Assembly: GCA_030602265.1 (NCBI GenBank) | Contig: JAUWAB010000011.1 | Coordinates: forward strand, 1-64,000 | DNA: 64,000 nucleotides | Origin: Prolixibacteraceae bacterium | GTDB lineage: Bacteria > Bacteroidota > Bacteroidia > Bacteroidales > Prolixibacteraceae | Direction: 5' to 3' | Shown here: positions 1 through 64,000 of the stretch, piece by piece | How the letters are laid out: every line of letters begins with the position of its first letter | Numbering within the stretch: the first letter of the stretch is position 1 | Program-made: the position numbers and the translations under genes | Notes under the pieces: model-generated | Told to the model about the DNA's origin: nothing | What the model saw: the letters and a program-made list of their open reading frames with translations, nothing else | Databases searched by the model: none

Positions 1-2607
1 ATCAACCTGTCTGAAATCCCCTTCAGGAGATTCCTGCTATTGGCGGTGGTAGCCTGCCTTGTTGCCTGCCAGGAAAAAAGCGGCCAGGACCTGAAACTCT
101 GGTACACTGAACCTGCCGCAAACTGGAACGAAGCCCTGCCAGTCGGCAACGGCCGGATGGGAGCCATGGTATTCGGAGGGATCACGGAGGAACGTCTGCA
201 GTTGAACGAGAATACCTTATACAGCGGTGAACCTTCCCAAAGCTATCAAAAGGTGAATATTACCGGTGGCTTCGACCATGTTATGGCGCTTCTGGAACAA
301 GGAAAAAACGATGAGGCCGACGATTACATCCTGAAAAACTGGCTCGGCAGGCTGCACGCCAACTATCAGCCGCTTGGCGATCTTTTGTTCCACACGGCTC
401 ATCCTGAGGAAGTCTCAGACTATCGCCGGGAGCTGGATATCGAAAATGCCGTACTCCGCATCTCCTACCAAAGTGCAGGTGTACAATATACCCGGGAGAT
501 TATTGCGTCCCACCCCGACAGCATCATTGCCATCCGCTTTAAAGCCTCACGCCCCGTGCTTGACATACAGGCACGGTTTGAGTCGGTACATCCGACCGCC
601 CGGATTACCACCGCAGATAATGTATTGATACTCGAAGGTCAGGCGCCGGGATACAGTCAGCGGCGCACCCTGGAACAGATCGAAGGCTGGAACAACCAGC
701 ACAAACATCCGGAACTATACGACGAGGAGGGAAACCGGAGATTTCAGAAGCAGAACCTTTACGCGGAGGAGATCGGGGGCATGGGAATGTTCTTTGCTGC
801 CCGGCTTCTGCCGGTAATGAACAAGGGAACCCTGCAGGCAGAAGACACAACGCTCAGGGTAACCGGTACGGATGAAGTAACCTTTCTGTTATCGGCTTCC
901 ACCAGTTTCAACGGCTTTGACAAAAGCCCATCCCGCGAAGGGAGCGACCATCAGGCTATCGCACAAAGAATCCTTTTCAAAGCTGCGGATAAGTCATGGA
1001 AGAAATTACTGGAGCGCCATATCTCCGATTACAGAAAGCTGTTTTCCAGGGTGACTCTCCGTTTGAATCCGCCGGCAGACTACAGCCATCTGCCCACCGG
1101 TTCGCGCCTGATCCAATATGCTGACAACCATGATCCCGCATTGGTGACCCTGCTCTTCCAGTACGGCCGCTACCTGATGATCTCCGGTTCCCGGCCGGGT
1201 GGTCAGCCCATGAACCTGCAGGGAATCTGGAACGATAAGGTTATTCCACCCTGGAATTCAGGATATACTATAAACATCAATACGGAGATGAATTACTGGC
1301 CGGCCGAAGTGACCAACCTGGCCGAATGCCACGAACCGCTGTTCAGTATGATTAAGGAGATGGCGTTAACCGGAAGAGAAACTGCAAAACTTATGTATGA
1401 CCGGCGGGGCTGGGTTGCCCACCACAATGTCTCGATATGGAGGGAAACCTTCCCTAACGATGGCAATCCCCAGGCCTCCTTCTGGAATATGTCGGGAGGC
1501 TGGCTGTTGAGCCATATGTGGGAGCATTTCCTTTTTTCTGGCGATACCACCTTTTTGAAAAACGAAGCATATCCCCTGATGAGGGAAGCGGCCATGTTCT
1601 ATGCCGACTGGCTGGTCGAAAATGAAGACGGCTATCTGGTCACCGCAGCCAATAATTCACCTGAAAATCTGTTCTATACCCCTGCAGGGAAACGCGCCTC
1701 CATAAGCCAGGGACCTACCATGGATATGGCTATTGTCAGAGAATTATTCAGCCGTACCATAGAAGCCGCCCGTCTATTCGGGAAAGACCCGGAGCTTATT
1801 GAAGAACTGGAGCAAAAACGGTCCAGGTTGTTGCCTTATAAAACCGGCAACAAGGGCCAGCTGCAGGAGTGGCAACACGATTATGCAGAGGTCGACCCGC
1901 GGCACAGGCACCTCTCCCATCTTTACGGCTTTCACCCCGGAAATCAAATCAATCACGAAACCACACCTGAACTTTTCAACGCTGTAAAAAACACATTGCT
2001 GCTCAGGGGGGATGAGGCAACCGGCTGGTCGATGGGCTGGAAAATCAACTTCTGGGCAAGAATGCTGGACGGAGACCACGCGGTAAAAATCATCAACAAC
2101 CTCTTCCGGCCCATTGGTTTTGAGGAAATAAGCATGTCGGGCGGCGGACTCTATAAAAACCTGCTGGATGCCCATCCCCCGTTTCAGATCGACGGCAATT
2201 TCGGTTTCACCGCAGGAATTGCAGAGATGCTGATCCAGAGCCACGCCGGAGTAATCCATCTGCTGCCTGCCCTGCCATCGGGATGGCCATCCGGGAAAGT
2301 TACAGGACTGAGAACCCGCGGGGGGTTTACCGTGGATATGGAATGGGATAACGGCAGGTTAACAAGGGCAAATATCCATTCTTCATTAGGTGGAAACTGC
2401 CGGTTGAGAACCGGAAATCCGGTTTCTGCTGAAACTTCATGGGCAAAACCTGCTGAAGGCGAAAATCCAAACCCGTCTTTCCGGATGATTAATCCCGGAA
2501 AACCACTGATCTCCTCAGGAACCGAAATTCAGGAAATGCCGGCATTCAGGTTTGAAACGGTGGATTTCGAAACCCAAAAAGGGAAAAATTACCTGGTTCT
2601 ATTTTGA
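1..2607 (+). CDS. GH95 alpha-L-fucosidase-like lipoprotein (5' partial)
   Basis: Exported glycoside hydrolase of family 95, which cleaves alpha-1,2-linked L-fucose or L-galactose by an inverting mechanism. The frame is open from base 1 and reads [16 protein letters not shown] before the mature part. This is a lipoprotein signal with a LVAC lipobox, so the true start lies just left of the window and the TTG at 40 is not the start. Family marks are the N-terminal [18 protein letters not shown], the central [11 protein letters not shown] region, SPENLF with the likely general-acid Glu, and [14 protein letters not shown] near the C-terminal end of the (alpha/alpha)6 barrel. About 860 residues is normal for GH95. 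No SusC/D pair or other CAZyme is next to it in the window. The exact linkage cannot be told from sequence. Confidence 0.93.
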
Positions 2608-2717
2608 AATTAAGTGGCCGGCACTTTCCTGTTTTAACCAATGCATCAAACCGGCAACCTCAAAATATCCTGCAAGGGAAAGTAAAAAGGGTTAAAAGTT
2701 AACCCCTAAAAAAGAAA

Positions 2718-2746
2718 AACCCCGGAGCCTCACTCCGGGGAAAAAA
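2718..2746 (-). terminator. Intrinsic terminator of superoxide dismutase gene
   Basis: Perfect 8-bp stem CCCCGGAG / CTCCGGGG with a 5-nt loop. Read on the minus strand it is followed by a T-rich tract. It sits just past the dismutase stop and may also stop transcription from the fucosidase gene. Confidence 0.75.
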
Positions 2747-2757
2747 CCAAAAATCAA

Positions 2758-3357
2758 CTAACCTTTAAACCGCCTGGTGACTTCGTCCCAATTGATCAGG
2801 TTCCAGAACGCCTCTACATAATCCGGACGACGGTTCTGATAATTCAGGTAATATGCATGTTCCCATACATCGATCCCAAGGATCGGAGTACCTTTTACCT
2901 CTGCAACGTCCATCAACGGATTATCCTGGTTGGGCGTAGACGAAACCACCAGTTTGTTATCATTCTGAAGTAACCAGGCCCAACCAGAGCCAAAGCGCGT
3001 AAGAGCAGCCTTGACGAAAGCCTCTTTAAAGCCGGCCACAGAACCGAATGAATCGTTCAGTGCATCCAGCAATGCTCCCTTGGGTTCCTTTGAACCGCCC
3101 GGAGCTAATATCTCCCAGTAAAGGTTATGATTGTAATAACCTCCACCATTATTTCTTACAGCTACCGGTAATCCGGAAATACCGGCCATAATTTCTTCAA
3201 TGGTTTTTCCTTCCCATGCTGTCCCCTGAAGGGCAGTATTCAGGTTGGAAGTATATGCGCCATGATGTTTGGTATGGTGTATCTCCATGGTGCGTGCATC
3301 AATATGCGGCTCAAGGGCTGCATAGTCGTAATTCAGTTTTGGTAATTCAAATGCCAT
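2758..3357 (-). CDS. sod: Superoxide dismutase (Fe/Mn family)
   Basis: Converts superoxide to hydrogen peroxide and oxygen in the cytoplasm. Length (199 aa) and landmarks are canonical: [14 protein letters not shown] with the first metal His, the second His region [20 protein letters not shown], and the DVWEHAYY signature with the last Asp and His ligands. The NNGGG and NQDNPL segments resemble Mn-type enzymes more than E. coli SodB. Bacteroidota enzymes of this family are often cambialistic, so the metal is not assigned. There is no signal peptide. It is transcribed divergently from the PerR-like regulator and peroxiredoxin genes, which fits a peroxide/superoxide defence locus. Confidence 0.95.
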
Positions 3358-3486
3358 AATATATTTCTATTTAAAGATTCTTTTTTCTTTTTTAACAGCG
3401 TACACTAAGAAATGTTCATTCGCCCGCAGGTCATAAATCGCTTTCGTGTTAATTTATGTTAGGATCATGGTTTTTCTATCATTTTA

Positions 3487-3518
3487 TTTGGATCAGTCGA
3501 AAATTCAGACTACCTTTG
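3487..3518 (+). promoter_or_regulatory. Bacteroidota-type promoter of the PerR-like gene
   Basis: TTTG at 3487-3490, a 20-bp spacer, then TACCTTTG at 3511-3518. This matches the TTTG-N19-21-TAnnTTTG consensus. The start site would fall near 3525, about 30 nt before the ATG at 3555. Confidence 0.65.
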
Positions 3519-3554
3519 TTCTTATATAAGAATAATTCTAATTTATATTTTACG

Positions 3555-3965
3555 ATGATTAATATCAGAGAAAAACTCGCACAGAACGGACTCAAGGTCA
3601 CTCCCCAGAGAGTTGCTGTATATGAAGCAATTACAAGACTCAACAACCATCCGAACGCAGAGGCCATCACTGATTACATCAAACGTAAATATCCTAACAT
3701 TGCAGTGGGTACTGTTTATAATACCCTGGAAACCTTTGTACAGAAAGGGATAATAAGCCGGATTAAAACCAACGGTGACGTTATGCGGTATGATGCCGAC
3801 CTGAACGGTCACCACCATTTGTACAGCCGGGATGCCAGGAGGATTGAGGACTACCACGACGAAGAACTGAACCAGTTCTTGTCAGAATACATACGGAAAA
3901 AGCAAATTCCGAATTTTACCGTCGAGGATATTAATGTCCAGATTGTCGGTAAGTTCATCGATTAA
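3555..3965 (+). CDS. perR: Fur-family peroxide-type regulator (PerR-like) without zinc cysteines
   Basis: DNA-binding repressor of the Fur superfamily. The winged-helix part reads GLKVTPQRVAVYEAI and AVGTVYNTLETF, and the dimerisation domain begins at the GHHHLYS histidine cluster. I start at ATG 3555 because the reading frame upstream overlaps a well-formed promoter at 3487-3518 and gives an atypical N-terminus. The regulatory-metal ligands expected from PerR (His in NNHPNAEA, Asp in DAD, the two His of GHHH, Asp in IEDYHD) appear present. The usual CxxC structural-zinc pair after the HHH motif is SRDA here, and the protein has no cysteine at all. A peroxiredoxin gene follows 27 nt downstream, supporting a peroxide-sensing role. 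Confidence 0.85.
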   Translation: MINIREKLAQNGLKVTPQRVAVYEAITRLNNHPNAEAITDYIKRKYPNIAVGTVYNTLETFVQKGIISRIKTNGDVMRYDADLNGHHHLYSRDARRIEDYHDEELNQFLSEYIRKKQIPNFTVEDINVQIVGKFID

Positions 3966-3992
3966 TTAAATATTAAACAAAATTTATACATT

Positions 3993-4700
3993 ATGGAAGA
4001 ACAAGTATTTGCCATGCCACGCATTGGCGAAAAAGCACCTGAATTCAAAGCGGTTACCACTCAGGGAGATATCAATTTCCCGGCGGATTATGCCGGAAAA
4101 TGGGTAATTTTATTCAGTCACCCTGCAGATTTTACCCCGGTATGTACTTCTGAGTTCATGACTTTCGCTTATATGGAAGACCAGTTTAAGGAACTCAATT
4201 GCCAACTGGTAGGTTTGTCTGTTGATGGACTTTACAGCCACATTGCATGGCTTCGCACCATTAAGGAAAAGATCGAATTCCGGGGAATGAAAAACATTGA
4301 AGTTACTTTCCCCCTGATCGAGGACATCACCATGAATGTTGCCAGGAAATATGGTATGATGATGCCTGGTGAGAGCAACACCAAAGCGGTCAGGGCGGTA
4401 TTCTTCATTGACCCTAAAGGCATTATCCGCACCATCATCTATTACCCGCTGAGCCTTGGCAGAAATTTCGATGAACTTAAGCGTGTGCTTCAGGGACTGC
4501 AGACCGCCGATGCATTTGGTATTGCCACTCCGGCCGACTGGCGCCCGGGCGACGATGTGATCATTTCTCCCGCCGGAAGTTGCGGAACAGCCAAAGACCG
4601 TATGGATGGCAAGGAAGAGGGACTCGACTGTAAAGACTGGTTCTTCTGCACCAAGAAACTGCCAAAAGAGAAAGTGATGGATGCTATTCTGAAAAAGTAA
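3993..4700 (+). CDS. Peroxiredoxin (Prx6/archaeal thioredoxin-peroxidase type)
   Basis: Thiol peroxidase that reduces hydrogen peroxide and organic peroxides. The peroxidatic cysteine lies in HPADFTPVCTSEF (PxxxTxxC motif). At 235 aa it is longer than typical AhpC and carries a C-terminal arm with a CKDWFFC pair, as in archaeal Prx6-type thioredoxin peroxidases where a Cys-x5-Cys participates in the disulfide relay. No signal peptide is visible. It follows the PerR-like gene by 27 nt and is followed by a strong hairpin, so the two form a bicistronic unit. Confidence 0.93.
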   Translation: MEEQVFAMPRIGEKAPEFKAVTTQGDINFPADYAGKWVILFSHPADFTPVCTSEFMTFAYMEDQFKELNCQLVGLSVDGLYSHIAWLRTIKEKIEFRGMKNIEVTFPLIEDITMNVARKYGMMMPGESNTKAVRAVFFIDPKGIIRTIIYYPLSLGRNFDELKRVLQGLQTADAFGIATPADWRPGDDVIISPAGSCGTAKDRMDGKEEGLDCKDWFFCTKKLPKEKVMDAILKK

Positions 4701-4718
4701 TCATCATTTTGTACTGTG

Positions 4719-4755
4719 AAAGAGGCTGTCTCCAAAATCCGGGACAGCCTCTTTT
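4719..4755 (+). terminator. Intrinsic terminator after peroxiredoxin
   Basis: Perfect 12-bp stem AAAGAGGCTGTC / GACAGCCTCTTT with a 12-nt loop ending in a short T run, 18 nt after the stop codon. Confidence 0.75.
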
Positions 4756-4834
4756 GATTGGTACTTCATTTTAATTCGGCATCCGGATAGTAAATGCTCA
4801 GGGAAATAAATCCGCCTTTAAGAAAGTCTGCTTT

Positions 4835-5575
4835 TTACAGTAACAGCAAAAAAGCGGACAAAGCAGTGACGATAATAACAAAATTCCTGTAAGCCTTTTC
4901 AGGTATCTTCTTCACCAGCCAGATCCCCGAAAATGCGCCCAGCGCTATGGCAGGCAATGTGATGAGGTTCATGCCCAGCGTCTCTGCCGTTATGTTATCC
5001 CACACAAACATCTGCAAGGGAAACTTAATGAAGTTGACGATCAGAAAAAACCAGGCCGTCGTACCAATAAACCGGCTCTTGGGAAGATGCATGGCCAGCA
5101 GGTAAATGGCGAAAACTGGTCCGGCCACGTTTCCCATCATGGTGGCAAATCCTCCCAATACGCCCATAAACGGCGCAAACCACCAGGCATTGGTATAAAA
5201 CGCCGGTGAAAGAGGTTCCTTCCTGCGCATCATCAGTCCCAGACTGAGGAAAACCAGTAAGGCGATAATATTCTTAAACCAAACTTCATTAACAATGTCG
5301 CCAACCCATAATCCCAGCAGCAATCCCCCGAAAGCCCAGGGCAACAGCTTTATCAGATGCTTCCAGTCGGCATGACGGTGGTACCAGGTAACCCCAAAGA
5401 TGTCGGCCATCATCAGCATGGGGAGTAATACCCCCGTTGACGGCTTACCCCCGAAAATAAACGCCAGTGCGGGAATAACCACCAGAGAAACTCCCGGTAC
5501 ACCAACCTTTGACATGCCCACCAGCAGTCCGGAAATAAGCAGAAAAACGATCTGAAGCATCGTCAGGTCAGACAT
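4835..5575 (-). CDS. TauE/SafE-family membrane permease
   Basis: Integral membrane protein of the TauE/SafE (DUF81) family, members of which export sulfite, sulfoacetate or related anions. It is about 246 aa, almost wholly hydrophobic, with about eight helices and the duplicated glycine-rich segments typical of the family (SGLLVGMSKVGVPG near the N-terminus, GGFATMMGNVAGP in the middle). The frame extends to an ATG at 5608, but I prefer the ATG at 5573-5575: a TACTTTCG promoter-like box at 5595-5602 would otherwise lie inside the gene. It stands alone and is divergent from nhaA. Substrate unknown. Confidence 0.85.
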   Translation of the reverse strand: MSDLTMLQIVFLLISGLLVGMSKVGVPGVSLVVIPALAFIFGGKPSTGVLLPMLMMADIFGVTWYHRHADWKHLIKLLPWAFGGLLLGLWVGDIVNEVWFKNIIALLVFLSLGLMMRRKEPLSPAFYTNAWWFAPFMGVLGGFATMMGNVAGPVFAIYLLAMHLPKSRFIGTTAWFFLIVNFIKFPLQMFVWDNITAETLGMNLITLPAIALGAFSGIWLVKKIPEKAYRNFVIIVTALSAFLLLL

Positions 5576-5594
5576 AAACAGTTCTTTTTTTTTT

Positions 5595-5602
5595 GCGAAA
5601 GT
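5595..5602 (-). promoter_or_regulatory. Candidate -7 box of the TauE/SafE gene
   Basis: Minus-strand TACTTTCG differs from TAnnTTTG at one base and lies 20 nt before the chosen start. It supports the shorter reading of the gene. Confidence 0.35.
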
Positions 5603-5662
5603 AGGCAAAAAGCAGTACGAAAAACCTATGATTTTTAAAGTAGCTACATATTAAAATATCTA

Positions 5663-5670
5663 TATCTTTG
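5663..5670 (+). promoter_or_regulatory. Candidate -7 box of nhaA
   Basis: TATCTTTG matches TAnnTTTG. It would give a leader of roughly 95 nt before nhaA. No clear TTTG lies at the expected -33 spacing. Confidence 0.4.
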
Positions 5671-5773
5671 AATGCTTTTTTAAATCAGCCTGATTACGGT
5701 AAATTGAAATATTTGGCGACAGGATTTTTACACAAAAAATTAAACACAACAAATCAGACAAAACATTTGAGAA

Positions 5774-7099
5774 ATGCTTAAGAGATTTTTGAGAACCGAG
5801 GTTATCAGCAAAGGAATTATTGATACGCTGAAATCGTCTGCCCTGGGAGGAATCTTACTGATTCTGTTTACCATTATCGCCCTGGTATGGGCCAATTCTG
5901 AATGGAAAGATTCCTATCATCACCTGTGGGAAATTCCGATAGGTATTGAAGTGGGCAGTTTCTTTTTTGAAATGCATTTACTGCATTGGATTAATGATGG
6001 CCTGATGGCCGTTTTCTTTTATATGGTCGGCCTGGAGATCAAAAGGGAAATCAAAGCCGGCGAATTAAGCTCCTTCAAAAAAGCAACCCTTCCTGCCCTT
6101 GGGGCTATTGGCGGAATGTTACTTCCGGCCGTCATCTACACCGCAATCAATTCAGGTTTCGGAACACCCGAGGCAGCGCGCGGCTGGGGCGTTCCGATGG
6201 CCACCGATATCGCATTCTCTCTTGGTATTATCAGCCTCCTGGGCAAGAGGGTCCCCCTGGCACTGAAAGTCTTCCTGGTCGCCCTGGCCATTGTTGACGA
6301 CCTGGGTGCGATACTGGTAATTGCCATTTTCTACACTTCAGAACTGAACTTCCAGTATCTGTTTGCCGGTTTAAGCCTACTGGCCTTCCTCTGGATACTA
6401 GACCTCCTGAAATTCAGGAAGATTCCTATCATTCATGTAATCGGGATAATCGTCTGGTATTGTTTCTACCAATCGGGAGTGCATGCCACCATTGCCGGTG
6501 TCTTGCTGGCCTTCCTTACTCCCATCAAAAGAGAACTCGACATCCGTGTTTTCCACAAAAAGATACTTGAAATGGAGATTGATGAGGAGGCTGTCAAGGC
6601 CGATACCCTGACCCATCACCACCTTGAGTATTTCAGGGCATTGCGACGGCAGTTAAAAAGGGTGCAGAGTCCGGTTCAAAGGCTCGAACACGACCTGCAC
6701 AACACAGTTAACTACCTGATCATGCCCATCTTTGCACTGGCCAATGCCGGGGTAACCTTTAACGGTGGCAGCGGTGCTGTCTCCACGGTTACAGTAGCCA
6801 TAGCCCTGGGCCTTTTCTTAGGTAAGGCATTCGGAATCACCTTCATGTCCTGGGCTGGCGTTAAAATAGGATTGGCTGAACTGCCTCCCGGTATCAGATG
6901 GAAAAACATATTTGCCGTAGCCGTTCTCGGAGGTTTAGGTTTTACCATGGCCATTTTTGTCGCCAACCTCGCATTCGGAATTCCGGTGCTGCTGGATCAG
7001 GCAAAAGTCGGTATATTCCTGGGATCGATCGTCTCCGGTCTGGTCGGATATTTAATGCTGAAATCCATGTTCCCGGCCGTTCAGTCGAAAAGTAAATAA
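5774..7099 (+). CDS. nhaA: Na+/H+ antiporter NhaA
   Basis: Inner-membrane antiporter that expels sodium in exchange for protons, for pH and salt homeostasis. At 441 aa with about 12 helices it fits bacterial NhaA. The diagnostic segment ALAIVDDLGAI carries the two adjacent aspartates (Asp163-Asp164 in E. coli) that bind Na+ and H+. MATDIAFSLG and GLGFTMAIF are also family signatures. Residues about 250-310 form a long charged cytoplasmic loop seen in many Bacteroidota NhaA proteins. It is followed by an inverted repeat and an ArsR-type gene. Confidence 0.95.
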   Translation: MLKRFLRTEVISKGIIDTLKSSALGGILLILFTIIALVWANSEWKDSYHHLWEIPIGIEVGSFFFEMHLLHWINDGLMAVFFYMVGLEIKREIKAGELSSFKKATLPALGAIGGMLLPAVIYTAINSGFGTPEAARGWGVPMATDIAFSLGIISLLGKRVPLALKVFLVALAIVDDLGAILVIAIFYTSELNFQYLFAGLSLLAFLWILDLLKFRKIPIIHVIGIIVWYCFYQSGVHATIAGVLLAFLTPIKRELDIRVFHKKILEMEIDEEAVKADTLTHHHLEYFRALRRQLKRVQSPVQRLEHDLHNTVNYLIMPIFALANAGVTFNGGSGAVSTVTVAIALGLFLGKAFGITFMSWAGVKIGLAELPPGIRWKNIFAVAVLGGLGFTMAIFVANLAFGIPVLLDQAKVGIFLGSIVSGLVGYLMLKSMFPAVQSKSK

Positions 7100-7152
7100 A
7101 TTGAACTTCAGACTCTTTTGTACTATTCTTTTACAGAGTTAAATTTTCAATA

Positions 7153-7197
7153 AATACTGACGGAGGAATCATTGAAATCGATACCTCCGTCAGTATT
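7153..7197. promoter_or_regulatory. Perfect 14-bp inverted repeat upstream of the ArsR-type gene
   Basis: AATACTGACGGAGG at 7153-7166 is repeated inverted as CCTCCGTCAGTATT at 7184-7197, with a 17-nt loop. No T run follows on either side, which weakens a terminator reading. The right arm falls where the -33 element of the downstream promoter would be, so an operator for the ArsR-type repressor is plausible. Confidence 0.55.
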
Positions 7198-7212
7198 AAT
7201 CCAATATAGTTA

Positions 7213-7220
7213 TATATTTG
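7213..7220 (+). promoter_or_regulatory. -7 box of the ArsR-type gene
   Basis: TATATTTG matches TAnnTTTG and lies 19 nt before the ATG at 7240, giving a leader of about 13 nt. Confidence 0.5.
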
Positions 7221-7239
7221 TATTTCAACATTCATTAAA

Positions 7240-7542
7240 ATGGCAGAGATCAAGGAACTGGATATTGAAAGACTCGAACAGGTTGCCAATATGCTCAAGG
7301 CAATGGCCCATCCTATGAGAATTGCCATACTGAAACACCTTGAGGGCGACAAGAAGCTGACGGTAACCGAGATCCATGAACTGTTGGGTATTGAGCAGTC
7401 AACCACCTCGCACCACCTGGGCATTCTCAAGGACAAGGGTGTTCTGTGTTCGCGCCGGGAGGGAAAGAATACCTATTATTTTCTTAAAAGCAATATCCTG
7501 ATGCAGGTAGTTGACTGCATCAACCACTGTGCCTGCGAATAG
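7240..7542 (+). CDS. ArsR-family winged-helix repressor
   Basis: Small (100 aa) ArsR/SmtB-type transcription factor. The N-terminal helices lead to ANMLKAMAHPMRIAILKHL, the helix-turn-helix is VTEIHELLGIEQSTTSHHLG, and the wing follows at REGKNTYYFL. The C-terminus ends in CINHCACE. Such a terminal Cys-rich tail could bind a metal or respond to redox, but the classical alpha3 CxC metal site of ArsR is absent. No obvious target operon follows; rdgB lies next with its own promoter. The nearest candidate target is its own promoter, or nhaA upstream. Confidence 0.85.
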   Translation: MAEIKELDIERLEQVANMLKAMAHPMRIAILKHLEGDKKLTVTEIHELLGIEQSTTSHHLGILKDKGVLCSRREGKNTYYFLKSNILMQVVDCINHCACE

Positions 7543-7636
7543 AGCATAATCAAGGTACCAGCCTGTAACTCCTCCCCTTCAGCATTTCCCGATTTTAATT
7601 TTTTGCACTAATCTCCTTATTTATCCCCGAATGACT

Positions 7637-7644
7637 TATTTTTG
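7637..7644 (+). promoter_or_regulatory. -7 box of rdgB
   Basis: TATTTTTG matches TAnnTTTG and lies 16 nt before the ATG at 7661. It overlaps the alternative start at 7631, so it decides for 7661. Confidence 0.5.
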
Positions 7645-7660
7645 CCTGAAATCATGTTTT

Positions 7661-8245
7661 ATGAATCTTGTAATCGCATCAAACAACACCCACAAGATAC
7701 AGGAGATTCAACCTATCCTTGACAACTCATTCAGTCTGATGAGCCTTTCAGAAATTGGTTGTGCGGACGAGCTGCCCGAAGAACAGGAAACCCTGGAGGG
7801 CAATGCCTCCCAGAAAGCCTGGTACATATATAACAAATTCGGATACAACTGTTTTGCCGACGACACCGGGCTTGAAATTGAGGCACTCGGAGGGGAACCC
7901 GGAGTTTATTCGGCAAGATATGCAGGCGACGGTAAGGATGCCGATGCAAATATTGACAAAGTTCTGGACAAGCTGCACAAAATAAATAACCGTAAAGCCC
8001 GTTTCAGAACTGTTATTTCTTTGGTTCTTAACGGCATTGAATACTCGTTCGAAGGAATTGTTGACGGAAAGATTCTTACGGAGAGGCAAGGAACAGGTGG
8101 GTTTGGTTATGATCCCATATTTCAACCCGATGAAAGCGACAGGTCTTTTGCCATGATGTCCATTTCCGATAAAAACCGTATTAGCCACAGGGCCAGGGCA
8201 GTGATAAAGCTTGCCGAATTTTTGAAACAACATGAATCAGCGTGA
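7661..8245 (+). CDS. rdgB: XTP/dITP diphosphatase (RdgB/HAM1)
   Basis: Hydrolyses non-canonical purine triphosphates (dITP, XTP, ITP) to monophosphates, cleaning the nucleotide pool. Family marks: an N-terminal VIASNNTHKIQEI that binds the triphosphate, FADDTGLEIEALGG with the metal ligand Asp, GVYSARYAGD, and GFGYDPIF with the C-terminal SHRARA. I use the ATG at 7661 since an upstream ATG at 7631 would overlap the promoter box and add an untypical leader. The stop overlaps the GTG start of porZ by 4 nt, so they are co-transcribed. Confidence 0.94.
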   Translation: MNLVIASNNTHKIQEIQPILDNSFSLMSLSEIGCADELPEEQETLEGNASQKAWYIYNKFGYNCFADDTGLEIEALGGEPGVYSARYAGDGKDADANIDKVLDKLHKINNRKARFRTVISLVLNGIEYSFEGIVDGKILTERQGTGGFGYDPIFQPDESDRSFAMMSISDKNRISHRARAVIKLAEFLKQHESA

Positions 8246-10596
8246 CAAATAACAGATTACCCATACGAAGGTTTATCATCCTGATGTTAGCCGGCCTCTT
8301 ACAGCTGACAGCCTTTTCCCAGAGAAAACCGGGAGAGTGGCAGGATTATCTCTCATTTGCCAACGCCATCAGGCTTACAGAAGGAGACAACAAGATTTTT
8401 TGTGCAACTGAAGGCGGGCTATTTTATACAGACCTCACAGACAGGAGTCTTACGAAGCTGACCCGCAATGACGGGCTTACGGACGCAGGGATTCATCAGA
8501 TCGCTTACGACAAAATCAATAACCTGCTTCTGATTGCCTATAAGAACAGTAATATAGACCTGGTATTCAGGAACCGGATCGTTAATCTGGGTGATATTTT
8601 CAGGAAACAGATGACAGGAGATAAAACCATTAACAACATTCTGTTCCACAACAACTCAGCATTTCTTGCCTGCGGATTCGGGATAGTGGAAATCAATATC
8701 GCCAGGCAGGAAATCAGGGACACTTATATAATCGGTCCTTCCGGGAACCAGATACCCATATTCGATACAGAGACCGATGGACAGCGGATATTTGCAGCGA
8801 CATCCGAGGGTGTCTATTCCGCCTCGCTGAACAATCCGAACCTGCTTGATTACAGGAGCTGGACCAGGGAATCCGCAATACCCCGGCCAACTTCGAAATT
8901 CAGTCATCTGGGATATTTTAACGGAGAGATAATCGCAAACTACACCCGTGACCAATGGTCCGGAGATGAGATTTACGCCCTGAGGAACGGGAGTTGGTTC
9001 AGGGTTATGCCTGAAGTTAATTTCGTCAATGACCTGAAAGTTTCCGGGAACCACCTGGTAATAACTGGCAGGAATGAAGTCCTGATCTATGACCGGTCAC
9101 TGAACCTGATCGGCCACATAAAAAATTATCCGTTGAATGGGAAGAACCTGACTGAGCTGATAACCCGTTCAGCCCTTATCGGGCCCGACGGCAACATCTG
9201 GATAGCAGATCAACAGGCAGGACTGATTGGTTTCTCCGGACAAACGGCAGAACAATATATACCTAAAGGACCTTTGAGTAACAGCATTTTCCACCTGAAC
9301 TGGCAGAATAACTCCCTGTGGGTTTCTGCCGGGGGGAGAACAGATCCGTGGAGTAACCAGTTTCGCCCGCCACTTTTTCAGGAGTACAAAGAAGGGCAGT
9401 GGAATTATTTCGGAAAGGAGCAATACCCTGAAATGACCGGCTTTTTTGACATTGTGCAAACCATTACCAATCCTGCAGATCCGGGACATCTGTTTGCTGC
9501 CAGCTGGGGAGGCGGTCTCCTCGAGTTCCGTAATGGCCAGCTGATCAAACGCTATAATAACCTGAACAGTCCGCTGGAAACGGCCATACCCGACCAGCCC
9601 AATGAACCATTTACCCGGATAGGCGGCATGGCCTTCGACAGTGACAATACTCTCTGGATTACCAATGCCCAATCTTCGAAAGGACTGCATTCACTGTCCC
9701 CGTCAGGGCAATGGAACTCATTCGTTTTAACGGAAGTTGCCGGATTCCAGTACACCATAGGACAAATACTGATTACCCGGAACGGTGACAAATGGATTGT
9801 GATTCCCAGAGGCCGGGATGTCTATGTGCTTAATAAAGACGCAACCCAAAAAAGATACCTGCCGGTAACTTCCTATTTTAACAACGGACAGATAGAAATA
9901 TTCAACCGGATGAATGACGTCTATTCCATTGCCGAAGATCTGAACGGCGACATCTGGATTGGCACATCCAAAGGAGTAGCCGTGTTTTCCGGCACCCAGA
10001 AACTATGGCAAAACGGACAATATTACGCTTTCCAGCCCAGCCTTGATATGGGAGACGGAATTTACCACCCGCTGCTCGAAACAGAAACCATAACAACCAT
10101 CGCAGTTGACGGAGGTAACCGCAAATGGCTGGGAACCAAAAACTCCGGTCTATACCTGGTATCGGCCAGGGGAGATGCCGAAATCATGCATTTTACCACT
10201 GCCAACAGTCCACTACCTTCAGACAACATCATCAGCCTTGCCCTGAATCCAAATACCGGCGAACTCTATATAGGAACCGAGAAGGGCCTGGTATCCTATC
10301 AGGGAGATGCACCTGAGGGTAAAAACCATTTCGATGAGGTTTACGTTTACCCCAATCCGGTCAGGGAGACATACGACGGTCAGATTTTTATCAACGGTCT
10401 TATGAAAGACAGCGACATCAGGATAACCGATATTGCCGGAAACCTGGTCTATAAAACCCGGTCTCTGGGCAGCCAGGCATCCTGGGATGGAAAGAATCTG
10501 AACGGGAGACGGGTAAGCACCGGAGTATACATGATCTTCATTTCAGATGCGAACGGAGAACAAACCCACATTACCAAGGTTTTGTTTATCAGGTAA
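8242..10596 (+). CDS. porZ: PorZ-like T9SS beta-propeller surface protein with CTD
   Basis: Likely PorZ, the outer-surface component of the type IX secretion attachment complex that presents A-LPS for anchoring of cargo. A GTG start gives a basic N-terminus and a hydrophobic signal peptide ending near LTAFSQ. Two-component-regulator-type propeller repeats follow (DNKIFCATEGGLFY, GDIWIGTSKGVAVF, NRKWLGTKNSGLY, TGELYIGTEKGLV), forming two propellers. The last about 85 residues are a T9SS C-terminal domain (VYPNPV, ITDIAGNLV, VSTGVYMIFI). The 784-aa length agrees with P. gingivalis PorZ (about 776 aa). The rdgB-porZ-recO order gives tight spacing on both sides. A propeller protein of another role is the alternative. 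Confidence 0.82.
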   Translation: MTNNRLPIRRFIILMLAGLLQLTAFSQRKPGEWQDYLSFANAIRLTEGDNKIFCATEGGLFYTDLTDRSLTKLTRNDGLTDAGIHQIAYDKINNLLLIAYKNSNIDLVFRNRIVNLGDIFRKQMTGDKTINNILFHNNSAFLACGFGIVEINIARQEIRDTYIIGPSGNQIPIFDTETDGQRIFAATSEGVYSASLNNPNLLDYRSWTRESAIPRPTSKFSHLGYFNGEIIANYTRDQWSGDEIYALRNGSWFRVMPEVNFVNDLKVSGNHLVITGRNEVLIYDRSLNLIGHIKNYPLNGKNLTELITRSALIGPDGNIWIADQQAGLIGFSGQTAEQYIPKGPLSNSIFHLNWQNNSLWVSAGGRTDPWSNQFRPPLFQEYKEGQWNYFGKEQYPEMTGFFDIVQTITNPADPGHLFAASWGGGLLEFRNGQLIKRYNNLNSPLETAIPDQPNEPFTRIGGMAFDSDNTLWITNAQSSKGLHSLSPSGQWNSFVLTEVAGFQYTIGQILITRNGDKWIVIPRGRDVYVLNKDATQKRYLPVTSYFNNGQIEIFNRMNDVYSIAEDLNGDIWIGTSKGVAVFSGTQKLWQNGQYYAFQPSLDMGDGIYHPLLETETITTIAVDGGNRKWLGTKNSGLYLVSARGDAEIMHFTTANSPLPSDNIISLALNPNTGELYIGTEKGLVSYQGDAPEGKNHFDEVYVYPNPVRETYDGQIFINGLMKDSDIRITDIAGNLVYKTRSLGSQASWDGKNLNGRRVSTGVYMIFISDANGEQTHITKVLFIR

Positions 10597-10614
10597 CCAT
10601 AAATTCCGGAAATA

Positions 10615-11337
10615 GTGCTCGAAAAAACACGAGGTATTATATTCCACTCGGTAAAATTCGGTGACAACAGCCTTATTCTTACCATCTATACCGAGCGATT
10701 CGGCCGGCAGTCGTTTATAATCAACGCTGCAAGAAACTCCAGATCAAAAAACAAGGCGGGATTATTGCAGCCATTGTTTATCGCAGATATGGAAATTTAC
10801 CAGAAAAAGAACCGGGAAATTCAAAGGATCAAGGAAATCAGGCTGGCATCTCCATACATCTCCATACCGTATGATATGGTAAAAACGGCACAAACCCTGT
10901 TCATTGCAGAAATTCTGAACAAAATCATAATCGAGGAAGAACAAAATACGGCACTCTATCATTTTCTCGAAAGTTCATTGCTCTTTTTCGATCTGATGGA
11001 TAAGGGGAAATCCTTGTTTCACATCTGGTTCCTTTCACATCTGACCGGTTATCTCGGAATAAGACCGGATACAAACAGCAGGGACAGGGAATGGCTCGAT
11101 ATGCAAATGGGAAATATGGTTGCGGGGGAACCACCACATCCCGCCTATATGAATCCAGGAATTTCATCGCTTTTCAGGAAAATGATGGAAACCGGGATCA
11201 GGGAGTTGTCGGGCTTCAGGGCTGAGCAGGATGAAAAAATTTTACTGCTGGATAAAATACTGGAATATTACACCTTACATTTCAGTAACCTTGCCGGCCT
11301 TAAGTCGGCAGAAATTCTCCGGCAGGTATTTCACTGA
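10615..11337 (+). CDS. recO: DNA repair protein RecO
   Basis: RecO helps RecR load RecA onto SSB-coated single-stranded DNA in RecF-pathway repair. The 240-aa protein begins at GTG 10615, 18 nt after porZ. The N-terminal OB-fold is KTRGIIFHSVKFGDNSLILTI and GRQSFIINAARNSRSK. The rest is the helical RecO C-terminal domain with HIWFLSHLTGYLGIRP. The C4 zinc finger found in some RecO proteins is absent, as is common in Bacteroidota. It probably shares a transcript with rdgB and porZ. Confidence 0.88.
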   Translation: MLEKTRGIIFHSVKFGDNSLILTIYTERFGRQSFIINAARNSRSKNKAGLLQPLFIADMEIYQKKNREIQRIKEIRLASPYISIPYDMVKTAQTLFIAEILNKIIIEEEQNTALYHFLESSLLFFDLMDKGKSLFHIWFLSHLTGYLGIRPDTNSRDREWLDMQMGNMVAGEPPHPAYMNPGISSLFRKMMETGIRELSGFRAEQDEKILLLDKILEYYTLHFSNLAGLKSAEILRQVFH

Positions 11338-11378
11338 ATTCAGAATGATTTTAACCATTGGATGAATAAATTAATTCT

Positions 11379-11386
11379 TACATTTG
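11379..11386 (+). promoter_or_regulatory. -7 box of the aminotransferase-like gene
   Basis: TACATTTG matches TAnnTTTG. A TTG at 11358-11360 gives a partial -33 match at an 18-bp spacing. The leader would be about 50 nt. Confidence 0.45.
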
Positions 11387-11443
11387 TGATACCTGTCTTT
11401 TTTCAGGTTATACCTTCAGACAGGCATAACTAATTTTCAGATT

Positions 11444-12598
11444 ATGCAGACCAAATTGCCGGAAACGCAGGGAAGCCATTTTTGGGAGATCAGGCAGCTG
11501 GCCCTCGAGAACAGTGCGATCGACATGTCGGTCGGAACAACGGAATTCAGTTGTCCGGCACGACTTGCCGGGCTGGCCGCGCAGTATATACGCGACAATT
11601 ATAACAATTACGCCTCTTTCGACGGCATTCTGCCTTTACGGGAAAGAATTTCCGAGACTTTCTTCAGAAATTACGGCAAAAAATACGATCCTGTTGCGGA
11701 AATCACCATATGTGCAGGACCGGCCCAGGCTGCAACCAATGTCATCTCCACAATAGTTAATGAAGGAGACGAAGTAATTCTGACCGACCCCTCCTACTTT
11801 ACATACAGTCAGGCCATCAGGCTCAACGGCGGTACCCCGGTCCACCTTCCCTTAAAAGAACCGGGCTTCAGAATTGATTGGGATGATGTACGAAAAATGA
11901 TCAATTCGAAAACCAGGCTGATCATACTGAACACCCCTCACAATCCAACCGGAAGCGTGTTTGGCAGGGAGGATATGCAGCAACTGCAAAGACTTACCAA
12001 CGGTACTGGCATTTATATACTCAGCGACGAAGGATTTGAGTATCTGGTCTACGACCAGGAGAAACATCAGAGTATAGCGCAGTTTCCGGGTCTCGCCTCA
12101 CGCAGTTTTATCATTTCGGGTGCCGGACCGGTCTTTCACATCAACGGCTGGAATATGGCCTGGTGTATGGCACCGGCCAATATGATGAAAGAATTCCGAA
12201 AAGTAAGCGAATGTTATGGTTTCAGTGTGTCGACCCCTTTGCAGTATGCTCTTGCAGATTACTGGGGCCAGTCAGATGAGCTGGAAAATGTAACCGAACT
12301 ATATCAGGGAAAGCGAAACTATTTCAATCGTCTCCTGAAAGGTTCACCTTATCTGGTCGAGCCTGCACAGGGATCCTATTTCCAGTTAATCAGCTACAAG
12401 AACCTTTCTTCTGAAGCCGATACTGATTTTGCTCTCCGTCTGATTAAGGAGGCTGGTGTTGCTGCAATGCCATTATCGATGTTTATGCACAAGAAACGGA
12501 ACCTTCATTATCTGCGGTTCTGCTTTGCGAAGAAGAATGAAACCCTGGATGAGGCTGCACGAAGATTGCTCAGTTTTGCGCAAAAAATCACCGCCTGA
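11444..12598 (+). CDS. Aminotransferase-fold protein lacking the PLP lysine
   Basis: Fold-type I, class I/II aminotransferase homologue, closest by eye to the methionine aminotransferase (YbdL/MtnE-like) branch: FSVSTPLQYALADY, GSYFQLISY, LRFCFAKKNETLDEAARRL. Asn167 of PHNPTG and Asp195 of SDEGF are present. The Schiff-base lysine is not: where active members read SFGKTFHVTGW this protein reads SGAGPVFHINGW, with Pro229 at the Lys position. The nucleotides encode this cleanly with no frameshift. The phosphate-binding GATEA motif is altered to GPAQA, and the ring-stacking Tyr of DEVY is Phe198. Without the lysine, normal transamination is not expected. It has its own promoter, and I see no pathway neighbour. 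Confidence 0.85.
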   Translation: MQTKLPETQGSHFWEIRQLALENSAIDMSVGTTEFSCPARLAGLAAQYIRDNYNNYASFDGILPLRERISETFFRNYGKKYDPVAEITICAGPAQAATNVISTIVNEGDEVILTDPSYFTYSQAIRLNGGTPVHLPLKEPGFRIDWDDVRKMINSKTRLIILNTPHNPTGSVFGREDMQQLQRLTNGTGIYILSDEGFEYLVYDQEKHQSIAQFPGLASRSFIISGAGPVFHINGWNMAWCMAPANMMKEFRKVSECYGFSVSTPLQYALADYWGQSDELENVTELYQGKRNYFNRLLKGSPYLVEPAQGSYFQLISYKNLSSEADTDFALRLIKEAGVAAMPLSMFMHKKRNLHYLRFCFAKKNETLDEAARRLLSFAQKITA

Positions 12599-12635
12599 CA
12601 GAAGCACTTATCCTGAACAACTTTCCTGGTCGTTG

Positions 12636-14081
12636 TCAATCCTGTTTCCCGGGTAATGAACTGAATACAATAGCCTCATAAGTAAACAACTCGGCATTTT
12701 TCCAGCCGTCCCAGCCCAAGCCGGCTTTATCCCGGCTGCACCTGCCCAGGAATTCCTCAACGCTCCATCCATATTTTGATCCAACCTGCGGAAGAAATGT
12801 TCCGGAGTGCATATCCTTTCTAATCAGGATCCCATGCTTTCCAGGTTCAATCTCGTCTTTGGATCTGATTCGTTTAAGCGGGGTAAGCACCGATATCTCA
12901 ACAGTCAAATCATCAAGCTCATCAGGTCCGGGCGACTTAAAGCGGTGGTCCCCTGCTGCAGTAGCCGCAGCCCGGCGCACGACCTCCTTCAGCGGATACT
13001 CGCTCTGAAAACTGCCGATACAACCCCTAAGCCTGCCACCTATATAAATACTGACAAACGCACCGGCAGGTTGATCAAGTTGGCCTGAAGGCACTTCGGT
13101 TACCAATGAGCCTGTCATTCCGGGGATAATTGCATTCTTTATGGAAACCTTCGCAATTTTCAGTAAAGCATCCTTTTCCTCCTTGGTTAAACGGTATCCC
13201 TGACCGGGAGCATCAAACACAGCAATGGCACTGTAGCCAACCACCCTGGAATGCTCACCGTAAAGGGGTTGGTCGCCCGAATTCCGGTAGTCCACCCACT
13301 CATACTGAACATCTGCCTTTTCGAGGAGGTAAAGCAAAGTAAGGACAGAGGTCCATCCGCACAGTGGAGTGACGAGCCCGGGGATACCCTTCTCCTTTTG
13401 CTCTTTAAGTACGCGGAGAAGCTGGTCAGGCGACCCGTTCATTATTGCTCCGGAAGTAATCCGGTCAGTCTCCACGGCATCATGATATTCCGGATAGTGT
13501 GAAAAATCGCTGCTGACTACAAACAGATTCCCCGGAATAAAAAATTGTCTCAGCGTGTCAGCCAATGACCTGCATTCTTCAGGCTTCCGGGTACCAAGGA
13601 TGATTGGCACAAGCTTAAATCCCTTTCTTAACCTTTCCTGTAAAAACGGCAGTTCAACCTCCAGGCTGTGCTCGTGCCGGTGAGGCTCCTCCCTGCAATT
13701 GAACAGGTCATTCTTTTCGGCTAATTCCTTTCCTGTACCCTGATCGACTTCCACCAATCCAAGCGGTGTAAGATAGTTGCCCGAACAGTAAACCGAGGCT
13801 CCCCCGAAATGCATCTGGTGACTGGAAGCCAGCACAAACACCCTTTCATACGTTGCATTCTCGGGAATCTGGTTGAATCCGGAGGCCGCAACTGATCCGC
13901 TGAAAACATATCCGGCGTGTGGAACAATAATTGCCCTGGGTATTTCGCCGGGCCTCACCGGTGCTTTGGCCTGATGGTAATAATCACTGACTTCATCCAG
14001 CAGGATCTCCCTTACCCCTGAATAAAAACGGCCTGCAACAGCCGGCCTTCGAATATGTTTTTCAGCACTGTCTGAAATCAT
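12636..14081 (-). CDS. MEMO-AMMECR1 fusion (AmmeMemoRadiSam proteins B+A)
   Basis: Two-domain protein. Residues about 1-290 are MEMO1-like, related to non-heme-iron dioxygenases: RRPAVAGRFYS, VPHAGYVFSG (His49 equivalent), SHQMHFGG (His81), DFSHYPEYHD (His192) and PLCGWTS (Cys244) are all visible. Residues about 300-475 are AMMECR1 (GAFVSIYIGGRLRGCIGS, GKHGILIR, LPQVGSKYGWSVEEFL). In bacteria these domains belong to the AmmeMemoRadiSam system with a radical SAM enzyme. No radical SAM gene is in this window. It is cytoplasmic, convergent with the preceding aminotransferase-like gene and divergent from the M16 peptidases. The biochemical role of the system is unsettled. Confidence 0.9.
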   Translation of the reverse strand: MISDSAEKHIRRPAVAGRFYSGVREILLDEVSDYYHQAKAPVRPGEIPRAIIVPHAGYVFSGSVAASGFNQIPENATYERVFVLASSHQMHFGGASVYCSGNYLTPLGLVEVDQGTGKELAEKNDLFNCREEPHRHEHSLEVELPFLQERLRKGFKLVPIILGTRKPEECRSLADTLRQFFIPGNLFVVSSDFSHYPEYHDAVETDRITSGAIMNGSPDQLLRVLKEQKEKGIPGLVTPLCGWTSVLTLLYLLEKADVQYEWVDYRNSGDQPLYGEHSRVVGYSAIAVFDAPGQGYRLTKEEKDALLKIAKVSIKNAIIPGMTGSLVTEVPSGQLDQPAGAFVSIYIGGRLRGCIGSFQSEYPLKEVVRRAAATAAGDHRFKSPGPDELDDLTVEISVLTPLKRIRSKDEIEPGKHGILIRKDMHSGTFLPQVGSKYGWSVEEFLGRCSRDKAGLGWDGWKNAELFTYEAIVFSSLPGKQD

Positions 14082-14203
14082 TTTCCCGCTGTAATTTGTT
14101 TGCTATTCTTTGTACGAATAGATGGTTAATTGGTTTTCAAAAATGTTGATCATCCGGATATTGAAAATCCAGGTAAAAAAACCCGATAAATTGCCCGGTT
14201 GGT

Positions 14204-14211
14204 TAAATTTG
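14204..14211 (+). promoter_or_regulatory. -7 box of the M16 peptidase pair
   Basis: TAAATTTG matches TAnnTTTG. It lies 42 nt before the ATG of the first M16 gene. Confidence 0.45.
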
Positions 14212-14252
14212 CAGATTTTTAAACTAACATATTCAAACATTAATATTATACA

Positions 14253-15584
14253 ATGAAAAACTACCTCTTAAATCTTTTAGCAATTATGCTGGTGCTTTTT
14301 CACCTGCCTTCCATGGCTCAGACCGGCAAAATTGAGTTTACGGAGTACAAACTGGACAACGGACTGCACGTAATCCTGCAGCCCGACAATACCACTCCCA
14401 ACGTGATTGTAAGCATCATGTACCATGTGGGTTCAAAAAACGAACTTCCCGAAAGGACCGGGTTTGCCCATTTCTTCGAGCATCTGATGTTTGAAGGGAC
14501 TGCCAACATTCCGAGGGGGAGGTTCGACAAGTATGTTGAAGAAGCTGGGGGTACAATGAACGCAGGCACTTTTTTCGACTGGACTTACTATTATGTTATG
14601 CTCCCCTCGAATCAGCTCGAGCTGGGATTATGGCTTGAGTCGGAAAGATTATTGCACCCCAGGGTTGATTCCATTGGAATTGCTACCCAAAAAGGTGTGG
14701 TCACTGAGGAGATGAAGCAAACCCGGGACAACAGGCCATACGGACGCCTGCTGATCGAAACGGTAAGCCGCGCCTTTACACAGCACCCCTACCGCTGGGA
14801 TGTTCTGGGAGCAGATCCCCACATCCGTAACGCTGCCGACCATGAATTCAAGGATTTCCACGATATGTTTTATGTTCCGGACAATGCCGTACTGGTGATT
14901 TCAGGAGATATCCACGTGGAGGACACCAAGCGGCTGGTGGAGAAATACTTTGCTGAAATCCCTTCCGGAACAAAACCCATAAGACGTCCGCTGGCCAATG
15001 AACCCAAACGTACGGTGGAAGTAAGAGATACCGTTTATGATAACATCCAGCTGCCGATGGTCATTCAGGCGTATCATATTCCCGGCAAGGGAACGCCCGA
15101 CTTTTATGCCGTTGAGATGCTTGGATCCCTCCTTTCGAGAGGACAGAGCAGCCGGCTGTACCGCTCCCTGGTAGATGAACAGCGACTCGCACTGGAGATC
15201 GCAGCTCAGCAATTGCCCCTTGAACACCCTGGTCTTTCCTTAATAATCGGGATTCCCCAGATTGGAATTGATCCTAAAGTAATGGAAGATGCCCTGAACA
15301 AAGAACTTGAAAAAGTAAGGACAGAGCTGATTTCAGAGCAAGAGCTTGAGAAACTGAAAAACCAGTTTGAGAACCGTGTGGTAAACAGCAATACCACCAT
15401 TGAAAGCAGAGCCAATAATCTTGCTGAGTTTTATACTTTTTTCAAAGATGCCAGCCTGATTAACCATACCCTGGAAAAGTACCTGGCTGTTACCCGGGAA
15501 GATATTCAACGGGTTGCCAATGAATATTTCCGTGATAACAACAGGGTAGTGTTGTATTTTATGCCAAAAAACCAGTCCAATTAA
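14253..15584 (+). CDS. M16 zinc metallopeptidase, catalytic subunit
   Basis: Exported insulinase/processing-peptidase type protease. A signal peptide ends at about residue 23 (SMAQ). The inverted zinc motif HxxEH is intact as HFFEH in GFAHFFEHLMFEGT, with the distal Glu in the following helix (VVTEEMKQTRDNRPYG region). It is a single 443-aa pair of M16 domains with the second half SRGQSSRLYRSL. The next gene, 59 nt downstream, encodes an M16 protein without the zinc motif. Heterodimers of one catalytic and one non-catalytic M16 subunit are well known. Probable location is the periplasm, degrading peptides. Confidence 0.93.
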   Translation: MKNYLLNLLAIMLVLFHLPSMAQTGKIEFTEYKLDNGLHVILQPDNTTPNVIVSIMYHVGSKNELPERTGFAHFFEHLMFEGTANIPRGRFDKYVEEAGGTMNAGTFFDWTYYYVMLPSNQLELGLWLESERLLHPRVDSIGIATQKGVVTEEMKQTRDNRPYGRLLIETVSRAFTQHPYRWDVLGADPHIRNAADHEFKDFHDMFYVPDNAVLVISGDIHVEDTKRLVEKYFAEIPSGTKPIRRPLANEPKRTVEVRDTVYDNIQLPMVIQAYHIPGKGTPDFYAVEMLGSLLSRGQSSRLYRSLVDEQRLALEIAAQQLPLEHPGLSLIIGIPQIGIDPKVMEDALNKELEKVRTELISEQELEKLKNQFENRVVNSNTTIESRANNLAEFYTFFKDASLINHTLEKYLAVTREDIQRVANEYFRDNNRVVLYFMPKNQSN

Positions 15585-15643
15585 TGATCATAAAAACGGT
15601 CCTGAAAAAAAACAGGAAATGTTTTTGAAAAAATTTAACCTAT

Positions 15644-17725
15644 ATGAAGAAGTACCTATTTTTATTCATTGCCGGCCTGTTCCTGGCCGTTAGTCTGAGT
15701 GCACAACTTGACAGGACCCGTCCCCCGAAACCGGGTCCGGCACCGGTAATTAATATTGGCAACTATGATATGTTCACCTTATCTAACGGATTAAAGGTGA
15801 TTGTGGTGGAAAACCACAAAACTCCGGTGATATCCTGGCAGCTTACCCTCGATGTTGATCCGGTCATGGAAGGTGAGGCTAAAGGATATGTGGATCTGGC
15901 AGGCCAGCTTATGCGTGCAGGGACCAGAAACAGGACAAAACAGGCAATCGATGAGGAGATTGACTTTATCGGAGCCTCCCTGAGTACCTTTTCTACAGGC
16001 CTATTTGGCCAATCTCTCACCCGACACCGTGATAAACTCCTCAGTCTGATGTCGGACGTACTCCTGAATCCGGTTTTTCCACAGGAAGAACTGGATAAAG
16101 TACTGACTCAATCCATTTCTGCTCTTACCGCCAGTGAAAACGATGGCAATTATATTGCCAACAACGTGATCTCCTCAGTGGTCTACGGAAAGGATCACCC
16201 ATACGGTGAGGTAGTGACTAAAGAATCACTCAACAACATCAAGCGGGATCAGCTGGTCGGTTATTACAACACCTATTTCAGACCCAATGCAGCGTATCTT
16301 GTAATCGTCGGGGATATAACCACCAAAGAAGCGAAAAAGCTTTCCAAAAAATACTTCAGCAGCTGGAAAAAAGGTGATGTTCCTAAACATATCTATCCCA
16401 CACCTCAGGCACCGGATGCCAACAAGGTGGCCTTTGGCAGCCGTGAAGGCGCTGTGCAAAGTGTCCTTGCAGTAACCTATCCGATTAACCTGAAACCCGG
16501 AGATCCCGACGCCATCAAAGCCGGAGTAATGAACAGCATATTAGGAGGTGGCGCGTTCTCAGGCCGGTTAATGCAGAATTTGCGCGAAGACAAGGCTTAC
16601 ACATACGGTGCCCGTTCCTCGCTGTCATCGGACCGGCTGGTGGGTAGTTTCTCGGCACGCACGGAGGTAGGCAACAACGTTACCGACAGCGCCCTGGTGG
16701 AAGTTCTTAATGAAATGAACCGCATGGTGAAAGAAAAAGTTGACCAGCCCTCACTCGATCTCGTCAAAAACTTCATGAACGGCAGCTTTGCCCGTTCACT
16801 CGAAAGTCCCAGGACCATAGCGAATTTTGCCCTGAATATCGAACGCTATAAACTTCCCAAAGATTATTATGCCACTTATCTGGAAAAGCTGGCCGCAGTA
16901 ACTGTTGAGGATGTATATGCCATGGCCGGAAAATATATCAGGCCGGAAAATGCGTGGATTGTTATTGCCGGAAACAAAGACGAAGTCGCACCCAAACTGG
17001 CCGGATTCAGTAAAAACAATGAGGTTCTCTTCTTTGATTCCTATGGAAGAAAGGTGGAACAATCTGCAACAGATATTCCTGCCGGAATGACTGCCGAAAG
17101 AGTTATTGAAAATTACCTGAAGGCACTGGGAGGATCTGAAAAATTAAAATCGGTTACCGAACAGGTGATTAAAATGTCGACCGAAATGCAAGGGATGACC
17201 CTGGAAATGGTATCTTATCACAAAATGCCTGGTAAAATACTGGTTACCACCAGCGTGGGCGGAAATGTCATGCAAAAGCAGGTTCTCAATGGCGACCGGG
17301 GACAGGTAAGTGCCATGGGACAGAAGATGGAGCTTTCAGGAACCCAGTTAGAGGAAATGAAGACACAAGCCAGGATTTTCCCGGAACTCGACTATAAAAG
17401 TATGGGATATGAGGTCAGCCTGACCGAAATAGAAGCCGTTGAGGGCAAACCTGCCTATAAGGTCAAGGTAACTGCTCCGGGAGGAAATTCCAAAACCGAC
17501 TTTTTCGATGTGGCCAGCGGATTGAAAGTCAGAACGGTTGCATCACAGCAGACACAGATGGGCCCCATGACCGTCACGGCAAGCTATTCAGATTACCGTG
17601 AAACCAATGGCATTAAGATTCCTTATGCCATTAAACAATCCGTAGGACCACAGAACATAGACCTGAAAGTGACAGCGGTGGAAATTAACGGAGGAATATC
17701 TGACGATCTTTTTAGTTTAGAATAG
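15644..17725 (+). CDS. M16-family non-catalytic subunit with extra C-terminal domain
   Basis: Exported partner of the preceding protease. Residues about 1-20 are a signal peptide ending LSAQ. The M16 N-terminal domain has no HxxEH: the site reads GYVDLAGQLMRAG. The R/Y-containing loop of partner subunits is kept (AYTYGARSSL). Residues about 490-693 form a further domain (IENYLKALGGSEKLKSV to ISDDLFSLE) that resembles the LolA/LppX-like outer-membrane-lipoprotein-sorting fold common in Bacteroidota. That reading is from pattern only. At 693 aa it is about 250 residues longer than its partner. A strong bidirectional terminator follows. Confidence 0.9.
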   Translation: MKKYLFLFIAGLFLAVSLSAQLDRTRPPKPGPAPVINIGNYDMFTLSNGLKVIVVENHKTPVISWQLTLDVDPVMEGEAKGYVDLAGQLMRAGTRNRTKQAIDEEIDFIGASLSTFSTGLFGQSLTRHRDKLLSLMSDVLLNPVFPQEELDKVLTQSISALTASENDGNYIANNVISSVVYGKDHPYGEVVTKESLNNIKRDQLVGYYNTYFRPNAAYLVIVGDITTKEAKKLSKKYFSSWKKGDVPKHIYPTPQAPDANKVAFGSREGAVQSVLAVTYPINLKPGDPDAIKAGVMNSILGGGAFSGRLMQNLREDKAYTYGARSSLSSDRLVGSFSARTEVGNNVTDSALVEVLNEMNRMVKEKVDQPSLDLVKNFMNGSFARSLESPRTIANFALNIERYKLPKDYYATYLEKLAAVTVEDVYAMAGKYIRPENAWIVIAGNKDEVAPKLAGFSKNNEVLFFDSYGRKVEQSATDIPAGMTAERVIENYLKALGGSEKLKSVTEQVIKMSTEMQGMTLEMVSYHKMPGKILVTTSVGGNVMQKQVLNGDRGQVSAMGQKMELSGTQLEEMKTQARIFPELDYKSMGYEVSLTEIEAVEGKPAYKVKVTAPGGNSKTDFFDVASGLKVRTVASQQTQMGPMTVTASYSDYRETNGIKIPYAIKQSVGPQNIDLKVTAVEINGGISDDLFSLE

Positions 17726-17801
17726 ACTATTATGATTGAAAAGAAACTGTTTCAAAAGTGAAAATATCTCATTGATTATTTGCAAACAGTTTCGGATTGG
17801 T

Positions 17802-17849
17802 AAAAAAAAAGAGGCGGCCTCAAAAAACTGAGACCGCCTCTTTTTTTTT
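17802..17849. terminator. Bidirectional terminator between M16 and GH2 genes
   Basis: GC-rich 12-bp stem GAGGCGGCCTCA / TGAGACCGCCTC (one mismatch) flanked by an A run on the left and a T run on the right, so it works on both strands of this convergent pair. Confidence 0.85.
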
Positions 17850-17863
17850 ATTCCTTACTCAGG

Positions 17864-21106
<3,243 letters not shown>

Positions 21107-21357
21107 AGGGATTTAACTGAACTTTCTAAGTTATGTAAGACATTATAATAAGCGGACTAAGCAATGAATTAACAATTCAAAGATCACACATTATTAATCC
21201 CCGGATTAACCATAAGCCAATACGAAAATCTGAGAATAAGTGGATAATTTTTAATTGCCGGCTGAAGAATTCATATATGTCTTATGAACCTTTGGGGAAA
21301 ATCTCCGTTTAAACTTCCAGTACAGTTAAACATTCTGTAAACTAAATACTTCAGATT

Positions 21358-21993
21358 ATGAAAAAGGTCATTTTGCTCCTGCTGACGTTATTGTTTTCTT
21401 CAAACATTCTATATGCCCAGAAAGATACTTTGTCGGTGTCGGGACTTCTGGACGAACTTCTGTTACTGGAAGAACAAGATGCTGAATTGCTGCCAGGCAG
21501 GATGATTCCAACGCAGGCTGTCTTATGGGGGAAAAAGGGACTGATGAGAAATTTCGGGGGATTTGAGCTGACCCCTGAAAACCGCGAAAAAGAATTAAAA
21601 ATTCGGAGAACTATGCTGACTGCGCACCAGGTTATTGGTTTTGCCACATTGGGTGGAATGATTGCCCAGGGAGTTGTCGGATCAAAATTATACGATGGGG
21701 ATTATAAACTGATAAAAACCCATCAGAATCTGGCTACCGGACTGAACATCGGCTATTTTACCACTGCTGGACTTTCCCTGTTCGCCCCTCCGAAACTGAT
21801 CGATGAACGCCAGGGGATCAGCACCATAAAGATTCATAAAGCATTAGCCGTTGTGCATCTTTCCGGCATGATTGCCACCAACATCCTGGCACAGTCCATC
21901 CGTGAAAATCCGGACCTCCGGCCCTGGCACAGGGCTGCTGCCTTTACCACCTTCGGGGCATATGCTGCCTCCATGATCGTTATTAAATTTTGA
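21358..21993 (+). CDS. Cytochrome b561-like four-helix membrane protein
   Basis: The sequence alone suggests a diheme membrane cytochrome. After a signal-like N-terminus (about 1-21, ending LYAQ) and a soluble segment come four hydrophobic helices. Each has a histidine at one end: His90 (TAHQVIGFATLGGM), His122 (KTHQNLATG), His160 and His167 (IHKALAVVHLSG), and His191 (PWHRAAAFTTFGAY). Pairing helix 1 with 3 and 2 with 4 is the b561 ligand pattern. The gene sits 12 nt upstream of a YceI gene, like the yceJ (b561)-yceI pair of E. coli. Heme binding is inferred; database annotation may well be hypothetical. Confidence 0.7.
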   Translation: MKKVILLLLTLLFSSNILYAQKDTLSVSGLLDELLLLEEQDAELLPGRMIPTQAVLWGKKGLMRNFGGFELTPENREKELKIRRTMLTAHQVIGFATLGGMIAQGVVGSKLYDGDYKLIKTHQNLATGLNIGYFTTAGLSLFAPPKLIDERQGISTIKIHKALAVVHLSGMIATNILAQSIRENPDLRPWHRAAAFTTFGAYAASMIVIKF

Positions 21994-22005
21994 ATACAAA
22001 AAAAA

Positions 22006-22551
22006 ATGAAAACAATAATTTGCACCCTGGCTTTTCTGCTCATAGCCAACATAAGCCAGTCTCAGGATAAGGAGCAGATCCGAAGTATGGCCGACAGAAA
22101 GCTCTCTACCATTACTTATTCCATGCGACATCCTCTACATGCCTGGAGTGGGACCAGCAAGGATGTATCATCAGTGATCGTGAGTGAAGGCACAAAAGGT
22201 AACATCCGTCAGGTGGCCGTATCTGCAAGGGTATCTTCTTTCGACAGTAAAAATGCAAACCGCGACTCACATATGCTGGAGGTAACCGAAGCCCTGAAAT
22301 TTCCCAATATCACTTTTGCCGGAATAACAACGGCCAAATCAGGAAACACAATGACTGTTTCCGGGGAAATTACCTTTCATGGGGTCAAACACCCTGTGAC
22401 CTTTGAAGCACAAGTTCAGGAAAAAGCAAACAGACTGGAAGTCAGCGGAGGTTTTTCGGCCAAACTAAGTGACTTCAACATCACTCGTCCTTCACTTATG
22501 GGGATTTCAGTAAGTGATGACATTCAAATTCAGTTTACAATGGTTTACTGA
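22006..22551 (+). CDS. yceI: YceI-family periplasmic lipid-binding protein
   Basis: Exported lipocalin-like protein that in other bacteria binds polyisoprenoid or quinone-like lipids. A signal peptide covers about the first 20 residues (ANISQSQ). The YceI beta-barrel is recognisable by TITYSMRHPLHAWSGTS, SRDSHMLEV-type loop NRDSHMLEVTEALKFPNI, and the conserved FHGVKHPVTFEAQV. Length 181 aa is normal. It follows the b561-like gene by 12 nt and is closed by a hairpin terminator, so the two form an operon, perhaps moving electrons to or from a quinone-like ligand. Confidence 0.9.
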   Translation: MKTIICTLAFLLIANISQSQDKEQIRSMADRKLSTITYSMRHPLHAWSGTSKDVSSVIVSEGTKGNIRQVAVSARVSSFDSKNANRDSHMLEVTEALKFPNITFAGITTAKSGNTMTVSGEITFHGVKHPVTFEAQVQEKANRLEVSGGFSAKLSDFNITRPSLMGISVSDDIQIQFTMVY

Positions 22552-22685
22552 AATTTTACTGCCGAAATCTCAACAATACAGAATGTTTTGGTACAGGATT
22601 TGCGCTTGTAATCTTTATATACCAACGTTCTGATTCCAGTTAATTCAACATATACAGCCATCCTGCTTCGTTGGCTTTCTTACCG

Positions 22686-22715
22686 GCGGCATTTAAAAAG
22701 ATGCCGCTTTTTTTT
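22686..22715 (+). terminator. Intrinsic terminator after yceI
   Basis: GCGGCAT / ATGCCGC stem with an 8-nt loop and an eight-T run. Confidence 0.75.
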
Positions 22716-22751
22716 GTACTTTTCCCTCCCTGAACCAGTACATCAGACCAT

Positions 22752-23066
22752 ATGCAAAAAATTGCCTTTAAAATGAAACTGCTTCCGGGCTGCACGGAAG
22801 AATACATCAGAAGACATGATCATATCTGGCCAGAGTTAAAAGACCTTCTAATTTCATCCGGTGTTACGGACTACACCATATTTCTGGATGAAGAAACCGG
22901 GACACTTTTTGCTGTCCAGAAAACAGGATCTGCAACCGGCTCACAAGACCTTGGCACCCAGGAAGTCGTCCGCAAATGGTGGGCATACATGTCGGACCTG
23001 ATGGAAACCCATCCCGATCAATCGCCAGTCAGCACTCCCCTGATTAAGGTTTTTCACATGGACTGA
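22752..23066 (+). CDS. rhaM: L-rhamnose mutarotase
   Basis: Interconverts the alpha and beta anomers of L-rhamnose ahead of isomerisation. The 104-aa protein has the family marks: [24 protein letters not shown] with the catalytic His, [14 protein letters not shown], and [18 protein letters not shown] followed by KVFHMD. No other rhamnose catabolic gene (rhaA, rhaB, rhaD) is in the window, so it is an orphan copy. It converges on the aldo/keto reductase gene with only 5 nt between the stops. Confidence 0.9.
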
Positions 23067-23071
23067 TCCAT

Positions 23072-24022
23072 TCATCCATGTCTGAATAAAGGCTCGGTCG
23101 TGCGGGCAAGTGCGATGAGCTTGCTGCTTTCGCTTTCTGTAATTGGTGCATAATCCTTCATAAACTCGATGGCCTTCAGGAAAAGCGTTGATTTTCCGGG
23201 AGGGATGGCAGCGGTTATTTCCTTGGATAACGTGAATTTCAATGCCATTTTCATGATTTCCTCATCGGTCACCGGCCTGTACCAAACATTCTTGTCATAT
23301 TTTTCCTCACCCTGCTTCAACCGGGTCAGCGCCATAGCCTTCAGCGCAAGAATACCCATACCCTTCTCAACGGCCTTGCTGTATACCTGCGGACCGAAAT
23401 CGCCGGCATGCCATGTGGCAAAATTGATGGGAAACATGACGGTGTCAAAATCGTATTTCGACATGGCTAACAAAGCAGCTTCCACGGAATGGGCGGAGAA
23501 TCCGACATGCCTGATTTTTCCATCCCTTTTGGCCTTTTCTACCACTTCCATCATCCCTCCCGGTGCAAAGCATCGTTCCACATCTTCAACGCTGGTCAGT
23601 GCATGCAGCTGATAGAGGTCAAACCAGTCGGTTTCCAGATGCTTAAAAGAATTGTTCAGCTCCCGTTCTGCTCCTTCAGCCTCTTTCTGGCCTGTTTTAC
23701 AGGCGAGGAAAGCATTCTTCCTGTAAGGTTTCAGGGCTGGCCCCAGCTTTGACTCGGCATTACCATAACTTGGAGCAACATCATAATAGTTGCACCCCAT
23801 TTCCCACGCTTTGGAGACAATTTCATTGGAAAATTCCTGGGTGTTGTCATTCAGCATAATGCCCCCGAAACCGATTACAGAGAGTTTTTCGCCGGTTTTT
23901 CCCAAAGTCCTTTTAGGTAACTGAAAATCAGGAGGGAAATTGGTCCCGAAACTCCGGATTGCCGGTATTGACAAGGCAACACTGGTCAGGGCGGTGGTTC
24001 TGATAAAGCTTCTTCTCTTCAT
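23072..24022 (-). CDS. Tat-exported aldo/keto reductase
   Basis: NAD(P)H-dependent oxidoreductase of the aldo/keto reductase superfamily with a (beta/alpha)8 barrel. The export signal begins MKRRSFIRTTAL (twin Arg) and runs to about residue 27. The catalytic tetrad is visible as Asp and Tyr in YYDVAPSYGNAE, Lys in LACKTGQK and His in LYQLHAL. Tat export implies folding with cofactor before crossing the membrane. Several Bacteroidota carry such secreted AKRs in sugar-related loci. It is a single gene here. Substrate unknown. Confidence 0.88.
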   Translation of the reverse strand: MKRRSFIRTTALTSVALSIPAIRSFGTNFPPDFQLPKRTLGKTGEKLSVIGFGGIMLNDNTQEFSNEIVSKAWEMGCNYYDVAPSYGNAESKLGPALKPYRKNAFLACKTGQKEAEGAERELNNSFKHLETDWFDLYQLHALTSVEDVERCFAPGGMMEVVEKAKRDGKIRHVGFSAHSVEAALLAMSKYDFDTVMFPINFATWHAGDFGPQVYSKAVEKGMGILALKAMALTRLKQGEEKYDKNVWYRPVTDEEIMKMALKFTLSKEITAAIPPGKSTLFLKAIEFMKDYAPITESESSKLIALARTTEPLFRHG

Positions 24023-24105
24023 ATCTGTCCGTTTTAATGGATTATATTGTTTAAAACGGTAAAAGATACAAAAAATAAGCAGAACTTAAATATTGTCCAT
24101 ACAAT

Positions 24106-25068
24106 TTATTCTGAACCAGGAAGATAATAAACCCAGACACCGGATAATGAATCTTTGCCGAGCATCTCACTCTGAGCCCTGGCGGCTTCTCCCATATCGG
24201 TATAAACCGAAATGGCCACCACATGAAAACTGCCGATCTCACCAAGATGTACCGGTTCAAAACCCTTACCGGCCATCTTCCTGAAGAACTGTTCGGCATT
24301 CTCCCTGGTCCGGAAACTACCTCCCACCAGGTAATACAATCCCTTTGCCGGATGAACAGTAACGGCTGGTTCCAAAATTTCAGGTATCTGACCTGTGTCC
24401 TGAGAGATCAGGCTGTCGCTGGGTAGAGGTTCGCTTATTTCCGGTAGTCCGGCTGCCGGCCCGGCCTGTTCCCTGCTGCTCACCCCGGGCAAAGCCCTGT
24501 TGTTTTTCGTGATGTTGGGAATAATCCAGAACAGAAAAGCGATGAAAACCAGTATTGATGCCATTGTAATCCAGAAAAAAGGCTTCCTACCGGCAACTTT
24601 TTTTGGTGGTCTTGAAATGGCTTCGGCGGGAAGCGGTACACCTATGTTTTCTCCTTTGCAGCGTACCGGCCTGACGGGCATAAGACCAAATGAACCGGGA
24701 TGTGCAACTGCATCAGGAAACATCTCAAAATGAAAAATACTCTCTGTCCTCCACAGTTTGCCCAAACCCTCCAATATTACCGGCTCTCCGTGGTCGAGCC
24801 GGTAATGAATATCATCACAGATTCCGGTAAGTTCAAGATATGCCATCGGGGCAGAGATTGCTTGCCGGTGGGCAAGGTGGTTCAGCAGCAATCCGTCATT
24901 GATCCTGACTTCAGGAAGGAAATGGATTTGCCTGGAAGGAGGATAGAGGACCTGCCCGTCATCAGAAAACCGGGAAGGCCTTGTCTGCACACTAAACACA
25001 CCCAGCCCGGGCAGACTGACCGAATCATGCTCCAGTAAAAGCTCCGAAATGTAAAGGCCTATCTTCAT
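24106..25068 (-). CDS. HU-CCDC81-like and SPOR-domain membrane protein
   Basis: Single-pass protein with an N-terminal domain (about 1-150) matching the Bacteroidota HU-like (CCDC81-type) pair: ISELLLEHDSVSLPGLGVF and VILEGLGKLWRT are its two glycine-centred turns. A transmembrane helix lies at about 175-190 (FWITMASILVFIAFLFWIIP). A C-terminal SPOR domain (about 240-315, GLYYLVGGSFRTRENAEQF to GVWVYYLP) should bind denuded peptidoglycan glycans at the division septum. The HU-like part is thus cytoplasmic and could bind DNA. It is divergent from galE with its own promoter. A role linking nucleoid and septum is inference. Confidence 0.8.
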   Translation of the reverse strand: MKIGLYISELLLEHDSVSLPGLGVFSVQTRPSRFSDDGQVLYPPSRQIHFLPEVRINDGLLLNHLAHRQAISAPMAYLELTGICDDIHYRLDHGEPVILEGLGKLWRTESIFHFEMFPDAVAHPGSFGLMPVRPVRCKGENIGVPLPAEAISRPPKKVAGRKPFFWITMASILVFIAFLFWIIPNITKNNRALPGVSSREQAGPAAGLPEISEPLPSDSLISQDTGQIPEILEPAVTVHPAKGLYYLVGGSFRTRENAEQFFRKMAGKGFEPVHLGEIGSFHVVAISVYTDMGEAARAQSEMLGKDSLSGVWVYYLPGSE

Positions 25069-25085
25069 ATTTCCTGTTTTGCAGG

Positions 25086-25093
25086 CAAAGGTA
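25086..25093 (-). promoter_or_regulatory. -7 box of the SPOR-domain gene
   Basis: Minus-strand TACCTTTG matches TAnnTTTG, 18 nt before the ATG. Confidence 0.5.
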
Positions 25094-25158
25094 GCTAAAA
25101 ATCATGCCGGTGTATAAGCATGCAAACCGCACCATAAATTACTAAAAGAATTAATTGT

Positions 25159-25166
25159 TAGATTTG
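25159..25166 (+). promoter_or_regulatory. -7 box of galE
   Basis: TAGATTTG matches TAnnTTTG, 18 nt before the ATG. Confidence 0.5.
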
Positions 25167-25183
25167 CATGAAATAACAAAACC

Positions 25184-26212
25184 ATGACGGAAAAAATTCT
25201 AGTGACCGGAGGGACCGGGTATATTGGTTCCCACACCGTCGTTGAACTTCAGCAGGCAGGATTCCGTGTTGTAATTATTGACGACCTCTCCAATTCAGAA
25301 ATAAGCGTAGTTGACAGCATTGAAAAAATCACCGGTATCAGGCCGGAGACAGAGGTCTTTGACCTGACCGATGCAGCAAAAACGGACGATTTTTTCAACA
25401 GGCACCACAACATAAAAGCCTCAATCCACTTTGCGGCCTCCAAAGCTGTGGGCGAATCGGTTGAGAAACCTCTTCAGTATTACCGGAACAACCTGGTTTC
25501 CCTGATGAACCTGCTGGAATGTCAAATAAAATATGACATCCGCAACATTGTATTCTCTTCATCCTGTACGGTTTACGGCCAACCCGGGAAACTTCCCGTC
25601 ACGGAAAACACACCCAGGCTTGAAGCTGAATCACCCTATGGGAATACAAAAAGGATAAGCGAAGACATCCTTCGGGATACCGTCAAGGCAAACTCCGGCA
25701 TTCAGGCTATTGCCCTGCGCTATTTCAATCCGGTAGGAGCCCATCCATCGGCTTTGATCGGCGAGCTGCCCAGGGGAGTTCCCGGAAACCTGGTCCCGTT
25801 TATCACCCAGACTGCCGCCGGAATACGGGAACAATTGAGTGTATTCGGCAATGATTATGATACACCTGACGGTTCTGCCATACGAGATTTTATCAATGTG
25901 GTCGATCTGGCCAAAGCCCATGTCGTGGCGATTGAACGCCTTCTGACCGGAAGAAACAGAACTGCCTTTGAAATTTTTAACCTGGGTACCGGAAACGGAG
26001 TATCTGTCCTTGAATTATTAAATGTCTTTGAGAAGGTTACCGGTGTAAAATTGAACTATAAGATTGTCGGACGCCGTCCGGGAGATATTGAAAAAATCTG
26101 GGCCGATACCTCCTACGCCAATCTTGAATTGGGTTGGAAAGCTGAAAAAAGCCTGGAAGAGACTTTGCTTTCCGCCTGGCAATGGGAAAAAGCCATCCGG
26201 GGTATACAGTAA
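25184..26212 (+). CDS. galE: UDP-glucose 4-epimerase
   Basis: Interconverts UDP-glucose and UDP-galactose using bound NAD. Extended SDR fold: the nucleotide loop is TGGTGYIGSHTV, the catalytic Ser and YxxxK are in SSSCTVYG and SPYGNTKR, and YFNPVGAHPS, RDFINVVDLA and NLGTGNGVSVLEL are GalE signatures. 342 aa is standard. It heads a stretch of sugar-nucleotide genes (rmlB, manC) and probably supplies UDP-galactose for surface glycans or the Leloir pathway. Confidence 0.94.
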   Translation: MTEKILVTGGTGYIGSHTVVELQQAGFRVVIIDDLSNSEISVVDSIEKITGIRPETEVFDLTDAAKTDDFFNRHHNIKASIHFAASKAVGESVEKPLQYYRNNLVSLMNLLECQIKYDIRNIVFSSSCTVYGQPGKLPVTENTPRLEAESPYGNTKRISEDILRDTVKANSGIQAIALRYFNPVGAHPSALIGELPRGVPGNLVPFITQTAAGIREQLSVFGNDYDTPDGSAIRDFINVVDLAKAHVVAIERLLTGRNRTAFEIFNLGTGNGVSVLELLNVFEKVTGVKLNYKIVGRRPGDIEKIWADTSYANLELGWKAEKSLEETLLSAWQWEKAIRGIQ

Positions 26213-26233
26213 GCTGACAAAATTAACATTGGC

Positions 26234-26253
26234 AATGGTGTAATTACACCATT
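26234..26253. repeat. Perfect 20-bp palindrome after galE
   Basis: AATGGTGTAA joined directly to TTACACCATT, no loop, 21 nt after galE and 105 nt before the next gene. A dyad operator or weak hairpin are both possible. No T run follows immediately. Confidence 0.5.
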
Positions 26254-26358
26254 CCTATAACGTTAAAGATATCTCTTTTTTCATGAGGCACAAGCCGCAG
26301 AGCCACCGGCCGGGAGCAATGTAACCGAGACCGATCTTAAATTTGACAACAGATTGAT

Positions 26359-26958
26359 ATGAAAGGAGTGAAAAACGCTGAAGATTTCATTAAGGACTAT
26401 CCTGTCTGGCATGAGGAACTTACTATGCTGAGGGATATATTCCTGTCTGGCGGCATTGAGGAAACCATGAAATGGGGCATCCCGGTGTACGTTTGTAACG
26501 GAAAAAATGTATCCGGTATGGCTGCCTTTAAATCCTATGTTGGCATCTGGTTTTATCAGGGCGCGCTTTTGAATGATCATGCCGGTAAGTTGCTGAACGC
26601 TCAGGAAGGGATTACTAAAGCACTCAGACAATGGAGATTCTCCAATATCGGGGAAATCAGGAGAGACCGTGAGATTATTCATGAATATTTTCTGGAGGCT
26701 ATACAGAATGCCTGGTCCGGAAAAGAAATCAAACCTGAAAAAAAGAAAGCACTGGTGCTGCCCGAAGAATTGAATACTCTTTTTGAAAGTGATCCCGGAC
26801 TGAAACTCAGTTTCGAGGCCCTGTCCCTGTCGAAAAGGCGCGAATTCGCCGAACATGTCGGCAATGCCAAAAGAGCGGAAACCCGGATAGCCAGGATGCA
26901 AAAAATCATCCCTATGATTTTGCGTGGCGAAGGACTTAATGACAAATATTTAAAATAA
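26359..26958 (+). CDS. DUF1801 / YdeI-OmdA family protein
   Basis: Cytoplasmic 199-aa protein with two recognisable parts. Residues about 1-120 are DUF1801-like (iron-chaperone/frataxin-like fold): ETMKWGIPVYVCNGKNVSGM and VGIWFYQGALL. Residues about 130-195 are the YdeI/OmpD-associated helical domain: LNTLFESDPGLKLSFEALSLSKRREF and AKRAETRIARMQKI. The family is widespread but its function is poorly known. It lies 18 nt upstream of rmlB and probably shares its transcript. A 206-codon frame on the other strand is a shadow. Confidence 0.85.
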   Translation: MKGVKNAEDFIKDYPVWHEELTMLRDIFLSGGIEETMKWGIPVYVCNGKNVSGMAAFKSYVGIWFYQGALLNDHAGKLLNAQEGITKALRQWRFSNIGEIRRDREIIHEYFLEAIQNAWSGKEIKPEKKKALVLPEELNTLFESDPGLKLSFEALSLSKRREFAEHVGNAKRAETRIARMQKIIPMILRGEGLNDKYLK

Positions 26959-26976
26959 CCGCAAATACAAACCATC

Positions 26977-28029
26977 ATGAAAAAAATTCTGATCACCGGA
27001 GGCGCCGGTTTCATTGGATCACATGTTGTCCGCCTGTTTGTAGGCAAATACCCCGGATATCATATCTTTAATCTCGATAAACTGACTTACGCCGGAAACC
27101 TGGAGAACCTCAGGGATGTTGAGCAAATGGAAAACTACACTTTTATCAGGGGCGACATTGTGGATTCTGACTTCATAAACCAGTTATTCCTGCAATATGG
27201 CTTCGACGGAGTTATCCATCTGGCGGCAGAATCGCATGTTGACCGTTCCATAACCAATCCGCTGGAATTTGTTTACACCAACGTAATTGGCACGGTAAAC
27301 CTGCTGAATGCAGCCAGGAATATCTGGAAAGAAAACATGGAAGGCAGACTTTTTTATCATGTCAGCACCGATGAGGTATACGGTTCTCTGGGCCATGAAG
27401 GAATATTCACGGAAGAAACCCGGTATGATCCGCACAGTCCCTATTCTGCATCAAAAGCCAGTTCAGACCACTTCGTCAGGGCATACCATGACACCTACGG
27501 GCTGCCGGTTGTCCTGTCAAACTGTTCCAACAATTACGGCTCCTATCAATTTCCAGAGAAGCTTATTCCATTGTTTATCAATAACATTAAGAACAACAAA
27601 CCGCTGCCTGTTTACGGAAAAGGCGAGAATATCCGTGACTGGCTTTGGGTCGAAGATCATGCCCGTGCCATCGATGTTATCTTTCATTCGGGAAAGAAAG
27701 GGGAAACGTACAATATCGGTGGTCACAATGAATGGAAAAATATCGACCTGATCAGGCTGATGTGCAAAATTATGGACCGAAAGCTTGGTCGTACCCCGGG
27801 TACATCGGAGCAACTGATTACCTATGTAAAGGACAGGGCGGGACATGATCTCCGGTATGCCATCGATTCGGGCAAACTTCAGAAAGAACTGGGCTGGGTT
27901 CCCAGCCTGCAGTTTGAAGAAGGTCTGGAGAAAACCATCGACTGGTATCTTAGCCAGACGGAATGGCTGAAAAATGTCACCAGTGGAGAGTATCAGAAAT
28001 ATTACGAACAACAGTATGTAAAACGCTGA
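26977..28029 (+). CDS. rmlB: dTDP-glucose 4,6-dehydratase
   Basis: Second step of dTDP-L-rhamnose synthesis: dehydrates dTDP-glucose to the 4-keto-6-deoxy sugar with NAD. Markers: TGGAGFIGSHVV, HLAAESHVDRSI, STDEVYG with the catalytic Asp-Glu pair, YSASKASSDHF (YxxxK), NNYGSYQFPEKLIP, and VYGKGENIRDWLWVEDH. 350 aa is standard. The rmlA, rmlC and rmlD genes are not adjacent, so the pathway must be completed elsewhere. It is followed at 22 nt by the amidase gene. Confidence 0.95.
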   Translation: MKKILITGGAGFIGSHVVRLFVGKYPGYHIFNLDKLTYAGNLENLRDVEQMENYTFIRGDIVDSDFINQLFLQYGFDGVIHLAAESHVDRSITNPLEFVYTNVIGTVNLLNAARNIWKENMEGRLFYHVSTDEVYGSLGHEGIFTEETRYDPHSPYSASKASSDHFVRAYHDTYGLPVVLSNCSNNYGSYQFPEKLIPLFINNIKNNKPLPVYGKGENIRDWLWVEDHARAIDVIFHSGKKGETYNIGGHNEWKNIDLIRLMCKIMDRKLGRTPGTSEQLITYVKDRAGHDLRYAIDSGKLQKELGWVPSLQFEEGLEKTIDWYLSQTEWLKNVTSGEYQKYYEQQYVKR

Positions 28030-28051
28030 TCACCTGTAAAACTTCAATCTT

Positions 28052-29662
28052 ATGAAACGCCGCACATTTTTCAGGACATCTGCCATAGGGGGTACTGCAT
28101 TAGCCATCACCGGAGTTACAGGCTGCACGGGCAGTACGCCCCGCGAGGATTCCGGCCGGCCTGACCCGGCTGACTTTGAACTGAATGAATTCACTATATC
28201 CGGATTACAGGATAAAATGTCATCAGGTGAACTTACTTCCGTTTCCCTTTGTCAAAAGTACCTTGATCGTATTGCTGCGGTTGATCCGTTGTTGAAATCA
28301 GTTATTGAACTCAATCCTGATGCTATGGAAATCGCACGCCGGCTCGACGAAGAGCGTAAGGCGGGCAAAATCCGGGGACCACTTCATGGGATTCCTGTGC
28401 TGATCAAAGACAACATCGACACCGGCGATAAAATGATGACCACCGCAGGATCGCTGGCCTTAGCGGGAAATATTGCCCCTGAAGATGCGCCCATTGTGGC
28501 CCGACTTCGGGAGTCGGGAGCGGTACTGCTGGGTAAAACCAACCTGAGTGAATGGGCAAACTTCAGGAGCGACCGGTCAAGCAGCGGTTGGAGCGGACGG
28601 GGCGGCCAGGTCAGAAATCCATATTGCCTCGACAGGAGCCCCTGCGGCTCCAGTTCGGGTACCGGGGCAGCAGTGGCCGCAAACCTTTGTGCCATCGGAA
28701 TTGGTACCGAAACGAACGGATCAATCGTCTGCCCATCAGGAGTTAACGGAATTGTCGGGATAAAACCCACCCTCGGACTCTGGAGCCGTCGTGGGATCAT
28801 CCCTATTGCCCATAGTCAGGATACCGCAGGCCCCATGTGCAGGACGGTTGCTGACGCAGCCACCCTGCTTGGTGCATTAGCCGGGTTTGACGACCTGGAT
28901 GCCGAAACCCATATCAACCGGGGGGAAATATTCAGCGACTACACAAAATTTCTGGATGCTTCAGGGCTTCAGGGTGCAAGGATCGGTATTGCCCGCGAAA
29001 TGCTCGGTTTCAATCCCTTGGTCGACCAACTCTTTGATCAGGCAGTCGAAATTATGAGAAACCAGGGGGCTGAGGTAATCGATAACATTTCATTTGAAAC
29101 ACGCAGAAAATGGGGAGGGCCTTCCTATCAGGTCCTGCTTTATGAATTCAAGGCAGACCTTAACCAGTATCTTTCAGAACATCCCGGAGCCCCGGTCAGG
29201 TCGCTCGAAGAAATCATAGCATTCAACGAAAAAAACAGTGAAAAAGAGATGCCGTGGTTCGGACAGGAGATTTTTAAGCTTGCTCAGGAGAAAGGAGACC
29301 TCAGCAGCAGTGAATATCTTGAAGCCCTGAAAGAGGCCAAAAAGTTTACCAGGGAGGAAGGTATTGACGCAGTGATGGACAAACATAACCTGGATGCCAT
29401 CATTGCCGGAACCAACGGACCTGCCTGGTGTATCGACTGGGTCAACGGTGATCATTTCTCCGGAAGCAGCAGTTCTCCGGCTGCCATCTCAGGTTATCCC
29501 AACATTTGTGTACCCATGGGATTTGTACACGGACTTCCCGTGGGACTTTCCTTTTTTGGCCGGGCTTGGAGCGAACCTGTGCTGATCAGGCTGGCCTATG
29601 CCTACGAGCAGTCCACTAAACTGAGAAAAGCCCCAGGATTTACTGCAACTTTGCCTGCCTGA
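28052..29662 (+). CDS. Amidase-signature enzyme, exported lipoprotein
   Basis: Amidase-signature hydrolase with the Ser-cisSer-Lys triad. The Lys is in PVLIKDNIDT, and the serines are in SPCGSSSGTGAAVAANL and TETNGSIVCPSGVNG. The N-terminus MKRRTFFRTSA is Tat-like and ends in a lipobox at VTGCTGS, so the enzyme is predicted to be an exported, membrane-anchored amidase and not the GatA subunit of the amidotransferase. 536 aa matches this group. The substrate (peptide amide, formamide, or an amide in cell-wall material) cannot be named. It sits in a likely operon after rmlB. Confidence 0.9.
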   Translation: MKRRTFFRTSAIGGTALAITGVTGCTGSTPREDSGRPDPADFELNEFTISGLQDKMSSGELTSVSLCQKYLDRIAAVDPLLKSVIELNPDAMEIARRLDEERKAGKIRGPLHGIPVLIKDNIDTGDKMMTTAGSLALAGNIAPEDAPIVARLRESGAVLLGKTNLSEWANFRSDRSSSGWSGRGGQVRNPYCLDRSPCGSSSGTGAAVAANLCAIGIGTETNGSIVCPSGVNGIVGIKPTLGLWSRRGIIPIAHSQDTAGPMCRTVADAATLLGALAGFDDLDAETHINRGEIFSDYTKFLDASGLQGARIGIAREMLGFNPLVDQLFDQAVEIMRNQGAEVIDNISFETRRKWGGPSYQVLLYEFKADLNQYLSEHPGAPVRSLEEIIAFNEKNSEKEMPWFGQEIFKLAQEKGDLSSSEYLEALKEAKKFTREEGIDAVMDKHNLDAIIAGTNGPAWCIDWVNGDHFSGSSSSPAAISGYPNICVPMGFVHGLPVGLSFFGRAWSEPVLIRLAYAYEQSTKLRKAPGFTATLPA

Positions 29663-29693
29663 AAATTTCGCGGACAAGATTTGCAGGTACTGA

Positions 29694-30782
29694 TCAGACG
29701 AACTGAGGACCGTTCTTCAGCTGTACATCGTTGACAAACTGCCTGATCTGTTGTTCGTCTTCACGCCTGCATACCAGAAGCGTATTATTTGATTCGACGA
29801 CAATATATCCATCCAGCCCCTGCAGCACGGCAATTTTGTCGCCAGGCATATTCACAATGCAGTTTTTATTGCCATAGGAAAGTACGTTCTTCCCGTTAAT
29901 TACGTTTCCGTCATCGTCTTTTTCCTGATTTTCATACAATGAACCCCATGTACCCAGGTCACTCCACCCGAAATCTGCAGTCAGGACATACACATTGTCC
30001 GATTTCTCCATGATTCCGTAATCGATGGAAATCCCCATGCATTCAGAATAGATCTTATTTATAAAAGCCTTTTCATCAGGAGTATTGTAAAGGTGTTCAC
30101 CCTGTGAGAAGAGAACAGCCACTTCATTTAAATGTGCCTCAAAGGCCCTGAGAATAGTTGGCAATGACCAGAGGAAAATCCCGGAATTCCAGAAGAACTC
30201 ACCGCTTCCGACAAAAATCTCGGCCATCTGCAAATTCGGTTTTTCAGTGAAGGTTTTCACCTGGTGGAGGTTATCAAAATCGTTATATTCAACCTTTTCT
30301 CCTACCTGAATATAACCGTAGCCGGTTTCGGGACGGCTGGGATGGATACCCAGAGTGAGTAAAGCCCGATTACCGGAAACAAAATCGAGTCCTCTGGTGA
30401 TTTGTTTCAGAAACTCCTCCTCCTTGAGAATCAGGTGGTCGGAAGGAGCCACCACGAGGTTTGCATCGGGATTAATTGTTTTGATCTTATTGGCGGCATA
30501 GGCAATACACGGTGCCGTATTACGGCGGAGAGGCTCACCCAGTATTTGGTTTCTGCCTAACTCCGGGAGTTGTTTTTGAACCAGGTCCACATAATCGACA
30601 CTGGTCACCACATAAAAATTTTCGGCAGGAATCACCTTTGAAAACCGGTCAAACGCCTGCTGCAGCAAGGTTCTTCCGGTTCCGAGGATATCCAGAAACT
30701 GCTTGGGCATATCTTTCCGGCTCATGGGCCAGAAACGTGAGCCGATTCCTCCGGCCATAATAATGCAATAATTATTACTCAT
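29694..30782 (-). CDS. manC: Mannose-1-phosphate guanylyltransferase
   Basis: Makes GDP-mannose from mannose-1-phosphate and GTP. The N-terminal pyrophosphorylase signature is MAGGIGSRFWPMSRKDMPKQ, followed by RNTAPCIAYAA, VAPSDHLI, and FWNSGIFLW with ADFGWSDLGTW near the C-terminus. At 362 aa it is the short form lacking the C-terminal phosphomannose-isomerase domain of bifunctional ManC. GDP-mannose feeds LPS and capsule mannose as well as GDP-fucose. It converges on the amidase gene. Confidence 0.94.
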   Translation of the reverse strand: MSNNYCIIMAGGIGSRFWPMSRKDMPKQFLDILGTGRTLLQQAFDRFSKVIPAENFYVVTSVDYVDLVQKQLPELGRNQILGEPLRRNTAPCIAYAANKIKTINPDANLVVAPSDHLILKEEEFLKQITRGLDFVSGNRALLTLGIHPSRPETGYGYIQVGEKVEYNDFDNLHQVKTFTEKPNLQMAEIFVGSGEFFWNSGIFLWSLPTILRAFEAHLNEVAVLFSQGEHLYNTPDEKAFINKIYSECMGISIDYGIMEKSDNVYVLTADFGWSDLGTWGSLYENQEKDDDGNVINGKNVLSYGNKNCIVNMPGDKIAVLQGLDGYIVVESNNTLLVCRREDEQQIRQFVNDVQLKNGPQFV

Positions 30783-30804
30783 GATTCAGAAATTATCAAC
30801 TCTT

Positions 30805-30812
30805 CAAATATA
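30805..30812 (-). promoter_or_regulatory. -7 box of manC
   Basis: Minus-strand TATATTTG matches TAnnTTTG, 23 nt before the ATG. Confidence 0.45.
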
Positions 30813-30981
30813 TTCAATTTTTACTGAAGGGAAAAAGGCTTATCCGACAGTCTGAGATATTCCAATAGCCATCCGGCCTTCCGTTCGGTACCGTAAGGAA
30901 TTGCCCAGTACTGAAAAGAACGATGGCAGACAGCTTTTTATGTATGAATTTAAGTTGTAATTTAGACGAAATTTTCAATGA

Positions 30982-31722
30982 ATGAAGTTTTTGTTTCATA
31001 TTGGCCGCTATTTCTGGATGCTGGGGAAAGTATTTGCCCGCCCCGAAAAGCATAAAATGTATGTGAGGCAACTGTTTCACGAAATAGATGCCCTGGGTAT
31101 CAATTCAATAGGCATTGTGGTGATCATTTCCATTTTTATTGGCGGAATCCTGACTATCCAGCTGGCGTATAACCTGGTGAACCCGCTTTATCCCAAAACG
31201 CTTATCGGGCTGGGAACGCGCGACACCCTGATACTCGAATTTTCATCCACTATAATTGGTCTGATACTTGCCGGAAAAATCGGGTCAAACATTACCTCTG
31301 AAATTGGTTCAATGAAGGTCACCGAACAGATCGACTCCCTGGAAATAATGGGGGTCAATTCAGTCGGTTACCTGATACTTCCGAAGATAATTGCCGTGGT
31401 ATTCATGATGCCATTTTTGGTAATACTGAGTATATTCTTCGGATTGACGGGAGGTCTGATTGTCGGGCCTGCGGTTGGTGTGGTTACCGTACCTGAGTAC
31501 ATCGAAGGAATCCGGTTTTTATTTGTTCCCTATTACGTTACGTTTACCCTGATTAAGTCGATCTTTTTCGGTTTCCTGATTGCCAGTGTTCCGGCATATT
31601 TCGGATATTTTGTCCAGGGAGGAGCCCTCGAGGTTGGCAAAGCCAGTACGAGGGCTGTGGTCAATACCAATATCCTGATACTTCTTTTCGACCTGATCCT
31701 AACCCGTTTACTGCTGACATGA
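30982..31722 (+). CDS. mlaE: MlaE-family ABC transporter permease
   Basis: Inner-membrane permease of the Mla/MCE lipid-transport type. 246 aa, about five to six helices, with the MlaE family core NSIGIVVIISIFIGGILTIQ, LIGLGTRDTLILEFSSTIIG, ITSEIGSMKVTEQIDSLEIM and the C-terminal GKASTRAVVNTNI. The stop overlaps the start of the ATPase gene by 4 nt. In E. coli this complex moves phospholipids between the two membranes. The MCE-domain substrate-binding protein (MlaD) is not next to it here. Confidence 0.92.
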   Translation: MKFLFHIGRYFWMLGKVFARPEKHKMYVRQLFHEIDALGINSIGIVVIISIFIGGILTIQLAYNLVNPLYPKTLIGLGTRDTLILEFSSTIIGLILAGKIGSNITSEIGSMKVTEQIDSLEIMGVNSVGYLILPKIIAVVFMMPFLVILSIFFGLTGGLIVGPAVGVVTVPEYIEGIRFLFVPYYVTFTLIKSIFFGFLIASVPAYFGYFVQGGALEVGKASTRAVVNTNILILLFDLILTRLLLT

Positions 31723-32495
31723 TAGAAGTTAGAAACATCATAAAATCTTTTGACGGCAATACAGTCCTGAAAGACATTTCAGCCGGTTTTGAACCAGGCC
31801 GTACCAACCTGATCATTGGCAGGAGCGGTTCCGGGAAGACGGTACTTCTGAAATGTATCCTCGGATTATATGATCCTGATTCAGGATTTATCAGTTACGA
31901 CGGGCGTGATTTTACCGCAATGAAAAACCGGGAGAGAAAAAGACTGCGACAGGAAGTCGGGATGGTATTTCAGGGAGGAGCCCTGTTTGATTCTCTGACG
32001 GTAGAGGAGAATGTCAGGTTTCCCCTTGATATGTTCACCAATATGAGCTTCAGGGAAAAATTAAAGCGTGTCGAATTCTGCCTGGAACATGTAAATATTT
32101 CAAAGGCCAATCATCTTTATCCATCAGAGATTAGCGGAGGTATGCAAAAAAGGGTAGCCATTGCCCGTGCGATAGCGCTCAATCCCAAATACCTGTTTTG
32201 CGATGAACCTAATTCGGGACTAGACCCTGAAACGGCCACACTGATCGACAACCTGATCCATGATCTTACCACGGAATTTAACATGACGACCATAATCAAT
32301 ACCCATGATATGAATTCGGTGATCGAGATCGGTGAGAGCGTATTGTTTATCCACAAAGGCGAAAAGTGCTGGGAGGGATCAAAACACGATATTCTGACAG
32401 CTGAAAACCGGATCCTAAACGATTTCATTTTCGCCAATAAACTATATGCCCAGATGAAGCAAACCCAAAAGACATCTCCCGATACCCCCGTGTAG
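31719..32495 (+). CDS. mlaF: ABC transporter ATP-binding subunit, MlaF-type
   Basis: ATPase partner of the preceding permease. Walker A is GRSGSGKTV, the Q loop is VGMVFQGGALFDS, the ABC signature is SGGMQKRVAIARA, Walker B is YLFCDEPNSGLDP, and the switch His is in NTHDMNSV. FQGGALFDSLTVEENVRFPL is typical of MlaF/Ttg2A. It overlaps mlaE by 4 nt, indicating translational coupling. The C-terminal extension is short. Confidence 0.93.
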   Translation: MIEVRNIIKSFDGNTVLKDISAGFEPGRTNLIIGRSGSGKTVLLKCILGLYDPDSGFISYDGRDFTAMKNRERKRLRQEVGMVFQGGALFDSLTVEENVRFPLDMFTNMSFREKLKRVEFCLEHVNISKANHLYPSEISGGMQKRVAIARAIALNPKYLFCDEPNSGLDPETATLIDNLIHDLTTEFNMTTIINTHDMNSVIEIGESVLFIHKGEKCWEGSKHDILTAENRILNDFIFANKLYAQMKQTQKTSPDTPV

Positions 32496-32522
32496 TGTTT
32501 TGAGCCTCAGCCAGCTGTAATG

Positions 32523-34079
32523 TTACCTTTTGGGAGACAAAGTAATCACCGGCACCATAATCTCTTCCATTGAAATCCCGCCATGCTGAAATGAATTATT
32601 GTAATAATTGGCGTAATAATTATAATTGTTCGGATAAACAAAAAAATCATTCCCCTGGGCAAATATATAGCTGGTGCTTACATTTCTGGAGGGAAGAAAG
32701 GCCTCTTTGGGGTTGGTTACCTCGAATACCTGCCTGGCTTTGTAATTCAGGTTTTTCCCAAGCTTGTAACGAAGATTGGTATTGGTCTCCCGGTCGCCGA
32801 TAACCTTTACCGGATTATTGACCCGTATGGTGCCATGATCCGTGGTAACCACCACCCTGATATCCATAGCCGACAAGGATCTGAGCAGATCCAGCAGAGA
32901 AGAATGGTTAAACCAGCTCAGGGTCAGCGACCGGTAAGCTTTTTCGTCGGATGCAAGCTCCCGGATCATATCCATTTCAGTCCGGGCATGGGAAATCATA
33001 TCGACAAAATTAAAAACCATAACGGAAAGCTCACTGTCGCGTATCCCCTGGATGGTCTCGGACAGTTTCCTGGCGCTTTTCAGGTTGGATACCTTATCGA
33101 AATAGAGCTTTTCCCTGCGGCCCAGTCTTTGCATTTGTTTCTGAAGAAGCGTTTCCTCGAATTGGTTTTTGTTACCTTCATTATCGTCATCATCCCACAT
33201 TTCGGGATACAGCTTTTCAATCTCCGAAGGCATCAGACCGGCAAACATGGCATTCCGGGCATACATGGTAGCAGTTGGCAGAATACTGAAATACAGCAGT
33301 TCTTCCTCCGTATGAAAATATTCATTAATAACCCTGCTCAGCACCCGCCACTGGTCATACCGCATATTATCGATTACAAGGGTGAACACTTTATTGCCCT
33401 GATTAAGCAGGGGAAACACCTTATGTCTGAAAATGTCAGTGGAAAGCAAGGGTCGTTCACCTGAAGACTTTCCAAACCATTTTAGGTAATTATCCCTGAT
33501 AAACCGTGCAAAAGCCACGTTGGCATCATTTTTCTGAAAATTCAGGATCTCATCCATGGCAGAATCTTCAGAGGTGCTCAATTCGAGCTCCCAATATACC
33601 AGCTTGCGGTAAATATCGGTCCATTCTTCTGCGGTCAGCCGGTCATTCAGCCGGGTGCCTATTTTCGAGAATTCCATCTGATAGGCCGAGGTAGTCTGTT
33701 GAGTGACCAGGCGTTTCTTTTCGACGTTCTTTTTCAGTGTAAGCAGGATCTGTTTTGGATTTACCGGTTTGATAAGATAGTCTGCAATCTTCGAACCCAC
33801 AGCCTCATCCATGATATTCTCCTCTTCGCTTTTAGTGATCATGACCACCGGAACATTCGGAGAGATGGTCTTAATCCTGTTCAGGGTTTCGAGGCCGCTC
33901 AGGCCCGGCATATTTTCGTCGAGGAATATGATATCGAAATAATTACGTTCCACCATATCCAGGGCATCCGAACCATTGTTGGCGGTCGAAACTTCGTAGC
34001 CCTTCTCATTGAGGAACAGAATATGCGGCCTGAGCAGGTCAATCTCATCATCCACCCAGAGTATGTTAATTTTTCTCAT
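32523..34079 (-). CDS. porX: PorX: response regulator with PglZ phosphatase-like domain
   Basis: T9SS regulator. Residues 1-120 are a CheY-like receiver with acidic Asp10/Asp11, phosphoacceptor Asp54 (FLDENMPG), Thr82 and Lys104. A helical linker leads to a PglZ/alkaline-phosphatase-superfamily domain (about 210-515): VFTLVIDNMRYDQW, ILPTATMYARNAMF with the nucleophile-type Thr about 269-271, and VVTTDHGTIRVNNP. In P. gingivalis PorX, paired with the kinase PorY, controls T9SS genes and its phosphatase domain hydrolyses nucleotide substrates. 518 aa matches. It lies 92 nt downstream of porW in the same direction. Confidence 0.93.
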   Translation of the reverse strand: MRKINILWVDDEIDLLRPHILFLNEKGYEVSTANNGSDALDMVERNYFDIIFLDENMPGLSGLETLNRIKTISPNVPVVMITKSEEENIMDEAVGSKIADYLIKPVNPKQILLTLKKNVEKKRLVTQQTTSAYQMEFSKIGTRLNDRLTAEEWTDIYRKLVYWELELSTSEDSAMDEILNFQKNDANVAFARFIRDNYLKWFGKSSGERPLLSTDIFRHKVFPLLNQGNKVFTLVIDNMRYDQWRVLSRVINEYFHTEEELLYFSILPTATMYARNAMFAGLMPSEIEKLYPEMWDDDDNEGNKNQFEETLLQKQMQRLGRREKLYFDKVSNLKSARKLSETIQGIRDSELSVMVFNFVDMISHARTEMDMIRELASDEKAYRSLTLSWFNHSSLLDLLRSLSAMDIRVVVTTDHGTIRVNNPVKVIGDRETNTNLRYKLGKNLNYKARQVFEVTNPKEAFLPSRNVSTSYIFAQGNDFFVYPNNYNYYANYYNNSFQHGGISMEEIMVPVITLSPKR

Positions 34080-34171
34080 TTATCGGAAATTATAAGCGTT
34101 TCTGTCTTAAAAACAAAAATCAGGCCCTTATCGTACCCGGTTAACATACTTTAACCCGGCGTTTATCCGGA

Positions 34172-37100
34172 CTACTGACCCAGATAAAAGCGGCGGTAAA
34201 ACTCCATGTATTCGGTAATGTTCCTTCTCTGGCTAAAGACTTCGAGGTTTTCCGGGGTAATGATGAAATTACGGTAATCGGCATCACCCAGAGGTCTGAA
34301 AATATTTCTGTCCTGAATAATCGACTGCAAATAGCCTCTGGCCACTTCACGGTTATCGAGGCCGGATACCCGGACCATTATCCTGAAGTCGTCCAGACGG
34401 CCTTCAGAAATCTGAAGCCCTGCCATACCGGGTGTACTGGCATTGAACTCACCAATGTTCGCAATCAGCCTTTCCTTGTCAAAACCTTCAGAAGGTACTA
34501 CCAGGACGAAAATATGCATGCCGCCGGCATCAGGCGTAAAAGGACCTTCATACGTTTGATCCGATGAAGTAACGGCAATCGGTGGCTGTTGGGCAGGCGG
34601 TGACTGCTGGGCTGGCACCGGCGGGGTGGTCAGCGATGTTCCTGACGGAGCAGATGGGGTGCCTGACGGAGTGGAGGAAGGAGCCTGTCCGGCCCTTTGA
34701 ATGTAATTGGTACGGAAGAATTCCATATAGCTGTCAACAGCTGTATTCTCAAACAGCCTGTTTAGGTTTCTCTCGGTAATCACAAAATTCCGGTAGGAAA
34801 TTTGCCCCAGGCTCTCAAAAAGAGCACGTTCCGTAATGACTCTCCGGAAATAGGACATACCTTCGGCATAGCCAGGAATTCCTTTGACGACCACAAACTG
34901 GTAATCACCCGCTGTCCTGGTTTGTAAGGCCAGGTTCCACGCGCCGAATTCCTGACGGTTAAATCCGGCAAACTGGTTTACCAAAGTCTTTAGCGACATA
35001 CTCCTGTTGTTAACTGCTATCACGAAATTCTGGAGAGTATCGATGGCAGAGGCGAACATGGCTTCTGAAACCGGTACATCCACCGTAACAAAGCGACCCA
35101 TTTCACCTAACAGTTCATCTTCCCGTTGTGCCCTGGCCATCAGCTCTTCGGGCGAGACCTCAGTTTCACCTTCATCGGAGAAATCCGGGCCGATAAACCG
35201 GCTGTAGTTTTTCAGGAAGAACCGCAAATACTCCGCATAGGATTTATCGGCCATAATCTGCCGGTAATTGGTTGAGGAAACCACAAAATTGTAATAATCC
35301 ACCCCTTTGAGCGTCCGGAACACCTCAGCCTTCCGGATGATAGCCCTGAAATAAATCAGGGCCTGTTCCTTATTTCCAAGAGACCTCACCTGTAGCATGG
35401 CCGTTGTGGCGTCCAGGTTTTCTCCTTCGATATCGAAATCGTACCGGGTATAGTGATCGAGGTTGTAATTGGCAATATCGAACTTGAGCCGGTTAAGATC
35501 GACCGCAGCACTTCTTGGATAGGTGATCATGAAATAATGAACCAGTTCCTCATCATAGCTGAATTTACCACCAAACTCATCGTCTTCGGCAAGCATGCCT
35601 GATAAAAGTTCCCGGTTTTTGATCTCATCGTGCAGATAACCCATTTCGACCAGTTTCTGGTAATTCACCAGAGAACTATCCTGAATAAGGGTAAGAATTT
35701 CCTGAGCAAGAGTAACCGGTTCAGCTTTCGGATAATCAGAAATATATTTCTGCATCAGCAGTTCAAAGGAGCGCATGTCGCTGGTTGCCCCCCTGGCTAC
35801 AGATCCCATAAATGCCACTTTGGAAAGCATAGAACTGTCTGGGTCAAATTCGAGGATTTTGTCTGTTGTGCCTATCACCTCGCGGTATCTTCCTGACTTG
35901 TAATCCCTGAAAGCATCCTGATACAACCTGTTCATATTATCCATTCTCTCCTGCATTTGGGTAAAGAAATCCGGATTGAGCAGATATTGGGCATAGCGGC
36001 TTTCGGGGAATTGTTTCACGATCAGGTTGCGGTAATATAACGATCTCTCATGGTTGCCCGACAATTCATGGACATCGTAAAGGTCAAAGAGGGCTGAAAG
36101 CAGATATATATTTTCCGGATAGCGTCTGATAAGTTCTTCAAATGATTCGGCAGAACGTAAATAATCACTGAAATCGGATTTGAATATTTTTCCGGCATTA
36201 TAAAGGGCATCCCTGATTTTATCATGCGATATGGCCATCAGTGAGTCATTAACCGGAAGGTCCTGTGTATAATACTCCCGCTTCATCGGGTCCGTTTCTC
36301 TGGGAATGATAAGCGACGAATCGATCAGTTCCGCAAATTCATTCTGTTCATATTCCGAGAATGAAGCTTTGTTAAGCCTTCTCCAGTTATCCTCGAGCTT
36401 CCGTCTTCCCCACCGTTGCTGAAATTGTGACCTGCCGAAGGATACCGTTTGCGGATTATAGAAATACCAGCCTCCGCCTTCACTTCCGCGGCCCATCCCC
36501 AGGCGGTATTCATTCGCCCGGAAATATCCGCTTTGCGTCCGCCCCTGGCTGGCGAGCAATTCTTCTTCACGCTGTTTTTCCTTTTCAGCCGCTATCCATT
36601 TATCGATCAATGCGTTTCGCTCATTCTCAGGCATGTTGGCCAGTTTTTGAAGGCTATCCTGCAACTCAACCATCTCCAGGTTTTCGACTAATCGGCTAAG
36701 GCCTTTGTACCGTGTATCAATAACCTGATAATTGGGATATTCGTTATTGATCACCATCATGGCGGTATCATAGTAAGCCTGTGATTCCCGGTATTTCCGG
36801 TCATCAAAAAAGATATCGGCAACCGTTATGGATGAACGGGCCTTTTGGAAATCGTTCGAAACACTAACAGCAACCGAGCTTTTATAATGATCTATAGCCT
36901 GGCTTATATTTCCTTCACGATAATGGATATTCCCAAGTGCAAAATAAACCTGATCCCTGAATTCAAGGTTCTTTTCATCCCGAAGCATTTTGTTCAGTTC
37001 CTTCTTGAGTTTCTCAGAATCTCCCAGCCCGGAATAGAGGCTCGCTGCATTTATCCTTGCATTGAAAGCCATTTTGTAGGGTGGGTTCAGTCTGGTGACA

Positions 37101-37903
37101 GCCATAAAGGCTTCGGCAGCCTGTGGAATATTTCCGGTCTCCCGGTAGAGCTGGGCAAGGATGTATTGCAGCCTGACTTTCTCTTTTTTCCAGAAAGTCT
37201 TTCCCATGGCGATTTCAAGCAATTTGATCGCTTCGGTGTATTCATTCTGTTTCAGATAAAAATCGGCATTTACCTTGGCCAAATCTTTTTCAAGCCTCCT
37301 TGGAAATTTTGGGTCAGCCTGAAGGGCCTGTAACAATTCAGATGCCTCCGTGTACCTTTGCATCTCGCTGTAAGTCCTGGCTAACCAGACCATGGCATCG
37401 AAACGGGTTTCTTCTTCAGCAAATTTCCGGATAACATAGGAGAAGTTTTCTGCCGCAGAAGAGAAATTATGCTGATAGAAGAATGCCTGACCAATCATAA
37501 GATAACTGTCGTCAACCCAATTGTTGAACTCCTCCTTCCTGGCAAATTCCTGGTAACTCCGGGTCCTGATCCGTCTGCGTTTCGGCTTTGCGGTAATTGA
37601 ACGGTTCTGGGCCACTTTGCTGCCTTTCTGTATGGCATGGTCCATATCGCCTTTGGCCATCTGGCCTGCCGCAGGATAACTCTCCTTATAGAGCGGCAAT
37701 ATCCTTGTGTAATCATCCTCCAGGTTTTGGTCAATCCGGCGTAACCCGGCCTTCATGCTCTCCTTTCCGTTGAAATAGATATTGTACCTTGAAGTAAGGT
37801 TGTGATAGGCCCTGGAAGCCCTTGTGTTCTTTTCGGTTGAACAGCTGTATATCAATCCTGCAAGAAGAATAAAAATGACTGTATGTATAACTCTTACCTT
37901 CAA
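34172..37903 (-). CDS. porW: PorW/SprE: TPR lipoprotein of type IX secretion
   Basis: Very large periplasmic lipoprotein needed for T9SS function and, in gliders, motility (SprE). Lipobox before Cys21 (GLIYSC). The N-terminus TRASRAYHNLTSRYNIYFNG is the family signature. TPR-like helical repeats fill about 60-780, for example AMVWLARTYSEMQRYTEASE and VYFALGNIHYREGNISQAID. The C-terminal third holds three repeated modules of about 110 residues, each closing with a YxNF(V/I)(V/I) strand and a YxxFFxxxY-like helix. The last is set off by a Pro/Ser/Thr-rich linker (about 1080-1125). 1243 aa is longer than the roughly 600-900 aa I associate with this family. Probably co-transcribed with porX. Confidence 0.88.
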   Translation of the reverse strand: MKVRVIHTVIFILLAGLIYSCSTEKNTRASRAYHNLTSRYNIYFNGKESMKAGLRRIDQNLEDDYTRILPLYKESYPAAGQMAKGDMDHAIQKGSKVAQNRSITAKPKRRRIRTRSYQEFARKEEFNNWVDDSYLMIGQAFFYQHNFSSAAENFSYVIRKFAEEETRFDAMVWLARTYSEMQRYTEASELLQALQADPKFPRRLEKDLAKVNADFYLKQNEYTEAIKLLEIAMGKTFWKKEKVRLQYILAQLYRETGNIPQAAEAFMAVTRLNPPYKMAFNARINAASLYSGLGDSEKLKKELNKMLRDEKNLEFRDQVYFALGNIHYREGNISQAIDHYKSSVAVSVSNDFQKARSSITVADIFFDDRKYRESQAYYDTAMMVINNEYPNYQVIDTRYKGLSRLVENLEMVELQDSLQKLANMPENERNALIDKWIAAEKEKQREEELLASQGRTQSGYFRANEYRLGMGRGSEGGGWYFYNPQTVSFGRSQFQQRWGRRKLEDNWRRLNKASFSEYEQNEFAELIDSSLIIPRETDPMKREYYTQDLPVNDSLMAISHDKIRDALYNAGKIFKSDFSDYLRSAESFEELIRRYPENIYLLSALFDLYDVHELSGNHERSLYYRNLIVKQFPESRYAQYLLNPDFFTQMQERMDNMNRLYQDAFRDYKSGRYREVIGTTDKILEFDPDSSMLSKVAFMGSVARGATSDMRSFELLMQKYISDYPKAEPVTLAQEILTLIQDSSLVNYQKLVEMGYLHDEIKNRELLSGMLAEDDEFGGKFSYDEELVHYFMITYPRSAAVDLNRLKFDIANYNLDHYTRYDFDIEGENLDATTAMLQVRSLGNKEQALIYFRAIIRKAEVFRTLKGVDYYNFVVSSTNYRQIMADKSYAEYLRFFLKNYSRFIGPDFSDEGETEVSPEELMARAQREDELLGEMGRFVTVDVPVSEAMFASAIDTLQNFVIAVNNRSMSLKTLVNQFAGFNRQEFGAWNLALQTRTAGDYQFVVVKGIPGYAEGMSYFRRVITERALFESLGQISYRNFVITERNLNRLFENTAVDSYMEFFRTNYIQRAGQAPSSTPSGTPSAPSGTSLTTPPVPAQQSPPAQQPPIAVTSSDQTYEGPFTPDAGGMHIFVLVVPSEGFDKERLIANIGEFNASTPGMAGLQISEGRLDDFRIMVRVSGLDNREVARGYLQSIIQDRNIFRPLGDADYRNFIITPENLEVFSQRRNITEYMEFYRRFYLGQ

Positions 37904-38067
37904 ATATGTCGAATTTTATTTCTGTTGGATTAAACTCAGAATCGTTAAATATATTGCTTTGAGCCCTTTTAAAATATGGCTGTTCATCGCGTCCGCAATA
38001 TTACAAAACCTAAGGGAAATTTTGCTTATACCACGATAATGAACCTGCATAATTATCCGGCTGCGCC

Positions 38068-38841
38068 TCAGAGTTGTGTTTCGCTGTATCTTTTGACCAG
38101 CTTTAGTCCTTCGAGGGTAAGCAAGGGTTCAACGTGATCAATAACGGGGATGATCGGCGCCATGATATTACTCAGCCCTCCTGTGGCCACAACGGTTACC
38201 GGTCTTTTCAGTTCTTTTTCTATTCTGCCAATTATAGAATCCACAAGTCCGGAATACCCCAATACAATTCCCGACTGGATGGCATGAACGGTATTCTGTC
38301 CGAGGACCGACGGCGGGGGAATCAGGTGAACCCGCGGCAACTGGGCGGTTTTTCCGGCTAAGGCGTTCACAGCGGTATTCAGTCCGGGAGCAATGGCAAC
38401 CCCAAGTACCCTGCCACCCGACCCGACGGTAGTAAAGGTTAGCGCAGTCCCAAAATCAATCACGGTAACATACTCCCCGTACTTATCAAAGGCCGCCAAT
38501 GAATTGGCAACCAGATCGGACCCAATCTGATAGGGATTAAGTACCCTGATGGGCAGTTTATCGTACAATTCAGGGCCCAGTAATACCGGCGTCAGTTTGA
38601 GAAACTTGGAGAGCATATCGATAAATGGCTGAACCAACGTAGGTACCACGCTGCTTAGCACAACCGATTCAATACGCCCGCTGCCGGTGTCTTCACTGGA
38701 TAACAACGACCGGAATATTACTTCGTACTCATCGGCAGTCTTGTTTACATCGGTCTGAATCCGCCAGTCTGAGATCCAGCGGTCAGCATCATTCAGTCCG
38801 AATACAATGTTTGTATTACCAATATCAATTACCAGAAGCAT
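38068..38841 (-). CDS. coaX: Type III pantothenate kinase
   Basis: First step of coenzyme A synthesis, phosphorylating pantothenate; the ASKHA-fold type III enzyme needs a monovalent cation and is not feedback-inhibited by CoA. Signatures: LLVIDIGNTNIVFGL (phosphate loop), SSVVP, NPYQIGSDLVANSLAA, VIDFGTALTFT with the catalytic Asp, GVAIAPGLNTAV and VVATGGLS. 257 aa is typical. It precedes porW in the same direction with 164 nt between, so it may have a separate transcript. Confidence 0.95.
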   Translation of the reverse strand: MLLVIDIGNTNIVFGLNDADRWISDWRIQTDVNKTADEYEVIFRSLLSSEDTGSGRIESVVLSSVVPTLVQPFIDMLSKFLKLTPVLLGPELYDKLPIRVLNPYQIGSDLVANSLAAFDKYGEYVTVIDFGTALTFTTVGSGGRVLGVAIAPGLNTAVNALAGKTAQLPRVHLIPPPSVLGQNTVHAIQSGIVLGYSGLVDSIIGRIEKELKRPVTVVATGGLSNIMAPIIPVIDHVEPLLTLEGLKLVKRYSETQL

Positions 38842-39090
38842 ACTGATTTTAAATTAATTAATGCCCAATTAAACTTATCCCTGCACGATGGCGAACCGTC
38901 CCAAAAATGACAATATGTACATTAACCATTACCTCTGTTGTCCCACTTTTTTGGACAGATATGAGCCAGGTCAGAATTGCATTTTGATATTCAGCAAAAT
39001 AACAAAAATAAATAACATTAAATGAAGAGTTGCGTAAACAAGTCAGATTGTAATTTAATTAAGGGATTAACCATAAACTTACTTACTACT

Positions 39091-39588
39091 ATGCAGAACA
39101 ACCGTAATCCACTCATTTTTATCGTTGAAGACAATCCTGTATACAATACCCTGATTACAGAGGTGCTGAAATCCAAAAAATACAGGCAGGTACACTCTTT
39201 TCACAGCACAGAGGAGTGCTTTAAAAAAATCGACCTGAATCCGGATATAATTGTCCTGAATTATGCCTACTCAGGATTTACAGGACTCGATCTGATGAGA
39301 AAAGTGCATGAATCCAGGCCACATGTTGATTTCATCTTTCTTAGCGGGCAGAATGATGTAGCTACTGCAGTAAAAATCATTAAGCTGGGAGCTGCCGATT
39401 ACATCGTTAAAAGCGACAAGGCCCCTCAGGTTCTTGTGAATTCAATTGAAGAACTGATTTCAAAGGAGAAAAGAATAAGCCTGAAAAAGGGACTAAAATA
39501 TGGTACCATCGTTGTATTATTAGCCATACTGGTTGTAATCCTGACCTCACTGGCCCTGGCATTCTTTACCAATATTTTTGCTTCATAA
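39091..39588 (+). CDS. Membrane-anchored pseudo-receiver protein
   Basis: A CheY-like receiver domain (about 6-125) followed by a single C-terminal transmembrane helix (about 143-162, TIVVLLAILVVILTSLALAF) and no output domain. The acidic pair is kept (Glu13-Asp14 in FIVEDN), as are Ser85 and Lys107. The phosphoacceptor position is Asn57 (IIVLNYAYSG) instead of Asp, so normal phosphorylation is not expected. I start at ATG 39091 because residues encoded from an upstream ATG at 39022 do not look like receiver sequence, but the longer form is possible. An AT-rich hairpin terminator follows. Function unknown. Confidence 0.8.
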   Translation: MQNNRNPLIFIVEDNPVYNTLITEVLKSKKYRQVHSFHSTEECFKKIDLNPDIIVLNYAYSGFTGLDLMRKVHESRPHVDFIFLSGQNDVATAVKIIKLGAADYIVKSDKAPQVLVNSIEELISKEKRISLKKGLKYGTIVVLLAILVVILTSLALAFFTNIFAS

Positions 39589-39673
39589 TCTTTTTTAAGA
39601 TTCTACAGGCTTATCCGGCAGGAGAGCGTACATTCCGGATATAGTTTCATACATAGGGTTTAACATGCTGATC

Positions 39674-39706
39674 AAAAGAATTTCTTCAAGGGAAATTCTT
39701 TTTTTT
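39674..39706 (+). terminator. Intrinsic terminator after the pseudo-receiver gene
   Basis: AT-rich perfect 11-bp stem AAAAGAATTTC / GAAATTCTTTT, 7-nt loop, with the T run continuing beyond the stem. Confidence 0.6.
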
Positions 39707-39786
39707 GCCTGCCCATGATCAATTTTCGTATTTTAGGGCGCAATTAATAATATATATGGTTCTTTGAGGCCATTAAAAATTTACAT

Positions 39787-41226
39787 ATGAACGTATTAAA
39801 TGTTTTCAGGCAATACAACAAGACATTCTGGGCTTCCAATGTGATCGAACTTTTTGAAAGGTGGGCCTGGTATGGGTTTTATATGGCATTTGCCCTGTAC
39901 CTGGTTAACTCGAAAGATACGGGTGCTTTAGGTTTATCACAGGCACAAAAAGGAATCATTATGGGTACCGGATCCATGCTGCTTTATTTATTACCATTAA
40001 TAACCGGGGCGATTGCCGATAAGGTGGGTTATACCCGTGTCCTGATCCTTTCATTTACCGTTTACATATCCGGATTTTACATGATCCGGACATTTGACAC
40101 ATTCGGGATGGTATTTTTCGCATTTATATGGACCTGTGTGGGCGGTGCTCTTTTCAAACCGATTATTTCGGCTATGATAGCCCGTACTACCACTGCAGAA
40201 ACCTCTTCAATCGGATTTGGCATTTTTTACATGATGATCAACATCGGCGGATTTATAGGTCCATTCATTGCGGGGGTAGTAATGAACAAAAGCTGGGACT
40301 ACGTTTTTTATATATCGATGATCACGATGGCGGTAAATTATTTTATCACCCTCTTCTTTTTTAAGGACCCCATAGTGAAAGACACCCATACATCGCTTGG
40401 GAAAAGCATATTACAGGCTTTAAAAAACATAATGATCACGTTGGAAAACTGGAAATACATCCTCTTCCTGGTGATTATGATTTTGTTCTGGACCGCTTTC
40501 AACCAGCTTTATTATTCATTTCCGGTGTTTGTCGACCAATGGGTAAATACGGCGGTCATCTATGACGGTATCTCATCGGTCTGGCCCTGGCTTGCCGGGA
40601 AAATCGGCACTGACGAAGGCACCATTTCCGCAGTGACCATATCCAGTATGGATGCATTCTTCATCATCGTTTTCCAGTTGATCGTATCAGCGCTCGTGAT
40701 GCGTTTCAGACCATTGTCGGCCATGATGGGGGGCATCCTGATCCTCAGCGGGGGTGTTGGACTGATGTTTTCCTCCCAAAGCGGATGGCTGGTTATTCTG
40801 GGTATCCTGATCTTTGCCATCGGGGAAATGGCCAGTTCACCAAAATTCACCGAATACATCGGGCGCATTGCTCCCGACGATAAAAAAGCGCTTTATATGG
40901 GAACCTCCTTTCTGCCGATCGCTGCAAGCCATCAGCTGGCAGGCTGGATTTCCGGTGGTCCTTTCGAAAGGATTTCAGACAAGTTTTATCTGCTCCGTAA
41001 GGAAACCATTTCCAGAGGCCTTGAACTTCCTGAAATTTCTGATGCCTATTCCAAGAATGACTTTTTCCAGGAAGCTGCTTCACGCATGAATATGTCTGTT
41101 ACAGAACTTACACAACATCTGTGGGGAACCTATCAGCCCCAGTCGATCTGGTACCTGTTTTCGGGCATTGCCGTTTTAGCGGTCATTTTACTGTGGCTTT
41201 ACGACCGTTTCATTATATCGAAATAA
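39787..41226 (+). CDS. POT/MFS-type transporter, probable proton-coupled oligopeptide uptake
   Basis: Major-facilitator-superfamily protein with about 12 to 14 helices (479 aa). Helix 1 holds ELFERWAWYGFY, which fits the ExxERFxYYG proton-coupling motif of the POT peptide-transporter family. GAIADKVGYTRVL is the conserved helix 2-3 loop, and FYMMINIGGFIGPFIAG the helix 5 motif. POT members take up di- and tripeptides with protons. The second half is divergent (long loop about 255-280), so the substrate is not certain. Monocistronic, with a bidirectional terminator after it. Confidence 0.85.
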   Translation: MNVLNVFRQYNKTFWASNVIELFERWAWYGFYMAFALYLVNSKDTGALGLSQAQKGIIMGTGSMLLYLLPLITGAIADKVGYTRVLILSFTVYISGFYMIRTFDTFGMVFFAFIWTCVGGALFKPIISAMIARTTTAETSSIGFGIFYMMINIGGFIGPFIAGVVMNKSWDYVFYISMITMAVNYFITLFFFKDPIVKDTHTSLGKSILQALKNIMITLENWKYILFLVIMILFWTAFNQLYYSFPVFVDQWVNTAVIYDGISSVWPWLAGKIGTDEGTISAVTISSMDAFFIIVFQLIVSALVMRFRPLSAMMGGILILSGGVGLMFSSQSGWLVILGILIFAIGEMASSPKFTEYIGRIAPDDKKALYMGTSFLPIAASHQLAGWISGGPFERISDKFYLLRKETISRGLELPEISDAYSKNDFFQEAASRMNMSVTELTQHLWGTYQPQSIWYLFSGIAVLAVILLWLYDRFIISK

Positions 41227-41241
41227 CCTTTCATGACTAAT

Positions 41242-41280
41242 AAAAAAATACCCCGGCAATTGATGCCGGGGTATTTTTTT
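41242..41280. terminator. Bidirectional terminator
   Basis: Stem TACCCCGGCA / TGCCGGGGTA with a 5-nt loop, flanked by A and T runs. It serves the convergent POT and Gfo/Idh/MocA genes. Confidence 0.85.
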
Positions 41281-41311
41281 ATTATTGATTATCGGTACCA
41301 GACCGGAATCA

Positions 41312-42682
41312 TCAGCCCTGAGGAGCTTCTCCGGGAACCGGAACAGTTGCCGTGGCCATGATACCCACATCACCCATGATATAAGTAGTCGGGCCCAGTT
41401 TCATATCAGAGTTCATCATTTCATCCCAGGTAACTTCCTTGCCGGTATAGGCAGATACACGTCCCATAATGGCTGTCATATTGCTGATAGCAATTCCTTC
41501 AGCTTCGTTAACCGGAATATTCTGGCGGATACAGGTAATCAGGTCGACATGCTCCTGGCGGTATGGATCGATACGCTGTGGTTTACCTTCAGCATCGGCA
41601 GGATACTGGAAGGCATAAATTTCATTGCCCTGAAGGTCAAATATTTTATTTGCACAGTTGGTCTGTCCTTTGGTACCGCGGATCCACTCGCTGACATTGT
41701 TGGTACAGCCATTGATCTGTCGGCACATGCTGTGCATATGCATCCCGTTGTCATATACAAAATCAACCGAGAAGTTATCGTACTGATCACCGGTAACCCT
41801 GCGATGGCGTGAGCCGAAACCAACCGCTTTGGTAGGATGTGTTCCGGTGAACCAGTTGATCACATCGATATTGTGAACATGCTGTTCAACAATATGATCA
41901 CCAGATAACCAAAGCCAGTTAACCCAGTCACGGATCATATATTCCATTTCGCTCCAGTCGGCATTTGGATTGCGGTGCCAGAGTTTTGACTGGTTCCAGT
42001 AGGCATTAGCCGAGATAATTTCGCCGATTTCGCCGGTGGCGACTTTCTTGTAAATTTCGATGTATTCGTGCTGGTGACGACGCTGGGTACCTGCAACGAT
42101 CTTAAGTCCGAGGCCGTCGGCAATCTTCGATGCAGCCATTACTTTACGGATACCGGTTGGATCTACCGCAACAGGTTTTTCGAGGAATACATGTTTCCGT
42201 GCATTCACGGCAGCCTCGAAATGATCGGGCCTGAATACCGGGGGAGCACAGAGAATGACTACGTCGACATCAGCTGCGATTACCTTTTCATAATTGTCGA
42301 AACCCACGAAGCAGTTTTCTTCAGGAACATCAACGTTGAAATCTTTTTTAATACGTGCCTTGCAAGAGTTTACCCTGTCCTGGAATACATCTCCGAGAGC
42401 AGTAATGGTTACATTCGGACCAGCTGACAACCAGTTCAGTGCAGCACCGGTTCCACGGCCACCACAACCAATCACACCTGCTTTCAGCGGTTTTCCGTCC
42501 GGTGCGGCATCAAGCAGCGGGGGAATAGCCAAATCACTCAGTTTTTTGAAAGAGCCTCCTGAAGTGGCGCTTCCACCACCCGATGAACAGGAAACCAAGG
42601 GGTTAAAACCTACTGCTCCAACAGCACCAATAGCAGCGGCGCCTGTCAGAAACTTTCTTCTGGAAAAATTATTTTCACTCAT
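41312..42682 (-). CDS. Gfo/Idh/MocA-family oxidoreductase, Tat lipoprotein
   Basis: NAD(P)-dependent sugar-type oxidoreductase with a Rossmann domain (about 60-190) and an alpha/beta C-terminal domain. The export signal is FSRRKFLTGAA (Tat) with a lipobox at LVSCSS, so the enzyme is folded before export and anchored. The dinucleotide loop is GVIGCGGRGTGAA and the conserved EKP is in HVFLEKPVAVD. HNIDVINWFTGTHP is typical of secreted Bacteroidota members, some of which act as glycosidases with bound NAD. It lies 30 nt downstream of the cytochrome-SUMF1 fusion and is probably co-transcribed with it. Confidence 0.92.
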   Translation of the reverse strand: MSENNFSRRKFLTGAAAIGAVGAVGFNPLVSCSSGGGSATSGGSFKKLSDLAIPPLLDAAPDGKPLKAGVIGCGGRGTGAALNWLSAGPNVTITALGDVFQDRVNSCKARIKKDFNVDVPEENCFVGFDNYEKVIAADVDVVILCAPPVFRPDHFEAAVNARKHVFLEKPVAVDPTGIRKVMAASKIADGLGLKIVAGTQRRHQHEYIEIYKKVATGEIGEIISANAYWNQSKLWHRNPNADWSEMEYMIRDWVNWLWLSGDHIVEQHVHNIDVINWFTGTHPTKAVGFGSRHRRVTGDQYDNFSVDFVYDNGMHMHSMCRQINGCTNNVSEWIRGTKGQTNCANKIFDLQGNEIYAFQYPADAEGKPQRIDPYRQEHVDLITCIRQNIPVNEAEGIAISNMTAIMGRVSAYTGKEVTWDEMMNSDMKLGPTTYIMGDVGIMATATVPVPGEAPQG

Positions 42683-42712
42683 AACATTTGAATTTTAGTT
42701 ATATTGGTATTA

Positions 42713-44230
42713 CTAATTACCTGTTTTATCATCAAATTCACATACTACCCTGAAGCTGATATAATTACAATCAGACAACCACCAGATACTCTTGGGCATC
42801 TGGGGATCTGACTTCAACCAGGCCTCAGTACGGGTATAATCACGTGCAGCACTTCTGACATTTGCGGCATCGCTTCTGAAATATCCACCGCGCACAACCC
42901 TTTCGGTTCCGGATTCCGGGCCTTTTGGATCGGTGGCTCCATCCTGCAGCATACTATAAGCATCCGGCGCATACCAGTCGGCAACATATTCGGCAGCATT
43001 CCCGAGCATATTCTTCAGACCGAAAGGATTGGCATCCACTTTTTCGGGCCGTTGCGTCCTGAGAAGGCTGTTTGCATTATAAACCACAAAATTGTCGATC
43101 TCGGTTTTCCGCTTCCGGAAAAAGCCCCCATCGGTGAAATCCTTTGGGTTACCTTCAAAAAAGTAGGGTGTCTGGGTACCACCCCGGGCTGCATACTCCC
43201 ACTCTGCCTCAGTCGGAAGGCGGTAGGTTTTGCCGGTAACCTGCGACAGCCATCTGCAATAGGTTTCGGCAGCATGGTAACTCATGGTTATGGCCGGTCT
43301 GTCACCCATACCCCAGTTCTGGTCAGGCTGACCATAGGGCGGAGTCGGACCGGTTATGGCATCTACTTCGGCCGACAGGCGAGATCCCTCTGTATCGGTC
43401 GACCTGCCCTCTGCAGCCGTCTGCGTATAGAACACCAGAAACTCATTCCAGGTTACTTCTACTTCGGCCATAAAGAACGGACTGACATTGACCGTCCTGA
43501 CCGGACCTTCATCGGAACTTCTCATGGGTTCGGAATCGGGGCTTCCCATCTGGAAAGAGCCTCCCGGAATCGCAATCATATTGAATGACACTACCGAACC
43601 CGGTATAGTCTCGGTAAAGTTTTCGTGTGTACTGACCACTGCCGGTTCGGTATATACTTCCTGGTTGATGGCTACGCCTGATCCAAAATTGACGTTGGTG
43701 GAATGCACCCGGTTAGGATCATAATGGCCTACATCAATGTGACAATTGAGACAAAGCAGATCCTTCTCGTTCATGGAATAATATAGGTGGGCCTCCATAC
43801 CTTCTTTCGATAAATTCCGGGGAAATAAATTGGTATGACACCCAACGCAGGAGGACTGGAAAGTAAAATGCTGCGCCATCTCAACGGTACGCTTGCCTTC
43901 CCAGTTGAAATCGGCACTGTCTTTAAATAAAAAACCATAAACATCCTTGATACCCAGCCTGATCTTTTCTTTCATGTAACCTTCACCCTTGGGAGGCAGG
44001 TGACATTCGACACAGCCTACCTGAATTCCGCTCCGGGTATCATAATGCGGTGACAATTTCCAGGATTCAAAAACATGAGGGTGAACATGACATACCTCAC
44101 AAAACTGATTGGTAGAGGTGGCTTCAACGGCCTTGTGGGAATAAAATGCAACAATTACGCCGAGAATAAAACCAATAAAAACAACGAACAAGAGTCGTTT
44201 GCGCAAAAAGTGTCCAAATTTTTTAAACAT
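42713..44230 (-). CDS. Tetraheme NapC/NrfH-like cytochrome fused to a SUMF1-type domain
   Basis: Unusual two-part protein of 505 aa. An N-terminal membrane anchor (about 13-30) leads into four CxxCH heme sites: Cys44-His48 (CEVCH), Cys73-His77 (CVECH), Cys128-His132 (CVGCH), Cys160-His164 (CLNCH). Size and spacing resemble NapC/NirT/NrfH quinol dehydrogenases. From about 218 (MIAIPGGSFQMGS) to the end is a formylglycine-generating-enzyme/SUMF1-like domain: RLPTEAEWEYAARGG, NMLGNAAEYVADWY, RVVRGGYFRSDAANVRSAAR, ISFRVVCE. The copper-binding cysteines of true FGE after RGG are missing, so it is not a sulfatase maturase. One frame joins both parts with no frameshift. Located outside the inner membrane. 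Confidence 0.88.
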   Translation of the reverse strand: MFKKFGHFLRKRLLFVVFIGFILGVIVAFYSHKAVEATSTNQFCEVCHVHPHVFESWKLSPHYDTRSGIQVGCVECHLPPKGEGYMKEKIRLGIKDVYGFLFKDSADFNWEGKRTVEMAQHFTFQSSCVGCHTNLFPRNLSKEGMEAHLYYSMNEKDLLCLNCHIDVGHYDPNRVHSTNVNFGSGVAINQEVYTEPAVVSTHENFTETIPGSVVSFNMIAIPGGSFQMGSPDSEPMRSSDEGPVRTVNVSPFFMAEVEVTWNEFLVFYTQTAAEGRSTDTEGSRLSAEVDAITGPTPPYGQPDQNWGMGDRPAITMSYHAAETYCRWLSQVTGKTYRLPTEAEWEYAARGGTQTPYFFEGNPKDFTDGGFFRKRKTEIDNFVVYNANSLLRTQRPEKVDANPFGLKNMLGNAAEYVADWYAPDAYSMLQDGATDPKGPESGTERVVRGGYFRSDAANVRSAARDYTRTEAWLKSDPQMPKSIWWLSDCNYISFRVVCEFDDKTGN

Positions 44231-44274
44231 ATCAAGCAGACAAGCAGTTTAATAATAAAAAAGCAGAGTGACCT

Positions 44275-44282
44275 CAAAATTA
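44275..44282 (-). promoter_or_regulatory. -7 box of the cytochrome-SUMF1 / Gfo operon
   Basis: Minus-strand TAATTTTG matches TAnnTTTG, 45 nt before the ATG. A TTTG lies 16 bp upstream, slightly close for a -33 box. Confidence 0.45.
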
Positions 44283-44398
44283 GCAAAATATTAAACCGCA
44301 AAACCTTTCTGCGATGATTTATCAACTATTTAGACCGATTTTGAACACATTTTGCGGAATAGCGGAAAGGTTTTCCAAATACACCATTATAATGGTAA

Positions 44399-44749
44399 CT
44401 ACAAACGTGACAGGCTTATATCGGCATTTACCTGTTTGCTTTCCTTTACTTCCACCTGAATTTTCTCAACAGGCTTATATGTTATCATCTGATAATTAAC
44501 AATATAAACACCCGAAGAAGGTACTTCAATCTGGTATTTACCATCAAAATCGGTATACGCCGACAATCCTGTTCCGGCGAGCTCAATTTTAACACCGGTC
44601 AGTGCTTCTCCCGATTCAGTATCGGTAACTTTCCCCGACAATACCAGGTTCCGGGCAGTTCCTGACTCTTCCTTAACTTGATCCTTTTTACCTTCAGCCC
44701 CTGAAGATAGGGCGATAAACAGGCAAATCCAAACCATCATGATTTTCAT
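44399..44749 (-). CDS. Small exported CarboxypepD_reg-like domain protein
   Basis: A signal peptide (about 1-18, ICLFIALSSGAEG) precedes one beta-sandwich domain of the carboxypeptidase-regulatory/CNA-B type: LSGKVTDTESGEALTGVKIEL, DFDGKYQIEVPSSG, YVIVNY-like VYIVNYQMITYKP. The same domain forms the N-terminus of SusC-type TonB receptors. Here it is a free-standing 116-aa protein with no TonB box, plug or barrel. It may be a stand-alone surface or periplasmic protein. Function not known. Monocistronic with its own promoter box. Confidence 0.82.
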   Translation of the reverse strand: MKIMMVWICLFIALSSGAEGKKDQVKEESGTARNLVLSGKVTDTESGEALTGVKIELAGTGLSAYTDFDGKYQIEVPSSGVYIVNYQMITYKPVEKIQVEVKESKQVNADISLSRL

Positions 44750-44774
44750 ACAGTTTTGTTTTAAATGTCTGCAG

Positions 44775-44782
44775 CAAACCTA
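44775..44782 (-). promoter_or_regulatory. -7 box of the CarboxypepD_reg-like gene
   Basis: Minus-strand TAGGTTTG matches TAnnTTTG, 26 nt before the ATG. Confidence 0.45.
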
Positions 44783-44911
44783 CATCAATCCGGAACAAGA
44801 AACTTTAAATCATTTTTATTAACCGGTTAAGTATAGATCAATAAAAACTGCTTATATTTAAAATCCATATTAACTAAATGTTAACCCGTAACTTTTAATT
44901 AACCCTGCACT

Positions 44912-45613
44912 ATGACCCAAGATCTGTCAACCTGGCTTGCGGGCTTTTCTGAGCTTTTTTTTCCGCAGGTTTGTATAACCTGCCGGCGCAAACTCTTTTC
45001 ATCAGAAAAGTATATCTGCCTGTTTTGCATACAGGAATTACCGAGAACTCTATTTCACCTGGATGAGGAAAACAAGGTTGCCCGGCTTTTCTGGGGCCGG
45101 GTTGAAATCCTTTACGCCACATCGTGGCTTTTTTTCAGAAAAGGGAGTCCCTACCAGCAGCTGATTCATTATCTTAAGTATAAAGGCCTTAAAGAACTTG
45201 GACAGGAGCTTGGGTACCTCTTTGGGAACGATCTCAGGGAATCTCCCTTTTCCGGCTGCGAACTGGTTATCCCTGTCCCGCTTCATCCTGCGAAAGAAAA
45301 AAAAAGAGGTTATAACCAGAGTGAATGGATTGCCCGGGGAATTGCCGGGGCCCTGGCTCTGCCTCTCCCCCGGGCGGCACTGGTCAGGGCTGCCGATACA
45401 CAAACGCAGACCCGCAAGAGCCGCTTTGAACGGTGGCAGAATGTGGAGGGAATTTTTGAGGTGCCTGATCCGGAACTGATCCTGGGGAGGCATATCCTTC
45501 TGATCGATGATGTGGTCACGACAGGGTCAACACTCGAAGCCGCAGCCCAGGCTCTGCTCTGCTCGGGTGCTGCAGGGGTGAGTCTGGCTACCCTGGCCAT
45601 TGCCGATTTCTGA
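44912..45613 (+). CDS. comF: ComF-family phosphoribosyltransferase-like protein
   Basis: ComF/GntX homologue, 233 aa. The N-terminal zinc-ribbon cysteines are CITCRRKLF and CLFCIQEL. The middle has the family motif LVIPVPLHPAKEKKRGYNQSEW, and the PRPP-binding loop is LLIDDVVTTGSTLEAAA. In naturally competent bacteria ComF works with single-stranded DNA in uptake and recombination. In Bacteroidota the role is less clear. It converges on the pseudo-trypsin/cyclophilin gene with 5 nt between stops. Confidence 0.92.
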   Translation: MTQDLSTWLAGFSELFFPQVCITCRRKLFSSEKYICLFCIQELPRTLFHLDEENKVARLFWGRVEILYATSWLFFRKGSPYQQLIHYLKYKGLKELGQELGYLFGNDLRESPFSGCELVIPVPLHPAKEKKRGYNQSEWIARGIAGALALPLPRAALVRAADTQTQTRKSRFERWQNVEGIFEVPDPELILGRHILLIDDVVTTGSTLEAAAQALLCSGAAGVSLATLAIADF

Positions 45614-45618
45614 AGGAA

Positions 45619-46950
45619 TTACCTCAGCACGGTCACCTTCCTGACACGGATATCCTTAACCGGCCTGAATTCCCGGCCGACCTCTGTTTTCCTGATTTCA
45701 TCGACCACCTCCATTCCTGAAACCACTTCACCAAAAATGGTATAACTTCCATCCAGGTGTGGTGCACCTCCGATCGTTTTATATACCTGCCTTTGTTCAG
45801 AAGTAAACCTGTGTCCGGTTTCCGATTCGATTTCATTGAGCTCACGGTCACTGTAAATTCGCCCCGAAACGATATAATACTGAGATCCTTCCGATCGACG
45901 CCTGGCATTCTCTGTGTCGGGCCGCCTGGGCGAGCCCACCATCCCGCGCCGGTGAAATTTTCCGGGTACTATATGCGCTGGCATGGTGTAGCCCGGTCCC
46001 TTCCATCCTACCACATCATCCTTTCCGGCATACCTGGTATCAGCAGCACCACTCTGAATGCCCAAATCGGCAATAACCCTGTGTATCAGCAAGCTGTCGT
46101 AAAAGCCCTCTTCAGCAAGCCGGATGAAATTATCCCGGTAATCAGGGGTCTCATTAAACAGCCGAATCGTTATATCACCGTAATCCGTGGCAATACGGAT
46201 TCCCCTTACCCGCTTATTGGCTTCAGCTGATTTCAGATCGGTATGGCTCTGTGTATCCGACAGCGGTTTAACCTCTTCACCGGCTTTCCGTAAAATACTC
46301 GAAATAAGTGCCGCCGGAATAACAAGGCTTCGTTGCCTGTAATCCACAACATCTGAAAAACCAATACCCAGCAGATGCTGATTGCTCAGAAAGACCGGTA
46401 CCCCATATGCATTGCGGAGAATCTGGTTGGAAACCTGATAAAGCGGAAGGCCTGTCTTGTTGGTATGGGCTTCCACCTTGCCCGTCCTGAGCTGAAGGGT
46501 CCCTCCCGAAGGTTTTGCGACAATATAGGTCTTTGCTGCATTGGGAACGCTGTCGGTATATAATTTCAGCGGATTCCGGGATGCACCATCTACTTTCAGG
46601 ACAATCAGGTCACTGATCCTGTCAAGAACGACAAAACCGGTTGATTCCATGCTCTGCTGACCGTCATGAGGAAATAGAACAGCCCTGTTTGCAGATCCCA
46701 AAAGCGATAGCCGTGTCACGACCAGGTTGCTGTCGGCAAAAAATCCCTGGCCGGTTTCAAGGATCCGTTCACCATCATAGGTATTTATAGTGACCACCGA
46801 TGACAGCAATCCCGACCACCTGCCAGGATCGGCATCAGCATCGTCCTGCTGAGGCGAAGGTTGGTTCTCTTTTGATCTTCCCGGACCGCATCCTGCAGTA
46901 GCAGCGATCAGAAAGCCCATAATCAGAATCCTGAAGAAACCCTCTTTCAT
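45619..46950 (-). CDS. Lipoprotein fusion of trypsin-like pseudoprotease and cyclophilin
   Basis: From the preferred start (46950, MKEGFFRILIMG) a lipoprotein signal ends at ATAGCGPG. Residues about 45-230 look like an HtrA/trypsin-type beta-barrel: SSVVTINTYDGERILETGQGF, ISDLIVLKVDG, GVPVFLSNQHLLGIGF. The usual TNxHV histidine is replaced by VVTRLSLL and GNSGGP by RNAYGVPV, so the triad is not visible. Residues about 255-440 are cyclophilin-type peptidyl-prolyl isomerase (IRIATDYGDITIRLFNETP, SQYYIVSG, YTIFGEVVSGMEVVDEI). The cyclophilin Arg/Phe core is partly changed (LIHRVIADLGIQSG). It follows two further cyclophilin genes in the same direction. Role in envelope protein folding is inferred. 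Confidence 0.82.
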   Translation of the reverse strand: MKEGFFRILIMGFLIAATAGCGPGRSKENQPSPQQDDADADPGRWSGLLSSVVTINTYDGERILETGQGFFADSNLVVTRLSLLGSANRAVLFPHDGQQSMESTGFVVLDRISDLIVLKVDGASRNPLKLYTDSVPNAAKTYIVAKPSGGTLQLRTGKVEAHTNKTGLPLYQVSNQILRNAYGVPVFLSNQHLLGIGFSDVVDYRQRSLVIPAALISSILRKAGEEVKPLSDTQSHTDLKSAEANKRVRGIRIATDYGDITIRLFNETPDYRDNFIRLAEEGFYDSLLIHRVIADLGIQSGAADTRYAGKDDVVGWKGPGYTMPAHIVPGKFHRRGMVGSPRRPDTENARRRSEGSQYYIVSGRIYSDRELNEIESETGHRFTSEQRQVYKTIGGAPHLDGSYTIFGEVVSGMEVVDEIRKTEVGREFRPVKDIRVRKVTVLR

Positions 46951-47388
46951 TAGAATATATATTAGTTTAAGCATTCATATACAAAACGTTGCCATCATCC
47001 TCCAAATCCCGGGATTACAGATGGGTAGCCTACAGGCTGCGGGCGAACATATGACCCCGGCTGCGGGCGAATTCATTTTTGATACCTCTTTACTACCCAT
47101 ATATCACCTCTGCGGGGCTAATGGCATGCATCCACTATGGGCTTTTCAGTCCATCCCATTTTTGCTGAACCGCAATCGCTTATTCATATCCTTTTGTCAC
47201 TTTTCCTTTACAATCAGAACTCCTTTGTGGTGAGTCATTCATGTGAATAATTGTATTGTTTTTTAAAGGTCGCATGCTTTTATTTTCAAAGGCTCCGGAT
47301 ATTCGTAATCAGCTGGCTGTAGCGTATTCCGTCGATCCAGTCCGTAAATCAGCTGGTCATGCCATACTGAAAACCGGAAATGGTAGCA
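46951..47388. other. Gene-free stretch with short GC-rich repeats
   Basis: 438 nt without a credible gene. It contains GGCTGCGGGCGAA twice (47035-47047 and 47059-47071) and a third CTGCGGG at 47110-47116 inside CTACCCATATATCACCTCTG. A short frame at 47021-47233 has no family pattern. This could be an interspersed Bacteroidota repeat or the remains of one. Confidence 0.5.
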
Positions 47389-48198
47389 TCACCTGATGAT
47401 CCTTACCGTAATTTTCACATCCGTAAGCGGCCGGTCGTTTCCGTCGGTTTTCAGGGCGGCAATCCGGTCAATCACCTCAAAACCATCGGTACATTCCCCG
47501 AATATGGTATACTTGCCGTCCAGCTCAGGGTATCCTCCCGTGGTGGTGTAAGACAACCTCTGCTGTTCTGAAAAGGTAAGCTTTCCGGGTGCCATGGCAT
47601 ATTCAGTATCAATCTGCCGGCGCAACGGACCAGCCAGGTCCCTGAATTCCTCCGCCCGGTTTTCTTCCCTGAGCCTGCTGAGTTTCTCCCGGACCTCATC
47701 CGACAGGATTCTGTCGGTAATCCGTTTCATGATCGGATTGTTAACCGCCATTTCGAGAGTGTCCAGCCTGCTTTCGGTAAATACTTTTCCTTTAACAATA
47801 TAGAACTGGGATATATCAGACTGTTTGAAAGGATTCTTTTCATCAGGCTGGCGGGGGGCACATAAGGCACCTTTTTTATGGAAATAATGAGGCAGAATCT
47901 CGTCATCGACGGTATGGTCAGGATCTCCGTACCCTATCCTTTTCCCTGGAGCTGCATTTCTCGACGACCGGGATCCACCCTGTATCAGGAAATCAGGCAA
48001 AACTCTGTAAAACAACGTCCCGTCATAATATCCCTCCCGTGCAAGCTGAAGAAATGCGTCCCGGTGCCGGGGGGTATCATCATACAGTATAAAGGTCATA
48101 TCCCCCAGGTTGGTAGAAATCTTCACCTGATGAGACTGAGCTGAAGTTTCAGCAAAAAGAAAAATAACCCACAATCCGGCTACCCAGAAACGTATCAT
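47389..48198 (-). CDS. Exported cyclophilin-type peptidyl-prolyl isomerase
   Basis: 269 aa with a signal peptide (about 1-20, FAETSAQ). The cyclophilin fold shows KISTNLGDMTFILYDDTPRH, LFYRVLPDFLIQGG, SQFYIVKG and YTIFGECTDGFEVIDRI. An inserted helical segment of about 60 residues (about 150-215) interrupts the core between SQFYIVKG and the YPELDGKYTIFGE strand. The active-site Arg in FYRV and Gln in IQGG are kept, so activity is likely. Its start overlaps the stop of the upstream cyclophilin gene by 1 nt, so both are on one transcript. Confidence 0.92.
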   Translation of the reverse strand: MIRFWVAGLWVIFLFAETSAQSHQVKISTNLGDMTFILYDDTPRHRDAFLQLAREGYYDGTLFYRVLPDFLIQGGSRSSRNAAPGKRIGYGDPDHTVDDEILPHYFHKKGALCAPRQPDEKNPFKQSDISQFYIVKGKVFTESRLDTLEMAVNNPIMKRITDRILSDEVREKLSRLREENRAEEFRDLAGPLRRQIDTEYAMAPGKLTFSEQQRLSYTTTGGYPELDGKYTIFGECTDGFEVIDRIAALKTDGNDRPLTDVKITVRIIR

Positions 48199-49019
48199 TA
48201 ATTCAATACTTTAATTTTCATCTTAACATCCGCCACAGGTCTGTCGGCCGCACCGGTTTCGACTGCGGCAATTTTGTCGATAACCTCCAGTCCTTCAATA
48301 ACCTCGCCAAAAACGGTGTAGTTATTGTCTAACGACGGATATCCCCCTATGGAGGTGTAAGCGGCACGCTGAGCCTCTGAAAAGCGGAACTGTGGTGCAG
48401 CCCTGAAAATACTGTCGGCTTCCTCACGCAACTCAGCCACCCTGATATTAAATCCCTGTTGATTGTTTTCTGCCCTGAAGCGGTTAAGCTCATCCTGTGC
48501 TGCCTCGAAATGTTTTCTGAAGATGGTTTGCTGTAGTCCCATATTTCGTTGCATTTCCATGGTATCCAGCTCACCGGGTCGCCATACCTTGCCCTGAACG
48601 ATATAAAACTGGGAACCGCTGGATTTCCTCTCAGGATTTACCTGGTCTCCCTGCCGGGCAGCTGCCAGCGCACCCTTTTTATGAAAAAAACCATCAGTAA
48701 TCTCAGCGGGAAGGGTATAATCCGGCCCTCCGCCACCCAATCTTGATCCCGGTTCTGCATTCCTGGATTCCGGATCACCACCCTGGACCATGAAGTTCTT
48801 TATCACCCTGTGGAACAGAAGGCCATCGTAAAAACCTTCTCCGGCAAGCTTGATAAAATTATCCCGGTGTTCCGGAGTCTCATTATACAATTTTACCTTA
48901 ATATCTCCCATATCTGTTGAAATCAACACCATGCGGCTTTCGCCCGTCTGAACGGAACTGCTGCATGAAAGCGATAAAAACAGAATGAATACAACTGATA
49001 ACATTAAAATCCGTTTCAT
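48198..49019 (-). CDS. Lipoprotein cyclophilin-type peptidyl-prolyl isomerase
   Basis: First gene of the cyclophilin row. I start at ATG 49019 (MKRILMLSVVFILFLSLSCSSS), which gives a classic lipoprotein signal 22 nt from a promoter. The frame upstream to 49115 would overlap that promoter. Core: STDMGDIKVKLYNETPEHRD, LLFHRVIKNFMVQGGDPESR, SQFYIVQGK, YTVFGEVIEGLEVIDKI. A helical insert of about 65 residues sits at the same place as in the next gene. Arg and Gln of the active site are present. Predicted to help fold envelope proteins. Confidence 0.93.
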   Translation of the reverse strand: MKRILMLSVVFILFLSLSCSSSVQTGESRMVLISTDMGDIKVKLYNETPEHRDNFIKLAGEGFYDGLLFHRVIKNFMVQGGDPESRNAEPGSRLGGGGPDYTLPAEITDGFFHKKGALAAARQGDQVNPERKSSGSQFYIVQGKVWRPGELDTMEMQRNMGLQQTIFRKHFEAAQDELNRFRAENNQQGFNIRVAELREEADSIFRAAPQFRFSEAQRAAYTSIGGYPSLDNNYTVFGEVIEGLEVIDKIAAVETGAADRPVADVKMKIKVLN

Positions 49020-49040
49020 ATTTATTTCCGTGTTTGAGGG

Positions 49041-49071
49041 CAAAATTAAAAAATTCTCAACCCGACACAAA
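49041..49071 (-). promoter_or_regulatory. Full Bacteroidota promoter of the cyclophilin genes
   Basis: On the minus strand TTTG (49068-49071), a 19-bp spacer, then TAATTTTG (49041-49048). Both boxes and the spacing fit the consensus. Confidence 0.65.
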
Positions 49072-49141
49072 CCAATCCTCATAATACCCTTAGGATATGG
49101 AGTATAATGCTGCAAAATATCCGGGAAATGCCAAATTTAGG

Positions 49142-49149
49142 TACATTTG
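49142..49149 (+). promoter_or_regulatory. -7 box of the GNAT gene
   Basis: TACATTTG matches TAnnTTTG, 36 nt before the ATG. Confidence 0.5.
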
Positions 49150-49185
49150 CGCTTCAACCGGTATCACCGTTAATCAACTCAGAAC

Positions 49186-49749
49186 ATGGAATATTTAATG
49201 GTTGATGATCACATCCACCTTCAGTTACTGAAGCCCTCACATTCAGTACTGATCTATGAAGCTATCTGCAGCAACCGCGAATTCCTGAGAAAATGGCTCC
49301 CTTTCGTGGATCAGACCCGGAAACTCCGGGATACGGAAATGTTTGTCAAGCAAATCAGCAGAAACCAGGAAAAAACAGGAGACTATGTTTATACCGTCTG
49401 GTACAGGGGTGATTTTGCCGGACTGGCCGGATTCAAGGATACAGACGCCGCCAACAACAAGACCGAAATCGGATACTGGCTAATTGAATCCATGCAGGCT
49501 AAGGGAATCATGACCCGGACTGTAAAAAAACTGGTCGATTATGCTTTCCGTAATCTGGACCGGAACCGTATCCAGATCAAAACAGCCACCGGGAACGACC
49601 GAAGCGCAGGCATTACCCGGAGGCTCGGGTTCACACTCGAAGGACTGGAACGCAACGGGGAGAGGAATGGAAACCATTACCGGGACCTGGAAGTTTACAG
49701 TTTACTGAAGAGGGAATGGATCGACAGACTGCTGAACGACTTCCCCTGA
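49186..49749 (+). CDS. GNAT acetyltransferase, RimJ/RimL type
   Basis: Acetyl-CoA dependent N-acetyltransferase of the RimL (ribosomal-protein serine acetyltransferase) group, 187 aa. Recognisable parts: LRKWLPFVDQTRKLRDTEMF near the N-terminus, LAGFKDTDAANNKTEIGYWL as the central strand, and the acetyl-CoA loop region MQAKGIMTRTVKKLVDYAF. NDRSAGITRRLGFTLEG is the C-terminal motif with its conserved Asn and Arg. The real substrate may be a protein N-terminus or a small amine. Divergent from the cyclophilin genes. Confidence 0.9.
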   Translation: MEYLMVDDHIHLQLLKPSHSVLIYEAICSNREFLRKWLPFVDQTRKLRDTEMFVKQISRNQEKTGDYVYTVWYRGDFAGLAGFKDTDAANNKTEIGYWLIESMQAKGIMTRTVKKLVDYAFRNLDRNRIQIKTATGNDRSAGITRRLGFTLEGLERNGERNGNHYRDLEVYSLLKREWIDRLLNDFP

Positions 49750-49839
49750 ACCTACAGTATTATTGCCGCCTGAAGCCCGATTTAACTTAATAATCCATTA
49801 AGTCTAAAGTAGTTGCGTTAAAATTAGTTAATGAAAAAT

Positions 49840-49868
49840 TTTGATGTTACAAAAAAGCAGTATATTTG
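49840..49868 (+). promoter_or_regulatory. Promoter of the ACP-like gene
   Basis: TTTG at 49840-49843 and TATATTTG at 49861-49868 with a 17-bp spacer, slightly short of the usual 19-21. The leader would be about 65 nt. Confidence 0.5.
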
Positions 49869-49939
49869 ACCCCAGAACTCATTTGTTCCACATATCTAAA
49901 AACATCAGGTAAAGCAGTGATGAATTAAATCAGTAAAAT

Positions 49940-50176
49940 ATGGAGAATAAACAGATCAGGAGAAACCTGTACCGGGCATTAAGAAAGACCGGCGTTCGTA
50001 AAGAACAGATTTCACCTGAAGCAGATTTTCAGGATGATTTACACTTTGATACCACAGACTGGAAAATCTTTACTTATTATCTGGAGAGTATTTTTAAGGT
50101 AAATATTGAAGAAGAAAGTATCAAGAATCTGCATTCGGTAAATGACACCATTACACTTCTAAGGCAAACGGCCTGA
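49940..50176 (+). CDS. Acyl-carrier-protein-like protein without the carrier serine
   Basis: 78-aa acidic four-helix protein with the length and pattern of an acyl carrier protein: helix 1 (about 3-17), a loop with ISPEADFQDDLHFD, helix 2 starting at the DSL position, then IEEESIKNLHSVNDTITLL as helices 3 and 4. The DSLD motif reads DTTD (Asp37-Thr38-Thr39-Asp40), so the serine that takes 4'-phosphopantetheine is replaced by threonine. No fatty-acid or polyketide gene is nearby. It is monocistronic with its own promoter and terminator. A non-carrier, protein-binding role is inferred. Confidence 0.72.
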   Translation: MENKQIRRNLYRALRKTGVRKEQISPEADFQDDLHFDTTDWKIFTYYLESIFKVNIEEESIKNLHSVNDTITLLRQTA

Positions 50177-50200
50177 CAAGAAAGTGTTTTAAAGACATTC

Positions 50201-50225
50201 AGGAGCCCGCGTGGCTCCTTCTTTA
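50201..50225 (+). terminator. Intrinsic terminator after the ACP-like gene
   Basis: AGGAGCC / GGCTCCT stem with a 5-nt loop and a T-rich tail. It overlaps the end of the S4 operon and may serve both strands. Confidence 0.65.
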
Positions 50226-50226
50226 T

Positions 50227-50442
50227 TTACAAGCCTGAAACCACGGCAATCGTCTGCCCTTCAGCCTCCACGATATCACCTGCCCTGACCTTTGCACGCT
50301 TCCGGTGTTCCACCTCGCCGTTAAGCTTTACCAGCCCCTCATCCACCAGAATTTTTGCATGGCCTCCGGTATCTGCGATCCGAACATACTTGAGGAGCCT
50401 TATCAGCTCAATATAATCTTCCTTCAGTTTAAACTCTTTCAT
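50227..50442 (-). CDS. S4-domain RNA-binding protein (YbcJ-type)
   Basis: 71-aa stand-alone S4 domain: YIELIRLLKYVRIADTGGHA, ILVDEGLVKLNGEVEHRKRA and GDIVEAEGQTIAVV. S4 folds bind structured RNA such as rRNA or tRNA, and the YbcJ-like group is thought to act around the ribosome. Last gene of a tight four-gene minus-strand operon, overlapping the MmcQ gene by 4 nt. Confidence 0.88.
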   Translation of the reverse strand: MKEFKLKEDYIELIRLLKYVRIADTGGHAKILVDEGLVKLNGEVEHRKRAKVRAGDIVEAEGQTIAVVSGL

Positions 50443-50798
50443 CTTCTGTAAGCTTTTTTCAGTTCTTCCTTTTTATCACGGGTAAGTCCTTTAACAACAA
50501 GGCCATATGACTCTTCAATCCACTGTTTGAGCAACGTAGCCGGTGCCATTCCTGTTTTTACCACGTTCCAGTGGACTTTATTCATATGATAACCCGGAAT
50601 TACAAAAGGATATTGTTCCTGCATTTCAATAATTTTATCCGGGGTATTCTTCAGGTTAACCCCGGTTTCGCCGTCAAGGTTCATCAGGCAATACATTTTG
50701 CCCATGACTTTAAACACCAGGGTCACCTCATCAAAAGGAAATCCTTCGGTAGTCCCCGGCAGGGAAAGGCAAAACGCTCTAATTTCTTCTGTATTCAT
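50439..50798 (-). CDS. MmcQ/YjbR-family protein
   Basis: 119-aa protein of the CyaY-like-fold MmcQ/YjbR family (DNA-binding protein of the double-wing type by structure of relatives). Signatures: IRAFCLSLPGTTEGFPFDE, VFKVMGKMYCLMNLD, YHMNKVHWNVVKTG and IEESYGLVVKGLTRD. It is 2 nt downstream of the yraN stop and overlaps the S4 gene. Its molecular role is not established. Confidence 0.9.
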   Translation of the reverse strand: MNTEEIRAFCLSLPGTTEGFPFDEVTLVFKVMGKMYCLMNLDGETGVNLKNTPDKIIEMQEQYPFVIPGYHMNKVHWNVVKTGMAPATLLKQWIEESYGLVVKGLTRDKKEELKKAYRR

Positions 50799-50800
50799 AA

Positions 50801-51178
50801 TCAGGCCTCCGGATTAAACGCTTCTTCATAATGCTCCAGCTCATATTCATCCTGACCAGTAAATACAATGGTAATCAGGTCGAACCGGGTTTCACCCTCC
50901 CAGCCTGATGTATCGATCCATGAACCGGCAGCCTCAATGATCTGTCTCATTTTCTTATTGCTCAATGCGTCGGAAGGATGGTCAAATGCAATCCCACGCC
51001 TGGATTTTACTTCAACGATAACAAGTTCATCGCCATCCTGGGCAATGATGTCCAGTTCAAGATGTCCGCAATACCAGTTGGTCATCAGAATACGATAACC
51101 TTTTCCTGCAAGATAATCTTGTGCGATGCGTTCTGCAGCACCTCCGGCCTCGCGGGTATTTATACGGGGCTCCTTCAT
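50801..51178 (-). CDS. yraN: YraN family (UPF0102) nuclease-fold protein
   Basis: 125 aa, restriction-endonuclease-like fold. The N-terminus GGAAERIAQDYLAGKGYRIL, LELDIIAQDGDELVIVEVKSRR (with the D...ExK nuclease-like residues) and FDLITIVF are diagnostic. The stop of ldcA overlaps its start by 4 nt. Function in the cell is unresolved; the intact D/E/K pattern suggests nuclease competence. Confidence 0.93.
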   Translation of the reverse strand: MKEPRINTREAGGAAERIAQDYLAGKGYRILMTNWYCGHLELDIIAQDGDELVIVEVKSRRGIAFDHPSDALSNKKMRQIIEAAGSWIDTSGWEGETRFDLITIVFTGQDEYELEHYEEAFNPEA

Positions 51179-52104
51179 GTTGTTTGTTCTTTTTGGAATT
51201 CTGGATTCTGAAGCCTGCCTCCTTCGTTATCGACCGATAAATCCCATACAGTACCAAATTCAACAGGAAGGTTTACAGCTCCGTGCCCGGCTGGAAACCC
51301 GAAACAGACCGGGAAATCATAATCCTTTACGGCATCGGAAATAATCTCCTCAACGGTCATCCCGAAAGGCTCCGGATTGTCCTTAACCTCAGAAAACTCA
51401 CCAACCACCAGTCCTTTAAGCCCGGATAGCTTTCCGGCTAAGCGGAGGCTGATCATCATTCTTTCTATATGGTACAAATATTCCCCGACATCCTCAATAA
51501 AGAGAATCCTGCCCCGGGTATCCAGGTCGAAAGGCGTTCCGATAAGGCTATAGAGGAGCGAAAGGTTTCCCCCAATTACCGGAGCAGAAGCAATGCCATT
51601 CCGGTTCAGACTATGGCTTCCGGTATGATAGTCGCCCCGCTTTCCTTCGAGCATTTCTACCATCCTGACAAAACCGGCCGAAGGTACCCCATCCGGGCCC
51701 ATACTGTTTCTGACCATTGCCCCGTGTATGGATGGAATTCCCAATGAAGCGCAGATACTATGGATAATGGTTATATCACTGTATCCTGCCAGCCACTTGG
51801 GATTTTCCCTGAATTTCCCGAAATCGGCAAGGCCGGCAATCCTGATAGTCCCATAACCGCCCCTGGCAAAAATGATTGCCTTTGCCTCCTCGAGGTCTAA
51901 TGCTTGCTGAAGATCTGAAAGCCGTTCAGCATCCGATCCTGAAAACTGAAAAGACCTTCCAAACAGATTCGGTCCAAGCCAGATCCGGTACCCGCGCTTC
52001 TCAAGCCAGTCGACCCCGGGCATGATCTGTGCAGGGGTGACCATCCCGGCTGGCGCTACAACGGCAATCAGGTCGCCAGGTCGTAGAGGAGGTATAGAAA
52101 TCAT
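51175..52104 (-). CDS. ldcA: LD-carboxypeptidase (peptidase S66)
   Basis: Cytoplasmic serine peptidase that removes the terminal D-Ala from murein tetrapeptide during peptidoglycan recycling. The catalytic residues are seen as Ser in WLAGYSDITII, Glu in LFIEDVGEYLYHIERM and His in GFPAGHGAVNLP. The N-terminal start is LRPGDLIAVVAPAG. 309 aa is standard. First gene of the ldcA-yraN-mmcQ-S4 operon; all junctions overlap or are within 2 nt. A TAACTTTC box (52117-52124) is a one-off match to the -7 consensus. Confidence 0.94.
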   Translation of the reverse strand: MISIPPLRPGDLIAVVAPAGMVTPAQIMPGVDWLEKRGYRIWLGPNLFGRSFQFSGSDAERLSDLQQALDLEEAKAIIFARGGYGTIRIAGLADFGKFRENPKWLAGYSDITIIHSICASLGIPSIHGAMVRNSMGPDGVPSAGFVRMVEMLEGKRGDYHTGSHSLNRNGIASAPVIGGNLSLLYSLIGTPFDLDTRGRILFIEDVGEYLYHIERMMISLRLAGKLSGLKGLVVGEFSEVKDNPEPFGMTVEEIISDAVKDYDFPVCFGFPAGHGAVNLPVEFGTVWDLSVDNEGGRLQNPEFQKEQTT

Positions 52105-52209
52105 CCGTTTTTTGCAGGAAAGTTAGCAATTACACAGCAATTCCTGAGTCACGCCGGTAAATTTCAGTTAAAATATAATGGAAAATATGCGATAAACCTG
52201 CCGAACCTT

Positions 52210-52217
52210 TATCTTTG
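52210..52217 (+). promoter_or_regulatory. -7 box of metG
   Basis: TATCTTTG matches TAnnTTTG, 49 nt before the ATG. Confidence 0.5.
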
Positions 52218-52265
52218 CGGCTCAGTAATGAAAATTGAATACCTGATTTTCAAAAAGATTGATAT

Positions 52266-54299
52266 ATGAGCAAATATAAACGGACACTGATTACATCGGC
52301 ATTGCCTTATGCCAACGGACCGGTTCATATCGGACACCTGGCCGGGGTATATGTACCGGCCGACATTTACGCCAGGTATCTCCGTCTGAAAGGGGAAGAG
52401 GTGGTATTTGTCGGAGGTTCCGACGAACATGGGGTGCCAATCACCCTGAAAGCCAAAAATGAAGGGGTTACCCCGCAGGATGTGGTCGACAAGTACCACG
52501 CCATGATCAAAGATTCGTTTTCAAGGCTGGGAATTTCCTTTGATGTATATTCACGGACCAGTGCCCCGATACATTATGAAACTGCTTCCGAATTTTTCAG
52601 GAAACTCTATGATAACGGGAAATTCACCGAAAAAACTACGGAACAGTATTTTGATGAAGAAAACCAGCAGTTTCTGGCCGACAGGTATATAGTAGGGACC
52701 TGTCCGAAGTGCGGTTTCGAAAAGGCTTACGGCGATCAGTGCGAAAGCTGCGGCACCTCACTGAGCCCTACAGAACTGATCAGTCCAAGGTCGATGCTCA
52801 GCGGGAATACCCCTGTTCTGAAAGAGACCAGACACTGGTACCTGCCTCTCGACCAGTATGAACCCTGGCTGAAGGAGTGGATCCTTGAAGGCCATACCGA
52901 ATGGAAACCCAACGTTTACGGTCAGTGCAAATCATGGATCGACAGCGGCCTGCTTCCACGTGCGGTTACCCGCGACCTGGAATGGGGGGTACCCGTTCCG
53001 GTGGAGGATGCCCCGGGCAAGGTTCTCTATGTATGGTTTGATGCCCCGATTGGTTACATATCGGCAACCCGGGAGCTTACCCCTGACTGGGAAAAATACT
53101 GGAAAGACCCGGAAACCCGGCTTCTCCATTTTATAGGAAAAGACAACATCGTTTTCCATTGCATCATTTTCCCGGTAATGCTCAAGGCAGAGGGGAGCTA
53201 TATCCTTCCGGAGAATGTACCGGCCAATGAATTCCTGAACCTTGAAGGAGACAAGATTTCGACCTCCAGGAACTGGGCTGTCTGGCTCCACGAATACCTC
53301 GAAGAATTCCCAGGCAAACAGGATGTCCTGAAATATGCGCTTACTGCCAATGCCCCGGAAACTAAAGACAATGATTTTACCTGGAAGGATTTTCAGGCCC
53401 GGAACAATAATGAACTGGTGGCTATCCTCGGAAACTTTGTGAACAGGGCCATGGTGCTTACCGAGAAATATTTTTCAGGAATAGTACCCGAGAGAGGAAA
53501 AACCACAACGTACGATGAAGAAACCCTTAATGCGGTTGCCCAGATCAGGAATGAAATTGAAAAAAGCCTGGACAATTTCCGGTTCCGCGAAGCTCAGAAG
53601 AATGCGATGGACCTTGCACGGCTTGGCAATAAGTACCTGGCCGATGAAGAGCCGTGGAAGGTAATCAAGACCGATCCCGAACGGGTCAGAACCATTCTGA
53701 ACGTATGCCTTCAGGTAACAGCCAACCTGACTATAGCCATGGAGCCTTTCCTGCCCTTCAGCATGGATAAGCTGAGGCACTTCCTCAACCTGGAAAAGCT
53801 CGAATGGCAGATGTTGGGCGAAAAAAACCTGATCAGGGCTGGAGCAAAGCTCAATCCGTCACAACTTCTTTTCGAAAAAATTGAGGATAAAGAAATAGAA
53901 AAACAGGTCCGGAAACTGCTGGATACCAAAAAAGCCAATGAAATGGCAGCTTCCACAGCAGCTCCTGCCAAGGATTACATTACGTTTGACCAGTTCGGGG
54001 CTATGGACATCCGAACGGGAACGGTTATCGAAGCGGAAAAGGTTGCCAAAACGAAAAAGCTGCTCAGGCTGAAGATCGACACCGGCATTGACAAACGGAC
54101 TGTGGTGAGTGGCATTGCCGAATATTACACACCTGAAGAGATGGTCGGACGGCAGGTTTGTATACTGGTTAACCTGGAACCCAAACCACTGAAGGGCATT
54201 GAATCCCATGGTATGATTCTCTGTGCACAGGATGCCGATGGACGCCTGGTGCTTGTGTCCCCGGCGGATCTGGTCAGGAATGGATCGGAAGTAAAATAG
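52266..54299 (+). CDS. metG: Methionyl-tRNA synthetase
   Basis: Charges tRNA-Met. HIGH motif as HIGH in [15 protein letters not shown] as [10 protein letters not shown], zinc knuckle [18 protein letters not shown], the anticodon-binding helical domain after [19 protein letters not shown], and a C-terminal tRNA-binding OB domain (about 565-677, [20 protein letters not shown] to [11 protein letters not shown]). 677 aa agrees with the dimeric long form. It ends 5 nt before the SDR gene, so the two are linked. Confidence 0.97.
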
Positions 54300-54304
54300 C
54301 CGGT

Positions 54305-55333
54305 ATGGTATTCGTAACAGGCGGAACAGGCCTTGTAGGCAGCCATCTGATGCTCGGACTGCTGCAGAGGGGTATGAAGGTCAGGGCACTGAAACGCAAG
54401 GGCAGTAATATTGGCAGGGTTTTGGAAACATTCCGCTGGTATAGCTCTGAGGCTGATTATTTTTTCAGTAAAATCGAATGGGCCGAGGGAGACATGGAAG
54501 ATATTTTTTCTCTTGGGGAGTTGCTTGAGGGTATAGATGAAGTTTACCATTGTGCAGCGATCGTATCGTTCGACCGGAAAAGCAAAGACCTGATAATCGG
54601 CCAGAATGTTGAGAGTACAGCCAATCTGGTTGATGCCGCTTTAAAGAACAAGGTTAAAAAGTTTTGTCACGTAAGTTCGGTTTCTGCCCTGGGTAAAAAT
54701 TCAGGAGGAGAACCGGTTAACGAAGAAACGAACTGGATACCCTCGAAAAAACTGTCGGGTTATTCAAAGAGTAAATTCTTTTCGGAAACGGAGATATGGA
54801 GAGGTGTTGAAGAAGGACTGGATGTAGTCGTGGTTAATCCCTCGATCATTATCGGTCCGGGAAACTGGGCATCAGGTAGTCCTTCCTTTTTCAGGATTAT
54901 TGATAAAGGCATGAAATTCTACACGGGAGGAACAACCGGTTTTGTCGATGTAAGGGATGTTACAGAGGCTATGATCATGCTCATGGAAGACGCCAATTTT
55001 GCAAAGCTGAAAAACCAGCGTTATCTGCTAAACTCAGAAAACCTCAGTTACAGGGATTTTTTTACCCGAGTGGCCAATTCTCTGGGAAAGCCTGCACCTT
55101 TCATTAATGCTTCAGGTATTATGCTGAAGCTGGCTGCCGGAGGCTCTGAACTTTTATCCATGATAACGGGCAAACCAGCACAAATAAACCGTGATACACT
55201 CCAAAGCGCCAGCTCCGTCATCCTTTACGACGGATCAAAGATTACCCGGAACTCAGGCTTTACCTACAGGCCGGTTCAGGAAGCCATTGAGCATACAGCA
55301 GGAATTTTCAGGTTATCAGGCATGAAAGACTAG
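54305..55333 (+). CDS. NAD-dependent epimerase/dehydratase family protein
   Basis: Extended short-chain dehydrogenase, 342 aa. Dinucleotide loop VTGGTGLVGSHLMLGL; catalytic Ser in HVSSVSALG and YxxxK as YSKSK; NPSIIIGPGNW is a shared family segment. It resembles dihydroflavonol-4-reductase-like SDRs common in Bacteroidota, whose substrates are unknown. It follows metG at 5 nt. Its 3' end overlaps the USP gene on the other strand by 18 nt. Confidence 0.9.
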   Translation: MVFVTGGTGLVGSHLMLGLLQRGMKVRALKRKGSNIGRVLETFRWYSSEADYFFSKIEWAEGDMEDIFSLGELLEGIDEVYHCAAIVSFDRKSKDLIIGQNVESTANLVDAALKNKVKKFCHVSSVSALGKNSGGEPVNEETNWIPSKKLSGYSKSKFFSETEIWRGVEEGLDVVVVNPSIIIGPGNWASGSPSFFRIIDKGMKFYTGGTTGFVDVRDVTEAMIMLMEDANFAKLKNQRYLLNSENLSYRDFFTRVANSLGKPAPFINASGIMLKLAAGGSELLSMITGKPAQINRDTLQSASSVILYDGSKITRNSGFTYRPVQEAIEHTAGIFRLSGMKD

Positions 55334-56425
55334 TAAGGGCACATTGCTGTGAAACAGCATCTTCCTGGCAATACTCGGATTGAACATTCTGGCAAACATA
55401 CTCCTTTTATGAGTCGTCAGGGCAATTACATCTACATGATGGGCCGTTATGTACTTGTCGATTTCATTCAGTACATCCTCACCAACCACCAGCTGGCATT
55501 CGAAGGTTTTATCCACGTATTTTTTACGGAGGATATCCTTCATCCCTTCTAACCGGGCAAGATCCCAAACCGGTTCTTCGTTCCGGCTTACATGCAGACA
55601 GGAGACCTCGGCCTTATAAGGCCTGATGATACGCATAAGTTTCTCGATGGCTATAAAATCTTTCTCGTCAAAGTTGGTACAATACAGAATTTTACTGAAT
55701 TTCTGTGCAATATCTTCAGGGGTATCCGGAGGGATGACCAGTACCGGCAGTCTGGCGGAGGTGATGATTTCGGCGGTGACACTGCCAATGATGTCGTACT
55801 CGCTTCCGGCCTTGCCCTGGGTCCCCATCACAATGAGCATAACCCGGTTTTTGTGTGCATAGGAAAGAATATCATCCCGGGCATCTCCAGCTTTTATGAT
55901 ATACTCCGTCTCCACCTTGTTCCAGGTCTCCTTTCCGAAATGAGTGACCAATTTCCGGAGAAATGTTTCCATGTTTGTCTGTGCATTCTTCTCTGCAGTC
56001 TCAAGATGGAGGGTAAGCCCTGAATCAAAGGCATATACATCGCTAAACGGCACCGAGTAGACGATCGGATTCGGATAGGCGTGAAACAGGACCATTTTGG
56101 CTTCCAGCTGGAGGGCGATATCAAAGGCCACTTTTGCTGCCTTGACCGAATAATCCGAGAAATCAACCGGAACGAGGATCTGACGCTCCGGTTCCGCTCC
56201 CGGTAACGGCTTTTCGCCGGGCTTACCGAGATACTCCTCCAATACCGGGAAGGCCCTTTCGAGGTCCTCTTCCAGTATTTGTACCCTGACAGCCAGAGAA
56301 GAAGTTCCTTCCAGCAGGTTCACATCCTCGAGGATACATTCAATGCCTTCGTTCTCCAGCAGGGATTTCAGAACCTGTGCCTTCACGAAGGGCAGTACGG
56401 CGATGGTTAATAACTTCTTGTTCAT
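55316..56425 (-). CDS. Tandem universal stress protein with N-terminal DUF2007-like domain
   Basis: 369 aa. The first about 70 residues (TIAVLPFVKAQVLKSLLENE, IECILEDVNLL) look like the small DUF2007 signal-transducing domain. Two UspA domains follow: about 83-225 (RQILVPVDFSDYSVKAAKVA, VIMGTQGKAGS, GSVTAEIITSARLPVLVI), with the ATP-binding GxxGx9G(S/T)-like pattern, and about 240-369 (KILYCTNFDEKDFIAIEKLM, LLVFH), which is degenerate. USP proteins help survival under starvation and stress. The first domain suggests nucleotide binding. Confidence 0.85.
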   Translation of the reverse strand: MNKKLLTIAVLPFVKAQVLKSLLENEGIECILEDVNLLEGTSSLAVRVQILEEDLERAFPVLEEYLGKPGEKPLPGAEPERQILVPVDFSDYSVKAAKVAFDIALQLEAKMVLFHAYPNPIVYSVPFSDVYAFDSGLTLHLETAEKNAQTNMETFLRKLVTHFGKETWNKVETEYIIKAGDARDDILSYAHKNRVMLIVMGTQGKAGSEYDIIGSVTAEIITSARLPVLVIPPDTPEDIAQKFSKILYCTNFDEKDFIAIEKLMRIIRPYKAEVSCLHVSRNEEPVWDLARLEGMKDILRKKYVDKTFECQLVVGEDVLNEIDKYITAHHVDVIALTTHKRSMFARMFNPSIARKMLFHSNVPLLVFHA

Positions 56426-56585
56426 GGCTACAATTTTTGTAAATTAATGTTCCTGTATAAATATTCGATAAAACCCTCAGGTAAGTTACAAAAACCAGCC
56501 TCTTTTTAACCGGAAGAAAAAAATGCGGACATTCATAACCTTTTAGGCATGTTGGGTGTTGTCTAAAAAGTCAGAAAATGTAACC

Positions 56586-57275
56586 ATGGATTTAAAAAAT
56601 TATACCTATCTGTTGCTGATGGCCGGCACGTTGATCGTGCCGCTGGGCCTGAGCTTCGAAAAGGAAGTCAGGTACTTCTCGAAATGGAAATATCTCGTTC
56701 CGGCAATTTTTATCACCGGCACGTTTTTTATTATCTGGGATGTAATTTTTACCCGAATCGGAGTCTGGAGCTTCAATCCGGAATACCTTACCGGTATCTA
56801 TCTGTTGAACCTGCCCGTGGAAGAGTGGCTTTTCTTTTTCGTGGTCCCCTTTTCGTGTACCTTTATTTACGAGGTGATCAAAGTCAAAATGCCTGAATTT
56901 GAAAAGCCACGGTTTTTCAGGTCCTTCACTCTGGCCGTATTTGTCATCTCCCTGCTTTTGGCTGTATTCAATCCATCCAGGACATACACCTTTATCAATT
57001 TTCTTTATCTGGCCATTTACAGTGGATTCATTTACCTGAACAGATGGTTCACTGCCTACTCCACCAAATTTTACCTTGCCTGGCTGATTGGCCTGATCCC
57101 TTTTCTGGTGGTTAACGGAATACTCACCGGAATGCCGGTGGTAGAATACAATGCTGCATTTAATCTGGGGATCAGGATAACTACTATTCCGGTGGAAGAT
57201 TCAGGATACTTTCTGCTGTTGTTTATGATGGTTGTCAGTATATACGAATATCTGAAGGAGAGGAAATATTACTGA
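56586..57275 (+). CDS. Lycopene cyclase-domain membrane protein
   Basis: About 229 aa, six to seven helices, matching the CrtYc/CrtYd-type heterodimeric or fused lycopene cyclase family. Two repeats of the domain are seen, the first with FFIIWDVIFTRIGVWSFNPEYLTG and LPVEEWLFFFVVPFSCTF. The second half repeats the pattern weakly with AFNLGIRITTIPVEDSGYFLL. Members cyclise lycopene ends to beta-carotene. No crtB or crtI is in the window. I use ATG 56586; a GTG start at 56556 gives a 10-residue extension. Confidence 0.85.
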   Translation: MDLKNYTYLLLMAGTLIVPLGLSFEKEVRYFSKWKYLVPAIFITGTFFIIWDVIFTRIGVWSFNPEYLTGIYLLNLPVEEWLFFFVVPFSCTFIYEVIKVKMPEFEKPRFFRSFTLAVFVISLLLAVFNPSRTYTFINFLYLAIYSGFIYLNRWFTAYSTKFYLAWLIGLIPFLVVNGILTGMPVVEYNAAFNLGIRITTIPVEDSGYFLLLFMMVVSIYEYLKERKYY

Positions 57276-57332
57276 AAAGACAAGGTTATCCCAAACAAAC
57301 TTTGTTATTTTGCCGGAAATTATCATTTAGCA

Positions 57333-58583
57333 ATGACCTTATTATACAAGTTAGCCATTTCGGTGTATCACATCCTGATCTGGCTGTCTGCTCCTTTCAA
57401 CGGAAAAGCCAGGCTGTATGTGTCGGGCAGGCGCAACTGGCAGGTTAAGCTTAACCGCCAGGTCGATATGAACGCCCGCTACATTTGGATCCACTGTGCC
57501 TCACTGGGTGAATTCGAACAGGGCAGGCCGCTGATTGAAGCCATCCGGAATGAAGTTCCGGAATATAAAATTGTACTCACTTTTTTTTCACCATCCGGAT
57601 ATGAGATCAGGAAAAAATATCCTTTCGCCGATATCATCAGCTACCTGCCCGCCGATAACCGCAAAAATGCAAAGCGTTTTCTGGATATTATCAAACCGGA
57701 GAAAGTCATTTTCATCAAGTACGAATTCTGGTATCATTATATTACGGAGCTTCAGCGAAGATCCATACCGGTTTTTCTGGCTTCGGGCATTTTCAGGAAA
57801 AACCAGGTATTTTTCTCCCGTTTGCCATGGGGGAAATGGTTTCGAAGGATACTGAACGGATTTACCCATTTTTACCTCCAGGATGATGAGTCGGCCAGGC
57901 TGCTTTCGGACTTCGGAATTAAAAAATTCACCGTTTGCGGTGATACCCGCTTCGACCGGGTGGCAGCCATTGCAAAAAGTGCAAAAGAGATCCCGATTGT
58001 TGATAAGTTTACACGCAATAAACCAGTCCTTGTGGCCGGAAGCACCTGGAAACCCGATGAAGAGCTGCTTGCCAGGTTTATTAACGAAAATGACCAGATA
58101 AAATATATAATTGCCCCACATGAAGTTACCCCGGAAAATGTCAGTAAACTGGAACAATTGTTGAAAACGCCGTCAGTCAGGTACAGTATGGCCAATGAAT
58201 CGGACATCCATCAATACCAGGTGATAATTATCGACTCCATCGGGCTGTTGTCGTCATTGTACAGTTATGCCAAAACAGCCTATATCGGAGGGGGTTTCGG
58301 AGCAGGTATACACAATATTCTTGAAGCAGCAACTTTCGGGGTACCGGTGATCTTCGGACCCAATTATACGAAGTTCAGGGAGGCGAGGGATATGGTCAGG
58401 GCCAAGGCAGCCTTCCCCGTTCATGGTTATGAAGAATTGTATAAAGAACTCACCGGACTGCTTGGCAATACTGAAGAATTGGAGGCAGCATCGGAACGCG
58501 CTGCTGATTATGTTAAACAAAACAGGGGGGCCACACGCAAAATTATGGATCATATTTTTGTAAAACAGGATCGCTTATTTTAA
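57333..58583 (+). CDS. waaA: 3-deoxy-D-manno-octulosonic-acid (Kdo) transferase
   Basis: Adds Kdo from CMP-Kdo to lipid A precursor at the inner membrane; GT30 family. An N-terminal membrane-association segment (YKLAISVYHILIWLSAPF), IWIHCASLGEFEQGRPLIE with the catalytic Glu, FIKYEFWYHY, SGIFRKNQVFFS, GDTRFDRV, VAGSTWKPDEE and YIGGGFGAGIHNILEAATFGVP are signatures. 416 aa is usual. It follows the lycopene cyclase gene at 57 nt, on the same strand. Confidence 0.94.
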   Translation: MTLLYKLAISVYHILIWLSAPFNGKARLYVSGRRNWQVKLNRQVDMNARYIWIHCASLGEFEQGRPLIEAIRNEVPEYKIVLTFFSPSGYEIRKKYPFADIISYLPADNRKNAKRFLDIIKPEKVIFIKYEFWYHYITELQRRSIPVFLASGIFRKNQVFFSRLPWGKWFRRILNGFTHFYLQDDESARLLSDFGIKKFTVCGDTRFDRVAAIAKSAKEIPIVDKFTRNKPVLVAGSTWKPDEELLARFINENDQIKYIIAPHEVTPENVSKLEQLLKTPSVRYSMANESDIHQYQVIIIDSIGLLSSLYSYAKTAYIGGGFGAGIHNILEAATFGVPVIFGPNYTKFREARDMVRAKAAFPVHGYEELYKELTGLLGNTEELEAASERAADYVKQNRGATRKIMDHIFVKQDRLF

Positions 58584-58913
58584 TAATCGATATTGACAAA
58601 TTGTGAATAAAAACCCTCCCCGGATCAGCCTTTCTGTTTGGGTTTCATCAAAAATATTCGTATCAAAGAATTCCCGTTTCTGCAAACATTTTGCATCAAA
58701 TATTTTCTCATATCTCTGTCTGACAGACTATTAACACAATAAAGTTGATAACTTTGTATTAAATTCCTAAAAAAAGTATTCCAAAATAAACGGTGAGGCG
58801 TTATCTTGCATAGCATATTCTCAAATGAATTGCAGTGCCATTTAATATAGATTTTCAAGCAATTAAATTTTTACAATAAAAATATTTTCGTCCAACTTTA
58901 AACTTATTATGCA
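58584..58913. other. Intergenic region and leader of nrdJ
   Basis: 330 nt without a gene. It holds CTGTC-T-GACAG at about 58717-58727, a -7 box at 58749-58756 and then about 150 nt of AT-rich leader. I looked for cobalamin-riboswitch landmarks and saw none. A 77-codon minus-strand frame here has no family pattern. Confidence 0.5.
58749..58756 (+). promoter_or_regulatory. Candidate -7 box of nrdJ
   Basis: TAACTTTG matches TAnnTTTG but lies 158 nt before the ATG, which would give a long leader. Confidence 0.4.
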
Positions 58914-61469
58914 ATGATATCACAAGAAGTTGCTGTCGATGCCCCCGTGGGTATAAAAATTTATTCCCAGGAGGAAGCCATCCAGGCTTCACTGAAATAT
59001 TTCAAGGGGGATGACCTTGCAGCCAGGGTATGGGTTAACAAATATGCACTGAAGGACTCTTTCGGCAACGTGTTTGAATTAACGCCTGACGACATGCACA
59101 GACGTCTGGCCCGTGAAATTGCACGTATCGAGAAACGTTATGCCAATCCGCTCACCGAAGAAGAGATTTATCAGACCCTGAAAGATTTTAAATACATCGT
59201 GCCTCAGGGTGGTCCTATGACCGGTATCGGCAATAATTACCAGATTGCTTCTCTCTCCAACTGCTTTGTGGTAGGCAACGAGGGTAATTCAGACTCCTAC
59301 GGCGGAATTCTCAAGATCGACCAGGAGCAGGTTCAGCTGATGAAACGCCGGGGAGGTGTAGGGCATGACCTGTCGCATATCCGTCCGAAAGGATCCAAGG
59401 TAGAAAATTCAGCACTGACATCAACCGGGCTCGTTCCTTTTATGGAACGTTATTCCAACTCCACCCGAGAAGTGGCCCAGGATGGCCGGCGGGGAGCCCT
59501 TATGCTTTCGGTTTCCATCAAGCATCCCGATGCTGAAAAGTTTATCGATGCCAAGCTGGAACAAGGCAAGGTAACCGGTGCCAACGTATCGGTAAAAATC
59601 CATGATGATTTCATGAAAGCCGTAGAGCTGGAGGAAACCTATGTTCAGCATTATCCGGTTAATGAGACACTGGCAACCTACAAGCGCGAAATCAATGCTT
59701 CCGACCTGTGGAAGAAAATTGTGCACAATGCCTGGAAATCAGCCGAACCGGGAATCCTCTTTTGGGATACCATCATCAGGGAGTCGATCCCTGACTGTTA
59801 CGCAGACCTGGGCTACCGGACCGTATCTACCAACCCTTGTGGAGAAATCCCGTTATGCCCTTACGACAGCTGCCGTCTTCTGGCGGTTAACCTGTATTCG
59901 TATGTTGAACATCCATTTACGAAGAAAGCGAAATTCAATTTCGAACTGTTCAAAAAACATATGCACATCGCCCAGCGGGTCATGGACGATATCATCGACC
60001 TGGAGCTGGAAAAAATTGATGCTATCCTGCAAAAGATTGACAATGACCCGGAATCCGAAGAGATCAAACAGGTTGAAAGGAATCTCTGGTTCAACATCAA
60101 AAAGAAGGCCAACGAAGGCCGCCGTACCGGTATCGGTATTACGGCCGAAGGCGACATGTTAGCCGCTTTGGGATTGCGTTACGGGACCGACGAGGCCACC
60201 GATTTTTCACTTGAGGTCCACAAGACCGTCGCCCTCGAAGCCTACCGTTCGTCGGTAAGCCTGGCCAGGGAAAGAGGTGCATTCAAAATTTATGACGCCA
60301 GCCGTGAAAAAAACAATCCGCTGATCAGCCGCATCCGTGAGGCAGATCCCGGATTATATAATGACATGGTTCAATTTGGCCGGAGAAATATTGCCCTGCT
60401 GACCATCGCCCCCACCGGGACCACCAGCCTGATGACCCAGACCACCTCCGGGATCGAGCCGGTATTTATGCCTGTTTACCGCAGACGCAGAAAAGTCAAT
60501 CCCAATGATAAAGATGTCCGGGTCGACTTTGTGGATGAGGTAGGCGACCATTGGGAAGAATATACCGTCTTCCACCATAAGTTCAAAACCTGGATGGAGG
60601 TGAACGGATTCGATATCCAAAAGACCTATTCACAGGAGGAACTGGATGAACTGGTGAAAAAATCACCCTATTTCATGGCAACTTCCAACGATGTCGACTG
60701 GGTGGCCAAAGTCCATATGCAGGGCCGTATCCAGAAATGGGTCGACCACAGCATTTCAGTAACCATCAACCTCCCGGCAAATGTTTCCGAGGAACTGGTC
60801 GGAAAACTATACTTTGAAGCCTGGAAGAGTGGTTGTAAAGGGGTTACCGTTTACCGTGACGGCTCCCGGTCGGGTGTTCTGATCTCAGATAAAAAAGAAG
60901 AGAAAAAGAAGAACATGCCATTCCCCACCAAAAGACCGGAAATTCTGGAGGCCGATGTGGTCAGGTTTCAGAACAACCGTGAAAAATGGGTTGCCTTTAT
61001 CGGAATTATCGATAATATGCCCTATGAAATCTTCACCGGACTCAGCGACGATGAAGACGGCATTCTCCTGCCACGGTCAGTAACCAAAGGTTATATCATC
61101 AAAAACTGGGAAGATGAGGAAAATTCCAGATATGACTTCCAGTACATCAACAAGAGAGGTTACAAAACCACCATTGAGGGATTGTCGTACAAATTCAATC
61201 CGGTATTCTGGAACTATGCCAAACTCATTTCCGGGGTACTGCGGTACGGAATGCCCATCCACAAGGTAGTAGATCTGGTTACCAGCCTGCAGTTAGACAA
61301 TGAGACCATCAATTCATGGAAAGCAGGAGTGGCAAGGGCCCTGAAGAAATATATCCCGAACGGAACCATTGCCGAGGATGCCCATTGCGGAGAATGCGGG
61401 TCTAATGAAGTAGTTTACCAGGAAGGCTGCCTTACCTGTGTTTCCTGCGGAAGTTCGAAGTGCGGATGA
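58914..61469 (+). CDS. nrdJ: Class II (adenosylcobalamin-dependent) ribonucleotide reductase
   Basis: Reduces ribonucleotides to deoxyribonucleotides with B12, independent of oxygen. 851 aa. The conserved NPCGEIPL with the active-site Cys and Glu, ASLSNCFVVGN with the redox Cys, GRRTGIGITAEGDML, and APTGTTSLMTQTTSGIEPVF are all present. The C-terminal zinc-type CGECGSN and CLTCVSCGSSKCG contain the Cys pairs of the reductase tail. No N-terminal ATP cone is seen. Monocistronic and closed by a strong terminator. Confidence 0.95.
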   Translation: MISQEVAVDAPVGIKIYSQEEAIQASLKYFKGDDLAARVWVNKYALKDSFGNVFELTPDDMHRRLAREIARIEKRYANPLTEEEIYQTLKDFKYIVPQGGPMTGIGNNYQIASLSNCFVVGNEGNSDSYGGILKIDQEQVQLMKRRGGVGHDLSHIRPKGSKVENSALTSTGLVPFMERYSNSTREVAQDGRRGALMLSVSIKHPDAEKFIDAKLEQGKVTGANVSVKIHDDFMKAVELEETYVQHYPVNETLATYKREINASDLWKKIVHNAWKSAEPGILFWDTIIRESIPDCYADLGYRTVSTNPCGEIPLCPYDSCRLLAVNLYSYVEHPFTKKAKFNFELFKKHMHIAQRVMDDIIDLELEKIDAILQKIDNDPESEEIKQVERNLWFNIKKKANEGRRTGIGITAEGDMLAALGLRYGTDEATDFSLEVHKTVALEAYRSSVSLARERGAFKIYDASREKNNPLISRIREADPGLYNDMVQFGRRNIALLTIAPTGTTSLMTQTTSGIEPVFMPVYRRRRKVNPNDKDVRVDFVDEVGDHWEEYTVFHHKFKTWMEVNGFDIQKTYSQEELDELVKKSPYFMATSNDVDWVAKVHMQGRIQKWVDHSISVTINLPANVSEELVGKLYFEAWKSGCKGVTVYRDGSRSGVLISDKKEEKKKNMPFPTKRPEILEADVVRFQNNREKWVAFIGIIDNMPYEIFTGLSDDEDGILLPRSVTKGYIIKNWEDEENSRYDFQYINKRGYKTTIEGLSYKFNPVFWNYAKLISGVLRYGMPIHKVVDLVTSLQLDNETINSWKAGVARALKKYIPNGTIAEDAHCGECGSNEVVYQEGCLTCVSCGSSKCG

Positions 61470-61488
61470 TCCTTTCGAAAACCGAAAA

Positions 61489-61532
61489 CAAAGAGGGGCA
61501 TGGATTTCAGATCCATGCCCCTCTTAATTTTT
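61489..61532. terminator. Bidirectional terminator between nrdJ and gcvH
   Basis: Perfect 15-bp stem AAGAGGGGCATGGAT / ATCCATGCCCCTCTT with a 5-nt loop and a T-rich tail. Confidence 0.9.
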
Positions 61533-61544
61533 TATAAAACTGAA

Positions 61545-61925
61545 CTACGCCTCAATCATTTTCCGGTATTCATCCACCGAAAGAAGCTCATCAAGTTCTG
61601 ATTCATCCGAGATCTTGATCCTGATCATCCATCCTTTACCATAAGGATCTTTATTGACCACCTCGGGAGCATCGGCCAGTTCCTCATTCACCTCAACCAC
61701 TTCGCCAGAAACAGGCATAAACAGGTCGGATACAGTCTTTACAGCCTCAACTGTACCGAAAATTTCTCCCTTGTCGAGACTTTCCCCTTCCGTTTCAATC
61801 TCAACAAAAACAATATCGCCCAATTCACCCTGTGCGAAATCCGTAATTCCGACAGTGGCCACATCGCCATCCACCAGAACCCATTCATGGTCCTGTGTGT
61901 ATCTCAGATTATCAGGTAATTTCAT
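61545..61925 (-). CDS. gcvH: Glycine cleavage system H protein
   Basis: Lipoyl carrier that shuttles the aminomethyl group between the P, T and L proteins. 126 aa with TQDHEWVLVDGDVATVGITD, GELGDIVFVEIETEG and GTVEAVKTVSDLFMPVSG, in which the Lys of AVKT is the lipoylated residue. The C-terminus is GWMIRIKIS. The genes gcvP and gcvT are not adjacent, which is common in Bacteroidota. It converges on nrdJ and has its own promoter. Confidence 0.96.
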   Translation of the reverse strand: MKLPDNLRYTQDHEWVLVDGDVATVGITDFAQGELGDIVFVEIETEGESLDKGEIFGTVEAVKTVSDLFMPVSGEVVEVNEELADAPEVVNKDPYGKGWMIRIKISDESELDELLSVDEYRKMIEA

Positions 61926-61953
61926 AATTATTGCGGTTTTTATTATTTATGGC

Positions 61954-61961
61954 CAAAGTTA
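61954..61961 (-). promoter_or_regulatory. -7 box of gcvH
   Basis: Minus-strand TAACTTTG matches TAnnTTTG, 29 nt before the ATG. Confidence 0.5.
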
Positions 61962-62063
61962 GAAATATATTTTAAAGTAATAACACAGGCACAAAATGAA
62001 AACCAATTCCGGACAGACATATTAAGCCTGTCTGAATTATTTCGGCATTGAACCAATTCCTGC

Positions 62064-62071
62064 TACATTTG
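62064..62071 (+). promoter_or_regulatory. -7 box of tsaE-ald
   Basis: TACATTTG matches TAnnTTTG, 43 nt before the ATG of tsaE. Confidence 0.5.
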
Positions 62072-62114
62072 CAATTATTCTGAAAATTCAGAAAAACTGA
62101 AATATCGCCAGAAA

Positions 62115-62540
62115 ATGTTTGAAACAGAGAACATTCGTCTTACCGATCTGGAAACTGCAGCACGCAAAATGCTGGCAACTTTCCCTGAGCACCGGATTTT
62201 TGCCTTTTATGGAGGCATGGGGGCCGGCAAAACCACGTTTATACATGCCCTCTGTCAGGCTTTAGGCTCTGAAGATTATGTGACCAGTCCCAGTTTTGCC
62301 ATTATAAATGAATACTCCATCACGGCCGGTGAGGTTATTTACCATTTCGATTTCTATCGTATAAAAAACCTGGAAGAGGCTTATGATCTTGGTTATGAGG
62401 ATTATTTCTACAGTGGTCAATATTGCCTGATCGAATGGCCCGAAAAGATTGAACCATTGCTTCCGGAGCATTACCTTGAAGTGACCATAGAGGCGACATC
62501 AAACGAGGAAAGGACCATCAGGGCAAAACCGGTGGGATGA
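62115..62540 (+). CDS. tsaE: tRNA threonylcarbamoyladenosine ATPase TsaE
   Basis: ATPase that resets the TsaB-TsaD-TsaE complex making t6A37 in ANN-decoding tRNAs. 141 aa. Walker A GGMGAGKTTFIHALC, the conserved TSPSFAIINEY with Asp-rich loop, YHFDFYRIKNLEEAYDLGY and LIEWPEKI are diagnostic. Located 58 nt upstream of ald, on the same strand, a pairing seen in other Bacteroidota genomes as far as I recall. Confidence 0.95.
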   Translation: MFETENIRLTDLETAARKMLATFPEHRIFAFYGGMGAGKTTFIHALCQALGSEDYVTSPSFAIINEYSITAGEVIYHFDFYRIKNLEEAYDLGYEDYFYSGQYCLIEWPEKIEPLLPEHYLEVTIEATSNEERTIRAKPVG

Positions 62541-62598
62541 AACTTTGAAAATTCAACAATTGGCACTAACTTTCACCTTCTAAAAACATAAAGGAAAA

Positions 62599-63819
62599 AT
62601 GACCACCACAGAGAAAACCAGGTCGGGCCTGCCGGTATCCAAAACCATGCTGCTCCCTAAGGAGGAAATGCTGGAAATACAGCACAAGCAGAAAAAAATC
62701 ACCATTGGCATTCCGTCTGACATTCCGAAGGTAGAGTATCGTGTTCCACTGACGCCCCAGGCAGTCGACCTGCTGGTTTCCTATGGACATGAGATATTTA
62801 TCGAAAAGGGGGCAGGAAAGCAGGCCAATTATTCAGACAGTGAATACATCGATGCAGGTGCTGTGGTAACCGAAACCAGGGAAGAGATTTTCCGCTGCGA
62901 TATTATTCTGCGTGTAGCTCCTTTTGACTGCGAGGAGATTGATCAGCTCAAAGGCAATCAGGCGATTATTTCCCATATGCAGATTGAATCCCATTGTGCA
63001 GAATCAATAGAGAAAATGATCCAAAAACGGGTTACCTGCCTGGCCTATGAATACCTTGAAAATGACAACGGATATCTTCCGTTTGTGCATCAGACCAGCC
63101 AGATTTCGGGTATTGCCTCCATAACCATCGCCAGCGAATACCTGAGCACTTCCAGAGGTGGCAAGGGAGTCCTCTTCGGAGATGTAACAGGTATTACACC
63201 TGCAGAACTGGTAATCATCGGTTCGGGAACCGCCGCAGAATATGCCGCCAGGGCAGCACTGAGTCTGGGTATCGTCGTTAAAATTTTTGATGTTTCCGTT
63301 GAAGACCTGAGCCGTCTCGAGGAAAAAATCGGGCAGAGGATCTTCACTTCCGTGTTATACCCGAAAGTATTAAAAAAGGCTTTGGTATCTGCCGATGTCG
63401 TGATAGGTGCCATGCCGTTCAATGCTACACCTAAATTCAAGGTCTCGGAAGAACTGATCGAAAAAATGAAGGAAGGAGCCGTGATTATTGACCTGAATGT
63501 AAGCCAGGGCGGATGTTTCGAAACCTCTCACCTGACCAACCTGAAAGATCCGGTATTCAGGAAACATGGTATTGTGCACTACTGTGTACCGAATATCCCT
63601 GCCCTGGTGGCAAGGACAGCCTCCATTTCGATGAGCAACATCCTGATCCCCACCCTGCTGGCCATCGGGGAAAACGGCGGGATCGACAACTATATCAAAT
63701 CGTCGCGCGGTTTCCGCAAAGGAGTTTACCTGTATCATGGTATCCTGACCAACCGTGATGTTGCCAACCGGTTCAATATACCGGCCAAGGATATCGACCT
63801 GCTCCTGGCGGCCTTCTGA
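62599..63819 (+). CDS. ald: Alanine dehydrogenase (AlaDH/PNT family)
   Basis: NAD-dependent interconversion of L-alanine and pyruvate plus ammonia. 406 aa. VGIP-like start ITIGIPSDIPKVEYRVPLTP, the middle ISQISGIASITIASEY-like region, the nucleotide-binding VIIGSGTAAEYAARAALSLG, and VIIDLNVSQGGCFETSH are characteristic. The first about 35 residues are an extension before the canonical start, as in Bacteroidota members. A transhydrogenase function is unlikely since there is no membrane part. Its stop touches the stop of the next gene on the other strand. Confidence 0.93.
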   Translation: MTTTEKTRSGLPVSKTMLLPKEEMLEIQHKQKKITIGIPSDIPKVEYRVPLTPQAVDLLVSYGHEIFIEKGAGKQANYSDSEYIDAGAVVTETREEIFRCDIILRVAPFDCEEIDQLKGNQAIISHMQIESHCAESIEKMIQKRVTCLAYEYLENDNGYLPFVHQTSQISGIASITIASEYLSTSRGGKGVLFGDVTGITPAELVIIGSGTAAEYAARAALSLGIVVKIFDVSVEDLSRLEEKIGQRIFTSVLYPKVLKKALVSADVVIGAMPFNATPKFKVSEELIEKMKEGAVIIDLNVSQGGCFETSHLTNLKDPVFRKHGIVHYCVPNIPALVARTASISMSNILIPTLLAIGENGGIDNYIKSSRGFRKGVYLYHGILTNRDVANRFNIPAKDIDLLLAAF

Positions 63820-64000
63820 TCAGCGGGCCAGCATCAGCAGCGAACGGGGAGGTACTTCAATGCTTTCTCCGGAAAAGTTCCCGAGACCGGCCTCACTGAT
63901 CTGATCCTCCCTGATAATAATCCTGAATTCCCCCTCAGGAACCGGAACGGTTACCGGGGTTACATTCGCATTAAAAACCAGCACCACCAGTTTCCAAACG
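63820..64000 (-). CDS. C-terminal end of probable type I pullulanase or related GH13 enzyme (partial)
   Basis: The last 60 codons of a gene that runs past the right edge. The minus-strand translation reads WKLVVLVFNAN, then VTVPVPEGEFRIII, and ends SIEVPPRSLLMLAR before a stop at 63820-63822. This is the C-terminal beta-sandwich end of GH13 enzymes, where VVFNAN and PPRS(A/L)L(V/M)L are common in type I pullulanase. The assignment is tentative since the catalytic part is off the window. Confidence 0.6.
   Translation of the reverse strand, partial: VWKLVVLVFNANVTPVTVPVPEGEFRIIIREDQISEAGLGNFSGESIEVPPRSLLMLAR

Follow-up and report, generated by a model that had tools for sequence, protein, structure and literature searches.

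A tetraheme cytochrome–SUMF1 fusion encoded beside an exported Gfo/Idh/MocA dehydrogenase: a candidate quinone-linked subunit with an ApbE-like motif

Introduction

Why would a NapC-type tetraheme cytochrome be joined in one reading frame to a SUMF1-type domain, and which partner would such a protein serve? The question is raised by a 64,000-nucleotide stretch of a Prolixibacteraceae bacterium (contig JAUWAB010000011.1 of GCA_030602265.1, positions 1 to 64,000), referred to here as the window. Our preferred answer, for which we judge the chances to be even, is that the protein would serve as the membrane subunit for electron transfer in a periplasmic dehydrogenase encoded by two genes, carrying electrons from dehydrogenase-bound NAD(H) by way of SUMF1-bound FMN and four hemes to menaquinone.

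Results

An intact and recurrent fusion gene

The gene is a single ATG-started open frame (Table 1) whose product passes the Pfam gathering scores for both PF03264 (NapC/NirT; 101.8 bits versus 24.1) and PF03781 (147.5 bits versus 23.3) and carries four CxxCH motifs, as do all 54 fusion matches (loci L001–L054). The in-frame, 505-codon architecture described in an earlier note on this DNA was thus borne out. A frameshift, misjoin or assembly error, set beforehand as the observation that would undo the case, was rejected because the full-length fusion recurs in other genomes. Matches at E ≤ 1e-30 occurred in 33 of 61 relative genomes, the window's own included; nearly all were full-length and several genomes held two copies, with one partial match (G019) and fragmentary extra copies in G010. 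Among the best 80 loci of a scan of species genomes, at least 14 were further full-length fusions, including those of Parabacteroides acidifaciens, Parabacteroides sp. ZJ-118 and Maribellus sp. YY47, and the remaining 66 were shorter or weaker relatives. The gene is uncommon in the phylum: only six of 395 evenly drawn genomes, the window's own included, gave a match at E ≤ 1e-60, and three of these six were fusions, namely that of the window's genome, one from another class (G429) and one (G431) that, judged by its neighbours, is the P. acidifaciens gene already seen as L054. The window's genome has one fusion copy, its other SUMF1 and NapC-like genes being distant relatives only. Open-licence papers yielded no description of a fusion between SUMF1 and a NapC or other multiheme module, in keeping with the earlier remark that its author knew of no characterised protein of this design.

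Two further features of the window are an imperfect inverted repeat upstream of the fusion gene at 44300–44374 (16-nt arms, 88% complementary, 43 nt apart) and, at 45619–49115 (−), three consecutive cyclophilin-type isomerase genes, one of them with a Trypsin_2 domain.

Table 1 Features of the fusion gene and its neighbour in the window
Feature	Window position	Strand	Length or basis
NapC-type tetraheme cytochrome fused to SUMF1-type domain	42713..44230	-	505 aa
N-terminal helix, residues 2-38; putative membrane anchor (inferred role)	44117..44227	-	structure model
Cytochrom_NNT domain, residues 11-172	43715..44200	-	Pfam, E 4.5e-29
CxxCH 1, residues 44-48, followed by His50	44087..44101	-	motif scan
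CxxCH 2, residues 73-77	44000..44014	-	motif scan
CxxCH 3, residues 128-132	43835..43849	-	motif scan
CxxCH 4, residues 160-164	43739..43753	-	motif scan
Lys89 to Asp96, aligned to NrfH Lys82 and Asp89	43943..43966	-	alignment
SUMF1/FGE-like fold, residues 200-499 (Pfam FGE-sulfatase 217-467, E 7.1e-43)	42734..43633	-	Pfam and structure model
DAITGPT, residues 290-296, ApbE-like flavinylation motif; Thr296 as candidate FMN site	43343..43363	-	alignment
Residues 475-484, family-conserved, partly low-confidence in the model	42779..42808	-	alignment and model
Gfo/Idh/MocA oxidoreductase with Tat signal, 30 bp downstream of the fusion gene	41312..42682	-	Pfam, alignment, fold match

A NapC-domain heme module with conserved quinone-site residues

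The heme module shares with the NapC/NirT/NrfH quinol dehydrogenases the PF03264 domain, the four CxxCH motifs and the equivalents of NrfH (2j7a) Lys82 and Asp89, which align to Lys89 and Asp96 and are each kept in all 46 distinct fusions. We take these two NrfH residues to serve the quinol site and Met49 to lie next to heme 1. Unlike those enzymes, the window protein carries a fused SUMF1 domain and has a His (His50) opposite NrfH Met49, again in 46 of 46 distinct fusions; this substitution, together with a score of 71.1 bits against the NrfH NCBIfam equivalog cut-off of 134.2, rules out identity with NrfH. The protein scores below the NCBIfam cut-offs for NrfH, NapC/NirT and TorC and therefore represents a separate type within the NapC-domain proteins.

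Elsewhere in the same genome (G000 contig C83, L184:3946–6673), a GMC oxidoreductase gene is followed by one for a nine-CxxCH protein weakly matching Cytochrom_NNT, which together are perhaps another quinone-linked sugar dehydrogenase.

A conserved partner dehydrogenase

Neighbour clustering placed a Gfo/Idh/MocA gene in all 34 fusion loci L021–L054. Such a gene directly adjoins 45 of the 46 distinct fusions, 44 times downstream on the same strand and once upstream (L050); the sole exception, L016, stops at a contig edge. It is also present in the loci of 33 of 44 SUMF1 family members that lack the NapC part, and near none of the more distant SUMF1 matches (0 of 13 loci). Distances for the one gene correlate with those for the other (r 0.78 over 63 pairs, with species kinship ignored), and five genomes that hold two copies show matching splits for the two partners. 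The dehydrogenase carries a Tat signal whose arginines are invariant in all 42 aligned sequences, as are E168-K169-P170 and H270, and its leader, read by eye, suggests a lipid anchor.

Exported enzymes of the Gfo/Idh/MocA type are widespread in Bacteroidota and Planctomycetota. Among proteins of solved structure, the neighbour is most closely related to inositol dehydrogenases, sugar oxidoreductases, DgpA and a glucuronide-3-dehydrogenase. It shares its fold with glucose–fructose oxidoreductase (1h6d), aldose–aldose oxidoreductase (5a03) and glucuronide-3-dehydrogenase (8tdi) but differs from them in being encoded beside a heme membrane subunit; the first two recycle their held cofactor through a second substrate. 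With one representative identified per cluster, TIM-barrel genes were found in 15 and ThuA genes in 6 of the 34 fusion loci, and neither type among the window genes scanned by Pfam. These neighbours would suit an oxidative breakdown of keto-sugars.

This last point bears on the direction of flow. Electrons could also run from menaquinol through the hemes and the SUMF1 domain to the dehydrogenase, which would then reduce a keto-sugar or another acceptor. NapC/NrfH proteins normally oxidise quinol, and the fusions keep the quinol-site residues, but reduction of bound NAD+ by menaquinol is uphill by textbook potentials, and the TIM-barrel and ThuA genes would fit oxidative catabolism. We therefore regard this reverse flow as distinctly unlikely.

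A SUMF1 fold lacking the FGE cysteines

The structure model of the window protein (mean pLDDT 75.1, pTM 0.63) shows a confident SUMF1 fold over about residues 200–499. Domain and fold are those of FGE/SUMF1 proteins (PF03781), from which the protein differs in its motif loop, its Gfo/Idh/MocA neighbour and, as previously noted, its missing active-site cysteines: residues 448–470, which we take to correspond to the FGE cysteine pair, contain no Cys, and Ser453 aligns opposite one of the two. In the aligned region, 65 of 90 family members likewise have none, 22 have one and three have two. A formylglycine-generating enzyme was thus ruled out for the window protein.

The closest solved fold is PvdO (PDB 5hha; Z 29.4, rmsd 2.5 over 246 residues), followed by a Treponema variable protein and FGEs. 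This match, and the NCBIfam model name for PvdO, dihydropyoverdine dehydrogenase, would fit a SUMF1 domain that is itself a PvdO-like catalyst with the hemes removing its electrons. The score, however, is far under the PvdO equivalog cut-off (102.3 bits versus 500), the FGE cysteines are missing, and both the fixed neighbour and the apbE genes described below would be left unexplained, which makes such catalysis very unlikely in our judgement. PorK/GldK, structural SUMF1 proteins of Bacteroidota, also match the fold and could suggest a structural or adhesin-like domain that is attached to a cytochrome yet takes no part in redox chemistry. We consider this highly improbable given a score of 98.3 bits against the GldK/PorK equivalog cut-off of 350 and the fusion of the same subfamily to two cytochrome families.

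Two stretches of the model, residues 273–300 and 476–484, are of low confidence apart from single better residues; they cover an ApbE-like motif and a conserved DPQxPKSxWW. The motif stretch and conserved residues 475–484 may form a cofactor or partner site. As the motif loop was modelled under pLDDT 50, no flavin pocket is visible in the model.

Two adjoining proteins of the same genome (G000 contig C110, L181:3065–6355 and 6405–9896; 1096 and 1163 aa) each combine an FGE-type domain with two CxxCH motifs, and the first contains a hydrazine-synthase-alpha middle domain (PF18582, E 1e-32).

An ApbE-like motif across the SUMF1 subfamily

When neighbour proteins were scanned for the consensus recognised by ApbE flavin transferases, the matches were the SUMF1 proteins themselves. 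We used an exact form, D-x-x-[ST]-G-A-[ST], taken from PMC12052999 and PMC11334425, and a relaxed form, D-x-x-[ST]-x-[AP]-[ST]; according to PMC12052999, single changes at the Gly or Ala reduce labelling and do not abolish it. Across an alignment of 90 members, the Asp, the [AP] position and the terminal Thr/Ser were each present in 90 of 90. The relaxed motif occurred in 81 of the 90 and the exact consensus in 15, comprising 10 of 46 fusions and 5 of 44 members without a NapC part. DAITGPT of the window protein falls one residue outside the exact consensus, with Pro for Ala. As background, 3 of 1102 ORFs of the same loci contained the exact and 24 the relaxed motif anywhere in their length, and none of the five other SUMF1 proteins of the window's genome had the motif. 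All five members from the phylum sample, one being the gene already seen as L054, contained the relaxed form. The family boundary behind these counts was drawn after the alignment had been seen, with 13 of 103 aligned rows, none of which has the motif, set aside; two of these (L106 and L115) reach scores similar to that of L107, which was kept.

The motif has the same form as that of ApbE-flavinylated extracytosolic proteins (FMN_bind, DUF2271 and DUF3570; PMC8238504), and apbE genes lie near SUMF1 relatives. The likeness ends at a different fold, the Pro-for-Ala exchange in the window motif and fusion loci devoid of apbE. SUMF1, FGE, formylglycine and Gfo are absent from the main texts of the ApbE papers searched, and no paper linking SUMF1 with ApbE or with Gfo/Idh/MocA enzymes was found in the open-licence literature. 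The dehydrogenase was separately considered as the flavinylated protein and rejected, as 10 partner dehydrogenases tested had no recurring ApbE motif.

apbE genes beside relatives and their absence from fusion loci

Non-NapC relatives share their locus with an apbE gene in 18 cases, which are spread over Bacteroidota, Verrucomicrobia, Planctomycetota and Acidobacteria. Counted from the SUMF1 gene in the 16 measurable loci, it ranks first in nine, second in six and fourth in one. In a 72-sequence tree, 14 of the 18 encoded proteins form one clade (support 0.97), the other four falling elsewhere. Seven of the 18 genomes (G065, G066, G071, G076, G082, G481 and G482; completeness unstated) had no match to FMN_bind, DUF2271 or DUF3570, and the other 11 matched at least one; two of the seven, G066 and G481, each gave a single ApbE, which maps to the place of the gene next to SUMF1. 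PMC8238504 describes how orphan apbE genes identified DUF2271 and DUF3570 as substrates, and the SUMF1 candidate is reached by that same logic.

None of the 34 fusion loci L021–L054, some with short flanks, contained apbE, and a dedicated ApbE encoded there was accordingly rejected. The exact consensus was found in none of the 16 aligned apbE-linked members nor in any ORF of the 18 apbE loci; exact-motif members have no apbE beside them, and the association of apbE linkage with a non-Gly motif was not significant (Fisher p 0.22). Within the relatives set, ApbE presence did not separate genomes with a fusion match from those without (30 of 33 versus 25 of 28). In G033, 99% complete and with two fusions, no ApbE was found and FMN_bind proteins are present.

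These observations give room to a flavin-free complex, in which the SUMF1 domain would only dock the dehydrogenase onto the hemes, the loop would be a binding surface and the relatives' apbE genes would serve another protein. The conserved dehydrogenase neighbour, the lack of apbE in all 34 fusion loci and the departure of both DAITGPT and the 16 apbE-linked members from the exact consensus all agree with docking, and SUMF1-type folds among the structure matches serve as variable binding proteins. Transfer of a hydride from NADH to heme nevertheless requires a two-to-one-electron switch. Docking also sits poorly with the recurrence of apbE across several phyla, where some of the genomes gave no match to any of the three known substrate families, and with a terminal Thr/Ser in 90 of 90 members; on balance we hold it to be rather unlikely.

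Proposed electron path

In the NAD(H)–FMN–heme–menaquinone chain that we prefer, the Tat-exported Gfo/Idh/MocA enzyme would oxidise a sugar-like substrate, its nicotinamide probably being retained by the enzyme, as no free NAD is to be expected beyond the cytoplasm. The SUMF1 domain would act as an adaptor whose FMN is probably linked covalently to Thr296 in the DAITGPT loop, presumably by an ApbE with its gene at another site of the genome. This FMN would accept hydride from bound NADH and pass single electrons to the four hemes, which would reduce menaquinone at the NapC-type site marked by the domain and its conserved residues. Such a chain explains why the neighbour is constant, why the subfamily carries the motif, why relatives are linked to apbE and why the residues of the quinone site are kept.

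The earlier note had suggested that the SUMF1 domain may be the terminal partner (a reductase) or may bind a ligand or substrate on the heme module. That suggestion was incomplete and named no partner; the conserved Gfo/Idh/MocA neighbour and the ApbE-like loop make an electron-transfer adaptor more likely than a terminal reductase.

If the chain is correct, it would be a new bacterial route for electrons from extracytoplasmic sugars into the respiratory chain. A dedicated quinone-linked subunit would explain how bound nicotinamide is recycled outside the cytoplasm in this group, and would tie periplasmic sugar oxidation to respiration.

Related domain combinations

The 46 fusions form one group in the tree with support of 0.41, rising to 1.0 when L055 and L062 are included. 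Of these two relatives, both on the sister branch of the fusions, L055 has the gene order SUMF1–apbE–Gfo and the motif DGVTGPT, and L062 is flanked on either side by Gfo genes and shows the motif DAITGPT. In the verrucomicrobial loci L063, L065, L066 and L077, placed elsewhere in the tree, PSCyt1 cytochrome domains are fused to the same SUMF1 domain, and L077 additionally contains apbE. In relatives, the domain is accompanied by an operon apbE, a fused Planctomycete-type cytochrome or both. PMC8238504 describes other systems in which flavin and cytochrome modules replace one another or are combined.

More broadly, we think it plausible, at somewhat less than even likelihood, that the SUMF1 fold constitutes a new class of ApbE-flavinylated electron carrier and makes up, with exported Gfo/Idh/MocA enzymes, a family of respiratory dehydrogenases. 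In such a family, covalent FMN would re-oxidise a locked nicotinamide, and the connection to the membrane would be provided by hemes of the NapC type, by cytochromes of the Planctomycete type or by a separate carrier. A SUMF1 substrate of ApbE would, if true, give a new role to a domain widely misannotated as FGE or sulfatase-modifying factor.

Two further loci, L189 (7198–15150) and L190 (7059–15364), encode SUMF1 and YceI proteins, then PSCyt1/PSCyt2/PSD1, DUF1501 and PSCyt1 proteins, with Pfam assignments made on L189 only; their family members have no Gfo/Idh/MocA neighbour, and L189 also contains apbE.
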